62,978 nt of DNA, taken from assembly GCA_031267895.1 (NCBI GenBank), contig JAIRYF010000007.1:1-62978 (forward strand). The letters are read 5' to 3'. The notes under the pieces are model-generated. The model did no database searches. It was given only the letters and a program-made list of their open reading frames with translations, and was not told the origin of the DNA. The stretch is from Candidatus Methanoplasma glyptotermitis. Lineage in GTDB: Archaea; Thermoplasmatota; Thermoplasmata; Methanomassiliicoccales; Methanomethylophilaceae. The translations under genes and the position numbers were made by a program. Below are positions 1 to 62,978 of this stretch, piece by piece (the first letter of the stretch is position 1; the number at the start of each line of letters is the position of its first letter).

Positions 1-158
1 ATAATTGTGCCGAACACATAGCTGGATGTAACCGAGAACTCGCCTGCTGTTACCTTACCGCTGAAAGAGACTCCTTCATCGGTAATGGGGTTGCCATAAA
101 ACAGAGCTTCCGTGATCAGATTGATGATACCGTCCGGCGTTATCTTAGCGGGTTGCAT
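1..158 (-). CDS. N-terminal part of an unknown protein, truncated by window start
   Basis: Reverse-strand ATG at 158 opens MQPAKITPDGIINLITEALFYGNPITDEGVSFSGKVTAGEFSVTSSYVFGTI, open to the edge. Confidence 0.45.
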   Translation of the reverse strand, partial: MQPAKITPDGIINLITEALFYGNPITDEGVSFSGKVTAGEFSVTSSYVFGTI

Positions 159-209
159 ATGTGGTGCCAGAGAGGTTGTATGTTGAGATATTCTTGGTCC
201 GAAGCAATC

Positions 210-242
210 GATTATATGATGATTATATGATGATTATATGAA
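210..242. repeat. 11-bp direct tandem repeat x3 (GATTATATGAT, GATTATATGAT, GATTATATGAA)
   Basis: Read directly; AT-rich and upstream of the reverse-strand ORF ending at 158. Confidence 0.7.
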
Positions 243-573
243 GATTGCCGGTATTGAAACCGAAGTGTACAGTTGAATATCAGTGTAAACTATGGCCGGA
301 CCGTCAGAGATCAGGCGTAAGTGTCAGACCTTGGATTCAAACCGTTGCATTGCTTCATTGCCGATGCAGAGATGTGATCTTTTCGTTCCGTGTGTTGTTT
401 ATCATGCCGATCTCCCCGTCAAAAACTATATTTTCGGTTTGACCGCGCTCGCAAGACATTCTTGGCGAGTCCGACCTGCAAAAATATTATGGGATCAATT
501 CTCTCATATAGCCTAAAGAAGGAGATGGTGTCGATCTAATACGGTTCTTTCGGGCTGGGAACGATTAATACGG

Positions 574-1389
574 ATGGAGCGATACCTTGGCATGGTTTCT
601 GGCGGAATTCATGCGATCAAGAGAAGCGACATAGGTGCGATCGTGAGGTTCATAAAGAATACTTTAAACAGATCGGGATGCAGCGGCCTGATTGTGGGGG
701 TAAGCGGCGGCCTTGATTCGGCGGTTACGCTGAAACTCTGCGCGGATGCCGTCGGTCCCAGGAGAGTCACGGCCATATTCATGCCGTCCGCAGTAACTCC
801 CTCTTCGGATTTTGATCTCACTTCGTCGCTCAGCCGGTCATGGGGGGTTGGGCATGAGACGATTGGGATACAGCCCGCGGCGGATGCATTTGCTGAAATA
901 CTGTCTTTGAGTGCGGACGATCACATCGGAATGGGAAACGTATTGTCAAGATGCAGGATGACGGTTCTGTACAGCAGGGCCAGAGAAATGAATTGCCTTG
1001 TTGTCGGAACATCCAACAGAAGCGAATGCATGATGGGATATTTCACGAAATTTGGTGACGGGGCATCGGATATGCTGCCTCTGGCAGATCTTTACAAAAC
1101 GCAGGTCCGTCAGATCGCGGAAATTATAGGCATTCCGCAGGAGATAATCGAAAAGGTGCCAACTGCGGGATTGTGGAATGGACAGACAGATGAGGGGGAG
1201 TTTGGGATAGCCTACCGTGATCTGGATATTGTGCTGAACGGAATAGATAAGGGTAAGTCAGACGGAGAAATAGCAGAGGAGACCGGGACGTGTATCGCAA
1301 AAGTGTCCGAGGTGAGGGAATGGGTCGGAAAGACGGAACACAAAAGACTGCCTGCTCCGCATCCGGACATAACCTTAAGCGATCCGTGA
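574..1389 (+). CDS. nadE: NAD+ synthase (NadE, N-type ATP pyrophosphatase)
   Basis: GVSGGLDSAVTLKLC PP-loop and VVGTSNRSECMMGYFTKFGDGASDMLPLADLYKTQVR. Confidence 0.94.
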   Translation: MERYLGMVSGGIHAIKRSDIGAIVRFIKNTLNRSGCSGLIVGVSGGLDSAVTLKLCADAVGPRRVTAIFMPSAVTPSSDFDLTSSLSRSWGVGHETIGIQPAADAFAEILSLSADDHIGMGNVLSRCRMTVLYSRAREMNCLVVGTSNRSECMMGYFTKFGDGASDMLPLADLYKTQVRQIAEIIGIPQEIIEKVPTAGLWNGQTDEGEFGIAYRDLDIVLNGIDKGKSDGEIAEETGTCIAKVSEVREWVGKTEHKRLPAPHPDITLSDP

Positions 1390-1431
1390 CATTAGAAAAT
1401 TTTATTAGTAACATAGTAATGCCATGGCTGA

Positions 1432-1504
1432 GCTCCTATAGTGTAGCGGCCAATCATGAAGCCCTCTCGAGGCTTCGACTCGGGTTCAAATCCCGATGGG
1501 AGCA
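1432..1504 (+). tRNA. tRNA-Glu (anticodon CTC)
   Basis: Acceptor GCTCCTA/TGGGAGC, anticodon stem AAGCC/GGCTT with loop CTCTCGA, T arm TCGGG-TTCAAAT-CCCGA. Confidence 0.92.
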
Positions 1505-1989
1505 CTCTTATCATTACCCAGATCATCCCTCCTGCCTTCGCCATCGGCCTCAGATTCAAATATTCCATTAAAAGTTGGTCCGCGTACCTGAAATTACTAT
1601 CATCTCCGTAAATGTTCGCGCAGCATCCGCTGCCGATTTGCTGTTTTCCCCGCTGTTTTACCGTACCTTGACCCTCGTGCGTTTACTTTCCGGACCGTTA
1701 TCTTATTGACTGTGTTTATTCGCAAACCGTGAAGAACCTTTCCGCGTCCGATGCTGCTGAGTATTGTGCAATCTTCTGTCCGTCCGGTACAGGCTGCGCC
1801 GGAACAGGGCAATAATAGAATCTCTCATTCCGCCGGTATGCACGCTCATATCACAATGTGTCACGGGGAACTTTTTCGTTGAGGACCTATAAATACAGAG
1901 GCAGAACCGAACAAGACCTTTATGGGTCGGATTTGAGAAATTCCAACAGCAGAACTTGCGCTGATTCCCGCGTTGTTTTCATCCGTATT

Positions 1990-2808
1990 TTACCGATACT
2001 GTCGGGTCAGAATAAGATCTTCATACCCGGCTCGGTCCTCATCGGACAATGGTTCGTTCATGCTGCCGGTTCGGTACCCCAAGAGGTCGAGCGCAACATA
2101 TGAGAATCCGATTTTTCTGATTTCTGAGTGGATTTTCTTTCGAATGGAGGGATCCGCCATAAGTCCGAAACCCGTCTCGTTGGTTTCGATGCGGGCGATA
2201 TCGCCGTGATATCGCACACGCACTTGTGTGAAACCCAAATCCAATAACAGCTGTTCCGCTCTGTCAATCATGTCCAAACGCTGCGGTGTGATCTCCGTTC
2301 CGTACGGAAAGCGGGACGCGAGGCACGCGAACGATTGTTTGTTCCATGTCGGCAGACCGATCTCCTTGGAAAGCTGCCTTATCTCTGCTTTGGACAGCCG
2401 GGCGTATCTCAGCGGACTCTTCACTCCCTGTTCCTCAACGGCGATCATCCCAGGCCTGTAATCGCCTTCGTCATCCGTGTTTGAACCTTCCGCAACATAC
2501 GCAACACCGTACTGTCCGGCAACGGTTCTGATCTTGGCGAATAATTCGCTCTTGCACAGATAGCACCGGTCCGCGGTATTTTTCGAGAATCCCTCGATTC
2601 CCAATTCCTCGGAATCGCAGATTATGTGTGTTATATTCTCGCGCCTGCAGAATGCTGCGGCATCATCCAGCTCCCGTTTGGGAAAGGAGAGAGATCTTGC
2701 CGTGACGGCGATCGCATCGCAGCCCAGAACATCATGTGCCGCCCTAAGCAGAAAGGTCGAATCGACTCCGCCCGAGAAGGCAACGGCGACGCTGCCCAAC
2801 TCTGCCAA
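1990..2808 (-). CDS. larE: LarE-like ATP-dependent sacrificial sulfur transferase (start approximate)
   Basis: VAFSGGVDSTFLLRAAHDVLG PP-loop, adjacent to larC and larB. Confidence 0.88.
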   Translation of the reverse strand: MAELGSVAVAFSGGVDSTFLLRAAHDVLGCDAIAVTARSLSFPKRELDDAAAFCRRENITHIICDSEELGIEGFSKNTADRCYLCKSELFAKIRTVAGQYGVAYVAEGSNTDDEGDYRPGMIAVEEQGVKSPLRYARLSKAEIRQLSKEIGLPTWNKQSFACLASRFPYGTEITPQRLDMIDRAEQLLLDLGFTQVRVRYHGDIARIETNETGFGLMADPSIRKKIHSEIRKIGFSYVALDLLGYRTGSMNEPLSDEDRAGYEDLILTRQYR

Positions 2809-2849
2809 ATAGTCTCTGAGGCGGTCGTATTTCTCTGCGGCTGTCAGTG

Positions 2850-4079
2850 TTATCCCTCTCTTTTGTCCGTTTCGGATCGTATTATGCGTTCCACTTCATC
2901 GATCGGAATGCCGTGAGCGGCTGCCAGTTTCGCCATGTCTTCGTATTCCGGTTTTGTTTTCTTTATTCCGTATCCGATTCCCGTCTTCACCCGGACCTCC
3001 CCTAAGGATGTCTGTTCAGTACGCACCGTGCGGTCAAGTGTATATCTTCCGAGGATACTTTTCCTTACGCCGAAAGTAGTTGTATGCCGCATGATCAGTG
3101 CCGCAAACTTATCTGAATCATGCGGGTCGCAGATGCAGGTCAGCAGAATCCCCGGACGGTCCCTTTTCATATCTGCGGCACATGTGAATACATCATGTGC
3201 CCCCTCATTCATCAGCATCCGGCGGGCAAACCCCAATGCTTCCCCGGTCATATCGTCCACATTGCATTCCAGCACCGTAACATATCCGTTGATGCCTTCC
3301 TCGGCATCCGCTGTTTCTCCGAAAAATGCACGCACGCAGTTTGCGTACTCAAAATCATGTTTTCCCATGCCGTAACCGATTTTTTCCACTCTCATTTCCG
3401 GAATGGGGCCGAATTCTTCCGCGAAGTGCGCAAGGAGTGCCGCACCGGTCGGTGTGCACAGTTCGCCCGCGGTGTTCCCTCCGCGGGAAATCGCTCCTCG
3501 GAGGATGTATGCGGTCGCGGGTGCTGGTATGGGCAGCATTCCGTGGGCGCAGCGTACGAAGCCGCTGCCGACACACACAGGAGAGACAACGATCCGCATG
3601 GGGCCGAGTCTGTCGATCAGCAGACAGACTCCGACGATATCGGCAATCGCATCAAGGTCTCCAACCTCGTGGAAGTGTATTTTATCTACGGGGCACCCGT
3701 GAACGTGGGCCTCCGCTTCCGCGATGATCTGGTATACGGACAGAGCATGTTCCCTGACGGAAACCGGTATGGAAAGGGAAAATAATACGTCTTCTACATC
3801 ATGAATGCCGTGACTGCGTCCGCAGATGTCTTCGTGCCGGTGACCTGCCGTGTCTCTGTCGGCATCCGACTCATCCTGTACTCCGCTGACAGTCACGCGG
3901 ACGTGTGTGCCTTTTATCCCGCACTTCACCGACGGCTCCGTACTGATCAGGGTGTCCCTGAGTCCGATACTGTTTATCTGCCGGAGAAAATCTTTCCTGT
4001 CTTCGGTAAGTTCGATCAGTGCTGCCATAATCATGTCTCCGGCCGCGCCCATGTTACATTCGATATAGAGCGTTTTCAT
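2850..4079 (-). CDS. larC: LarC, nickel pincer cofactor biosynthesis protein
   Basis: MKTLYIECNMGAAGDMIMAALIEL; VHFHEVG-type motif (KIHFHEVGDLDAIADIVG). The 528-aa ORF overextends; ATG at 4079 overlaps the larB stop. Confidence 0.92.
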   Translation of the reverse strand: MKTLYIECNMGAAGDMIMAALIELTEDRKDFLRQINSIGLRDTLISTEPSVKCGIKGTHVRVTVSGVQDESDADRDTAGHRHEDICGRSHGIHDVEDVLFSLSIPVSVREHALSVYQIIAEAEAHVHGCPVDKIHFHEVGDLDAIADIVGVCLLIDRLGPMRIVVSPVCVGSGFVRCAHGMLPIPAPATAYILRGAISRGGNTAGELCTPTGAALLAHFAEEFGPIPEMRVEKIGYGMGKHDFEYANCVRAFFGETADAEEGINGYVTVLECNVDDMTGEALGFARRMLMNEGAHDVFTCAADMKRDRPGILLTCICDPHDSDKFAALIMRHTTTFGVRKSILGRYTLDRTVRTEQTSLGEVRVKTGIGYGIKKTKPEYEDMAKLAAAHGIPIDEVERIIRSETDKREG

Positions 4080-4846
4080 GCGGCCCCGTCCATCTGGTTG
4101 ATGCGGCTGGCCAGGATACCTGCCCCGAATCCATTGTCTATGTTGACCACCGATACGCCGCAGGCACAGGTGTTCAGCATCGAAAGCAATGCGGAAAGTC
4201 CTCCGAAGTTCGCGCCGTATCCGATGCTTGTCGGTACCGCGATTACGGGACAGCTTACAAGACCTCCTATTACGCCGGCAAGTGCTCCTTCCATCCCTGC
4301 TACCGCTACAATCACTCTTGCGGATGTCAGTTCTTCCATATGCGCCAGCAGACGGTGCAGACCCGCCACGCCCACATCGTATATCCGAACGACATTGTTT
4401 CCCAGCGTCTCCGCCGTCAGTGCGGTTTCTTCGCAAACGGCCATATCGCTCGTGCCGCCGCTGGCAACGACGATATTGCCAACCCTGGCAGCCCGTCCCG
4501 GAAATGCTATACCGAGACGCGGTATCGGGTGGTACTCGAGAATTATGCCCATTTCTGCAATCAAATCGGCCGTCTCTCCGGAAATACGTGTGATCAATAC
4601 ATTATGCGCACCGTGCTCCCGCATGCTCGAAAGTATGCCGGCGATCTGTTCCGGCGTCTTGTCCTGCCCGTATATGACCTCCCCGATACCCTGCCTGAGA
4701 GTGCGGTGATGATCGATCTTAGCATACCCCAGATCTTCGAAGGGTTCGAATCGGAGTCTCTCGAGTGCGGTATCGGCGGAAACGGCACCCGACTCCACCT
4801 GCCGTAAAATGGCGAGGATCTCGTCTCTCTTCGAAGGATTATTCAT
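4076..4846 (-). CDS. larB: LarB, nickel pincer cofactor biosynthesis (AIR carboxylase-like)
   Basis: VASGGTSDMAVCEETALTAETLG...VYDVGVAGLHRLL, GMEGALAGVIGGLV; ATG at 4846. Confidence 0.92.
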   Translation of the reverse strand: MNNPSKRDEILAILRQVESGAVSADTALERLRFEPFEDLGYAKIDHHRTLRQGIGEVIYGQDKTPEQIAGILSSMREHGAHNVLITRISGETADLIAEMGIILEYHPIPRLGIAFPGRAARVGNIVVASGGTSDMAVCEETALTAETLGNNVVRIYDVGVAGLHRLLAHMEELTSARVIVAVAGMEGALAGVIGGLVSCPVIAVPTSIGYGANFGGLSALLSMLNTCACGVSVVNIDNGFGAGILASRINQMDGAA

Positions 4847-5180
4847 TTTTCTTCCCCCATGCGGTGCTGTGGCAGTACCGAATGAGAGAACGTGGTTTTG
4901 ATACTTCCTATGCGGGGCGGGTTCTTCGGAATGTGCGAGATGAGAACGTGCAGTCCGGGTCAAGTCGCGAAACCGAATTCGGCGGGGGCACATTATGTTC
5001 CCTGAATCCGGCGGAATTTCGGTGCGCACACACAGCCTGCCGGCTTTTCGATCTGATGGAAGATGGGCCGGACGCAGAGACGGTGAAGAATCCGGTCTGC
5101 GGCTGCCGTTGAGAGGACTGCACGGCAGACCGCATGGTTCCGGAGACACAGGCACAGAGGGCCTGCAAAGTCACCGGAGG

Positions 5181-5750
5181 TCATCCCAGGGGAAGTAGGG
5201 TCCTTCCGTGCTGTTCGTTCAGGATCTCTCCGAATGCGGTGTACATGGCCGCACCCCCGCATATGGTCCCTATGGCTCCCGCAACATATGCTATTTCGGG
5301 AATTCCGGTCAGGTCCTTGACGGCAACAACGAAGAACAGCAAGGTCAGAGTCAGGAACACAGACTGTGTCGCGCGCGTGCCCTTCAGAGTCCCTACGAAA
5401 AGGAACAGAGTAAGCACGCCCCACACTGCGAAATATGTTCCCAGAGATACGCTGTCTGCTGCCGCACCGGGTATCATTCCGGTGTTGATCAGTACGAATG
5501 TGAGCCAAAAGAACCCATATGACGTAAACGCAGTTGCTCCGAATGTGTTTCCTCTTCTGAATTCGAATATTCCGGCTATTATCTGAGCGGTTCCGCCGTA
5601 GAGTATCCCCATAGAAAGGACTGCGGAGTCCAGCCCGAACAGCCCCAGGTTGTGGAGTGACAGCAAGACCGTGGTCATTCCGAATGCCAGCAGGCCGAGG
5701 CCCGCCGGGTTGGCGATGCCTCCTGCAGATGATGATCCGTTATCAGCCAT
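5181..5750 (-). CDS. GPR1/FUN34/YaaH family acetate uptake transporter
   Basis: NPAGLGLLAFGMTTVLLSLHN...AQIIAGIFEFRRGNTFGATAFTSYGFFW. Confidence 0.9.
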   Translation of the reverse strand: MADNGSSSAGGIANPAGLGLLAFGMTTVLLSLHNLGLFGLDSAVLSMGILYGGTAQIIAGIFEFRRGNTFGATAFTSYGFFWLTFVLINTGMIPGAAADSVSLGTYFAVWGVLTLFLFVGTLKGTRATQSVFLTLTLLFFVVAVKDLTGIPEIAYVAGAIGTICGGAAMYTAFGEILNEQHGRTLLPLG

Positions 5751-5831
5751 AACTGTCAGATTTGTTCGTTGTTTATAAATCTGTACGCATAAGCATACGT
5801 CGAATGCCGAAATAAAATCGGAAAGGGAGAT

Positions 5832-6617
5832 TCAGTGGGAGTGTGTATGCTGTCCGAGGAGCAATGTTATGCAGACAACCGCTGCCAGCCCGAGTATCAT
5901 AAGAGCAAGAGATTTGATACCTATATCCTTCCTGTGGAATGCTTCAGGTATCATGTGCAGCATGGTGACGAACATGAACACTCCGGCGGAGAATGCGAAC
6001 GCAAGCCCCGCGATATCACTCTCCACTTCTCCGAGTATGAAGTACGAAACCAAAGCCGCAACGGGGGTCATGAGGCAGAATGCCGTAAGGTATACCACGG
6101 ATTTTTTTCTGTTGCCTGTAAGCAGGAACGTTGAGGACAGAGACAGCACCTCGACCGCCTTGTGGAGACACATTGATGCGAGCACCGCGAGTCCGACGGT
6201 CTCCCCGATAAGGAAGGCCGCCGCGATCGCCAGGCCGTCGAAGCAGGCGTGTACCGAAAGACCGATGAATGCGCTGAAAGAGGTTATTTCATGTGAGTGG
6301 TGATCAGTGCACTCTTCGCAGCTGCATTCGGATTTTCTGAGGTGTTTAAACAGAAAATCAGCCATGAACATAACCAAGAAGCCGCCGAGCACGAGATACA
6401 TTACGTATGTCTCGTCAAAACCGCCGTGTTCGCTCTCATGTATCGCCTCCGGGAGGAGCACCAAAAGCAGTATCCCCAGGAAGACTCCTGCACTGAAAGA
6501 TATCATCAGATGTATCTGCCTGTCCGAGGCCTTTGCCGCCATTGGCAGGTACGCTCCGGCGGCGGATACGGCAAGCAGGATGAATATGCATATCAGAAAT
6601 GATATGGTTGCGTCCAT
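5832..6617 (-). CDS. ZIP family metal transporter
   Basis: Polytopic; SVHACFDGLAIAAAF and CLHKAVEVLSLSS metal-site helices, His-rich loop. Confidence 0.87.
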   Translation of the reverse strand: MDATISFLICIFILLAVSAAGAYLPMAAKASDRQIHLMISFSAGVFLGILLLVLLPEAIHESEHGGFDETYVMYLVLGGFLVMFMADFLFKHLRKSECSCEECTDHHSHEITSFSAFIGLSVHACFDGLAIAAAFLIGETVGLAVLASMCLHKAVEVLSLSSTFLLTGNRKKSVVYLTAFCLMTPVAALVSYFILGEVESDIAGLAFAFSAGVFMFVTMLHMIPEAFHRKDIGIKSLALMILGLAAVVCITLLLGQHTHSH

Positions 6618-6662
6618 GCGGAACCATTACTGGATCTTTATTAAAGCGTTATTGTTAAATTA

Positions 6663-6847
6663 TTAACATAGCCTCTATTATTGATGTATTGTTAACAATT
6701 GAAAAAAAGTGCGAGTACGCAGCAGTCATATCTGCCGGAGTGTTTCTTGTCTGTATTGCAATCGTATGGATATCTCTGTTCCTCTTTAAACGCAGGAAAG
6801 ATGACTGGGAAGAAAACAACGCTGACCTCCGTACCATCAGAACATAA
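6663..6847 (+). pseudogene. Orphan C-terminal membrane anchor of a BspA-like surface protein (remnant)
   Basis: EYAAVISAGVFLVCIAIVWISLFLFKRRKDDWEENNADLRTIRT* resembles the C-term of the 10.6-12.8 kb LRR protein (LIIAVLLVCVLAIGIILFFLKRRKDDEEEDGR). Confidence 0.5.
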
Positions 6848-6854
6848 ACAAAGA

Positions 6855-6882
6855 AGAGACCGCCGAACCCTCGGCGGTCTCT
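6855..6882 (+). terminator. 12-bp hairpin AGAGACCGCCGA-ACCC-TCGGCGGTCTCT followed by T-rich DNA
   Basis: Perfect inverted repeat. Confidence 0.6.
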
Positions 6883-7245
6883 ATTACTTTCAACTCTTTC
6901 CTCTTTCCAACTTTTTCAATTTCTCTGTCTTTCTCTTCGCTTTTCTTCCTTCTTTAGGCATTTCCTGCGTTTTCCTCGCGCACCTGTATTTCCAAATCCG
7001 GAAATACCTTCCTCCTGAAAACGCTGATTTGCCCACGGATGTACGAACCATGTCTTTGCCGACCCTGTACATTTGGACACTATGCATTTGGGGATTGATT
7101 TCGGCTGAACGGTTGATTGTATTGGATTCTTGCTGTGTATGTATACGGTTTACGGATACAGGACGGATCGCAATTACATTTTCTGAAGTGGTGCAGATAT
7201 GAGGATGCGGATTGAATTTTATATCGGCAGATCGGTGACGGAGAT

Positions 7246-7788
7246 ATGTCAGAATCTGCGGTCAGATCCCTTGGATGCGATACTCTGTCCGAGATCTATC
7301 TTGCGGGAGGCTGCTTCTGGGGTCTTGAGAAGGTATTTTCGTGTATCAAAGGTGTCGCCGATACCGAATGCGGGTACGCAAACGGAAATAATCTGATAAT
7401 GCCGGATTACATGACTGTCTGTTCAGGCAGGTTCGGATACTGCGAAGCGGTCCGCGTATGCTATGATCGCGAAGTCATGAGTCTTGAACGCATTTTGGAC
7501 GCGTTTTTTATGATTATAGATCCGACACTGCTCAACCGTCAGGGGAATGACCGCGGCATACAGTACAGAACAGGCATCTACTGGACAGACGAAGTGTCCG
7601 GAAACATCGTAATGCACTGTGTCGCGAAAGAGAAGAGAAAACACAGCGAGTTCTACACGGAGGCAGGCCCTCTGGAGAACTTCTTCCCCGCAGAAGACTG
7701 CCATCAGAAGTATTTGGACAGGAATCCGAATGGATACTGTCACATCCCGTCCGAGGAGATCGAGTTCATACGCAGGACATTCCCGTAA
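7246..7788 (+). CDS. msrA: Peptide-methionine (S)-S-oxide reductase
   Basis: IYLAGGCFWGLEKVFSCIKGVADTECGYANG catalytic GCFWG motif. Confidence 0.94.
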   Translation: MSESAVRSLGCDTLSEIYLAGGCFWGLEKVFSCIKGVADTECGYANGNNLIMPDYMTVCSGRFGYCEAVRVCYDREVMSLERILDAFFMIIDPTLLNRQGNDRGIQYRTGIYWTDEVSGNIVMHCVAKEKRKHSEFYTEAGPLENFFPAEDCHQKYLDRNPNGYCHIPSEEIEFIRRTFP

Positions 7789-7872
7789 CGGTTCGGATCA
7801 CCGACATCAACTGCCGGTAAGTGTCTGATTCAGAGCATAAGTGTTATTACCGGATGATCTGATCGGTGTGCC

Positions 7873-8787
7873 ATGGCAAAAAGAGATCTGATATCAGTAC
7901 TGGATATGAAGGACGAATGGCCGGACCTCGTCGACCTGTCCATCAAACTCAAAAGAGAACGCGGCAGTCATAATGCGCCGCTTGAAGGAAAGACGCTCAT
8001 CATGATGTTCGAGAAGCCTAGCACCAGAACAAGGATCTCTTTCGATGTGGCCATAACCGAACTCGGAGGGCATGCTCTGTACATAGATGTGTCCAAGATG
8101 CAGATGGGTCACGGGGAAACCGTTGAGGACACGGCAAAAGTCATGAGCCGGTTCGCTCACGGCATAATGTACCGCGCCTACGACTACAAGATGATGGACA
8201 GGATCGGAGAGGTGGCGACTATACCAGTCATAAGCGGTCTCGATAACCTGGAACATCCGTGCCAGGCCCTCGCGGACATGGTCACGATAAAGGAGAAAAA
8301 AGGCTCTTTCCGCGGCAGGAAACTGGTTTATCTGGGAGACGGCAACAACGTGTGCAATTCCCTTCTTTATGCGAGTGCGATAATGGGTCTGGATATGATA
8401 GCATGCTGTCCTGCAACAAGGATGCCGAATGCGGAGATAATGCTGGGTGCCGCACGCATCGCCGATGCCAATGGAAGCAGGATAATCGCATCTCACGATC
8501 CGTCGGAGGCTTGTAAGGATGCCGATATACTCTACACGGATACGTGGATATCGATGGGCGACGATACTTCCGAGGAGAAGGCAATGAAACTCTTCAAAAT
8601 GTACCAGATAAACTCCGAACTTCTGTCGATAGCGAAGAAGGACTGCGTTGTGATGCACTGTCTTCCCGCCCACAGAGGACAGGAGATATCAGCAGAGGTC
8701 ATGGACGGTCCGCAGAGTATAGTCTTCGATCAGGCGGAGAACCGTCTGCATGCCCAGAAGGCTGTTCTGTATACTCTTCTCAGATGA
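7873..8787 (+). CDS. argF: Ornithine carbamoyltransferase
   Basis: FEKPSTRTRISFDVAITELGG, YRAYDY, DNLEHPCQALADM, HCLPAHRGQEISAEVMDG. Confidence 0.96.
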   Translation: MAKRDLISVLDMKDEWPDLVDLSIKLKRERGSHNAPLEGKTLIMMFEKPSTRTRISFDVAITELGGHALYIDVSKMQMGHGETVEDTAKVMSRFAHGIMYRAYDYKMMDRIGEVATIPVISGLDNLEHPCQALADMVTIKEKKGSFRGRKLVYLGDGNNVCNSLLYASAIMGLDMIACCPATRMPNAEIMLGAARIADANGSRIIASHDPSEACKDADILYTDTWISMGDDTSEEKAMKLFKMYQINSELLSIAKKDCVVMHCLPAHRGQEISAEVMDGPQSIVFDQAENRLHAQKAVLYTLLR

Positions 8788-10195
8788 TCTGAGAAGAAAC
8801 GAGATCCTCCGCGATATCTAGGAACTCCTCTTCTTTGCCGCCGGGTATCGTGGCTCCGGCGGCAATACTGTGGCCTCCGCCGTGGCCCCCGACCCTCTCC
8901 GAGGCTGTCTTCATTACGAATGAGAGGTCAAGACCGCGGTCGGTAAGGGTGCGTGCGGCTCTGGCAGACACTTTCACGCCGTCGTCAGCCTCTGCAAATG
9001 CAAATATAGGAAGTTCTTTTCTGGCATCTCCAGAGTTCAGAAGTATTCCGGCGACTATACCGACAACAGTCTCCCGAATTTCCGGACCCGCGTCGAAATA
9101 CTGTACGAATCTCCGCTCCCTCAGGAGACGGTTTTCTTTCACGTAACCGATAGCGGCAGAGATATTCCGTCTGTGATCCGAACGGTTCTTTTCGGCATCA
9201 TCCAGTGCGGTCAGGTCTCCCATGCATATTTTGAGGCCTGTAGCGGCGTCATCATATCTTCCGCACGAGTTCAGAACGGTCGCGAACTCTTTTGCATCTC
9301 TGAGTCCCGTGCTGCGGCCGAATTTTGTTATGGTATAGACTTCTCCGAACAGCCTTTTTCTCGAATCCGGGTCGCTGACCATAGACAGCAATCTATCAGA
9401 AGCGGTTTTTCTCTCGTCTGCGGTAAGATCGCTCCATGTTCTGATCCTGCCGCCGTCTCTGAGAGGTATGTTCAATTCGGAAAAAAACGCATTGCTCCCG
9501 GAACTGCTGTCGCTTATCCCGGGTACACAGGGATCATTGCCATACTGCAGGAACTGAACGAGGGATCTGCAGTCTCTTCCGAAGAACCTTATGTCTTCCT
9601 CTGCAGTAACATCACCTGCGGATACCGCTTCCTCCAATATGGCTCTGTTGTAACTTACGAGTCTCGATTCTCCGGCATCCTGAATATCGCCGATCGCACC
9701 GATGACCGCAAGGAAAGCCAGATCGGTATTCTTCGGATCTATCGTTTTCGACAGAAGATACGTCATACCGGCACCCGAAACCTCATACGATCCGGATATG
9801 CCGTATGTATGGGGGTTGAGGTGGCATATATCATGAAAATCTTCGAGGAACGTCTGTTTGTTCCTCCATTTCGTATCGGGAACGTGATGATCCGTAATGA
9901 CTATACCGGATCTTTTGAACTCGGAAAGATAGGCACTCCCCAAATCGCATATCCAAACAGCATCTTCCCCTGATCCGTTGACTTTGGCGATGGTATCTTC
10001 GGTGATCTTCTTTTCGAATACCATAGTGAACTTCTTGCCGAGCCTTTCCAGCGTGGATGACGCAATGCCTCCCGACGCGATGCCGTCGGCATCTATGTGG
10101 GTTATGACAAGGACGCTGTCCGCCGATTTTATCATCGCCGAGGCTTTACTCAGGTCCTTCAGCAGCCTGTCGCAGAAAACGGTGCACTCATCCAT
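8780..10195 (-). CDS. DHH-family phosphoesterase (RecJ-like)
   Basis: VITHIDADGIASGGI, DLGS, ITDHHVP; C-terminal GGHGGGHSIAAGATIP DHHA1 motif. Confidence 0.92.
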   Translation of the reverse strand: MDECTVFCDRLLKDLSKASAMIKSADSVLVITHIDADGIASGGIASSTLERLGKKFTMVFEKKITEDTIAKVNGSGEDAVWICDLGSAYLSEFKRSGIVITDHHVPDTKWRNKQTFLEDFHDICHLNPHTYGISGSYEVSGAGMTYLLSKTIDPKNTDLAFLAVIGAIGDIQDAGESRLVSYNRAILEEAVSAGDVTAEEDIRFFGRDCRSLVQFLQYGNDPCVPGISDSSSGSNAFFSELNIPLRDGGRIRTWSDLTADERKTASDRLLSMVSDPDSRKRLFGEVYTITKFGRSTGLRDAKEFATVLNSCGRYDDAATGLKICMGDLTALDDAEKNRSDHRRNISAAIGYVKENRLLRERRFVQYFDAGPEIRETVVGIVAGILLNSGDARKELPIFAFAEADDGVKVSARAARTLTDRGLDLSFVMKTASERVGGHGGGHSIAAGATIPGGKEEEFLDIAEDLVSSQII

Positions 10196-10617
10196 TTGTG
10201 TTTTACCGGACAGGCATCGCAAAACAATTGGAAATAACTATTGCGGAGAACACCGCCGTGTACGGCGGCAGTCTCTGCTGTTTTTGAACCGAACCGCGTT
10301 CTGCTGCCGAGACCGCTGCTGCAGACAGAATCTGCACCAGTAAGACCGCAGCCATCAGAAACCCAACACATATGTACAGATTACTCTGTGTTTTATGGTG
10401 ACAGGTGCAACCGCCCCGTACAATTCGTCGTATAGGTTTGTTTTGCGCAACCGATCAACTCATATAGCCATATCCGCAAAAGAATCTGCAATGATTGTAC
10501 GGATCAGGTTCTCTTTGAAAGAGGACCTATGAATATATATACAACATATGCCGGTGCGCGGTATATTGTCGCATACCTCATGAAGGCAGCGCATTAAAAC
10601 GAGAAGGTGTGAAACTT

Positions 10618-12770
10618 ATGAAAGTGAAACCACTGATAGGACCCTCTTTTCCGGTGAAGACTCACACGGGGGGGGGGGGAATTATAATTTCCCCCGTCGC
10701 CTGAATATAACTGTCTTATTCGCTGTTGCTTTGTTTCTCGCAGCGGCTTTCTTTTTGATACATGCGGAAACTGACGAGTCTGATGCCGCTGATTTCTTGG
10801 ACTCGGGTATAAGTTACACGACCGACGGAATGCCGGCAGGAGAAGTGTCCGTCAAAGGCTGGTGGGGCGGCGCAGCGACCGAGATTATAATACCGCCAAC
10901 AGTGGAGAACGGCGGGTCAACATACAGCGTAACGTCCATAGGCGACGGTGCATTTGGAAGCAACAGCTATGTCGAATCCATCGAAATACCCAACAGCGTA
11001 ACGTCCATAGGACATTCGGCATTCCAACTCTGCACTAATCTGAAATCTATCGAAATACCAGGCAGCGTAACGTCCATAGGTACAGGAGCATTCTATAACT
11101 GTTCCCGGCTCGAGTCCGTCAATATACTAGGCAACAGCCTGACCAAGGTTGCCGATTCCGCGTTCAGCTCGTGTCCGTTCAAATTCGTCAACATACCGGA
11201 CAGCGTGACGGAAATCGGCAACCTTGCATTCTTTTACTGCAGCTTTCTGGAATCCATCGATCTGCCCAGCGGTCTGAAGAAGATCGGAGACGATGCATTC
11301 AGCAACTGCCAACGCCTGGAATCTATAGCCATACCCAGTGGCGTGACATCCATTGGTACCAGGGCATTTGCCAATAACGGTCTGACATCTGTTACCATAC
11401 CGGATAGTGTGACTTCCATCGGTACAGAGGCATTCGCCAATTGTGGCAGTCTTACATCCATTACCATACCGGACAGTGTGACAAATATCAGCAGCGGAGC
11501 ATTCGCTAACTGCAGTTCCATCGAAACTATGATCGTAACGGGTGAACTCGTCAGCGGAGATACTCTCGCATCTGGTGTAGTAGATTTGTATTTCACCAAA
11601 GGCAAGCAAATGAAGCTGCCGGGCGCAACCAAGACTGTAGTGTCTCTGACGCTCAGAGATATCAGCAGTGCAGATTACAGTCCCGATGATCTCGACGGCA
11701 AAGGCGGTATCGGAGGAAGTACAGAAAGGAAACTCAAGCTCAGTGATGCCAAATTTGTTTGGAATTGGGCTTTATCGAAATGGGAATCTGTTTATTCCGT
11801 TTCGGGGGTTCTCACTGTAACCGGCGGATCGGCATCCGCCGGAGGCAAGACAGTCTCCCTGATATATCTGGCGCGGATCTATGACGCAGTTACCGAAGCT
11901 GACGGCAGCTATACCATAGAGAATGTGCCGAAAGGTGCGTTTGGCGACATAACTATCGCCGTCGGAGGGTATGCACAGATGGCGACTCCTTCCGTTACGC
12001 CGCTTGCGGCAGATGTAACTGGGAATAATATTACTATTGTCGCCGTATACACTGTGATCTTCACAAAGGGAACGGGTATCAGTGAATTCGCATACATAAT
12101 CAACGGCGGTTTCCCAATTGGATATACCGAATCGTTCTCAGTGAAGCACGGCGACAGTCTGAGAGCAATAGCCCTGCCATCGGAAGGATATGTATTCAAA
12201 ACATGGTCTGGATATTCGGGTTCTTCAAGTAATCCGTTAATAGTGTCTGCAGTGTCGGGAGACATATCTCTGACGGCATCCGCTTCGCAGATACCCGTAC
12301 CCGTTCCATCGTCTACTTCGGATACTTATTACAGCATTACGTTCAGTTCCGGTTCTTATTATACGGTATACGATACAAAAGGTCCTGTATCCTCACCGAT
12401 AACTGTTACGGAAGGAGGAAGCCTTACATTCAGAGTACAGACATCCGAAGGATATTCTGTATCTTCTCCGGTTATTTCCGGAAATGCAAAGATTACTCCT
12501 CAGACCGACGGATGGTACAGGATATCCGAAATACATTCGGATATTCACGTTAACGTAACCGTATCCGCATACAGTGATTCCGGGGAAGGACCCGGAGAAG
12601 GTTCGGGAGACGGAGACGGCAGCGGAAACGGATCCGAAGAAAACTCCGGTAGCCGCGGGTCTCACTCGGTTCTCATAATTGCAGTGTTGCTTGTCTGTGT
12701 TTTAGCGATAGGAATTATTTTGTTCTTCCTCAAGCGCAGGAAGGACGACGAGGAAGAGGACGGCAGATGA
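10618..12770 (+). CDS. BspA-like leucine-rich-repeat surface protein 1, frame-interrupted at a poly-G tract
   Basis: SD GAAGGTG then ATG 10618; main ORF NYNFPRRLNITVLFAVALFLAAAFF...LRRs...C-term TM is in another frame; 12 Gs at 10668-10679, 10 or 13 needed. Confidence 0.85.
10668..10679 (+). repeat. Poly-G(12) tract in 5' coding region (predicted OFF)
   Basis: CACAC-G12-AATTATAATTTCCCCC. Confidence 0.9.
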
Positions 12771-12805
12771 TTCCGTTCTGAATGATGGCAGCGAGGTGTA
12801 AAATC

Positions 12806-15631
12806 ATGAGTACGAGATCTTTGAAAAAGTCAATTCCTTCGGGAAAAACAACACACAGGGGGGGGGGGAATTATAATTTCCCCCGTAACCTGAATGTAGC
12901 TATCATATTCGCTGTTGCTTTGATTACTGCAGCGGCATTCTTTGTAATACATAATGAACCCAATGGATCGGACGCCGCCGGCGGAAGCGCGGGTGACAGT
13001 GTGACATGGGACGTTGTGGGTGATACCCTTACTATATCCGGCACCGGTGGTATGTATGTCTACGGTTTAGATGAGTCACCGTGGCAAAGCTATAGATCTA
13101 GCATAAAGAATATTGCCATAACAGGGAGTGTAACGTCCATTTATGGGTTCGATCGCTTGAATGTCAAATCCGTGACCATACCAAACAGCGTGGTGACCAT
13201 CGGCGATCATGCATTCTATAACTGCATTAGCCTCACCTCCGTGACCATAGGCAGCAATGTGGAAACCATCGGCGATAGGACATTCTACGGCTGCACTGGT
13301 CTCACCTCCGTGACCATACCAAACAGCGTGGTGACCATTGGCGATAGGGCATTCTACAGTTGCACCGGCCTCACCTCCGTGACCATAGGCGGCAATGTGG
13401 AAACTATCGGCAAGGGTGCATTTGAAGGCTGCACCGGCCTCACCTCCGTAACTATACCGAATAGCGTTATAACCCTTGGACAGGCTGAAGCATTTGCTGA
13501 ATTTGGTGTATTCAAAGACTGCACTGGTCTCACCTCTGTGACCATAGGCAGCAATGTGGAAACCATCGGCGGTAGGGCATTCTATGGCTGCACCGGCCTC
13601 ACCTCTGTGACCATAGGCAGCAATGTGGAAACTATCGGCAATAGTGCATTTGAAGGCTGCCGATTACTCAAGTCCATAGTTATACCGGACAGTGTGACGG
13701 TCATAAGCGAGAGTGCATTCTCTGGTTGCTACTTACTCGCATCCGTAACCATTGGTAGCAATGTGAAAAACATCAGCCATAGTGCATTTAGTGGCTGCCG
13801 ATTACTCGAGTCCATAGTTATACCGGACAGTGTGGAAATCATTGGCACTGGTGCATTCAGCGGCTGCACCAGCCTCGAATCTGTAGTCATACCTGATTCT
13901 GTACTTGATATCGGAAATTATGCATTTCAAAGCTGCAGCAGTCTTGTATCTGTGACGGTCACCAGAGAATTTACTGAAGAATACCTGCCAGGAGTAATAG
14001 AGCGTTGTTTCAATGCAGAAGCAGCCTGGGCACTTCCAGGACAGAGTAGCGCAACGGTAATGAGTTTAACTTTGGAGGATATCAGCTCACTGGAATACGA
14101 TCCGAACAACACCGATGGCCTAGGGGGCATAGCCGGAGACGATGGAAGAAGATTAGTCTATAGTGATGCGGAATTCGTGTGGGACGCTCCGTTTGATCTG
14201 CCAGCGAGGTGGGGATACTCAGTGCTTGGAACCCTTACGGTAATCGGAGGATCTGCTTCCGAGGAAGGTGTGACCATAACTCTCACGCACGGGGCCAGAG
14301 AATACACCGCAGAGACTGGACCGGACGGTGTGTATGCCGTAAGAGGTCTGCCTGTTGGTACGGAAGGAGACATAACGGCAGAGATAACAGGATATCATCA
14401 GACGATCACGCCGTCGGCATCCCCACTCTCAGGCAGTGTAGAGGAGAAGGACCTCACGCTTGAAATCGACACGTACAAGGTATCCGGTACCCTCACGGTA
14501 AACGGAGGATCCGCATCCAACGTCGGAGTTACGGTATCTCTGGGAACTTCGGGACTGTACACTGCAGTCACAACAGCAGGCGGAGCCTATGAGATAAACG
14601 GAGTTCCTTACGAAACGTCCGGAAAAATAACAGCAACCATATCGGGATACACTCAAACAGTGACTCCAAGTGTGACCTCCATCTCCAATGATCAAAGTGG
14701 TATGGATCTTACCTTGGTCGTTGCGTACAAGGTATCCGGTACCCTCACGGTAAACGGAGGATCCGCATCCAACGTCGGAGTGGAAGTGTACCTGGGAACG
14801 CTGCATGCAACAACGGCAGCAGGCGGAGCCTACACCATAACGGGAGTTCCCCACGGAACGACTGAGAACATAACCGCAACGATAACGGGATACACTCAGA
14901 CCGGTACCGCGTCCGTAACAGCAATCGCGGCCGACGCGACCGGCAAGAACATTACGCTGGAATATACTGCACCGGCACCTGCCACGCCGTCTGCTGCACA
15001 GTATTATTACCGTGTTACGTTCGATTCCGGTCCCAACTATACAGTATATGTCAATGGCTCTCCTGTATCTTCTGCTATAACAGTCGCGGAAGGAGAGATT
15101 CTTGTTTTCTTCCTACAGGCAACTGAGGGATATTCAGTATCTCCTTCCGTTGTTTCCGGAAATGCAGAGATTACTGTTCAGGCTGACGGACGGTATAAGA
15201 TATCTGGCATACACTCGAACGTACATGTAACCCTGACAGCGACATTGGGAAGCGGTTCCGGCGGAGGGCACAATGACAGTAATGATGGCAGTTCAGACAG
15301 CACAGACACTGATGGCGAATGGGCCGTGCTCAACCTAGTGTGTGCGATCATTGCGATATGTGCAGGCATCATTGTAATCGCAGCCGGAAGGAACCATTTG
15401 GAAGAAAATGCGAGGAAAATAGGATCGAAGACAGCCGGTACCCTGAGAGCAGCACCGTTTATCCTGGGAATAGCATCAATGGTTGTTTTCTTCCTGACCG
15501 AAGATGTGAGTCTTAATCCAGTGGCAGCGGATGCCTGGACTGTACCGATGTTTATTCTTCTGATGTGTGCACTTGTACTCGCAGCAATCGGTCTCAGGCC
15601 ACAAAAGATCCGGAAAACCGATAAACACTGA
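12806..15631 (+). CDS. BspA-like LRR surface protein 2 with carboxypeptidase-regulatory-like repeats and multi-TM C-term anchor
   Basis: SD GAGGTG, ATG 12806, MSTRSLKKSIPSGKTTHRGGGNYNFPRNLNVAIIFAVAL in frame; 23-aa LRR units. Confidence 0.9.
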   Translation: MSTRSLKKSIPSGKTTHRGGGNYNFPRNLNVAIIFAVALITAAAFFVIHNEPNGSDAAGGSAGDSVTWDVVGDTLTISGTGGMYVYGLDESPWQSYRSSIKNIAITGSVTSIYGFDRLNVKSVTIPNSVVTIGDHAFYNCISLTSVTIGSNVETIGDRTFYGCTGLTSVTIPNSVVTIGDRAFYSCTGLTSVTIGGNVETIGKGAFEGCTGLTSVTIPNSVITLGQAEAFAEFGVFKDCTGLTSVTIGSNVETIGGRAFYGCTGLTSVTIGSNVETIGNSAFEGCRLLKSIVIPDSVTVISESAFSGCYLLASVTIGSNVKNISHSAFSGCRLLESIVIPDSVEIIGTGAFSGCTSLESVVIPDSVLDIGNYAFQSCSSLVSVTVTREFTEEYLPGVIERCFNAEAAWALPGQSSATVMSLTLEDISSLEYDPNNTDGLGGIAGDDGRRLVYSDAEFVWDAPFDLPARWGYSVLGTLTVIGGSASEEGVTITLTHGAREYTAETGPDGVYAVRGLPVGTEGDITAEITGYHQTITPSASPLSGSVEEKDLTLEIDTYKVSGTLTVNGGSASNVGVTVSLGTSGLYTAVTTAGGAYEINGVPYETSGKITATISGYTQTVTPSVTSISNDQSGMDLTLVVAYKVSGTLTVNGGSASNVGVEVYLGTLHATTAAGGAYTITGVPHGTTENITATITGYTQTGTASVTAIAADATGKNITLEYTAPAPATPSAAQYYYRVTFDSGPNYTVYVNGSPVSSAITVAEGEILVFFLQATEGYSVSPSVVSGNAEITVQADGRYKISGIHSNVHVTLTATLGSGSGGGHNDSNDGSSDSTDTDGEWAVLNLVCAIIAICAGIIVIAAGRNHLEENARKIGSKTAGTLRAAPFILGIASMVVFFLTEDVSLNPVAADAWTVPMFILLMCALVLAAIGLRPQKIRKTDKH
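12858..12868 (+). repeat. Poly-G(11) tract, in frame (predicted ON)
   Basis: CACACA-G11-AATTATAATTTCCCCC. Confidence 0.9.
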
Positions 15632-15663
15632 GAGACGGAACACGTACGGAAACCCATTCATAA

Positions 15664-15685
15664 AGCCGCAGGCATCCCTGCGGCT
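15664..15685 (+). terminator. Hairpin AGCCGCAGG-CATC-CCTGCGGCT + T-rich tail
   Basis: Perfect 9-bp stem downstream of LRR protein 2. Confidence 0.6.
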
Positions 15686-16002
15686 CTTTCATTCCATTTC
15701 CTTCATTAATGCTGTGTCATGAATCCGAGAATATGCAATGACAACACACGGATTTGGTACATGCACATGTGCGGACACGATGCCAAGACACACGATCCAA
15801 CCCCCTGCATGACGGCGTTGGCCGTATCATATCAGGATCGGCACAAACCGATCTGGGAAAAAGTCAGATCCGATAAAGGTACCGGCAATGCAGGAGTACT
15901 TATCCTATATGGTCCGGACATACTGGGTGAATTATATATCCGAGTGTGCAGATGCACTGCGTGCCGTAATATGCGGCAATCTCACAATAAGGAGAAAAAT
16001 TC

Positions 16003-18005
16003 ATGAACATGAAATCTTCAAAAGGAGTCCTTTCTTCCTCCAAGGTCAAACACAGGGGGGGGGGGGAAATTATAATTTCCCCAGCCGTCTGAATATAACT
16101 GTATTATTTGCTGCTACTCTGTTTCTCGCAGCAGCATTCTTTGTAACGTATTCCGAACCTGATGAGTCGGATGCATACGGAGATCCGACTTTTAGTTTTA
16201 CCCTTGACTCTGTCAATTACAAAATCTCCGGTTCGAATGTGAATGTAGTCGGATGGGAAAACGGTATATCTGCCGATCTTGAAATACCGGTGACCGTTAT
16301 CCAAAATGAAATACAGTACACAGTGACATCCATAAACCTTCAGGCATTCTCCGGTTGCAACATCCTGAAAACCGTGACGATACAGGGTAACGTGGGAACC
16401 ATTGGCAACTCTGCATTCGCCAGTTGCACCAACCTGATATCTGTTGTCATACTGAACAGTGTGACAACCATCGGCAATCAGGCATTCTTCAACTGCGGAA
16501 ACCTTGAAACCGTGACGATAGGCGGTAACGTGGGAAATATCGGCAACAATGCATTTGATAGATGCACCAACCTCGGAAACGAGGCGGTAAAGGCGATACT
16601 TAAGGGTGTGACAACCATCGGCAATAGTGCATTCAGCACTTGCACCAGTTTGGTATCCGTTACAATACCCGACAGCGTAACATCTATCGGCAACAATGCA
16701 TTCGCCAATTGCGATGCCCTTGAAACAGTGACTATAGGTGGTAGAGTGGAAAAAATCGACAGCTCTGTATTCTCCCACTGCACCAATCTGGAATCCATAG
16801 TCATACCTAGCAGCGTGACAACAATTAGCACCGGCGCATTTGCATCCTCTAGCCTTAAGTCCGTCACAATACCCGACAGCGTGACATTCTCGAGTGGCTA
16901 TGGCCAAGGTGCATTCTATGGATGTGCAAACCTGACATCTGTGACGGTAACAGGCGTACTTGATGGAGAGGGAAAAACAGTTGCAGGCGGAATAATAGAT
17001 ACATATTTCAAAAAGGGAAAGGACTGGAAACTGCCCGGAATGTCCGACCCCACTCCCATAAAATCTCTGACTCTGAAAGACATAAGTTCCCTGGATTACG
17101 ATCCCGATAACGAAAACGGAGGCATAGCAGGAGACGAAGGAAGAGAACTGTATTACAGCAACACCAAGTTTACTTGGAATACAGAGGATTCAAAATGGGA
17201 TGTCAGCACATATACTGTAACTCTCGGAAAGGGAACAGAAGGAATCTGCGGTTTTGAATACAGTACCGTCGGCAGCATCGGTCCTGCCGTTACTGTAAAC
17301 GAATCCTTTACCGTGAACCATGGAGATACTGTCATCATAACCGCTCTGCTCTCGGAAGGATACGAGTTCGTCTCGTGGTCGGGATACCCGGAGTCTTCGG
17401 AACAGAATCCCGAAGAGAATCCGTTAACCGTACCGTACGTATCCGAAAACATATCCTTAACGGCATATGCTTCTCTCATACCTGTTCCTACGTCTGCTTC
17501 GGATACGTTATACCTTATCGTATTCGATTACGGCGATTACGGTTCCGGCTGTACCGTATACGTTAACGGTTCTCCGGTACCGTTATCATCTTCACAGGTA
17601 ACCGTAACGGAAGGAGAGAATCTTATCTTCGCGGTGAGTACACCAGAAGGATATACTGTATATCCTTCCGTTGTTTCCGGAACCGCAGATATAACTCTTC
17701 AGGCAGACGGACGTTACAGATTATCGGATATACGTTCCGATATCCGTATCAGCATAACCGTAAACACAGTATCCGGAGACGGCAGCATCGGAAACGGTTC
17801 AGGAGACAGTCCGTACGGTAACGGAATAGGCCGCGGCGGCACAGACAGCACAGGTAACGGCGGCGGTTCGGGAAACGAAAGTAATTCAACCAGAGGCTCC
17901 GGAAATGATGGCATACCCGCTTGGGTTCCCGTTCTCCTAGTCTTAGCGTTTCTCACCTGTATTGCAGCATTTTTGATCGTGAAACGCAGTAAGAACAGAC
18001 AATGA
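16003..18005 (+). CDS. BspA-like LRR surface protein 3, frame-interrupted at a poly-G tract
   Basis: SD AAGGAG, ATG 16003 (MNMKSSKGVLSSSKVKHRGGG...) is out of frame with GNYNFPSRLNITVLFAATLFLAAAFF; 12 Gs, 10 or 13 needed. Confidence 0.85.
16055..16066 (+). repeat. Poly-G(12) tract (predicted OFF)
   Basis: CACA-G12-AAATTATAATTTCCCC. Confidence 0.9.
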
Positions 18006-18044
18006 GGGGAACCGACAACCCAGAGCCTGTTACGAAATAAACAC

Positions 18045-18074
18045 AAGAGGCTGCCACACCTGCGGCAGTCTCTT
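18045..18074 (+). terminator. Hairpin AAGAGGCTGCC...GGCAGTCTCTT + T-rich tail
   Basis: 11-bp stem with one G-U, downstream of LRR protein 3. Confidence 0.6.
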
Positions 18075-18440
18075 TTCTTCTTCCAGGTTCATTTTTAGGC
18101 ATCCGCCTCTGCACCCGTTTTTCTGTTTTTGTACTTCGAAACCTTTCTCTTTCGGATACTGTATGTTCCGCATAAAAATATGCTTAGATGTCCAAACACA
18201 TGATATGAGAACCAGTGAGTCTGCGTCAGACATAAGCGAATGTCGGTACCACATGGAAACCGCCGTCCGCATCTTCTTTGAAGACTTGTCCGCGTCGTTC
18301 CTATTTTCCTCGAAAGAGGACCGATTCCCGGCTGTTTTTAAATACGACGCACACGTTGTATTATACAGTCCGTGCTCGGACGAATGGGATGCATGCGGAG
18401 TCGAAAGCTCGCGTTTGCCCTTTGAAAAGGGGTCAAAGAC

Positions 18441-21400
18441 GTGTACTTGAAGCAAATAGAATTAGAGAATTTCAAATCTTTCGGAGGCAAACTGACGATA
18501 CCTCTGATGGAAGGTTACATGGCGGTCACGGGACCGAACGGTTCGGGGAAATCGAACATCACAGATGCTATCCTTTTCGTGCTCGGACCAAAGAGTTCCA
18601 AGGCGGTCAGAGCGGGGAAGCTCACCGACCTGATATTCGACGGCGGGAAGTCGAAAAGCAAAGCAGGCTACACAAAAGTATCGCTGGTTTTCGATAATTC
18701 GGACAGAATAATGCCTTGGGACGATGATACCGTCAGACTCACCAGATACGTCAAGATCTCGGATAACGGCACCGACTACAGTTCATATTTTTACGTTAAC
18801 GACAGAAAATCCACTCTTACGGAATTCGACGGCCTCCTGACCAAAGCCAGGATAAGCGCGGACGGATACAACATGGTGCAGCAGGGGGATGTCACACGCA
18901 TAGTCCAGATGGGCAGCATGGAGAGAAGAAGAGTCCTGGATGCTATATCAGGTATAGCGAGTTATGATGCCGACATAGACAAAGCGAGCGGAGAACGCCG
19001 GGAAGCCGAACTGAACACGGAACGCATCCAGATTGTCATTGAAGAACTGGAAAAGCAGATCGAGAAACTCGAGAAAGACAGAGAGGATGCGAAGAAGTAT
19101 ATCGAAACCCAAAATCTTCTGGATATGGCAAGGGTGCAGTTCACGCACAGGCAGCTGCATACAGAGGAGGCCAAACTGGACGGGCTTTCGGAGCAGATCG
19201 CATCCCTGACCGGCGATATCCAAACACTGAACGAAAAGAAGGAGTCTCTGAAGAAAGAGTATGCAGACAACGATGCCGCCGTAAAGGCGAAAGAAAGAGA
19301 GATCGAGGACCGCGTCGGACCCGAATACCGGGAGATCAAGGCCGAGATAGAGAAGGCCAAGATAAATATGGCCACGAAGAAGGACCGTGCCGAACGTGCC
19401 GAAGAGGAGATCGAAGAACAGAAATCTTTTGGAAATGGATTCGAAGAATCGATAAACGAGAACCTTGCAGAGCAAAAAAGTCTGTCCGAATCTCTTTCGG
19501 ACATACTGATCAGTCTCGAGGGGCGCGAAAAAGAACTCGCGGAGGCCAAGGCCGAGGATTTGAAGATCAGCGAGGAGATGTCCAAACACGGCGGGGAGCA
19601 CACAAAGCTGCAGAACAGACTCAGCGAACTTGAGGTGGAGATAGACTCCGAAGAGAAGACCGAACACGAGGCCGAGGTGGATTACGCCAAGGCTTCTGCG
19701 GTCACCGAGAGCCTTGCAAGATCCAGAGCACTGTTGGATGAAAGACTTCAGTCCGCGGATTTTGATATAAAGGATTCCGAATGGAGTCTGAATGAAATCA
19801 GGCGGGAATCAGGCCCCCACGGCGGGATTGAGGAGATCTCAAATAAGATAATGGATTTGAAGAAGAAAGAGGCCGAACTTGAGAGGCAGGAGTCTGAACT
19901 CAAGGAGGCAGTAAGGAGGCTGGAGACTCAATATAACGAACTTCTTGCCGAGAAGAAAGTCTCCAACAGAGTGAATAAGGGAGACGAGGCTGCAGCCGCG
20001 ATAATCGGACTCAGAGATAAAGGGATGGCTACAGGTATCCATGGAACGGTTCAGGAACTTGCCGTTGTGCAGCCCGGTTACGAGACTGCCCTGTCTGTAG
20101 CGGCCGGGGGTAAGATGAAAGCGATCGTCGTGAACGATGATCAAGTGGCATCCGACTGCATATCCTATCTCAAAAAAGAGAAGCTCGGCAGGGTGACGTT
20201 CCTGCCGATAAGCAAGATGGCCGGCGGCAAGCCCAGGGCAAAAGCCATAATGAGTTCAAAGCAGACCGAGGGATATGCGACAGATCTGATTGATTACGAT
20301 CCCAAGTACGCCAATGTGTTCTGGTATGTATTCCAGGATACTCTCGTTGTCAACACTCTCCAGGAAGCCAGGGCACTCATGGGAGGAGTGAGGCTTGTCA
20401 CCAGAAACGGGGAGCTTCTGGAGGCATCGGGTGCTATCACGGGAGGAACACTGAACCAGCAGAGCGTGCTGAAATTCGGTGCAGCATCGGAATCCAGATT
20501 GGATGAGGTGAGTTCCAAGCTCAGAGCGGCCAACGAGTCGATGGATGCTCTGAGGACTCAACTCAGAGGAATAAGGGACGGCATCCGTGCCATGGATGAC
20601 GAAATGAGAAAGGTCTCGAAAGAAGGGTTGGGAGCACAGGCACAGATAGGGCAGCTCACCGCAAAAATATCAGAACTCAGGAAGACGAGACAGCAGCTTG
20701 CCAGTGAGCTTTCGGCGAAAACGGAAGAATGCGATACGAAGGACAAAGAACTCGCTGTGCTCAGGAAGAACCTTGATGACATATCGGTGTCTCTTGCAGC
20801 TAAAAGAGATGAGAGAGCAGAGATCAGGGAGCGCATAACGGCCATAGCTCCGGCCGAGATGCAGGAAAGGATACAAAAAGTAAGGGACAGCGTCTACAGG
20901 CTCTCCAACGATGTATCCGATCTGCGTTCTCAGCGGAGCGGTCTTGAGGCAGAGGTCACAGGACTCGGCAAACAGCGGGAATCGCTTGAAGTACAGACGA
21001 TGTCGGTACAGAAGAAGATCCGGGAAAATGAAGAGTCTGTGTCCAATAACAGGAAGGAGATCGAGAGGATCGCCACAGAGCTCGAGGCCCTCAGGAAGAT
21101 AGAGACTGATATGGAATCGGGGATAGAAGATCTCAGGGACCAAAAGGACGCTCTGGTCGGGAACGGATTCAGACTTTCCGGCGAGAGGAGTTCCGTACAG
21201 GAGAAGATCGAGACAAAGGAAGGAATAAGATCTTCGCACAGCGCACAGGTGAATATCGCTGCGGAGAACATAAGGCAGCTCAGGGCGGAGATCGCCGAGA
21301 CAAAGATACAGGCTGAACTTCCGATACCTTCGGAAGAGGAGATCAGACGTACTATAAGGTCATGCGAGAACATCCTGTCGAAGATAGGCAACGTGAACCT

Positions 21401-22031
21401 TCGGGCAATAGACGACTACGAGGAACGCAAGGGCAGATATGACAGCCTTATGTCGGATGTCGGCAGCCTCAAACGCAGGATGAAGGAACTCAGCGATCTG
21501 ACTGATTCTCTGAATTTCCAAAAGAAAGGACTGTTCATGGAATCGTACGATGCCGTGAACAGAAATTTCAGGGAGATATATGCCCAGCTGTCCGGAGGAG
21601 GCGAGGCATTCATGGGTCTCGAGAACGGGGACGACCCGTTCATCGGCGGTCTGACCATAAACGCGAAGCCCAAGAACGGCAAACTGCTGAGACTGGAGGC
21701 ATTGTCCGGGGGGGAAAAGTCCCTCACTGCACTTGCTTTCATTTTCGCTATCCAGGAACACCAGCCGTCTCCGTTCTATGTACTGGACGAAGTGGACATG
21801 TTCCTGGACTCGGTCAACGCCGAAATGGTGGCAAAGAGAGTCAGAGAAAGTTCGGGAAAAGCCCAATTCATACAGGTATCATTAAGGAAAGTAACACTTG
21901 CGACGGCAGATCACCTTATAGGAGTTACCAGGCCGCCGTCGGGTATAAGCAAGGTCATAATGCAGCCGGACATGGCCGAAGTATCAAAATACGAGGAAGA
22001 GGCTCTGAGAAGGCAGGAAACGAAAACGTGA
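18441..22031 (+). CDS. smc: Chromosome segregation protein SMC
   Basis: YMAVTGPNGSGKSNITDAILFVLG Walker A; LSGGEKSLTALAFIFAIQ...PFYVLDEVDMFLDSVNAEMVA; coiled coils and hinge. Confidence 0.97.
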   Translation: MYLKQIELENFKSFGGKLTIPLMEGYMAVTGPNGSGKSNITDAILFVLGPKSSKAVRAGKLTDLIFDGGKSKSKAGYTKVSLVFDNSDRIMPWDDDTVRLTRYVKISDNGTDYSSYFYVNDRKSTLTEFDGLLTKARISADGYNMVQQGDVTRIVQMGSMERRRVLDAISGIASYDADIDKASGERREAELNTERIQIVIEELEKQIEKLEKDREDAKKYIETQNLLDMARVQFTHRQLHTEEAKLDGLSEQIASLTGDIQTLNEKKESLKKEYADNDAAVKAKEREIEDRVGPEYREIKAEIEKAKINMATKKDRAERAEEEIEEQKSFGNGFEESINENLAEQKSLSESLSDILISLEGREKELAEAKAEDLKISEEMSKHGGEHTKLQNRLSELEVEIDSEEKTEHEAEVDYAKASAVTESLARSRALLDERLQSADFDIKDSEWSLNEIRRESGPHGGIEEISNKIMDLKKKEAELERQESELKEAVRRLETQYNELLAEKKVSNRVNKGDEAAAAIIGLRDKGMATGIHGTVQELAVVQPGYETALSVAAGGKMKAIVVNDDQVASDCISYLKKEKLGRVTFLPISKMAGGKPRAKAIMSSKQTEGYATDLIDYDPKYANVFWYVFQDTLVVNTLQEARALMGGVRLVTRNGELLEASGAITGGTLNQQSVLKFGAASESRLDEVSSKLRAANESMDALRTQLRGIRDGIRAMDDEMRKVSKEGLGAQAQIGQLTAKISELRKTRQQLASELSAKTEECDTKDKELAVLRKNLDDISVSLAAKRDERAEIRERITAIAPAEMQERIQKVRDSVYRLSNDVSDLRSQRSGLEAEVTGLGKQRESLEVQTMSVQKKIRENEESVSNNRKEIERIATELEALRKIETDMESGIEDLRDQKDALVGNGFRLSGERSSVQEKIETKEGIRSSHSAQVNIAAENIRQLRAEIAETKIQAELPIPSEEEIRRTIRSCENILSKIGNVNLRAIDDYEERKGRYDSLMSDVGSLKRRMKELSDLTDSLNFQKKGLFMESYDAVNRNFREIYAQLSGGGEAFMGLENGDDPFIGGLTINAKPKNGKLLRLEALSGGEKSLTALAFIFAIQEHQPSPFYVLDEVDMFLDSVNAEMVAKRVRESSGKAQFIQVSLRKVTLATADHLIGVTRPPSGISKVIMQPDMAEVSKYEEEALRRQETKT

Positions 22032-22041
22032 AAGGGATGGG

Positions 22042-22905
22042 ATGCAAATGGACGGAGAAATGAAGAGAGAGGAAATGGAGCAGCATCTGCTGTTTCACAA
22101 AGCCCTGACAGAGGACAGCGAAACATATGCCAGGATAAACGGCTATATGGACATTCTCGGGAAGGCCGGTTTGGGAGAGAAGCTGAACGATCCCGCGGAT
22201 GAGTCGGTGAGGGCGGCCTTCAGTCTCGTGCTGGATAACGGAATCGACCCGTGGGAGATAGATCTGAGCGAATTCGCGAAACTTTATTCCAGAAAGGTCG
22301 CGGAGAACAAGTTCGACATGATCGTGGCAGGCAAGCTGATGCTCATGGCCTGGAAGATCCTCAGACTTCAGTCGGAGGCGACATGTTCCAGGTCAGATGA
22401 GCCTCCGGAAGAGGAATTTTTCGATTTTTCCTTCGAAGACGAGGATGAAGCTATGGTGGTGCCGGAGATCTCCTTCAAAGAGGCGTACGGCAGGGAGACA
22501 TCCCGCCCGGTAACCATGTACGAATTGCTGGATGCTTTCGAAGAAGCGAGGGCGGAGATGGAGATCTGCCGCGAAAGAGAGAGAGTCAGAATCGAATTGA
22601 ACGAAAAACTTCCGAAGAAATTCGATAACAAAGCCCATGACGAAGATGACAAACAGGATGTCGAATTCGTATGGGGCAGAATAGTCAGGCTTGGAACCGG
22701 CCCGATACAGATCGATGAGCTGTACACCGGAGATATAATGGAAAATCTCAGAGTGTTTGTATCTGTTCTCCATCTGGTCAGAGACGGGAGACTCGGTATA
22801 TGGCAGGGATCGCTGCCGGAGGGGGAGATATTCGTGGAGATGAATGTCCCCGGAATACCGTCTGTGCTTGAGGGACGGGAAGAAGAGGCCGAGGCGGTGA
22901 GCTGA
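22042..22905 (+). CDS. scpA: Segregation and condensation protein A (ScpA kleisin)
   Basis: VLDNGIDPWEIDLSEFAKLY; directly after smc. Confidence 0.88.
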   Translation: MQMDGEMKREEMEQHLLFHKALTEDSETYARINGYMDILGKAGLGEKLNDPADESVRAAFSLVLDNGIDPWEIDLSEFAKLYSRKVAENKFDMIVAGKLMLMAWKILRLQSEATCSRSDEPPEEEFFDFSFEDEDEAMVVPEISFKEAYGRETSRPVTMYELLDAFEEARAEMEICRERERVRIELNEKLPKKFDNKAHDEDDKQDVEFVWGRIVRLGTGPIQIDELYTGDIMENLRVFVSVLHLVRDGRLGIWQGSLPEGEIFVEMNVPGIPSVLEGREEEAEAVS

Positions 22906-22906
22906 G

Positions 22907-23407
22907 GTGAATGAGAGGGGCGCAGTCGAGGCGGCACTCTTCTCAAGCTCGGAAAAGATCGGTGTTTCCGGTATAGCCGAGAAGACAGGACTTCCGGAAG
23001 CCGAAATAAGACATGCGCTGAAAGATCTCAGACGGGAGTACGATGAGCGCGATTCTGCGATAATGATCGCAAAGATCGGGAATGAGTACCGTATGATGCT
23101 CAGGACAGAGTATACGGATTATGCGGGGAAGTTCGCAAAAGCCGAAATGACGGGAGGCATGATGCGTACTCTCAGCACAATAGCATACAATCAGCCGGTC
23201 CTCCAGTCCGAACTGTTCAAAACCCGCGGTGCCAGAACGTACGACGATGTACATGCGCTGATCGATATGGATATGGTATCCGGCAAGAGATCCGGCCAAA
23301 CGCTGGAACTCACAACGACAAAGAAGTTCTCCGAATATTTCGGAATCGGAAGCACCAGGATATCCGACATAAAGAAATGGATCGAATCCCAGGCCAAGAA
23401 TATGTGA
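22907..23407 (+). CDS. scpB: Segregation and condensation protein B (ScpB)
   Basis: VEAALFSSSEKIGVSGIAEKTGL...ALKDLRREYDERDSAIMIAKIGNEYRMMLR...LSTIAYNQPVLQSEL. Confidence 0.9.
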   Translation: MNERGAVEAALFSSSEKIGVSGIAEKTGLPEAEIRHALKDLRREYDERDSAIMIAKIGNEYRMMLRTEYTDYAGKFAKAEMTGGMMRTLSTIAYNQPVLQSELFKTRGARTYDDVHALIDMDMVSGKRSGQTLELTTTKKFSEYFGIGSTRISDIKKWIESQAKNM

Positions 23408-23742
23408 TCGGCCGAGGTCGAAACCTCAGCATAATGCGAATACTTTCCGAAGTTCCGTACCTCGGCGAATTTCCCGGGATGCACATCGGACTGCCGGCCG
23501 CACCTGTGCGTGCGCGGCCCTACTGCAACCAATTCATTCTCATGGTTATCGGGCCGGCAGACGGCACATGCTGTGTATTGTCTGTCCATTGGTTTCGGCA
23601 TCGGACGCGGTGCGGTTTCAAGCTGTGCCGGCACCTTGGAAAGAGGTCCGCAGAGGCACTGTGTACGGGCATGAGGATTTATCGGACGAGACAGGGCCGG
23701 CACCCGTTCCTCCTGGGAAAAGCTTTTTTAATCAGGCACCCC

Positions 23743-23982
23743 ATGGTCGGGTCTGATAACATGGTGATGCCACACGCGCTGCTGGAAAAGTCCTTGGATA
23801 AGCGGGTCTCGCTCCTTCTCAAAGACGGAAGGATACTGGAAGGCAAGCTTGCGGGTTTCGATGAGTATATGAATATGGTTTTGGACGAAACCGCAGAAAA
23901 TAACGCGGTCGGCGAGGAAGAGAGGCGTCTGGGCACGGTAGTGCTCCGCGGCAACAATGTCGTAAGTATTTCCATCCTTTGA
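23743..23982 (+). CDS. Archaeal Sm-like (LSm) protein; start uncertain
   Basis: ALLEKSLDKRVSLLLKDGRILEGKLAGFDEYMNMVLDE...GTVVLRGNNVVSISI Sm1/Sm2 motifs; listed 201-aa ORF is overextended. Confidence 0.9.
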   Translation: MVGSDNMVMPHALLEKSLDKRVSLLLKDGRILEGKLAGFDEYMNMVLDETAENNAVGEEERRLGTVVLRGNNVVSISIL

Positions 23983-24023
23983 CGGATATGCCGTTACGGT
24001 GAGACATCGGGAAAGGTGAGCCT

Positions 24024-25658
24024 ATGTCCGTGTTCGAATGGATAAACAGGATTTCCGATGATGAACGGTCAAGGAAGGCGTGGTTCTCCCTCGTCTGTCT
24101 GGTGTTCGCGGTACTGGTGATAATTCCGTCGGTTTTTGTCATCCTGAAGATGTTCACGGAGTGGGGCATCGTGAGCGAGGTCTTCGGGGACCCCGTGACT
24201 ATGTCCGTGATAACGAGTGCTCTGTGGAACTCGTTCAGCATAGCCTGTATCGTTACGGTGATCGATGTGGCCGTCGGTATACCGATGGCCTGGATAATGG
24301 TCAGGAAACAATTCAAAGGAAAAAAATATCTGGATACACTCATGGATATGCCCCTGGCATTCCCCACAGCGGTATTGGGTATCTCTGTTGTTATGTTCTG
24401 GGGTGCCCCGGAGGGCATAACTATACCGGGACTCGGACTCATCGTATCTCCGTACATAATGTTGATTCTGCTTCATACGATATTCACATACCCATACATG
24501 GTAAGGTCTCTGTCGGCAATCCTCGAGCAGATCGAACCCAACTACGAAACTGCCGCAATGACTCTCTCCGCATCAAGATTCACTGCGGTGAGAACGATCA
24601 CCCTCCCTCTTTTCCGGGCGGGCCTTGTTACTGGCACTATACTTTGCTTCGCGAGATCTCTTTCAGAGACCGGAGGGACGCTCATAGCTCTGCAGATGAT
24701 GGGAGTGGGATCGTTATTCTTCACAGGGCCGACCTTCATCGCCTACATGAAAACCGAATACGGCACCGATGCCGCAATGGGATCTATGATTCTGATAAGT
24801 GTTCTGATGATAGTATTGGCACTGATTCTGCTGGTGGTCGTGAAGGTACTGATAATGAGATTCAGGATACCTGTTAAGAAAGTGTGGCCGAAATTCGGGA
24901 GGTTCGTCAGCAGAGGTGCGATGCCGAAACTGAAGGATACGGTTTCCGTGATGTTTCTTGCGGTTGTTGTACTCCTTCCCACTTTCTATATCTTCACGTA
25001 TCTGACTCAGCCAATGGCCGACATAGATTTCGGTGCGCTGCTGTATTCGACCGGGATATCCTTCCTGATAGCGGGTGTCGCGGTCGTTTTCAATATGGTG
25101 TTCGGTATTCCGGTGGCTCTGTACATAGCAAGGAAAAGACACACCAAATCCGGAAAAATTCTGGATAGTCTTGTCAATGTGCCGCTGATAATACCGACCA
25201 CCGCGCTGGGATTCTCCCTTGCACTGTTCTGGGGAAGCATATATGCAGGGGATTCCATGGGTCTTCTGATGGTGATACTCGGCCATATAGCGTTCACGTT
25301 CCCGCTGGTCGTAAGAAACGTGACAGGTGCCGTGGAAGAAGTTGATATTTCATATGAAGAAGTGGCCATGACTCTGGGAGCAAAACCGTTCCAGGCTTTT
25401 TCGAAAGTGCTGATGCCGATAATAAAGTCATCAGTCATCGCCGGAGCGATACTTGCGTTCACGAGAAGTCTCGGGGAGACGGGTGCGACTGTTGCAATAA
25501 GCGATTCGGTGGAGACAGTCCCGGTGTATATAATGGGGCTGATAAGTGCAAACCGCTATTCTGAGGCGGCATTCTGTTCGATAGTACTCATTGCGATATG
25601 TTTCGCATTCATGCTTGCGGTAAGGATCGCAGTGAACAGAGGTGGCAGCCGTGCCTGA
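24024..25658 (+). CDS. ABC transporter permease, two fused permease domains (FbpB/ThiP/molybdate-like)
   Basis: Two copies of the BPD_transp_1 EAA-type loop (YETAAMTLSASRFTAVRTITLPLFRAG; YEEVAMTLGAKPFQAFSKVLMPIIKSS). Confidence 0.9.
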   Translation: MSVFEWINRISDDERSRKAWFSLVCLVFAVLVIIPSVFVILKMFTEWGIVSEVFGDPVTMSVITSALWNSFSIACIVTVIDVAVGIPMAWIMVRKQFKGKKYLDTLMDMPLAFPTAVLGISVVMFWGAPEGITIPGLGLIVSPYIMLILLHTIFTYPYMVRSLSAILEQIEPNYETAAMTLSASRFTAVRTITLPLFRAGLVTGTILCFARSLSETGGTLIALQMMGVGSLFFTGPTFIAYMKTEYGTDAAMGSMILISVLMIVLALILLVVVKVLIMRFRIPVKKVWPKFGRFVSRGAMPKLKDTVSVMFLAVVVLLPTFYIFTYLTQPMADIDFGALLYSTGISFLIAGVAVVFNMVFGIPVALYIARKRHTKSGKILDSLVNVPLIIPTTALGFSLALFWGSIYAGDSMGLLMVILGHIAFTFPLVVRNVTGAVEEVDISYEEVAMTLGAKPFQAFSKVLMPIIKSSVIAGAILAFTRSLGETGATVAISDSVETVPVYIMGLISANRYSEAAFCSIVLIAICFAFMLAVRIAVNRGGSRA

Positions 25659-26781
25659 AATCGTACTTGACAGTCTTCAGAAAAACTTCGGTAGCTGTTC
25701 TGCGGCGGATGGACTGTCGCTGAAAGTAAAAGACGGGGAGTACCTGTGCATACTCGGACCGACGGGTTCCGGTAAGACAACGTGTCTCAGGATGATATGC
25801 GGACTCACGAAACCCGACGGCGGAAGGGTATTGTTCGACGGGATCGACGTGACGGATGTACCTGTCAGCGAGAGAAGGGCAACAATGCTTTCGCAGGTCT
25901 ATTCCCTGTTTCCGTCGAAGACAGTCTACGGGAATGTAATGTTCTCGCCGCAGATCAAAGAATGGGACGAAGAAACATCGAAACAACTCGTAAAAAGCAT
26001 GATAAAGATGGTCCACATGGAGGGCAAAGCGAATGCTTACCCGCGTGAGCTGAGCGGCGGACAGCAGCAGAGGACCGCCCTCGCAAGGGCCCTGGCATCC
26101 GATTCGGATATTCTGCTTCTGGACGAACCCCTCAGGGCACTTGACGCAAGACTGAGACTGGAACTCAGACAGGAGCTGAGATCGCTGGTCAAAGAGATGG
26201 GATTGACCGCAATACATGTGACACACGATCAGGATGAGGCACTGGAGATGGCAGACCGTATCGCCGTGATAAGAAACGGACGGATAGTCCAGGCAGGGAC
26301 GCCGATGGAGGTGTTTCAGGATCCCAAAACGCCTTTCGTGGCAAATTTTGTGGGAAGATCCAACATATTTACAGGAAAAATATCGTCCGTATGCGATGAC
26401 TTTACAGAGGTCGTACTGGATAACGGTACTCTGATCAAAGCCCGCAGAACCGAGATCCCGGAGGGAACCGATGTGGCGGTAGCGGTAAAGATCGGATCCA
26501 CAAGGATACCTGCAATCGTGAGTCCGACAGAGGAAAAGCCCGAACCGGAAACACCTCATGGATTCTTCAGAGGAAGAGTTGAGAGGATACTGTACGAGGG
26601 CGCGACTGTAACGATAGAGGTAGATACGAAAGACGCAGGCCTGATATCATCGAAACTTCCTAACAGGAGGTATGACGATTACGAAATCGGCGACGAAGTA
26701 ATGGTCACATGGATGCCTGAAAAAGCCAATATTTTTGCGATATCTCCCAGAGAAATAGACGAGGAACTGAGGCTGGACTGA
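25642..26781 (+). CDS. ABC transporter ATP-binding protein
   Basis: GPTGSGKTT Walker A, LSGGQQQRTALARALASDSDILLLDEP. Confidence 0.95.
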   Translation: MAAVPEIVLDSLQKNFGSCSAADGLSLKVKDGEYLCILGPTGSGKTTCLRMICGLTKPDGGRVLFDGIDVTDVPVSERRATMLSQVYSLFPSKTVYGNVMFSPQIKEWDEETSKQLVKSMIKMVHMEGKANAYPRELSGGQQQRTALARALASDSDILLLDEPLRALDARLRLELRQELRSLVKEMGLTAIHVTHDQDEALEMADRIAVIRNGRIVQAGTPMEVFQDPKTPFVANFVGRSNIFTGKISSVCDDFTEVVLDNGTLIKARRTEIPEGTDVAVAVKIGSTRIPAIVSPTEEKPEPETPHGFFRGRVERILYEGATVTIEVDTKDAGLISSKLPNRRYDDYEIGDEVMVTWMPEKANIFAISPREIDEELRLD

Positions 26782-26782
26782 T

Positions 26783-27865
26783 ATGAAGATAAGGCTGGAA
26801 AATATCTCAATGAAGTTCGGGGACCTCTATGCCGTCAGGAACATAAGCCTGTCTGTTGCGAAGGGCGAATACCTTACGGTCCTGGGTCCGTCCGGATGCG
26901 GCAAGACCACTCTGATAAAGGTTATTTCAGGGATATGGAAACCAACGGAAGGAAGAGTAACGGTGGACGGAGAAGACGTGACCGACATACCGATGGAGGA
27001 CAGAGACACAGGGTATGTGTTCCAGAACATAGCACTGTTCCCCAACATGACAATAATGGATAACGTAGGGTACAGTCAGAGGGTCAAGGACACATCTTCT
27101 GACGAAGCGAATCGGATATCCAAGGATCATCTGGAATTAGTGAAGATGTTCGACCGTGCCGGAATGTTCCCGTCCGAACTGTCCGGCGGAGAGCAGCAGA
27201 AGGTTGCCATAGCAAGAGCGCTGGCATCGGGGTCGAAAATGCTGATGCTCGACGAACCCCTGTCGGCTCTGGATGCACGCGTGCGTGTCGAACTCAGATA
27301 TGAATTGAGAAGACTGGTCAAAAAACTGGGGATAACGGTCCTGCATGTTACACACGATCAGGAGGAGGCGATGTCCGTATCCGACAGAATTCTGCTGATG
27401 AGGGCGGGGGGGATACAGGAGGTCGGGACCCCCCTCAATATGTACAGAAATCCCGGATCAATATTCGCAGCTTATTTCATAGGAGAGACGAATCTGATGG
27501 AATGTACAGTCTCCGGAAAAACAAAAACGGGGAAGACCACTGTCAGACTGAGAGGAGGGCAGGTTGTAAGGGTATCGAAATCCGGCTTCAAGGCCGGAGA
27601 CCCCGTTGTAATATCCGTCCGCCCAGAGAATGTATATACGGCGAACGACGGTCTCGGAGCAGAGATAATCGGAGCGGTGTTTATGGGCACCTATTGGAAA
27701 ATAAGGACACTTGCCGAGACCACAGACTACATAGACTACTATGTGTCATCAAACGACGAGGTGCCCAAAATAGGCAGCAAAGTGCACCTCGTGTTCAACA
27801 AGAAGGCGACAAAAGTCTTTGCGAGACCGAAAGAGGGACTGGAAGAGGCGATCAAACTTGAATGA
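26783..27865 (+). CDS. ABC transporter ATP-binding protein (second)
   Basis: GPSGCGKTT, LSGGEQQKVAIARALASGSKMLMLDEP. Confidence 0.95.
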   Translation: MKIRLENISMKFGDLYAVRNISLSVAKGEYLTVLGPSGCGKTTLIKVISGIWKPTEGRVTVDGEDVTDIPMEDRDTGYVFQNIALFPNMTIMDNVGYSQRVKDTSSDEANRISKDHLELVKMFDRAGMFPSELSGGEQQKVAIARALASGSKMLMLDEPLSALDARVRVELRYELRRLVKKLGITVLHVTHDQEEAMSVSDRILLMRAGGIQEVGTPLNMYRNPGSIFAAYFIGETNLMECTVSGKTKTGKTTVRLRGGQVVRVSKSGFKAGDPVVISVRPENVYTANDGLGAEIIGAVFMGTYWKIRTLAETTDYIDYYVSSNDEVPKIGSKVHLVFNKKATKVFARPKEGLEEAIKLE

Positions 27866-27878
27866 AAAGAGAGGTATA

Positions 27879-28535
27879 ATGGGATGGTTTTCCAAGAGGA
27901 AGGAAGAGACGGTCAGAATGGGTTCCAGAAGCCATGGTCTGGTAGTTTTGGATGCGGTCACGGAGCTTGACCTGGCACTCATTGCTATAGGCAGGGGCGA
28001 CCAAGTTGATGCCATGAAATGCATCGAGAGGCTTATGATCTCCGAAAGGGAGGCGGACAAGATCGAGGACAGGCTGTGTGCAGATGTTTCGGGAGGGGAA
28101 CTGAGTGTACAGGAGAGAGAAGACCTTATTCACTTCATAAGGAAAATGGATCAGATCGCCAATTGGTCCAAAGAAGGTGCGATACACATACAGCTTCTGA
28201 AAGAGACCAATGCCCTCGTCCCGGAAAACATATGGCTGGAAATCGGAAAAATGTCGGCCGAACTTATACCGGCGGTCAGACATCTCGTCAAAGTTGTAGA
28301 AAACATGGATTCGGATTCTCCGGATACGCTCAGAAACATCGAGGCGGTCTACGATCAGGAAAAAATAATTGACGGACTGTACTTTTCATGTACGAAACAG
28401 GTTCACCTGTCGCCTATGGACCCGCGAGCCGTCATGCTCACCAGAGAACTCATATTTTCACTGGAGATGGCTGCCGATGCCTGCAAAACATGTGCGGATA
28501 CAGTATCCATAATGCTGGCTGCGAGGAGGATGTAA
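27879..28535 (+). CDS. DUF47/PhoU-like protein
   Basis: ERLMISEREADKIEDRLCADV helical PhoU-like repeat pattern; ATG 27879. Confidence 0.78.
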   Translation: MGWFSKRKEETVRMGSRSHGLVVLDAVTELDLALIAIGRGDQVDAMKCIERLMISEREADKIEDRLCADVSGGELSVQEREDLIHFIRKMDQIANWSKEGAIHIQLLKETNALVPENIWLEIGKMSAELIPAVRHLVKVVENMDSDSPDTLRNIEAVYDQEKIIDGLYFSCTKQVHLSPMDPRAVMLTRELIFSLEMAADACKTCADTVSIMLAARRM

Positions 28536-28536
28536 G

Positions 28537-29886
28537 TTGCCGGAGAGGCTCTTCGGAACCAACGGGATCAGAGGTGTCATCAACGCCGATATGACCTCGG
28601 ATCTGGCACTCCGGGTGGGAAAGGCGATAGGAGTTGTGATGGGCGGCACTTTGGCAATAGCCACGGATACAAGGACATCCGCAGATATGATAAAGACGGC
28701 AGTGTCATCCGGGATAATGTCAGTGGGAGTGAAAGTCCTGGACCTTGGGGTCCTGCCGACTCCTGCGGTACAGTACTATGTGAAGATGCACGATAATGTC
28801 AACGGAGGTGTGATGATCACAGCCTCCCACAACCCTCCTCAGTTCAATGGAATAAAATGCATATCGGCCGACGGAACAGAGGCAAGCCGGGAAGAAGAGC
28901 AGCTGATCGAAGCACGACATTCCGAGGAAATACCGTGTGCTCCCTGGGATTCGGTGGAGGGCATGCACAGGATCGGAGGAGCAGGAGAAGAGTACGTGGA
29001 TGCCGTGATATCCAAGGTTGATTCCGAGGCAATAAAAAAAGCGGGACTCAAAGCATGTCTGGATTGCGCGAACGGTGCGGCATGCGAGACATCCCCTCTC
29101 CTCCTCAAAAAGCTGAATGTGAGGGCGATAACTCTCAACTGCAATCCTCAGGGGGAGTTCCCCGGACATCTCAGCGAACCCACGGAAGAAAATCTCAAAG
29201 ATCTGATTTCTCTGACGCAGGCCACAGGTTCCGATCTGGGAATAGCTCACGATGGTGATGCGGACCGATGCGTATTCATAACCAGCGACGGAAAGTTCGT
29301 CAGCGGAGACAAAAGCTTGGCACTCATATCGAAGTATGTCCTGTCAAAGGAGAAAGGACTCGTCGTGACTCCGATCAGTTCTTCATCTCTTGTCGGAGAG
29401 GTCGTAAGGGAGTCGGGCGGCAAGACAGAGTACACCGCCGTGGGTTCGCCGGTGGTAGCCAGAAGGATGATCGAAACCGGTGCCGTGTTCGGCGGGGAGG
29501 AAAACGGGGGATTGATCTTCCCGGAAATGCAATACTGCAGAGACGGAGCAATGACGATCGCGAAGATGCTGGAGTGCATAGTGAAAGAAGCCCCCCTTAA
29601 CAGTCAGATATCGAAACTTCCGGTGTATCATACGGTCAAAGCAAAGATCGAATGCCCTGATGACATGAAGAAACATGTTCTCGAATATTTGGCAAACGCG
29701 AGTGCCGGGGCAAAGACAGACAGCACAGACGGTATAAAGATAATATTTGATGACGGATGGGTGCTGGCCAGGCCCTCGGGAACAGAACCGATATTCAGAA
29801 TATATTCCGAATCGAAGGACGAAGAGGCTGCGAGGAGCAGGGCAGATAAATATGAAACTCTTGCAAGGGAGTACCTGAATCACTGA
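28537..29886 (+). CDS. glmM: Phosphoglucosamine mutase / phosphomannomutase
   Basis: LFGTNGIRGVIN, GGVMITASHNPPQFNGIK, IAHDGDADRCVFIT, ARPSGTEPIFRIYSE. Confidence 0.95.
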   Translation: MPERLFGTNGIRGVINADMTSDLALRVGKAIGVVMGGTLAIATDTRTSADMIKTAVSSGIMSVGVKVLDLGVLPTPAVQYYVKMHDNVNGGVMITASHNPPQFNGIKCISADGTEASREEEQLIEARHSEEIPCAPWDSVEGMHRIGGAGEEYVDAVISKVDSEAIKKAGLKACLDCANGAACETSPLLLKKLNVRAITLNCNPQGEFPGHLSEPTEENLKDLISLTQATGSDLGIAHDGDADRCVFITSDGKFVSGDKSLALISKYVLSKEKGLVVTPISSSSLVGEVVRESGGKTEYTAVGSPVVARRMIETGAVFGGEENGGLIFPEMQYCRDGAMTIAKMLECIVKEAPLNSQISKLPVYHTVKAKIECPDDMKKHVLEYLANASAGAKTDSTDGIKIIFDDGWVLARPSGTEPIFRIYSESKDEEAARSRADKYETLAREYLNH

Positions 29887-29887
29887 T

Positions 29888-30745
29888 TCAGAGAAGGCTC
29901 TTGGCGCGGACAGCAAGGGCCTCGTTTATGAATCTGGCCGCAAGTACAGACGTTATGCCCGAAGGATCGGCGGGGGGACAGACCTCGGTAACATCAAAGC
30001 CTACAAGCCTCTCCCCGATGATATTGATTGCTTTCTTCACATCTGCGGGGTCAAGACCGAAAGGCTCCGGTGTGCCGGTTCCGGGTGCGAATGCCGGATC
30101 TATGCCGTCAATATCCAGGGAAAGGTATACACGCTCGCTTCTGATGGTTTCCAGGGCGGTTTTCACTGCCCATACGATTCCCTTGTCCTTGATCTCAAAG
30201 GAGGTTATATGCTGAACGATATCGTCTCTCTGCAGCTCTTCTCTGGAGATCGACCTGACACCCAAGGAGAAAACATTATCGAGGCCCAGATGTTCGGCGG
30301 CACGTCTCGTGACACACGCATGGCTGTATTCTGTTCCCAGATATTCGTCCCTGGAGTCGAGGTGAGCATCTATTGTTATGAGGGCGACATCTTTCCCGAA
30401 ACATCTGATTATCGGTATGTTCACGGAGTGTTCTCCGCCCATCGCGACGGTGAATTTCCCGTCTTTTACCGCCCGTGACATGAAAAACTCAACTTCGTCC
30501 ATCATATCTTCAGGCAGGAAGGAATCCTCACAGTTCCCCTGATCGAATACGTTCATTCTGGGAAGATCCGCACCGTGCTCGAAAAGGGTCTCTTCGAAAT
30601 TATACGATGCCCGCCGTATGTGGAAAGGTGCCTCCCTGGCACCCGCCCTGAAACTTGATGTTCTGTCATAAGGGATGCCCAGTATGAAAGCATCGGCGGA
30701 ACCGTAGTCCGATTCTGCCCCCGCATAGGATATCCCGTACGGCAC
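29888..30745 (-). CDS. speB: Agmatinase (ureohydrolase family)
   Basis: GGEHSVNIP, ITIDAHLDSRDEY, YLSLDIDGIDPAFAPGTGTPEP. Confidence 0.95.
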   Translation of the reverse strand: MPYGISYAGAESDYGSADAFILGIPYDRTSSFRAGAREAPFHIRRASYNFEETLFEHGADLPRMNVFDQGNCEDSFLPEDMMDEVEFFMSRAVKDGKFTVAMGGEHSVNIPIIRCFGKDVALITIDAHLDSRDEYLGTEYSHACVTRRAAEHLGLDNVFSLGVRSISREELQRDDIVQHITSFEIKDKGIVWAVKTALETIRSERVYLSLDIDGIDPAFAPGTGTPEPFGLDPADVKKAINIIGERLVGFDVTEVCPPADPSGITSVLAARFINEALAVRAKSLL

Positions 30746-30754
30746 ACTATCATC

Positions 30755-31132
30755 TCACAGAAGCTTGTTCCTTCCCATTGCGACAAGGTACATGACTTCT
30801 CCGCCTTCATCGAGACTGCCCTCGTGATCCGCGTTGATAGCCATCGAAAACGTTTCGAAAGTCTCAAGATCCATTATCTGGACCTCTCCGCCCTGTATTG
30901 ACAGAACCTGCCCTTTTCTTTTATCTATCTGGGGGACCTGTACCTTTGTGCTGACCGGGGCATTTATCGACTTCTTTGAACCCGTAAAAATATCGGCAGC
31001 CTCGATATTGGCCTTTGCAGACCCATGTTTCCCCGGCTTTGACGTGCTGATAGATATTATTTTGCATGGGGACTCGTCAATGTTGACATACCTCCCTACT
31101 TTCAGCTCCCTGATCTCCTTCATTTCCCACAT
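30755..31132 (-). CDS. eif5A: Translation initiation factor 5A
   Basis: CKIISISTSKPGKHGSAKANIEAADIFTG hypusination loop. Confidence 0.96.
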   Translation of the reverse strand: MWEMKEIRELKVGRYVNIDESPCKIISISTSKPGKHGSAKANIEAADIFTGSKKSINAPVSTKVQVPQIDKRKGQVLSIQGGEVQIMDLETFETFSMAINADHEGSLDEGGEVMYLVAMGRNKLL

Positions 31133-31271
31133 ATTATCACCTTGTATACGCCGCCGATCGGCAATCATGCTCATCCCGAGTCTTATAGTGGACTGAGGGA
31201 CCGATAGCGGCCGCATCTTTATCGCATGCTCCCTATCCTTCTTACACTTAAATATATTTTGCGAGCAAAGA

Positions 31272-32354
31272 TCAGCGTCCGTGTTTGCCGCCGCTCTTCC
31301 TCCTTCTGGCATCCTGGCTATGTGATTTTTTCGGAGCCTCCGGATAGCGTTTCCGTATGTCTTCGACACGCGCCTCGAATTCTTCTCTCAGAGTATCGCC
31401 TCTGAACTGACCTCTGTTGGCGTCTATCTTCGCTGCGATAAGTATTTTTCCGGCAATAGCCCGTGCGATCTTGCCTCGCTGCCAATACGGGGACCTGTGG
31501 ATGTCGGGATGCTGAAATATTACTCCGTGTTTCGGAGGCCGTTTGCCGGATTTCAGATGCCTGAACATGGCTTTTTCTGCACCCAAGAGCTGCACGGTCG
31601 AAGAAGGGAGCGAAGACAGTCTGTCCAATCCGCCTGCCAGCGATATCAGCCGTGCCGAAAGCGGGGCACCTGCCAGCGCACACATGTTCGGTGCGGTTCT
31701 GGATGCTATCTCTGCTATGTAAAGTTCCATAATCTCCTTTTCCTCGTACAGTCTCAGAACTTTATCGGCCAGCCCCATCACGGCTCTGAGATCGCTGTCA
31801 TCTATATCGGAACCTATGGAACCGATATCCAGGTTAAGTTCCTCCGTGATGCTTTCCCTGTCTCCGTGATCGCATATCAGCCGGGAATAGGTCTCGTCTT
31901 TTGCTATATCCGAAAGTTCGGGAAAGTGCATCCCGTACCACTCATGAAGTCTCTCGCTGAGGCGGTTGGAACTTTCGATGATATCATCCAGTCCCCTTAT
32001 CGCGTGAACCAGGTTTCGATCCGGAGGTATTGGTTCGGATGTCCTCAGTACGCCGAGGCCCAGCATGGCACTGTGCATGATATCCTCACCGAATCCGAAG
32101 GATCCGGCATCAAGAAAGGACGAGTCATAGAACATAGGCTTCCCGAGTCCGGACTGTCTGCTGCCAGACACGTATATCCTGGGAAACTTTCCGGCAAGCT
32201 CTTTCTCCTCCTCCAGAACAGAACCTCTCTGCATCAATGCCAGTTTTTCTGCTATGAGGCCGGGGTCTTTTGGCATCAGATGTTTATCTATGACTCTTCC
32301 GCTTTTTTCATCAAGAACGAATACTCCGAACCACTTCGTAACCAGCACTGCCAT
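31272..32354 (-). CDS. Nop5 (Nop56/58) C/D-box RNP protein
   Basis: APNMCALAGAPLSARLISLAGGLDRLSSLPSSTVQLLGAEKAMFRHLKSGKRPPKHGVIFQHPDI Nop domain. Confidence 0.96.
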   Translation of the reverse strand: MAVLVTKWFGVFVLDEKSGRVIDKHLMPKDPGLIAEKLALMQRGSVLEEEKELAGKFPRIYVSGSRQSGLGKPMFYDSSFLDAGSFGFGEDIMHSAMLGLGVLRTSEPIPPDRNLVHAIRGLDDIIESSNRLSERLHEWYGMHFPELSDIAKDETYSRLICDHGDRESITEELNLDIGSIGSDIDDSDLRAVMGLADKVLRLYEEKEIMELYIAEIASRTAPNMCALAGAPLSARLISLAGGLDRLSSLPSSTVQLLGAEKAMFRHLKSGKRPPKHGVIFQHPDIHRSPYWQRGKIARAIAGKILIAAKIDANRGQFRGDTLREEFEARVEDIRKRYPEAPKKSHSQDARRRKSGGKHGR

Positions 32355-32358
32355 GATG

Positions 32359-32964
32359 TCACATCCTTTGAAGTTTTTTTATTTCGGATGCCGGAAGTTC
32401 GCGTGCATCTCCGACCATCGCCTGCAGTCTGGCCTGGAACTCAAGTTCCTCCATCCGGTTGAAGGCCTCCTCGAGCGATCTGCCCTGCGTTATTGCACCG
32501 TGCCTCTCCAACAGCATAGCATTGGAGGAGGAATGCTCAGCGACAGCGTCCGTAAGTTTCTTAGAGCCGGGCGTAAAATAGCCGACCATAGGTACATTTC
32601 CAAGGAGTATGATGCCCTCGGGGGTAAGTGCGCTCCGGATATTTTCTCCCCTCACCGCAAGTGCAGTGCAGTACAGAGGGTGACAGTGTATGACTGAAGC
32701 CGTGTCGGGGTTTGCTGTCAGCAATGCGATGTGAAAACCCTTCTCCACGGACGGTCTGCCATCGGAAAGTACCTTTCCTTTCATGTTCATCAGCACCATC
32801 TCGTCCGGCCCGATCGAACCTTTGTTTCTTCCCGTAGGAGTTATTACGAATTCACTGTCGCTTAGGCGGAGGCTCATGTTCCCGCCCGCGGATACGGTCA
32901 AATTTCGATCGTAAATGCGTTTGCATGTTTCTGCCAGCTTTCTGCGTGCGAACTGTTCATTCAT
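32359..32964 (-). CDS. Class II aldolase/adducin family protein
   Basis: VSAGGNMSLRL, PTGRNKG, HCHPLYCTALAV, LLERHGAITQGRSLEEAFNRMEELE. Confidence 0.92.
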   Translation of the reverse strand: MNEQFARRKLAETCKRIYDRNLTVSAGGNMSLRLSDSEFVITPTGRNKGSIGPDEMVLMNMKGKVLSDGRPSVEKGFHIALLTANPDTASVIHCHPLYCTALAVRGENIRSALTPEGIILLGNVPMVGYFTPGSKKLTDAVAEHSSSNAMLLERHGAITQGRSLEEAFNRMEELEFQARLQAMVGDARELPASEIKKLQRM

Positions 32965-33961
32965 CTGCCGTCACCTTTCTTATGTTTTTCGGATTCAGTA
33001 TCCCTTTCTCGGTTATGAAACCGGTGACAAGATCCGAAGGAGTAACATCGAATGCAGGGTTCACAGCCGGAGACCCCTCAGGGGCTATCTTCACTCCCGC
33101 CATTTCTGTGATCTCCCCCTCGGACCTCTGTTCGATCTCTATGTCCTTGCCGGTCTCCGTACCGAAATCGAATGTCGACATCGGTGCAGCGACATAGAAC
33201 GGTATTCCGAAATACTTTGCCGCTATCGCTTTGTCGAACGTTCCTATTTTATTGGCGAAGTCGCCATTGGAAGCTATGCGGTCCGCACCCGTTATTACGA
33301 GGCCGATACCCTTTCCCATATAGTACGCAGAGGCACTGTCCGGAATTATTGCGTGATCGATCCCTTCCTGACCGAGTTCCCATGCAGTCAGCTGCATGCC
33401 CTGAAGCCTGGGCCTCGTCTCCGAAACGTATACGAAAAACTTTTTTCCCTCGTCCCGTGCCGCTCTCATCGGAGCCAGCGCAGTACCTACGTCGACAGTC
33501 GCAAGTGCCCCGGCATTGCAGTGAGTCATAATCTTCATACCGTCCTTTATGAGTCCGGAGCCAAATTCCCCTATTTTTTTGCATTTTCCGATGATCATAT
33601 CTGCATAACCGTCTGCGGCTTCGATAGGATCACATTCTTCCCTCATGAGAGAATACATATGGTCGGTTGCGAAGAAGAGATCATTGGCGGTAGGTCTGGC
33701 AGCTTTTATGAGTTTGGATGCTTTTTGCAGATCGGCTCCGGAAAGAACTGCCAGACACATTGCGTAAGCAGCCGCGGCACCTATCGACGGCGCACCGCGG
33801 ATTGTCATATTGCGGATGGCCTCGGCGACATCTTGGTAGTCATCGAAACCGACCGTCTCGACTTTGTGCGGAAGTTTCCTCTGATCAATCATCATGACCT
33901 TGCCGTTATCGAACCATATAGCCCTCAGATCTCTGATACCTTCCTCTGTCTTCACCTTCAA
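32957..33961 (-). CDS. MtnA/eIF2B-alpha-like isomerase (methylthioribose-1-P or ribose-1,5-bisP isomerase)
   Basis: IRNMTIRGAPSIGAAAAYAM, MTHCNAGALATVDVGTALAP, GADRIASNGDFANKIGT. Confidence 0.93.
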   Translation of the reverse strand: MKVKTEEGIRDLRAIWFDNGKVMMIDQRKLPHKVETVGFDDYQDVAEAIRNMTIRGAPSIGAAAAYAMCLAVLSGADLQKASKLIKAARPTANDLFFATDHMYSLMREECDPIEAADGYADMIIGKCKKIGEFGSGLIKDGMKIMTHCNAGALATVDVGTALAPMRAARDEGKKFFVYVSETRPRLQGMQLTAWELGQEGIDHAIIPDSASAYYMGKGIGLVITGADRIASNGDFANKIGTFDKAIAAKYFGIPFYVAAPMSTFDFGTETGKDIEIEQRSEGEITEMAGVKIAPEGSPAVNPAFDVTPSDLVTGFITEKGILNPKNIRKVTADE

Positions 33962-34030
33962 AACGGACCTCTCCCGGTTCTGCCAATTGATTAGAGTTAT
34001 AAGGCATTAGCGCAAGAACCGCCCCCCTCC

Positions 34031-34136
34031 GGAAGAGTTTGATTTCGGATGAGACTAGATATCAAAGCAGGGGATGCGCGATCAGCGAAATATGGGCAGG
34101 TGGCAGTCTCAGGGACCGCTCCCGAAAGACTCTTCC
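34031..34136 (+). ncRNA. Candidate structured RNA closed by CGGAAGAGT/ACTCTTCCG
   Basis: Outer 8-9 bp pairing around about 90 nt with internal GGGA-CCGC-TCCC hairpin; followed by hairpin 34142-34165; no convincing ORF. Confidence 0.3.
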
Positions 34137-34141
34137 GAATA

Positions 34142-34165
34142 ATGCGTATTTTGCGTAATACGCAT
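34142..34165. terminator. Perfect 9-bp hairpin AATGCGTATT region / AATACGCAT (exact: ATGCGTATT-TTGCGT-AATACGCAT)
   Basis: Read directly. Confidence 0.45.
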
Positions 34166-34899
34166 ACTCAAGAGCGAAGGGTGTAAGGTCGGCGGAGTAT
34201 TATCAAACCAAGAGGAACCCCGAAAAGTCCGCACATGGACATACAGTACAAGTCAGTAGAGAAATAAATGCACGGTTTCTTGCTCCGATACCGCGATGAA
34301 AACCCACAATCATATCCGCGGTAATATCTGCCGCTGAACGGGACTCGGACTTTCTGTGTTTCATCACTGCCTGCACGGAATTGTCTTCTTCTTCTTCCTG
34401 TGCTGATGTCGGCCCTGTGATTCGGATTGGCCGTCCCCGTTCCGCTGCTTCTGCAATCAGTAAGTGCTTAAAATATCCGTTTGGTTCTTCCCGCTTTGGC
34501 TGCGGCCGAGTCTGTTCTGCCGGCTGTACATCCCGCAACAAGGTATTCAGTCCCCCATCCTTCTGGGGAGGAAGCCAAGCTTGCTGAATGCTGTTGTGGT
34601 TTCTGAAAAGATTTAAATAGAATTCCTGAATACGAGGACCTGCGCGATGTGACCCATCGTGTGATTCGTGACGAATAGTCGCGAGTATTCAGCTCACGGA
34701 ACATTTGGTCCGTGGCACTTGTCTCCGTTGCAGTGGTAGTGATTATATACTACCTCTACATCGGGAGTATCCCGGGTTTGGGAACGAACCCGGTTTGAAT
34801 AACAAATCCGTGCACCCGGGGAGAGGTCCTCTTTCGGGGAAGAGGTGTAAGGGCTCCGTAATGGAGGATGAGATCGGACAAAGCCCGATGATCACCGAT

Positions 34900-37876
<2,977 letters not shown>

Positions 37877-38170
37877 AAAAAATCTCATCCTCCTTATTTA
37901 TTATCCTGTAGTGTGCAATTTTATTGTAGAATGTGTCTGTATGTGCAGGTTCCGCTGTCCGGACGGCCTGTGGCCTGATCAGTCACAGCTCTGGGTTTCA
38001 GATGGCATATGTCGTTATGCGTGTTCCGACTGTATATATGTCTATAAGTTATGTGTTATTCTCGGTGCTTTGTGTGAATGCTGCTGCCGCGATGGCGGAG
38101 ACCAGTCATTTTTTAGGTATTATTTGGGGTCAACGACATATACATATATTCGTATATCTATGAACTGACC

Positions 38171-41100
38171 ATGCTAGTTGGCTCTCGTGCGTTAGACCGC
38201 CTCCCTAGGGGGGGGGGGGAAACCAAGTAAGAAGGCAAATAGGATAGTGCTGGTGACAGCTCTTCTGGTAATTATGACCGCCTCGGCGTTCCTGCTGAGT
38301 GCTGACAACGGTTCGTCCGCGACCGAAATAGTGTTCGGATCGCCGGCGGACAGATTCACGTTCGTTTATGATGATTCGGACAGTCTTGATCTGGATGGAA
38401 ACCCAAGTACAAAGGAGGTCACGTTGAAGAGTTACAATTTCAATGAAGACCTGGTTACTGTTCCGAGCATATATACAGACGGCAATACGGGAATACAGTA
38501 CAAAGTGACTGTTATCGGTACGAACGCTTTCTTTCAAAAAGAGCATATGGTCACTCTCGATATGGGTGAAAACGTGAAAAGAATCGATGCCTCAGCGTTC
38601 AGAGAATGTACGGGACTGAAGAGCCTTAATCTGAAGAATGTAACGGATGTGGGCTATCAGGCATTTATGCATTGTACTAGTGTCACTTCGATTACAGCAA
38701 ACTACCTCGAAACTGTCGGAGACTATGCCTTTGCGATATTGGATGTGGTCAACTTTATTCCATATGCCGGCGATATACCGCTCATAGCGACTCTCAGTCT
38801 TCCTCATGTGAAAACGATAGGGGAGGGCGCGTTCGGAGCCAAAGTGAATACATCTCTTGCAAGGGATTTCAATTCCATCTCTCTTCCGGAGGTAGAAAAC
38901 ATCGGACCATACGCGTTCAACAAATCGAAGATAGAGGTCTCTTTCTCTATACCTGCTGCCGAGACTGTAGGTATGTTTGCGTTTTTCTTTGATGCTGCGG
39001 CCGATATGGATACGGCAAAGATAGGCTATTCACTTCAGCTCCAGAGTGTAACTGCGATCGGCAACAGCGCATTCACCGGAAGAAACATCGTCTCGGTCAC
39101 TCTGCCTGCGCTTCAGCTGTATACGATAGGTAACAACGTCTTTGAACATACAAAGCTGCCGTATGCGAATCTGGGCATGGTCTCAAACATAGGCGTTTCC
39201 GCATTTGACCACATTTATGCGCTGGAGTACTTCACAACTGCACCGGACAATCCGAAATATGTGTCGCTGATTTCCAATCCCGGCAGTCCCGGTGAAGAGG
39301 GGGCATTGTACAGAGTCGACAGCGGCGGAAATCCCGATCAGCTGTATAAATTACCAATGCTGATAAAGTCCAAACTTCAGGACAGCGGCAATAAGTTCAC
39401 TGTCAGAGACGGTGTGAAGCAAATGACATCATCGGCTTTCGAGAAATGTCCGTCCATATCTGTCGATCTTAATGAAATAATCTCCGTCCCGGTTAACGCG
39501 TTCTCCTCGTCCGATGTTCTCGAGGTCTCCGCCAAGAAAGTTGCAGCAATAAGCAGTTCGGCATTCACTGGCTGTTCATCCCTGACATCCTTTGAATTCC
39601 TTGATACAGGCGAGACGCTTGAAATCGGCGAAGCTGCTTTCTACGGAACTGGTCTCATAGAGGTGATTCTTCCTGAGAAAACCACTATCGGATCGGAAGC
39701 ATTCGCATCTCTCAGAAACGTCGCTGAGTTGATAGGAGTGTGGGGTGACACAAAGATAAAAGAAGATTCATTCAGCGGCGTGAGCATGGAGGCTCTCCGT
39801 GTCAGTTCAAATGCATCGACAAGGAGCGGCGCGGAGGCATTCTATCATGACTGGAATGATAAGGGGTGGATATACGGAAGTTCAGAGAAGGTTCCTTTGC
39901 TCCAGATATACAGCGAAGGCGGTGTCAAAATATCCGATCTCAAGCCCGACGGACAAGGACGGATACAGATAATGAATATGGCGACATTCAGTACCGATTC
40001 TTCACTCACAGGCGATTTGCAGTTTGTCGAATTCAAAAGTCTGAGAGATCCGCAGTTCCATATGATTTCCGTCAAGAGCGGCATATATGCCGCGGAGACG
40101 CATGGGAGTTTAGGAGATGGGATAAAAATAGCAGACAATGTCAACGGCAATACATACACTAATGGAAAAGAGGCTTACAGCGGAGATGGGGTTACTTGGG
40201 AACTTATCACAGAATACTATCTGATTATATTCTATACATTCCCCACTGACGGTGACGAGGATGATGATGGAATAGAGGATGGGCAAGATCCGGACTATAT
40301 AAACCCAGAACTCACGGGAAGCGACGTGAGCACACGCACATACTATACAGTGGGTTCATACCTTGCGGGAAGGGACCTTAAATCCATGCTTTGGCAATCG
40401 TTTGTCAGATACAGCCTTGCCGGATGGTATGTGGGAGATGATCCGGACCACAATCTCGTAAGCAATATGACCAATAACCGAGTGACATCAAGCGATGCAT
40501 TCGGGAGGAGCATCCAGGATTCATGGATATTCCGAGATTCGGTTACCGACGAAGGCTGGCTGAATCTCTATGCCAGATTCATGGGCAAGGAGTACAATAT
40601 CCAAACAGAGGCCAGGCTGACCGGGGGCCAAAATACAACCGGTAACAGCGATGATCCGAACGGCATCGGCGGAAGCGTCCAGCTTATATTGGATCCGCTT
40701 GTGCCCGGATACGATGGTTTCGAAACGGGAACAGGCGGGGCCGGTCAGGGCAGTTACCCGTTCGGAACATCCATAACTCTCAACGCTATACCCAATGCAG
40801 GATATGCGTTCGTCGGCTGGGGAGTTATAGAGATGGCAGAGGGCGAGGAGGGAAGTACTGCTCATCCGCTGTTCACCATCAAAAGTGACAGAAGCTATCT
40901 TGATAAAACGGGCATCGATCGCATCGCCGTTTGGACATTCGATCTGCCTTCACAGATAAAGTATGTGGCTTATTTCGCCAAAACAACGACTGTGAATTTC
41001 GATCAAAACAAAGCCAACGCTGTCAACAGTAGCAAAGAATACGTCATCGGTGACAGACTGGTCGAAAACAACAATGACTACAACGGCTATGATTGGGATG

Positions 41101-44100
41101 CATTGGTTGAGGACCCAGCGGGAACTGTCGGACAGAACGGCAAAGGAATTTCGTCATATCCCAGCACACCCGTAAACACCGATCTGACATTCGGCGGATG
41201 GTACTATAATACAACAGCTTATGCACTGTACGACAGTACCGATGCCGCGTTCCCGGGCACTTATTTAAAAACACTTCAAATAATACCGACCACACCGAAT
41301 CCCCTGACCCTCGTTGCGAAATGGTATGCCACGATAACGTTCTATCCGGATGACGGAACAAACGATGCCAGTCTGACCGGAACGGGTCTGACCGAGACGG
41401 GAAGCGGTACCGGCGTGTACACCTACCAGCATGATGCGGGCAAATATGCTGCAGGCACAGGTTACAACGGAGCTTTCGACTACGGTGTTGCTCTTTCGCC
41501 TACTGCACCGGATATGGCATTCAATGGCTGGTATGTCCTTTCGGGCGGCAATACGTTCAGCGACATCGACACAGTGACAGCCGGAACGAACAGCGGTACG
41601 CCGTACCCAGACATATACGGCACCAAAAAGAGACTTCAGCCGGGGACGCTGGTTGACGGTCACACATCTCTGATGGCATTGTATGTTGCCAACGCAGAAT
41701 TCTACTTCAACGGAGCCGACAGCATTGATACGTCGGTCAGTTTGCCGTCGCCATATTCGGTGACGGTCGGGGTATCGGAGCCTGTATACCTGGGCAGCTC
41801 TCCTTTCGATGCGGTAAACGCGGCGATGCTGAGTACAAATACTTATAAGTCTGATACGAAGGACAGTAAAATGGAATTTATGGGCTGGTATGTATCAGCC
41901 GACGGCAGTACTTCTCCGGTTGCGACCGATGCCAAATATAGTTCAACCACACAGATTACCGGGAACGTTAAACTGATTGCAGGATGGGGAGTATCCGTTA
42001 CCTTCAGTGCCGACGGTCTGTCATCAATAGACGACACAGGTACAGGAGATGAATGGATCTCGTCTGACTATGCTTTTACCGTTCTGGAAGGGACTGTATT
42101 TGAGGTCGATTACGACAGCGGCAGTGCAGGAGAATGCATGCCAGTACTGACATCTGGGGGTGAGTCTCCGACATCATGGTATGACGGTGTGAGTCACCCG
42201 TATATCTGGTATACAGACGGCGTAACAAAGTATACGTACAGTGTTGTGCTGACCCCCGAATTCGGAGACCTCTTCCAATTCAACACCATGGGCGGAAATA
42301 CAGGTATTGTTTACGTCGCGTACTATTCCTCCGAAACATTCGGGGATGTCCTTGAACATTTTTACGATAACATCAATGACGCAGGGACATATGTCAATCC
42401 GACGAAGACCGGACTTTACTACGAGGATGACGGAACTGTCATAACGCCGGGACAGAAGCCCAACACGGTCTGGTACAAAGATGACGGAGATACGGCAACG
42501 GAAAATCCGAATATAGTATATGTCGGCAATCAGAGTACTCTGGTAAAATGGGACCTGGAAGATCCCGTTTCAGCATCGAATGCTTATGCGTACATAAGAT
42601 GGCTGGCGGATGTGAATTTCGACAGAAATGTACCATATACCAGTGCCGATACCGGCACTACGGCGAATCCGGTCAGTATTACAGGTATTGACGAGGGCAC
42701 CCCATTTTCGTCGCTGTCCGGAGATATGCCGGCAGTCCCCCAGTACAATACAGCCAATGATAAAACATTCAGAGGATGGTATGTCGGCACAACGCAGTAC
42801 GGACTTCCGGACGGAACCGTTTACACCGGAGCCCCCGGCGTTACAGGGACTGTAGAACTTGTTGCAAAATGGAATGTTGAGGTTAAATTCTACTACACAG
42901 GAACTCTGACCAATGCCACTGTGGGGACCGTCGGAACCGATGCCGTCGGAAGTTATATCATAATTGACGTGGGAACCGCCAACAAAGTCTCCGCTGTGCC
43001 TTCGGTCTCAAAGACAAACTTTACCAACAACCATGTGTTCTGGTATGAGAATGGATTCGATGGAACCGTGCCGATAAATGTGTCGAGCATGGCATCGCCG
43101 CCGTCGGAGGCATTTGATCTGACTCAGGACATAATGGTAAATAAGACGCTCTATGTCAGATGGTACGCGGTGGTGGACTTCAGCGTGGACCACACGGTCG
43201 GCGGGTTTTTCGGTACCGTAAGCAAGAATTTGCTCGAGGGATCCAAGCTTTCGGATCTGCCCGAAGATTTGGACCCATATTCCAGCAGTATGCAGCATGC
43301 CGATTGGGAATTCATCGGGTGGTTCAAAGCTCCTCTGACAGCAGATTATGAGGACCTCGGAACGCCATACTACAGAACAGAGTTCGACTATCTGCCCGAT
43401 GACGGGATCACACCGTCAGACAGCGCATCTTCTCTCATCTCGGGAAATGTGACTCTGCACTGGGAGTATGTCGTGCAGGTGAGCTTCGATCCGGGATATG
43501 AGGGAGCGGCACCGATAGATTCGCAGTACCTGCGCGTGGACGAACCGCTTCCGGCCTCCGGAGACAGGTTCACCGCCAAACCGCTGAGAGACGGGGTGGC
43601 ATTCACAGGGTGGTACAATGTCCTCTTGGGAAAGAAATATACCGAGAATGTTCATAACAGCGATGTCCCGAATTCTGAATTGGTCAGCAATTCTATGACC
43701 CTGACGGCAACATGGCTTGTGGTCGTGAAATTCTACGATTTGGATCAATACCGGATGAACGGACTGCAGATCGCCCTGTCCGCGGCGGTGACTCTGAATG
43801 TCGGCCCGGACAGACTTCAGGACACGGACGATGATTTCTTAGAGATGCCGGAAGGCACACAGATAAGGCAGTTTGTAACCAGCGATCCTTATGTGGCAGG
43901 CAAATCATTTGTCTCATGGTTCGCTGAGCAGGAACAGTACGCATCCGGTGCGCCGGACGGCCTATACTCGGACGGGGATACGTCATACGGACTGTCTGAC
44001 AGGATTCTCGGAGATGTCATACTGACCGCAGGATATGGAATTTCGCTGCACTTCGATACCAACGGAGGAACTCCCTCGTCCATCCCGGATGTGCTGGTCA

Positions 44101-45797
44101 TTGAAGGGCAGAGCATAACTCTTCCGGAAAAGCCGGCCAAAAGCAGGCTGACATTCAGCGGATGGGATGACGGTTTGACGGTCTTGGATGCAGGCGACAC
44201 CGTGACCCCTGTCAGCGAGATTACATTTTCCGCGAAATGGCTGGTCGTCGTGAAGATATACGACGGCATCTCGATGACGCCTGTGGCATCCATGCAGTGG
44301 GACGAGGATGCCGGTCCGGATTTCGGATATGATGTCGTGACGAGTTCCGATTACGACGGTTATGTGATAAAGGCGGAAATATCCTGGACAGATTCGGCAG
44401 GCTCTCACGGAGTCACGCTGGAAAAGTTCATTGACAGATATGACAGCTCTGCCGGCGATTGGGTTTCTCTGTACTCCGTGTTCGACGGATGGATAGATCC
44501 CTTCACTGGCACGAAACTGTCGCCGACGGCCGATTTGGAAGACCTGTTTGCAGGTTACGCAGATTCGGCAGCTCTGTTTGCCACTTGGAAAGAGAGAGTA
44601 AGATTCTATGACGGCGATGTTCTACTGCGCACAGATTACGTTGAATCCGGAGCATATCTCGGAACCAAGGCCCAGAGTGCGGCCGAATGGTCTGATCTAT
44701 ACAATCCGACGGTTCCGCTCAACTCGGGTACTTATAGGATACTCAGCAGCGGGGATTTCCTCGCGATTGAGTTCATTACCGTAACTTTCAACGGCAATGG
44801 CGGAACTCCGCAGCTGCAGACATTCAGCGATGTGATATCCGGACAGATGCTCGGCCTAATATCCGGCCTCTCGGAACCAACCCGCAGCGGGATGTACTTC
44901 GCCGGGTGGTATCTGGGCGACACAAGGTATTCTTTCACCGACAAGCTGTATGGCAATGCCGAACTTACCGCAAGATGGGAGTCCGCTCCGGTGGAGAGAT
45001 ATACCGTATTCGCGGCAGCGTATGACGGCGCAAGCATATCTCCGTCGGGAATGATCAAAGTCATGCGCGGAGATTCGGTTTTCTTTGATTTCAACGTTGT
45101 CAGAGGAGATTCGCCGGTGGTGCTGATCGACGGCCAAAGAATCAACTCCGAGGGAATGTCATCCTATGTTTTCAGCAATGTAATGAGCGACCGTTCCATC
45201 GAGATTTTGACGGAACCCGATTTACGGGATGCTGCAGCGTTCCTTTCAGTGGACATCAGCGGCAAAGGAGATGTGCTGTACAGCTCCGACAACGGAACAT
45301 CTTTCAGAATGTATACTGCGCCTCTCCCGATATACGAGGGATTGGATTATGTTCTGGAGGCGGTACCGGCCAGTTCCAGCCACTTTGATCGGTGGAGCGG
45401 CGATGTTTCGGGCAGTGATCCGAGAGTGTACATCGTGGCTGATGGATCAAGGAGTTTCAATGTCACCGCGGAATTCGGAAGTCAGTCAGAATTTTTCGGG
45501 ACCGGGGAACTGGGAATCGCAAACCTGATATGCATGATAATATCTATTGCGATAGGTCTGTCAGCAGTTGCCGTTGCCCGCAGGAAGGACTGCGAAAGCA
45601 ACGGAACAGGCAAGGTCCTGATGTGCGGTGTTTTGGTCGCAGTGTTTATCTCGGCGGTGCTGTTCTTCCTGACTCAGGGATTCAGCGGACAGTGCATAGT
45701 GTATGACAAATGGAGTATTGCGATGGCAGTACTGACTGCGGCAGCACTTGTCATGACATTGGCGGGCGCGAAGTACGGATGCAAAAGAAAGCAATGA
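38171..45797 (+). CDS. Giant (about 2.5k aa) surface protein: LRR-like N-region, many Flg_new/InlB-B repeats, multi-TM anchor; frame-interrupted at poly-G if ATG 38171 is the start
   Basis: Main ORF annotated from GTG 38247 (mid signal peptide); ATG 38171 with TATA-like box about 26 nt upstream reads MLVGSRALDRLPRGGG, out of frame by one G; repeats such as VTFNGNGGTPQLQTF...SGMYFAGWYLGDTRYSFTDKLYGNAELTARW. Confidence 0.85.
38208..38219 (+). repeat. Poly-G(12) tract (11 would be in frame with ATG 38171)
   Basis: CTCCCTA-G12-AAACCAAGTAAG. Confidence 0.9.
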
Positions 45798-45817
45798 TTT
45801 CAGAAACAATTTAGTGC

Positions 45818-45838
45818 GGATGGGGGTCGGCCCCATCC
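45818..45838 (+). terminator. Hairpin GGATGGGG-GTCGG-CCCCATCC followed by CTCTTTT
   Basis: Perfect 8-bp stem after giant protein stop. Confidence 0.65.
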
Positions 45839-45921
45839 TCTTTTCCCATATTTTTGAAAATGCCGTATATATCGCGGAAAATAGTACACAATGTTAAATA
45901 TTCTTACTATGTCCTCCTTTC

Positions 45922-46563
45922 ATGGTCATCTGCCAGATCAACGCCGACCCGTCGTTCGATTCGAACATCTACTTGATCATCGGCGGCCGGACTGCCCTTA
46001 TTGACACAGGAACCGGCGGTGCCAATCCCGAAAATATAGCCGGGATAAAGAAAATCCTCAAAGGGAAAAATTTAGATATGATAATCCTCACGCACTTCCA
46101 CTATGATCACACGGGCGGTCTCTCGGGGATGCTGAAGGAATTCGATTCGGAGGTGTCAGCCGGGGCAGGCGATGCTCCGTACATAATGGGCGGAGACCCG
46201 ATATATACTATGTCGGGCATGTTCGGCGGAGAACACGAACCGGTTGACGTGATAGGATTGACGGAAGATGATATCGTCGATCTGGGAGATCACAGACTGC
46301 GTGTGATAAACACGCCGGGACACACATGCGGCGGAATATGCCTGTACGATGAGATAACACACTCTCTTTTTTCTGGTGACACGGTATTCAGCCGAGGGGT
46401 GGGGAGGACAGACTTCCCGACCGGTTCGGCGAAGGAACTTACAGAATCGCTCAGGAAACTAAGCGGGATTGACGTGAAGATGCTTTATCCGGGACACTCG
46501 GATATATCATCTGATGGGAACGAGGCCGTGAGATACGGCCTTTTGATGATGGGAGGTCTTTAA
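45922..46563 (+). CDS. MBL-fold metallo-hydrolase
   Basis: ILTHFHYDHTGG, NTPGHTCGGICLY, LFSGDTVF, YPGHSD. Confidence 0.93.
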   Translation: MVICQINADPSFDSNIYLIIGGRTALIDTGTGGANPENIAGIKKILKGKNLDMIILTHFHYDHTGGLSGMLKEFDSEVSAGAGDAPYIMGGDPIYTMSGMFGGEHEPVDVIGLTEDDIVDLGDHRLRVINTPGHTCGGICLYDEITHSLFSGDTVFSRGVGRTDFPTGSAKELTESLRKLSGIDVKMLYPGHSDISSDGNEAVRYGLLMMGGL

Positions 46564-47202
46564 GTGAAAATAGTGAAATGTGATTATGCGAATGGTTTTG
46601 ACCGAATATGCGAAGAGGCCGTCGCAGAAGCCGCTGAGGAGATCGCCGCGGGAAATCTCATTGTGTATCCAACCGAGACCGTCTATGGCATAGGTGCGGA
46701 TATATTCAATGAAGTTGCCGTCAAAAATCTCTATCTTGCAAAGAAAAGACCGTTCGATATGGCCCTGTCCGTGGCTGTCAGCGACAGGAACATGATGGAG
46801 AGCATAGCCATCCTGGATGAGAATGCGGATAAACTGGTAAGAGCTTTTCTCCCCGGTCCGCTGACGATGGTCATCGAGAAGAAGCCCGACATACCTGATA
46901 TGGTGACCGCGATGTCAAAAAAGGTTGGGATAAGGATGCCCGACCATCCCGTTGCGACGAAGATTGTGAAGAAGACAGGTCCTATAGTAGCGACATCAGC
47001 CAATCTTCATTCGCACCCGGACGCGACCGATACGAATTCGGCGGTCAGGGACCTGGGTCAATCGGTGAGTCTGTACATCGATTCCGGACCAAGCAAGCTG
47101 AAGAAACCCTCCACCATAGTGTGGATAGCGAACGGCGAGGTAGAGATAGCGAGGCAGGGTGCGATAACGGTCAAAGATATAGAGGAAGTAATCAATGCTT
47201 AA
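46564..47202 (+). CDS. L-threonylcarbamoyladenylate synthase family (Sua5/YciO/YrdC)
   Basis: GNLIVYPTETVYGIGADIFNEVAVKNLYLAKKRPFDMALS, VATSANLHSHPDAT. Confidence 0.93.
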   Translation: MKIVKCDYANGFDRICEEAVAEAAEEIAAGNLIVYPTETVYGIGADIFNEVAVKNLYLAKKRPFDMALSVAVSDRNMMESIAILDENADKLVRAFLPGPLTMVIEKKPDIPDMVTAMSKKVGIRMPDHPVATKIVKKTGPIVATSANLHSHPDATDTNSAVRDLGQSVSLYIDSGPSKLKKPSTIVWIANGEVEIARQGAITVKDIEEVINA

Positions 47203-48085
47203 TGAAGAGGATCTTTTCAAACTGAGAAAAGCGGGAAAAGTGGCTGCGGCAGCAAGGTCCGCAGGAATAGACATGGTTAGAGAGGGCGCGAAACTGTACG
47301 ATGTTGCGCAGGAAGTCGAAGGATACATAAGATCAAAAGGCTGTGGCATAGCGTTCCCATGCAACATAAGCATCAACGAAGTTGCGGCTCATTATACTCC
47401 CTGCATCAACGACACCAAAGTCTTTGACAGAGGAGATGTTGTCAAAGTAGACTGCGGTGCCGAATTGGACGGATATGTGGGTGATACCGCAGGTACTGTC
47501 GAGGTCGGTACCAGAAGATACAAGGATATGATAGAGTCATCGAAACGCGCCAGGGACACCGTAGCAGAGTTCATAGGAGCCGGGACACCGATAGGAGAAA
47601 TCGGCAGAGCGGTTGAAATGAGTATGCATACGGACGGCTTCAAGCCTGTGCAGAATCTATGCGGACATCAGATAAAACCGTATGACCTGCATGCGGGACT
47701 TTCTATACCAAGCTACGATGACGGCAATGCAGAGAGACTTGTTCCGGGGATGGTAGTGGCGATCGAACCTTTCGCCACGAACGGCAAAGGAATGGTAACC
47801 GACGGTCCGCCGGGTAACATAGTGAAGATAATCAGAGAAAAGAAGCTTGTCGATCCCGGGGCGCAGGAGTTTTTCGAGTATGTAAAAGGGGAATTCAAAT
47901 CGTTCCCGTTCTGTGCCAGAAGCTGTGATTTCCCGAATTCCGAGAAGCACGTCAAGACTTTGCTGAGGCACGGTGTACTGTTAGGGTATACGCAGATGGT
48001 GGAGGGCGCGAAAGGAATTGTCACCCAGCACGAGCACACCTTCTACATAGCGGGAGAGAGGGCGGAAGTGACGACCCTTCCGTAA
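47195..48085 (+). CDS. map: Methionine aminopeptidase, type II
   Basis: NEVAAHYTP, VVKVDCGAELDGYVGDTAGTVEV, NLCGHQIKPYDLHAG, TQHEHTFYI. Confidence 0.95.
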   Translation: MLNEEDLFKLRKAGKVAAAARSAGIDMVREGAKLYDVAQEVEGYIRSKGCGIAFPCNISINEVAAHYTPCINDTKVFDRGDVVKVDCGAELDGYVGDTAGTVEVGTRRYKDMIESSKRARDTVAEFIGAGTPIGEIGRAVEMSMHTDGFKPVQNLCGHQIKPYDLHAGLSIPSYDDGNAERLVPGMVVAIEPFATNGKGMVTDGPPGNIVKIIREKKLVDPGAQEFFEYVKGEFKSFPFCARSCDFPNSEKHVKTLLRHGVLLGYTQMVEGAKGIVTQHEHTFYIAGERAEVTTLP

Positions 48086-48123
48086 AGGTTTATCTATGAT
48101 CTGATGTTACGCAATACCAACAA

Positions 48124-48208
48124 GCCGATGTTGCCAAGCCCGGTCAAAGGCGTCGGACTCAAGATCCGTTCTCGTAGGAGTTCACCGGTTCGAATCCGGT
48201 CATCGGCA
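48124..48208 (+). tRNA. tRNA-Leu (anticodon CAA), integration site
   Basis: Acceptor GCCGATG/CATCGGC, loop CTCAAGA, long variable arm TTCTCGTAGGAGTT, T arm ACCGG-TTCGAAT-CCGGT. Confidence 0.92.
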
Positions 48209-49175
48209 CCTTTTCACTATAGCCAGCATCATTTTTTGTATCGCCTTTTCTGCCTGCGTTCGCATCCCATGTTCTCTTGGCTTTTTCGATCGCCTCCTTA
48301 TTTCTGCGACGGGCGTAAAACTTCTCTGTGGTGTTGGTGTTAGAATGCCCCATCAGCACAGATACGTTTTCGATATCCAATCCGTTATCAACATACTGCT
48401 GACCGAAAGTACGGCGGCACATCCTGAAATCAAAGCAGATACCGCATTCAGAAACAACAAGTTCCTTAATTGCCCTAAGACGGTTAGCCGAAAGGAAACC
48501 GTCATCAGAAGTAGGAGAGGGAAACAAAGCATCAGAACACGTTGAGCGGATTGCCATGTATCTCTGAAGAACAGAACGGAGAACATCAGGAACCGGAACG
48601 GTTCTAACAACTCCGTAAGAATTTTCCCCTTTGGGATGATTGATCGTAAATTCCCAATCAATCATATTAAGATCAGAAAACTTAGCAAGCCTCAGCTCCT
48701 TGGTACGGGTTCCGCAGAAAAGAAAGAGACCGACCATAGAATAAGCACGGAGATGGGTAAGATCGCCGGGAACATCCGAAAGCTTACGCCTGAAAATATC
48801 CAAGTCCTCCTTGGACATAGAAGGAAGACGGGGATTCCTCTGAATCGGACGGAGACCGGGATTTTTCCGGAGGCAGAACGCAACGGCGTTATTGTCGCAC
48901 CATTCGCAAAGCTGCTTAATGTACGTAACATCTTTAGAGAGTTCGGACTTGGAAAGACCAAGGCCCTTCCTATACAGAATGAATGACTTAATATCTTCCG
49001 GAGAAAGGTTCTGAGGAGATGAAGAAGATACCTTACCTTCCTGCCTGAGCATGCGAATATCCCGATCCATTCTTTTATAGCGTCTGCGAACACCTTTTAC
49101 GGTTATATCGGACCATATACCGGTCTGAGCAAGAAGATACTTCTCGGCAAATTCCATGAAAGGATACCTTGACAT
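48159..49175 (-). CDS. Tyrosine recombinase/integrase; 3' end reads into tRNA-Leu
   Basis: LFLFCGTRTKELRLAKFSDL (Arg I), CRRTFGQQYVDNGLDIENVSVLMGHSNTNTTEKFYARRR (R, GH, catalytic Y). Confidence 0.92.
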   Translation of the reverse strand: MSRYPFMEFAEKYLLAQTGIWSDITVKGVRRRYKRMDRDIRMLRQEGKVSSSSPQNLSPEDIKSFILYRKGLGLSKSELSKDVTYIKQLCEWCDNNAVAFCLRKNPGLRPIQRNPRLPSMSKEDLDIFRRKLSDVPGDLTHLRAYSMVGLFLFCGTRTKELRLAKFSDLNMIDWEFTINHPKGENSYGVVRTVPVPDVLRSVLQRYMAIRSTCSDALFPSPTSDDGFLSANRLRAIKELVVSECGICFDFRMCRRTFGQQYVDNGLDIENVSVLMGHSNTNTTEKFYARRRNKEAIEKAKRTWDANAGRKGDTKNDAGYSEKVPMTGFEPVNSYENGS

Positions 49176-49364
49176 TTAGACATACCACCCTAGAATAGTG
49201 ATTTGACTCAGAAGATCCTCAAATAAGTCACAGGTAGAATCAAAAAGCATATCGATAAAATCCGAATATGTGCAGACGCTCCTGTCTTCCTCAGAAAGCT
49301 TCTCCAGTTCCTTATAAAGATCAGTCAAAAGCCGGTAGATATCGTCTATATCGGGAGCGGACAT
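49176..49364 (-). CDS. Small acidic hypothetical protein
   Basis: Tightly packed same-strand ORF before integrase. Confidence 0.5.
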   Translation of the reverse strand: MSAPDIDDIYRLLTDLYKELEKLSEEDRSVCTYSDFIDMLFDSTCDLFEDLLSQITILGWYV

Positions 49365-49547
49365 TCAGGCCACCCCCAGAGAGACTTCGTACGGATACAG
49401 GTACCCGAGATCCTCCAAGAACCTGAGATACGGGCGAATCTCGGAGAGAGGCAGAACAAAGCGTTCAGAAAGCCAATCATTACAGGAAGGATCGAACACC
49501 AGCACAAGATAATCACGGAGAACATCAGCAGATCCGGACATAATCAA
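49365..49547 (-). CDS. Small hypothetical protein
   Basis: Overlaps exonuclease stop; same strand. Confidence 0.5.
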   Translation of the reverse strand: MIMSGSADVLRDYLVLVFDPSCNDWLSERFVLPLSEIRPYLRFLEDLGYLYPYEVSLGVA

Positions 49548-50134
49548 TCACCCATCCTGTAAAACCCTCTCCTGTACAGTTCAACAAGAACATGAGAAGC
49601 AACACGGGCATCCGAGAGGGCACGGTGATCCTGAACGCCGCCGATACGGGCGGGATCGTCAGGACACAGCACAGCATAAGCCTCTTCGAGTCTCGGCCAC
49701 TTGTTACCGTACGGCCCGGGAATCCTGCAGATGTTCATGGCAATGAGCATAGGATCGGGACAGACTTTAGAAACACAGGATTTGATATTATAAGGGGGAT
49801 GAACCAGAAACCTATCAAAATCGAATCCTACGTTGTAAGAAGTTACGAATTCGCAGGAAAGAATCTTAGAAATCTCTTTGGCAACTTCATCAGCCGGAGG
49901 AGCTGCAGAAACAGCCTCAAGAGTAAGATCGGTGTTGCTGAAAATCCATGCGTTCCTGTGAGCATCATCCCAAAGAGAGACATCATGCCCGACGATCGAG
50001 GAATAAACATCATCGATCTTTCCGGATTCCGGATTAACGGAACATATTCCGACATCGACAACATGATCACACGGATAACCGCGTAATCCGGTTGTTTCTG
50101 TATCAATCAGATATATCTCGGTCACGGTCAGCAC
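49544..50134 (-). CDS. DEDDh 3'-5' exonuclease (DnaQ/epsilon-like)
   Basis: IYLIDTETTGLRGYPCDHVVDVGI (ExoI), YNVGFDFDRFLV (ExoII), HRALSDARVASHVLVELY (ExoIII). Confidence 0.88.
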   Translation of the reverse strand: MLTVTEIYLIDTETTGLRGYPCDHVVDVGICSVNPESGKIDDVYSSIVGHDVSLWDDAHRNAWIFSNTDLTLEAVSAAPPADEVAKEISKILSCEFVTSYNVGFDFDRFLVHPPYNIKSCVSKVCPDPMLIAMNICRIPGPYGNKWPRLEEAYAVLCPDDPARIGGVQDHRALSDARVASHVLVELYRRGFYRMGD

Positions 50135-50271
50135 CTCCAGAAAAAACTATTGCACGCACGGCAGTAATAAAAGCCGTTGGGTGCGGGACTGCAGACAGAA
50201 TCACATTTTGGGCACGACATCTCGCAGGAGAGATCATCACAGGAGAGATCATCGCAGGATTCGCAGATCAT
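50128..50271 (-). CDS. Cys-rich 47-aa protein (zinc-ribbon-like), absent from the ORF track
   Basis: MICESCDDLSCDDLSCEMSCPKCDSVCSPAPNGFYYCRACNSFFWRC*; ATGA overlap with upstream gene. Confidence 0.65.
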   Translation of the reverse strand: MICESCDDLSCDDLSCEMSCPKCDSVCSPAPNGFYYCRACNSFFWRC

Positions 50272-50525
50272 TCAGAAGCCTCCCCATACTCGTCATACAT
50301 GTTCAGAAGGTCAAAATAAATTTCCGTCGCAAGGTCTTCGGCCCAGTCCCTAAGCTTGCGGTCTGCTTCCTGTTTGGATATTTTCTTGGCTTTCTCGAGC
50401 AGGTATTCATCGCGCGAAAGCGGATCGTCAATAGACTGAAGAGAATCATCAACGGACCATACATCCCGGCCGGCAGCAAGATAGAGAACATAGCCATCAA
50501 GATAGAACCCGTCGCCGGCGGACAT
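50268..50525 (-). CDS. Hypothetical acidic protein
   Basis: Same-strand packed ORF, overlaps neighbours. Confidence 0.6.
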   Translation of the reverse strand: MSAGDGFYLDGYVLYLAAGRDVWSVDDSLQSIDDPLSRDEYLLEKAKKISKQEADRKLRDWAEDLATEIYFDLLNMYDEYGEASE

Positions 50526-50704
50526 TATTTCACCTCCAAGCGTGCCCGGGACCCGTCGGCCGAGACGGTGTACGAGCCGGTCAGGCCCATGCGTTCAAGG
50601 CGGTACTTAGCGTCTGCGAGTGTTGCAGAGTTAAGTATATCGTCTCTTTCGAAAGATAAGACGGAGGAGCCGCTGCTGCGGTCGAAAACGTAGACGGTTG
50701 ACAT
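50525..50704 (-). CDS. 59-aa hypothetical protein, absent from the ORF track
   Basis: MSTVYVFDRSSGSSVLSFERDDILNSATLADAKYRLERMGLTGSYTVSADGSRARLEVK*; TAATG with next gene. Confidence 0.6.
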   Translation of the reverse strand: MSTVYVFDRSSGSSVLSFERDDILNSATLADAKYRLERMGLTGSYTVSADGSRARLEVK

Positions 50705-52117
50705 TCAAACCGCCTCGCTGCTGTTCAGAACATCATAATCATCACGGCCGCCGGAGATATCATCGCCGGAGGTACCGCCGACCTCGTCGGATATCTTATC
50801 CGGAACCTTTTCAGGTTCATTTTTCTGAAGAACCGATAGATATTTGACTAGATCATCCGGAAGCTTATACTCAGAATGTTCTTCAGTAAAACGCTTAACA
50901 TATGATTCATGGATACACGAACAATCATAAGATCCGGTACAAGCATGGATAAGACTGTACATACAAAGAATATACGTCATATCAGAATACGAAATACCAT
51001 CATACAAAGCAAAAGCCGGATATTTCTTATTGAGGTCCTCTAAAAAATGCAGACGCTCAGAAAAGAAATGATCCAAAACTATCTCCATTCTCTTCTTGGA
51101 TGAGAATGAAAAAACTTTATCCTCGAAGAATGCAAACAGAGACTGAAGGGCATTCTCTTCAAGAACAGCCCTCTGACGGGAAGCAATCTGTTCAGGAGTT
51201 TCTGCATTATCGGCTTTACCTGCCTTACCAGAAGCTTTCTTTTCAGCCTTGATACGAGCCGCCTGAGAAGCAATAAGAGAATCCAAGCAGGACTTATCAA
51301 GACAATAACTACAGAAATATTTAGGACAATGATAACACTGTTCAGACTCCTTGGCAAAACCCAGATAACAATCGGGATTGTAAACAAAACCAAGGGATTC
51401 ATCAGAAGCAACACTGGGAAAAACCTCACAGAACACAGCATCAAGCTTCTTAACAGGAATAGGACATCCGTCAGAATCAATATTTTTCTGATTAACAGAA
51501 GAATACTGTTTAAGAGCCTCATCAAAAAGAGGCTTGCCATACTTCTTGAAAGTCATAAACTCGAATGCATGCGACGGATTTATTTCACGTGAAATAATCA
51601 TGTCTTTAAGAATTTCCGGAAATTCCAAAAGACGGATACGGTTAGAAATGTATTCCTGAGATTTACCGATACGTGAAGCGAGATCCTCTTGAGTCATACC
51701 GCAATCCAGAATTTTCCTGAGCCCGATAGCTTCTTCAATGGGATTAAGATCCATTCTGTGGAGATTTTCGGACATCATAATCTCGAAGAATTCCGATTCG
51801 GTGAGTTCGTCGTAGACGGCACATACAACGTAAGACATATCAAGAGCTTTAGCGGCCATAAGCCTTCTTTCGCCGGATATGAGTTCGAAGTACTTTTCCT
51901 TCCTGAGAAGGATAGGAGGTTCAAGGATACCGTTAACCCTGACATTCTCGATAAATCCGGCCATGGATTCTTTGGAGAAGTCTTTACGGACGTTGGAACC
52001 GAATTCGATATCAATCAAAGAAACAATCTCATAGACCGGATGCTTTACTTCGGATACAACACAGGAAACAGCCTCCGGAGAGGCTGTTTTTGCTTTCTTG
52101 GTTTTTGCAGAAGCCAT
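50705..52117 (-). CDS. ParB/Spo0J-family CTPase-type DNA-binding protein with Cys-rich middle region
   Basis: ENVRVNGILEPPILLRKE...ELISGERRLMAAKALD (C-motifs), MTQEDLASRIGKSQEYISNRIRLLEFP (HTH), CYHCPKYFCSYCLDKSC. Confidence 0.93.
   Translation of the reverse strand: MASAKTKKAKTASPEAVSCVVSEVKHPVYEIVSLIDIEFGSNVRKDFSKESMAGFIENVRVNGILEPPILLRKEKYFELISGERRLMAAKALDMSYVVCAVYDELTESEFFEIMMSENLHRMDLNPIEEAIGLRKILDCGMTQEDLASRIGKSQEYISNRIRLLEFPEILKDMIISREINPSHAFEFMTFKKYGKPLFDEALKQYSSVNQKNIDSDGCPIPVKKLDAVFCEVFPSVASDESLGFVYNPDCYLGFAKESEQCYHCPKYFCSYCLDKSCLDSLIASQAARIKAEKKASGKAGKADNAETPEQIASRQRAVLEENALQSLFAFFEDKVFSFSSKKRMEIVLDHFFSERLHFLEDLNKKYPAFALYDGISYSDMTYILCMYSLIHACTGSYDCSCIHESYVKRFTEEHSEYKLPDDLVKYLSVLQKNEPEKVPDKISDEVGGTSGDDISGGRDDYDVLNSSEAV
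51580..51597. promoter_or_regulatory. parS-like palindrome TTATTTCACGTGAAATAA, inside parB
   Basis: 18-bp perfect palindrome; core differs from bacterial parS TGTTTCACGTGAAACA at one symmetric pair. Confidence 0.75.
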
Positions 52118-52344
52118 CAGATAACACCCCTGACGGTTTCACGGGCAAAGTATTCATCAATCATATCCTGAACATATTCCGGCGGGGAACCGTCAGAAAG
52201 AGGTTCGAAGATTACCGACCGATTGCACAAAGTGCAGGTTCTTGCTCTGGCCGGTCTGCCGGAAGGAATCCGGAACAGCGGACACTTGTAAGCCCTGTCG
52301 TTACTAACGACGGCGGGGCCGTTCATACACATTATTTTTATCAT
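52117..52344 (-). CDS. Hypothetical protein with Cys pair (YKCPLFRIPSG.RARTCTLCNRSVIFE)
   Basis: ORF directly upstream of parB, same strand. Confidence 0.55.
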   Translation of the reverse strand: MIKIMCMNGPAVVSNDRAYKCPLFRIPSGRPARARTCTLCNRSVIFEPLSDGSPPEYVQDMIDEYFARETVRGVI

Positions 52345-52380
52345 TTTTATACCACTCTCAAGCCCACTAAGAGAGTTTAA

Positions 52381-52413
52381 GGCGGCAGTACGTGTGAGCT
52401 GAGTACTGCCGCC
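52381..52413. other. Perfect 11-bp hairpin GGCGGCAGTAC-N11-GTACTGCCGCC in divergent intergenic region
   Basis: Read directly. Confidence 0.7.
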
Positions 52414-52557
52414 CCAGAGGTCCTGAGTTAAGGAGGAACTGCTAGCGGACCAGGTAGCAACAGTCTAGCGAAGGCTTTATCAAATATTAAAATATATCTA
52501 CGCTAGACCATAGCTTTATCAATAATTAAAAATTGAAAAGGACTACATAGAAACCAT

Positions 52558-52797
52558 ATGGCTGATCGTTCGATGCAACAGATAAACATAAAGTGTCCAA
52601 CAGGGATAATCGAACTAATTGACAAAGACATACAAGAAAATCAAGAATTCCGGAACAGATCAGAATACATGCTTGCAGCGTTAAGATATTACATTGATCA
52701 CAGAACAAAAACGCTGGCCGAACGAAAAATCACAAATCAAACAGAAGAAAAAGACTTCATCAAAAACCCGGCAGGGGGGGGGGGTCAGCAACTTTGA
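52558..52797 (+). CDS. Ribbon-helix-helix (CopG-like) DNA-binding protein with poly-G near C-term
   Basis: QQINIKCPTGIIELIDKDIQENQEFRNRSEYMLAALRYYIDH. Confidence 0.72.
   Translation: MADRSMQQINIKCPTGIIELIDKDIQENQEFRNRSEYMLAALRYYIDHRTKTLAERKITNQTEEKDFIKNPAGGGGQQL
52774..52784 (+). repeat. Poly-G(11) tract near 3' end of the RHH gene
   Basis: GGCA-G11-TCAGCAACTTTGATGA. Confidence 0.9.
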
Positions 52798-52822
52798 TGA
52801 ACTACGTTAATGCTTATTTCTA

Positions 52823-53668
52823 TTGGACCGGATTAAGATAAATCTGAAAACAAACCAAAAACGATTTTATGATAGACTTAGGAGGAATTCTATCAAAAAA
52901 ATATCAAAAGATATAAGAGGAAGCGAAGAAACAGAATTCGCCGGAGTCGTATTAATCATTGCAGTAATAGCAATCATAATATTAGCTATGGCAGGCCATC
53001 ATATGGCAGCAATAGCAATTGGAATCTTAATAATCATGGCGGTTCTGCTCGTATTCGCACTGACAGAAGAATCTACTAAAGAGACTGCTTACGATTCATA
53101 TCAGAAAAGAACCAACGAAGAAATAAAGGCAAAACCAACAGCCGATAAGCCGGACGAATCCGAAAAGAAAAACAAGACAGAATCCCCAACCAAAGATAAA
53201 GAAGAATATCATTACAACCAAGACCTCGGAAGGTTAGGCTGGGAATTCGAACAGCACACAAAAATGATGTTTCCGGAAGAAAAATTCGAAGTAATGCACG
53301 AAAGCGCACATCCGACAGATGATTCCACACCGCTGGAAAAATGGAAACCCGACCTATGTTTAAAAGACAAAGAGACAGGTAAAATATTCTGGATCGAATG
53401 TAAATACATAAGCAACTGGACAGATGAAACATTTCAATGGACAGACCAAAAACACCTCGATAACTACAAAAAAAGCAGATATCAGACAAGACAAAAACAT
53501 TTTGTATGTATCGGATTTGGAAAAAATCCAGCTGAACCGGACAAAATAGCAATGATAAATCTAGATCACATTCGATATCCGGATATGACAGAATATTTTT
53601 ACAAAAGCCACGCAATAGATCCCAACAGCAATTACAATTCATACCAAGAATTATTTCAAACAAAATAA
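52823..53668 (+). CDS. Membrane protein with PD-(D/E)XK nuclease-like domain (start uncertain)
   Basis: Two hydrophobic segments; WEFEQHTKMMF...KWKPDLCLKDKETGKIFWIECKYISNW fits PD-x(n)-ExK. Confidence 0.65.
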   Translation: MDRIKINLKTNQKRFYDRLRRNSIKKISKDIRGSEETEFAGVVLIIAVIAIIILAMAGHHMAAIAIGILIIMAVLLVFALTEESTKETAYDSYQKRTNEEIKAKPTADKPDESEKKNKTESPTKDKEEYHYNQDLGRLGWEFEQHTKMMFPEEKFEVMHESAHPTDDSTPLEKWKPDLCLKDKETGKIFWIECKYISNWTDETFQWTDQKHLDNYKKSRYQTRQKHFVCIGFGKNPAEPDKIAMINLDHIRYPDMTEYFYKSHAIDPNSNYNSYQELFQTK

Positions 53669-53694
53669 TCCTTCAAATAATTACCATCCCCTAA

Positions 53695-53762
53695 CCCCTT
53701 CCTGCAGCAGGAAGGGGAAACACCCGAACCAGGAACAGCCGACCGTACCGGCCGGCTGTTCC
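53695..53762. other. Two adjacent hairpins: CCCCTTCCTGC-A-GCAGGAAGGGG (53695-53717) and GGAACAGCCG-N11-CGGCTGTTCC (53732-53762)
   Basis: Perfect inverted repeats. Confidence 0.7.
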
Positions 53763-53957
53763 CACCCAGACCAAAAATAAAAGTTAAAACTAGGTGATAC
53801 ACCCAATCCACTATGCTATGCAAGACCTCGGATAAAATCTCTGTCCGCTCACGCTGGAGATTTCCCTGATTGTCTTACTCCGCTCCGTTCCACTCTTAAT
53901 CAATAAGAGCACACCACACCAATCACCCAGACCTTGTAACACCCGTACCTATTCTTG

Positions 53958-53994
53958 AGCCGCCTATCTTCGTCCGCAAGCGGACGAGGCGGCT
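53958..53994. other. Nested hairpin AGCCGCC-TATCTT-CGTCCGC-AA-GCGGACG-A-GGCGGCT
   Basis: Two stacked perfect stems. Confidence 0.7.
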
Positions 53995-54056
53995 AACCAA
54001 GTTTTAATCGGAATTGTTTTGTCCGATCCTTCGATCCGGAACAGTTTCCGGCTCGC

Positions 54057-54416
54057 TCAGTAAATTGATCTTGCCCTGCATGCAGATGGCTTTGCCATTG
54101 CTTCCGGGATTCTGCTACCGCCGCCGATGCCTGCCCTCCGCGCGCAGAGCGCGCGGAAATATTCGGTCCGGTCCCGGCTTATCCTGTTCATACATTCCCG
54201 GGCCGTCTCCGAAGACTTCAGCCGGGCGATCCGCTCCGCGTCCCGCCGGCGGTTGGGATAACCGTATCTCTGCGTGCGTTCACGCCCGCTGTTCTCCGGA
54301 CAGATCCGCCGCTTATCGGTTCCCGCGACATCCGCCGGATGCGATCTGGTCCTGCTGTGCCGGCAGGATGCCGTACATGTCTCCGGACTGTACGGCTCAG
54401 CTGCAATCTGTTCCAC
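54057..54416 (-). CDS. Possible Arg-rich small protein; coding status doubtful
   Basis: Open frame, but both strands are open in this GC-rich stretch. Confidence 0.25.
   Translation of the reverse strand: MEQIAAEPYSPETCTASCRHSRTRSHPADVAGTDKRRICPENSGRERTQRYGYPNRRRDAERIARLKSSETARECMNRISRDRTEYFRALCARRAGIGGGSRIPEAMAKPSACRARSIY
54137..54157. other. Hairpin TCCGCGCGC-AGA-GCGCGCGGA
   Basis: Perfect 9-bp stem, 3-nt loop. Confidence 0.7.
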
Positions 54417-54891
54417 GGCCGTTCCTGCCGGAACGGCCTTCCTGCAAGATACCGGCTGACACGGATCCAGTCCGTTTCCCGGATCATTTCAATGTATTTT
54501 TAGACCTCCGGCCGACCCCTCAGAGACGACGGCGTACCGCACATATCGAGATTTGCTTTTTGTATTTCCGTGCGTGTGATTGCGTCCCTCCGGGAACTTG
54601 CGGCCTGCAGCCGCACCGCTTACGCGGCCTCCGGCCGCTCCGCGGAGAACGCCCCTACTCAGGAGATACATAGACACACAGAACACACCAGAACGGAAAG
54701 GGGAAAAGCGAGAGAGAAGGAGAGAAGAAGAAAAAAAAGTGAGAGATAACTAAGAGAAATAATGTAGGTGCGCATAAAGACAAGGTTTTAAGTCTTTAGC
54801 ACGCACGGAATACATAAAAACAAATCATCGTAAGGCAGAACGCCTCAGTTCGCCTCAAGGGGTCAGCCCCTTAGGAGGTGAAAAAATAACA

Positions 54892-55410
54892 ATGAAAAAG
54901 ATCACAAGGGAAATGGACGAGGAATCCGTGAAAGCAGCCGATATCCTGACAAGGACAGAACAGATATGCATATGTCTGAGCCGGTACAGCTACAATCCGG
55001 GCGACAAGTACAACATCCCTTGGGCAACGACGCAGGACGGGATCGCTCTGCAGATCGGATCGTCGCGGGAAAGGATAAGCGGCTTAAAGAAGAAATATCC
55101 GGATCTGTTCGAAGAACGCCTAGGGCACACGAACTCACGCTGTCAGAGATATGGTTATCTTCTGACGCCGGCGGGGCAGAAAGTCGCGGAATCCGCCAAG
55201 GCGAAGCTCCGTGAGAACGGCATAAACCCGGAGAATGTATTCATTCTTCAGGATAAACCGGAGACACGGGACCTCAATCTTCTGAGCGCGCTGAGATACG
55301 CGCGGAAGGCCTTAGAAGATTTGGAGGCATCGGCGGGGGAAAAACGCAGAATCGAGGAAGCGATAGGCAACCTTGCGGACGCCATCAAATATGCATGCCA
55401 GGTAAGATAA
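54892..55410 (+). CDS. Winged-helix DNA-binding regulator-like protein
   Basis: ATTQDGIALQIGSSRERISGLKKKYPDLFEERLGH.NSRCQRYGYLLTPAGQKVAESAKAKL; SD GGAGGTG; hairpin AAGGGG-TCAG-CCCCTT over the RBS region. Confidence 0.68.
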   Translation: MKKITREMDEESVKAADILTRTEQICICLSRYSYNPGDKYNIPWATTQDGIALQIGSSRERISGLKKKYPDLFEERLGHTNSRCQRYGYLLTPAGQKVAESAKAKLRENGINPENVFILQDKPETRDLNLLSALRYARKALEDLEASAGEKRRIEEAIGNLADAIKYACQVR

Positions 55411-55516
55411 TTTTTTTTAGCTCGCTGAAGCAGTTCCCAGATCGAATATGTTCATCCAGATTAAAGGATAACTGTAGATCTGCCGTTTTATACATAATCG
55501 AGATAATCAATCGATT

Positions 55517-55699
55517 ATGTCAAACGGCATAGATGAACAGATAGAGGAATTATACCATAGAATAATGGATGAAACAGAATCCTATGATTTTGAGATAGGA
55601 ATAAAAACAATTTCCATGATAATGAACAATTACACAGAAGCAATGCTGGAAATGATAGAAGAATCGAAAGAAGAATTGAAACAAAGAGAAACGATTTAA
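55517..55699 (+). CDS. Small acidic helical hypothetical protein
   Basis: 60-aa ORF followed by a terminator-like hairpin. Confidence 0.55.
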   Translation: MSNGIDEQIEELYHRIMDETESYDFEIGIKTISMIMNNYTEAMLEMIEESKEELKQRETI

Positions 55700-55724
55700 G
55701 CCGGGCCAAAAGCCCGGCATTTTT
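55700..55724 (+). terminator. GCCGGGC-CAAAA-GCCCGGC-ATTTTT
   Basis: Perfect 7-bp stem + U-tract. Confidence 0.75.
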
Positions 55725-55786
55725 ATGAGATCCTGACTCCATCAATCTTTATATGCTGTTTTGCAAATATCCGGAAAAATCAAAAT

Positions 55787-55802
55787 TATTTCACGTGAAA
55801 TA
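55787..55802. promoter_or_regulatory. parS-like palindrome TATTTCACGTGAAATA (second copy)
   Basis: Identical 16-bp core to 51581-51596. Confidence 0.75.
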
Positions 55803-55886
55803 TTTTATACGATTTTATGCGGATTTTGATAAAAACATCACATTTTGAACGATTTTCAATCATTTTTCGGAAAAAATTAAGAATTT

Positions 55887-55908
55887 CTGCATAGCTTACG
55901 CTATGCAG
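55887..55908 (-). terminator. Hairpin CTGCATAGC-GTAA-GCTATGCAG then U-rich on minus strand, after rep
   Basis: Perfect 9-bp stem adjacent to the Rep stop. Confidence 0.7.
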
Positions 55909-57366
55909 TCATGCAGAGGAGCGTTTTTTCATCAATTTGGAAGCGGTCGCGACCCGGGGATTGTCTTCATAGTACTGCAGCAGATAGTACTTGATTACAT
56001 CCTCTTCTTTGCCCTCATCCGAAAGAACCTGTTTAAGATCGGCAACTTCTAGGCGGATAACATCCAGATCTTTGGGAAGGCAAAATACCTGAGTTCTCCT
56101 GGAGAAAATCACAGGATCCTTTTCAGGCCTGAGATAAAAAACCGGAAGGTCGCACGTCTTGCATTGCTTTTGAGCTGCAGTCTCGATAATATCGATTCTG
56201 CGAAGCTTACCGTGACTGAGACCGCCGAAAAGACGGAACGCCTTAAGCTGACGGCCGAGAGCCGTCTTACGCACAGGAACAGCCAAACCGACATGTGAAA
56301 GAATGTAAGAAACGGTTCCGGCAAGAGAACGTTCTTCCTCGGAGTCGATCATCTTGACGATCCATCCCGTTTCCTTGAAAATCAAAGAAGTATCCGAATC
56401 AATACGGCCCCAGCAGATAAGATGAAAATGAGGAGCAGCACGCCACACATAAGATGGAAGCTTATTACCGCTGTCTGCTACATCGTCCTTATTGCGTCTC
56501 CAGGGATGCAGTGCTATAAGCCCGGTTTTCAGGCCCATTTTATGGGCCATCTCAACGGCCATGCCGTAAAGCTTATCGAGACCCTCCTTAGTCTGAATAA
56601 GACCGCGGGCAACGTCCTGAGGAGGAGAAAAAACAACGTGGCGCCAATCCTGACCTATTATCATATCCTGAAGAACCTGATAGGCCTCGCTGCGTTCCTC
56701 GAACTCGCGCGCCTTGCGTTTAGCCCAGGCGGTAGCGCAGCGCGTACACCCCGGACGCCAGCAGTGCAGAGCAGAAGTTTCCAGGTGGCACCAATTATCG
56801 CAGTACTCCTGAAGGAAATGTCCCTTATACAGACCGTCCTTAATCTTCAGATACCCGCAGTAATCACCCGGACGGCCTCTGTAAGGAACAGTCCACGTCA
56901 GAGGCGTAAGTTTGCCGTCTTTGGACTTTGCAAGTTTTGCTGTCCGGGGGGACACTGAAGGCATTGAGAAGAGGTAATCACTATAGGCAGGATTATAGGG
57001 ACTTTTAGGGCCGTACCCGTTCCGCCGAACCTCATAAGAAGGGCATTCCTCGAGTGCTTTCTGCTCGGTCTGAAGGGCAAGATGATACTTCATGTAATCA
57101 GAAGAGGTAGGAATCTTATGCCGAAGAATGTACTTACGGGAAAAGAAAGAAGGATCTGCGAGACCTCCGATATGCTCAAAAATACCGTTCCTTACAAACT
57201 CAACTTCTGAATTTTCATCCTCGGCATTAGCACGGCCCACACGGTCCATAATCTCGGGAAGCTGCCTGTGATAGACAGCTAAATGATGTTCACTGCGGGA
57301 TGCCTCGTCCATGAAAGAACGGAATGAGGATACGCTTATCGGCTCGGGAACAGTCATTTTTTTCAC
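55909..57366 (-). CDS. HUH-superfamily rolling-circle replication initiator (Rep)
   Basis: CDNWCHLETSALHCWRPGCTRC zinc-binding region, WRHVVFSPPQD, APHFHLICWGRID (HUH), TVSYILSHVG (candidate Tyr motif). Confidence 0.85.
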   Translation of the reverse strand: MKKMTVPEPISVSSFRSFMDEASRSEHHLAVYHRQLPEIMDRVGRANAEDENSEVEFVRNGIFEHIGGLADPSFFSRKYILRHKIPTSSDYMKYHLALQTEQKALEECPSYEVRRNGYGPKSPYNPAYSDYLFSMPSVSPRTAKLAKSKDGKLTPLTWTVPYRGRPGDYCGYLKIKDGLYKGHFLQEYCDNWCHLETSALHCWRPGCTRCATAWAKRKAREFEERSEAYQVLQDMIIGQDWRHVVFSPPQDVARGLIQTKEGLDKLYGMAVEMAHKMGLKTGLIALHPWRRNKDDVADSGNKLPSYVWRAAPHFHLICWGRIDSDTSLIFKETGWIVKMIDSEEERSLAGTVSYILSHVGLAVPVRKTALGRQLKAFRLFGGLSHGKLRRIDIIETAAQKQCKTCDLPVFYLRPEKDPVIFSRRTQVFCLPKDLDVIRLEVADLKQVLSDEGKEEDVIKYYLLQYYEDNPRVATASKLMKKRSSA

Positions 57367-57441
57367 CTACTCGCTGAAAAAAGATTTGGAAAAGCAAACG
57401 ATCGGCTGGGTCCCGGCCGATGGCTCGGGACCGCCGCCCAT

Positions 57442-57756
57442 TTATTTGACAGAAGACGGGCGGGGTTCCCGGAGATCTGTAACGGCCGGTTCAGAGGATC
57501 CGGAAAGATGATACAGACGGGACGGATGGGAAGCACGGGATAACGCCTGCCTGGCCGACTCGGCCGCAATCGATGAAAGAACCGACGAGACCAGCGGGTT
57601 GGAATCGATACCCCAAAGAAGACAGAACTCTTTTCTGGGGATAACCGAAGGATCATCCGACAATGCGACTTCCCGGGGAAGCGGTATGCCGGATGCGATA
57701 TCGTACGACGCGAACCGCTTAAGGTCCTGATCGATGAATACCATGGGTTCGCTCAT
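57442..57756 (-). CDS. Hypothetical protein between NTPase and Rep
   Basis: ATGA overlap with NTPase stop. Confidence 0.6.
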   Translation of the reverse strand: MSEPMVFIDQDLKRFASYDIASGIPLPREVALSDDPSVIPRKEFCLLWGIDSNPLVSSVLSSIAAESARQALSRASHPSRLYHLSGSSEPAVTDLREPRPSSVK

Positions 57757-58385
57757 ACGGTACCCTCCCTGCGATCCGGAACAGAATTACGGAGATAGTG
57801 GGAATGAATCCCGTGGATCCACCATGCCGGAGGATCCATGATAACTATCTCATCGTTATCCGCACAGTATGAAAAAGAACGCTGATCATATCCGGGACGG
57901 GAAGCAATAGCTTTCCTGATACGGAGATTGGCGGTAACTTGGAGAGGCCGGAGTTCCTCCCTTTCGAAACGTAAATCAACATCCCAAACAAGTTTATGAA
58001 GAAGAATAACGCGCTGCGTTCTGAAGAAATCAATATCCAGTATCGCAGTGCTCTGAACACTCAGCAAAACAACAATATCCTTATGGCTGATAAGGGAAAC
58101 CCACCCGGAGAGGGCAGCCTGTTTCTGCGAACCCCTGGCAGGAAACAGACGGCCGACATCTTCGACGACGAGGAGAGAACCGGGCGGAACATCCCATACG
58201 GTCTTAACAACCGAATATCCGGGGAAAAGAGAATTATCAAAATCGTACGTCTCCAGGATATAACGGGGACGGTCGGAGAAGAACCTGTCGGAAAGGGAGA
58301 ACAGCAGCGTACTCTTTCCCGTCTTACCGGAACCGACAACGATTATAACGCCGTGCTTCATAGATAAAAGATCATCCTTTATCAT
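57753..58385 (-). CDS. P-loop NTPase, Zot/HerA-like (virion morphogenesis candidate)
   Basis: GVIIVVGSGKTGKSTLLFSLSDRF Walker A; GSLLVVEDVGRLFP Walker B; SHKDIVVLLSVQS sensor-like strand. Confidence 0.82.
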   Translation of the reverse strand: MIKDDLLSMKHGVIIVVGSGKTGKSTLLFSLSDRFFSDRPRYILETYDFDNSLFPGYSVVKTVWDVPPGSLLVVEDVGRLFPARGSQKQAALSGWVSLISHKDIVVLLSVQSTAILDIDFFRTQRVILLHKLVWDVDLRFEREELRPLQVTANLRIRKAIASRPGYDQRSFSYCADNDEIVIMDPPAWWIHGIHSHYLRNSVPDRREGTV

Positions 58386-59049
58386 CCGAAACCTCCTCTT
58401 CAGCGAAATTAACCGGCTTGGCGGTTCTCGGATCATCGTTCAGGACATCGGAAACAAACGCCTTATTCACATGATCCGAAACCATACCGAGAGTCTGGGC
58501 AAGCCAATCAGACAGTTCCTTCATAGGTTCCCTGGCAACAATAGAGCCGTAAATTAACGGATAATTCTTCAGACGGACATTATCGATCATGGCTGCCTCG
58601 GCAGCCTCATACCATTCAAGGTAAGTTGCACGGTCAGCAGCAACCCTTAACGGGGAATATTCGGTAAGCCATCCGTAACTGATTTTTTTGTCTTTATCGT
58701 CAAAACCGTTGGCAATGTACACGGGATAACCCATAAAAGAAGTACAGCAGGCAGGGGCCTGAGGCTGATTATACTGTCCGAATGACTCTTCCGGAATCCA
58801 GATTAAACGTATCTTAATAAGATCCTTAGGAACAACAAGAACAAAGCGGCCCACAGGCTGAAGCAGAAATGAAGCGATAATCCATCCAAGAAGTATACCG
58901 GCAACGAAAGCCTCGACCGTCTCGGTATCGGTATACTGGGAACCGAATACGATTACACCTAAAACAAGGAGAATAAGCAGCGCAGACTTGATACGCCGGG
59001 CACTGTGCGCAAGGATATCCCATTTGGTACGTCCGACCTGGAAATCCAT
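58372..59049 (-). CDS. Membrane-anchored protein with two N-terminal TM segments
   Basis: ALLILLVLGVIVFG...AFVAGILLGWIIASFLLQPVG; coupled to NTPase. Confidence 0.7.
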   Translation of the reverse strand: MDFQVGRTKWDILAHSARRIKSALLILLVLGVIVFGSQYTDTETVEAFVAGILLGWIIASFLLQPVGRFVLVVPKDLIKIRLIWIPEESFGQYNQPQAPACCTSFMGYPVYIANGFDDKDKKISYGWLTEYSPLRVAADRATYLEWYEAAEAAMIDNVRLKNYPLIYGSIVAREPMKELSDWLAQTLGMVSDHVNKAFVSDVLNDDPRTAKPVNFAEEEVSDDKG

Positions 59050-59150
59050 CAGAACACATCCTCAGGGGATCCGCGGTGTTTTCTGTTAAAACGGTAAATC
59101 ATAACACCGAACAGAACGCCGGCACCGAAAACGATTACCAGAGTGGTCAT
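59049..59150 (-). CDS. 33-aa single-TM protein, absent from the ORF track
   Basis: MTTLVIVFGAGVLFGVMIYRFNRKHRGSPEDVF*; overlaps both neighbours by TGATG/ATGA. Confidence 0.65.
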   Translation of the reverse strand: MTTLVIVFGAGVLFGVMIYRFNRKHRGSPEDVF

Positions 59151-59329
59151 TTACGGAAAACCCCCATAGCAAAGTACAGACCGGCAGCAAATCCTATCAC
59201 CGTGGTAACGGCAATACCGCGGATGGTACCGACTCCGAACCAATCTTTGAGATAGTAAGACATCCAGCCGGCAGCCAGAAGGAGACCGAGACCGGTAATA
59301 ATACGGCGGGTACGGAGTATCAGAGCCAT
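59147..59329 (-). CDS. 60-aa membrane protein
   Basis: MALILRTRRIITGLGLLLAAGWMSYYLKDWFGVGTIRGIAVTTVIGFAAGLYFAMGVFRK. Confidence 0.7.
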   Translation of the reverse strand: MALILRTRRIITGLGLLLAAGWMSYYLKDWFGVGTIRGIAVTTVIGFAAGLYFAMGVFRK

Positions 59330-59574
59330 GGACGGCGGCCCCCTGAACCGGGACGGGGAGGTATTGCAAAAGAAACAATAAACCAAATCCAGCAAAACCC
59401 GAGAACAATGAACATCCAGCATCCATCGATGAATTGGGTAAGCGTTGTTCCAAACTCAATACTGTCCAGAAGGTTCTCGATCTGAGAAACAGCATCGCCG
59501 GTAGCTTTGGCTGTAAGCCAGTCAGCAGCAATGCCAATGAACATAGCAACAACACCGATAGCAGCCCAGATCAT
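59320..59574 (-). CDS. 84-aa membrane protein
   Basis: MIWAAIGVVAMFIGIAADWLTAKATGDAVSQIENLLDSIEFG...; TGATG overlap. Confidence 0.7.
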   Translation of the reverse strand: MIWAAIGVVAMFIGIAADWLTAKATGDAVSQIENLLDSIEFGTTLTQFIDGCWMFIVLGFCWIWFIVSFAIPPRPGSGGRRPWL

Positions 59575-59801
59575 CAGTTCCGCCCCCACTTTTTCAGCTG
59601 GTAGCGGACACTCCAAGCCAAAAAGAACGTACCGCCGAAGAACAGAAGAATGAACCATTCGTTGAAGAACAGTTCGAACAAATCATCCCACGTACTCGGT
59701 ATGTAAATTCCTTCATCGGCAGCGGAAGACATACCGGCAGTAAGGACAAACAGCAACACAGACGCAGAACCGACGAGACCGAGAACGGTAAGCAATCTCA
59801 T
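59574..59801 (-). CDS. 75-aa membrane protein with signal-like N-term
   Basis: MRLLTVLGLVGSASVLLFVLTAGMSSAADEGIYIPSTWDDLFELFFNEWFILLFFGGTFFLAW. Confidence 0.7.
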   Translation of the reverse strand: MRLLTVLGLVGSASVLLFVLTAGMSSAADEGIYIPSTWDDLFELFFNEWFILLFFGGTFFLAWSVRYQLKKWGRN

Positions 59802-60070
59802 TTGGACCACCCGGAAGGACGCATCGAGGCAGTGATACACAAAGAAAGAATCACAGACAGAATGAGAACAGAGGAGCCGATGGCAAGCCAGAACGCCCAA
59901 TCCGGAATAACGCCGATCCTTTCTGCGATTGATATAACAATCGGAGAATCGACACCGCCGGAGATGTGTTCGCCGATACCGGCACCGGAAACAATCCAGA
60001 ACAGGGTATCCAGAAGAAGAAATCCGGTAAGGACAGCAGAAATAACGGCAAGCCAGCTTACCCGCTTCAT
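59798..60070 (-). CDS. 90-aa two-TM protein
   Basis: MKRVSWLAVISAVLTGFLLLDTLFWIVSGAG...WAFWLAIGSSVLILSVILSLCITASM. Confidence 0.7.
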   Translation of the reverse strand: MKRVSWLAVISAVLTGFLLLDTLFWIVSGAGIGEHISGGVDSPIVISIAERIGVIPDWAFWLAIGSSVLILSVILSLCITASMRPSGWSK

Positions 60071-60471
60071 CTCTGATACCTCTTCTTGCTGAAATCCAAT
60101 CCGACGGAATTCTTTACAGCCCACGAGGTACGCCTGATCTTGCGGCGGATCCATGATATTATCAAGATAACAACGATCGCAGCAACGATCAGAAGAATAA
60201 CAGAAGCGGACCATTCCGGAATCTTCATGGTACCCGCAATCAGCCTGACCAAACCGCCGTTCAGAATGTACAGACCGAAAGCACCGCCGATACCGACTTT
60301 GAGGGCATTGCCCCAGGTAAGGACACGTCCGCCGGCGCGAGCCATAGCCGACGGCATAGTTGTAGCAATGCTAGTAACTCCTTTTCCGGAGGTGATTGTT
60401 TTTGTTGTTGTGAACATCTTTCCGCTCTTAAAAAAAGACAAGAAACGGCTAAGAAGGCCGACAGAAGCCAT
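60067..60471 (-). CDS. 134-aa membrane protein
   Basis: MASVGLLSRFLSFFKSGKMFTTTK...ASVILLIVAAIVVILIISWIRRKIRR; ATG overlaps spike TGA. Confidence 0.7.
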   Translation of the reverse strand: MASVGLLSRFLSFFKSGKMFTTTKTITSGKGVTSIATTMPSAMARAGGRVLTWGNALKVGIGGAFGLYILNGGLVRLIAGTMKIPEWSASVILLIVAAIVVILIISWIRRKIRRTSWAVKNSVGLDFSKKRYQR

Positions 60472-62651
60472 CAGATCACCGCCAGAACAAAGATCACAAG
60501 GATAACCAGGATTGCAATCAAAAGCCACGGGATATCAAACCCGCTGTCCCCTTCTTCTTCCGGAACTTCCGGAGAACCGACAGTAACTTTTACGGTATGC
60601 TGTGAAAGAACATTTGCAGAGCTGACGACGTTTACAATAAGAGAATATTCGCCGATATCGACATCAGCGGTTTCGCCGACAATAACATCATCGACAAGCT
60701 GCAAAAAAGATGTTGCAGAACCGAACAAAGATACAATATCGCCGGTATTAAGAGTCAGAGGAACCCAGACACGTTCACCTTTCAGTACAGAGATATCAGT
60801 AAGACTCGTCGGTTCTGTTGACGGAATCGGATCACCGTAACCACCGGTGAATACCAAATCCGAAAGAACACGTTCTCCGAGATTGTTGACTCCTATTACT
60901 TTGAGAACAAAAGAATCCGACACAGAATATGTATGGGTTGAAGATTCCGTTATAGGCGAACCGTCCCCGTAATCATAATAGACAACAGAAGCATTCAATC
61001 CGGTCCAATCAACCGAGACGGTCATATTTTCATCAGAATATTCAATCTCGAAAGAAGGTTCAACAACAGAAGTTTCAGCAGCATACACCGTAACAGTACT
61101 GTTCTGACCGCCGACCGAATAAGTAAACGAAGATCCGATATTACCGGATGAAGGGGTTCCGGATATCAACGTATACGTCGATGACCCGACTGTCTGCGGT
61201 GCAGAGGTAAGCCAGGGAACCGAAGAAACATTAACTGAAGGCGAACCGGAAACCACAACAGAATACGGAACACCGGACCAGGAGAGTTCTGGATAGAAAG
61301 AATCAATCACAACAACCGTTGCTTCCTTATAAACAGAAGAAGCATCAAAACCAGTAAGCGTACACCTGACAGTGTACACGCCGGAAGTCTGAAACTCATA
61401 AACGGCTGTCTGGCTGGAAGTCTGGAATACAGAACCGGAAGTCGACCACGAAATTGATAAGTAGTTACTTGCATTCACAGCAGTAAAATCCCAGATCCTC
61501 GATTCATCCGCGCGCTGAACAGCGGTTATACTGGCGATAGAAGGCGGATCAAACTGAACCGGCGGAAGAGACGCTGAAATACGGACAACGGCATTAGAGG
61601 AAACATACCCGCCGCTGGAAGCCCGATACGTTATCTCATAAGTGCCCGCTGACTGAATAGGAAGACTGATCGTTCTTCCGGATACAGCGGCACCGCTGTT
61701 ACTGAGAACAGAAGAACCCAAACGAACACTGACTATCGAGATATTGGAATTAGTAGGATTTGTAATCGGCTCATAAAAGTAAGTATCGCCGACATAAGCA
61801 ACATCTTCAATCGGAGGAACAACATAAACTGGAACAGTGATCACAACTGAATAAGTAGTTGTCATCCAGCCGCTAGCAGATATCTGAAGAAGAATAGTAT
61901 AGTTGTTTGGAGAAATCTTATCGGGAACCGATCCGGATAAGGTCTTGCCGATTACCGAGACACCCCAGCCGGACGGGGCCGAACTTATGGATATCGATGC
62001 GGAAGAAGGGTTAGTAGTGAATGTGTTAGAGAAGCCCTGCATATGCGGCACAGTCGCAGACCATGACGAGACGGAAGCAGAATTCTGCGTCCAGAGCGCA
62101 TACAAACTGGCATTAGATGTAGGAGTAAGAGAAGTTATGACACCGGAGGACAAAGAAGTACCCCAGCCCCTGAAGGTGTGGGAACCGTCAGACATCACAG
62201 GAACATAATTCAGATTGGCATTAGTCCCATAAACTACCTTTTCAACATACTCCGAAACACCTTTGAGCAGGCCGCCATTACCATAGTAGGTGACATCGAC
62301 ATAAACCGGAGCCGGATTCTCTATATGTATATGATACGTCTCGTATACTGTATTTTTATTGGGCCAGAGTATTTTAACGGTAAACTCATAATAACCAGCC
62401 TCATAAGGCATACCATATATGTGAGCTGTTTTTGAGTTGACCTTACCTAAACCCAATCCCGGAGGAATCGTACCGCTGCTTACACTGACACCAGCATTAT
62501 CGATTGTAGTAAATTCATAATCAAATGACACACCCGAAACACCAGACAATGTAATAGCAGCATCCGAATCGTCGGAATCCATGACTGCGAACGCAGACGC
62601 AACGGCCGCTATGGCCATGACGGCCGCAATTGCAAGAATTATTTTTCTCAT
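60471..62651 (-). CDS. Spike/adsorption-like secreted protein (signal peptide, Flg_new-type repeat, Ig/PKD-like domains, C-term TM)
   Basis: MRKIILAIAAVMAIAAVASAFA; VTYYGNGGLLKG...HTFRGWGTSLSSGVITSLTPTSNASLYALWTQ; VYYDYGDGSPITESSTHTYSVSDSFVLKV; C-term FDIPWLLIAILVILVIFVLAVI. Confidence 0.8.
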   Translation of the reverse strand: MRKIILAIAAVMAIAAVASAFAVMDSDDSDAAITLSGVSGVSFDYEFTTIDNAGVSVSSGTIPPGLGLGKVNSKTAHIYGMPYEAGYYEFTVKILWPNKNTVYETYHIHIENPAPVYVDVTYYGNGGLLKGVSEYVEKVVYGTNANLNYVPVMSDGSHTFRGWGTSLSSGVITSLTPTSNASLYALWTQNSASVSSWSATVPHMQGFSNTFTTNPSSASISISSAPSGWGVSVIGKTLSGSVPDKISPNNYTILLQISASGWMTTTYSVVITVPVYVVPPIEDVAYVGDTYFYEPITNPTNSNISIVSVRLGSSVLSNSGAAVSGRTISLPIQSAGTYEITYRASSGGYVSSNAVVRISASLPPVQFDPPSIASITAVQRADESRIWDFTAVNASNYLSISWSTSGSVFQTSSQTAVYEFQTSGVYTVRCTLTGFDASSVYKEATVVVIDSFYPELSWSGVPYSVVVSGSPSVNVSSVPWLTSAPQTVGSSTYTLISGTPSSGNIGSSFTYSVGGQNSTVTVYAAETSVVEPSFEIEYSDENMTVSVDWTGLNASVVYYDYGDGSPITESSTHTYSVSDSFVLKVIGVNNLGERVLSDLVFTGGYGDPIPSTEPTSLTDISVLKGERVWVPLTLNTGDIVSLFGSATSFLQLVDDVIVGETADVDIGEYSLIVNVVSSANVLSQHTVKVTVGSPEVPEEEGDSGFDIPWLLIAILVILVIFVLAVI

Positions 62652-62652
62652 T

Positions 62653-62978
62653 TTACCACCTGATGAAGATACAGCCGACAAAAACCGCAGCAAAAGCGAT
62701 AATCAAAATCGCCCAATACGAAATTCCGGCTATTTCTCTGAACCAAAAGTTTTGTTCTCCGTCTCCGTTTCCCGGATCGGTACCCGTACCGGTGTACGTC
62801 CACTGGGCGTACAGTACGGCGTTCTCGGTCGGATTGATTACATCCCCGGGATGCAGAAGATCGCCTGCGTCGCTGAGTTTCCATCCGGCAAACGCATGAT
62901 CGGCCGGAGGCGTAAGCGTACTGTTCAGCAGTTCGTACGGAGACCCGGATACGACACTGACGGCGAACATGTGACCGA
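62653..62978 (-). CDS. C-terminal part of another surface protein (Flg_new-like repeat + TM), truncated by window end
   Basis: PPADHAFAGWKLSDAGDLLHPGDVINPTENAVLYAQWTYTG...ISYWAILIIAFAAVFVGCIFIRW*. Confidence 0.65.
   Translation of the reverse strand, partial: GHMFAVSVVSGSPYELLNSTLTPPADHAFAGWKLSDAGDLLHPGDVINPTENAVLYAQWTYTGTGTDPGNGDGEQNFWFREIAGISYWAILIIAFAAVFVGCIFIRW

Follow-up and report, generated by a model that had tools for sequence, protein, structure and literature searches.

A tract of consecutive G's in the 5' coding region of the LRR1 gene of Candidatus Methanoplasma glyptotermitis is interpreted here, with a probability of approximately 80%, as a slipped-strand poly-G contingency switch, one of many in an archaeon whose large surface repertoire would be mostly OFF. 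The length of this tract sets whether the LRR1 body is read in frame from its start codon, and the same arrangement of start, leader, tract and body was identified in a family of paralogous genes across the genome. The window analysed is a stretch of 62,978 nucleotides, and the genome to which it belongs is a draft assembly (1.717 Mb, 72 contigs, 97.85% complete). The sequence places the host as a methanogen of or near the Methanomassiliicoccales; McrA is present in the genome, and its PylRS was found to have its best match to the solved chains 6jp2/6ezd, which we take to be the PylRS of Methanomethylophilus alvus.

The poly-G tract of LRR1 and other tracts of the window

The LRR1 locus was found to comprise the following features:

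10605 to 10617, + strand: SD-like stretch (AAGGTG) upstream of ATG 10618 (from sequence; an AAGGAG-type SD lies at the same place in most of 41 paralogs)
10618 to 10667, + strand: leader, consisting of MKVKPLIGPSFPVKTH and two bases of the codon that follows (from translation)
10668 to 10679, + strand: tract of 12 G's, which puts the gene out of frame; frame restored at 10 or 13 G's (from sequence and translations)
10680 to 10769, + strand: conserved cassette end and signal-peptide-like core, NYNFPRRLNITVLFAVALFLAAAFFLIHAE (from sequence and translation)
10770 to 12770, + strand: body with BspA-type LRR_5 repeats (Pfam PF13306, E=3.6e-61) and C-terminal hydrophobic anchor (from translation)

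An earlier note on this DNA had predicted that LRR1 is phase-OFF at G12 when read from the SD-preceded ATG 10618, and that 13 or 10 G's would restore it. Both predictions were borne out by computed translation. Reading of the sequence and a run scan of the window gave a tract of exactly 12 G's, at which the product of ATG 10618 is MKVKPLIGPSFPVKTHTGGGGIIISPVA followed by a stop, a peptide of 28 residues, with G11 leading to a stop after 22 residues; the two wrong frames terminate 2 and 8 codons past the tract. The same start gives 716 amino acids at G10 and 717 at G13, a complete BspA-type LRR membrane protein in which the N-terminus has a hydrophobic core and the LRRs are joined by a hydrophobic anchor at the C-terminus. 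An in-frame alternative start upstream of the core, which the same note had named as evidence that would speak against it, was looked for in the body frame between TGA 10581 and TTG 10731, and no ATG, GTG or TTG was found; the only other near-start codons upstream of TTG 10731 were CTG 10701, ATA 10707 and ATT 10593.

Further long tracts, with their genes, were identified in the window:

12806 to 15631, + strand: LRR2, same cassette as LRR1, in frame (ON), 941 aa (Pfam, translation)
12858 to 12868, + strand: G11 in LRR2; frame open with 11 or 14 G's (run scan, translation)
16003 to 18005, + strand: LRR3, same cassette as LRR1, out of frame (OFF) (sequence, Pfam, translation)
16055 to 16066, + strand: G12 in LRR3; frame open with 10 or 13 G's (run scan, translation)
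38171 to 45797, + strand: giant LRR/Listeria-Bacteroides repeat protein outside the cassette family; OFF when read from ATG 38171 (sequence, Pfam, translation)
38208 to 38219, + strand: G12 in the giant LRR gene, immediately ahead of its signal-peptide-like core; frame open with 11 or 14 G's (run scan, translation)
52774 to 52784, + strand: G11 tract close to the 3' end of a small ORF that starts at 52559 (sequence)

Homology to PF13306 (LRR_5) was identified using Pfam in all four LRR bodies of the window (205, 285, 187 and 136 bits against a cut-off of 27.7), and translation of the four genes at G10-G14 placed the tract inside the coding region, with its length setting the frame. The start of the giant LRR gene lacks a clear SD. 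Runs of at least nine G's or C's gave 18 overlapping matches in the window compared with 0.59 expected, a number reached by none of 100 dinucleotide shuffles, and the run lengths were bimodal, with none of 8-10, two of 11 and three of 12. GGG accounts for only 13% of the glycine codons in genes neighbouring LRR1, so a glycine stretch alone would not be expected to be pure G. It was also observed that the tract end together with AAATTATAATTTCCCC forms a near-perfect palindrome at positions 10675-10695 (LRR1) and 16063-16082 (LRR3), being perfect in LRR3, which could possibly have a role in slippage or recombination.

A repeated, putative switch cassette across the genome

The genome was found to contain 97 tracts of at least nine G's (three of 9, 18 of 10, 36 of 11, 35 of 12 and five of 13, with none longer than 13), these lengths being taken from one draft assembly in which errors are possible. 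A single repeated cassette holds 45 of them, consisting of an SD of the AAGGAG type, an ATG, a leader of 16-23 codons, G10-13 and (G)NYNFPSRLNITVLFAAALFLAAAFF, followed by the body, although this number is a slight overcount in that C50:27762 and C61:30 look like one locus seen twice. Several cassettes sit at contig ends. The two wrong frames terminate 2 and 8 codons past the tract in most members, as in LRR1, and the bodies of most are open for approximately 390-950 codons, indicating that most members are not decayed genes; C70:7556 and C41:15890, with early stops in the body, are clear exceptions.

Both ON and OFF states, as read from the G-count in the assembled sequence of this one genome, were present among the homologous cassette genes. 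Among members with a clear start, 4/41 were in frame and 37/41 were OFF (binomial p=4.8e-4 against 1/3), and among those with at least 100 codons downstream 3/30 were in frame (p=0.003), these and the other p-values for the family being approximate as its members are related. This problem of kinship is limited by the occurrence of close copies with unlike tract lengths. The G-number required for an open frame was 1 mod 3 in 37/41 members despite their unequal leader lengths, showing that leader and body belong to a single frame. Lengths of this class (10 or 13) were carried by 3/45 family tracts compared with 20/52 of the other tracts (Fisher p=2.4e-4). Two of the four members with another required length were ON, against 2/37 standard members (Fisher p=0.04), and selection might therefore not be the whole cause of the OFF bias, part of which could come from a preference for tracts of 11-12 G's.

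Comparison of family members showed that the tract changes much faster than its flanks between paralogs, as slippage predicts. Among 32 family pairs with eight or fewer differences in approximately 115 flanking bases, 24 differed in G-number (these being paralogs and not alleles of one locus), and one pair with identical 96-base flanks and unrelated far-upstream sequence had G10 in one copy and G11 in the other. Polymorphic sites of the leader were distributed over the three codon positions as 44, 48 and 50, without a clear codon-position signature. Five siblings without a long G-run had upstream context, and four of these were in frame. In C17:2880 the open frame passes through an interrupted GGGCGGGGGGCGG; C63:4089, C46:6044 and C28:6390 have their ATG immediately ahead of the signal peptide. 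The protein can thus do without the glycine stretch. The fifth sibling, C43:6942 (GGAGGGGGG), seems to be locked OFF.

Slippage-driven phase variation is supported, at the level of sequence comparison, as the best reading of the LRR1 switch by the 45 homologous cassettes with few members in frame, by the unlike tract lengths of near-identical copies, by the in-frame siblings without a tract and by the further tracts in R-M and uptake genes described below. During replication the G-run would gain or lose single G's by slipped-strand mispairing, the probable cause of the changes in G-number, and such changes are likely to be reversible. The resulting loops would be left uncorrected, the MutS pathway not having been found in the genus: a search for MutS_V gave a match in 0/17 genomes of the genus compared with 11/14 control genomes, a result that fits with unstable homopolymers. 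MutS absence is common in archaea. Tracts of 10 or 13 G's would join the SD-ATG leader of LRR1 to its signal peptide and LRR body, and tracts of 11 or 12 would yield a short dead-end peptide with a stop 2-8 codons past the tract, in which case the protein would be absent from OFF cells. The products of the cassette genes are presumed to be displayed on the surface, and with the same switch before approximately 45 paralogous genes each cell would display a small and changing subset of them, most being OFF.

Tracts in other genes and in related genomes

Long tracts were also found in genes outside the cassette family. A D12-class N6-adenine methylase (MethyltransfD12, C15:25483) is interrupted after 29 codons by G11, an HsdS (Methylase_S, C17:46730) is interrupted between its two specificity domains by G10, and two PF01497 (Peripla_BP_2) binding proteins, C26:898 (G12) and C47:29316 (G13), are out of frame with the tract near the signal peptide. 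Targets identified by Pfam comprise surface (LRR_5), R-M (MethyltransfD12, Methylase_S) and uptake (Peripla_BP_2) proteins; surface proteins, R-M genes and binding or uptake proteins are classic phase-variable gene types. The interrupted methylase and HsdS could point to phase-variable methylation in an archaeon.

Two long genes (C30:30010 and C27:12255) were observed to be split mid-gene by tracts, that of C30 being helicase/restriction-like by eye, and PADLOC gave no match for the searched pieces of the C30, C27 and 52823 proteins. Three small ORFs (C48:10455, C52:1662 and that with the tract at 52774-52784 of the window) carry poly-G near the 3' end, so their C-terminus would vary; these ORFs have a ribbon-helix-helix/HicB-like likeness that lies below Pfam cut-offs.

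The congeners G014 and G003 were found to possess 64 and 42 tracts of at least nine G's, respectively, in other gene families. Several of these adjoin signal peptides of repeat-type surface proteins, some being linked and some shifted, and a leader of ATGACAGCA type was seen to recur before the tract in G014. A 40-aa cassette probe matched only one of 60 relatives (G008), and weakly, G008 having two distant cassette homologs that are both tract-free. The LRR cassette is almost confined to Candidatus Methanoplasma glyptotermitis among the genomes searched. A search of IMG/VR for the cassette gave no copy, a contig profile scan for the cassette N-terminus with LRR gave only bacterial LRR matches among those listed, and a query with the binding protein over the genus gave only distant homologs.

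Alternative explanations and comparison with known systems

The main rival to slippage at the DNA level is slippage at the RNA level, a form of recoding in which the RNA polymerase slips, or the ribosome shifts frame, on the G-run, so that full-length protein would always be made in a constant proportion, independently of the G-count in the DNA. This would suit a family in which nearly all members are out of frame, and a predicted RNA hairpin (z=-2.26) that takes in the final G's of the tract is in keeping with it. Recoding is nevertheless considered unlikely, as 19 members have one G too many and 18 have one too few; opposite shifts would be needed, whereas ribosomal frameshifting is one-directional, and the one conserved shift direction of a programmed ribosomal frameshift was not found. 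Furthermore, the DNA tract itself differs between near-identical copies, and tract-free siblings are in frame. Polymerase slippage in both directions may occur, with leakage from OFF genes. Somewhat less probable again is a family with only a few expressed genes, in which the OFF members would be pseudogenes or would serve the expressed genes as donors in gene conversion. With approximately nine in ten members out of frame, and early stops in the two bodies noted above, some decay or silence could be suspected, but the missing start or truncated gene to be expected of silent donors was not what was seen: SD and ATG are kept, long frames remain open in most members, and the tract is the sole lesion in most.

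An error of assembly or sequencing, such that every member is truly in frame, must be weighed in a draft with many contig ends at the cassette repeat, homopolymers being error-prone. It is regarded as very improbable, since errors should strike family tracts and other tracts alike, whereas lengths of 10 and 13 are avoided by the former and not by the latter, and since 45 copies carry the tract at the same homologous position. The least credible of the alternatives is constitutive expression of LRR1 from the internal start TTG 10731. This is the start proposed by the ORF caller; as the earlier note had pointed out, it lies in the middle of the hydrophobic core. In addition, a conserved SD and ATG stand upstream of the tract, and the paralog sequences examined have CTG at the place of this TTG.

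Replication slippage in a contingency switch, as preferred here, is a known mechanism, and phase variation by simple repeats is characteristic of host-adapted bacteria. The vlhA family of Mycoplasma gallisepticum resembles the present one in that it comprises tens of paralogous genes for surface proteins, switched by repeat length, of which few are expressed at once. The two differ in that the vlhA repeat, GAA, lies ahead of the promoter and affects transcription, and the G-run described here lies inside the coding sequence and acts on the frame. Poly-G/poly-C contingency loci (phasomes) are known in Campylobacter and Neisseria (PMC6321876, PMC5953494), with, as here, a G-run in the 5' coding region that sets the frame, many loci per genome, and surface proteins and R-M genes as targets. 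Unlike those cases, the host here is an archaeon, approximately half of the tracts belong to one paralogous family and approximately nine in ten of its members are OFF; switching has been measured in Campylobacter and Neisseria, whereas here it is predicted from assembled sequence. A survey of 5' homopolymeric tracts in prokaryotic genes, with 18 archaeal genomes included, likewise treated homopolymers near gene starts as inactivation switches, although those it found were short poly-A/T (PMC2831843). For Methanomassiliicoccales, a genome has been described as holding at most 9 clusters of LRR and 26 of Listeria-Bacteroides proteins, with a role in adhesion proposed. These BspA-type LRR/Listeria-Bacteroides proteins are of the same protein classes and from the same or a near order, but tracts and phase variation are unmentioned in the passages concerned (PMC7883539), while here approximately 50 copies share one switch cassette.

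No report of simple-repeat phase variation in archaea was found in the open-access literature, where the descriptions that were found all concern bacteria; a 2025 review places the extension of phase variation to archaea in future work (PMC11868660). What is new is judged to be the domain of life, the unusual scale and the OFF bias. A wider proposal, to which we give even odds, is that of a default-OFF surface coat of approximately 45-50 genes with only a few expressed per cell, accompanied by phase variation of uptake proteins and of R-M specificity, in a genus in which MutS was not found; the frame offset of the cassette (ON only at 10 or 13 in most members) would make the commonest lengths, 11 and 12, OFF. 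If the contingency switch is real, automatic annotation of genomes like this one would mis-start or split dozens of real surface proteins. Archaea would then use the same bet-hedging device as bacteria, here with 97 poly-G tracts of which approximately 45 precede one surface-protein family, and the benefit may be escape from viruses, protozoa or the host, or diversity of adhesion.
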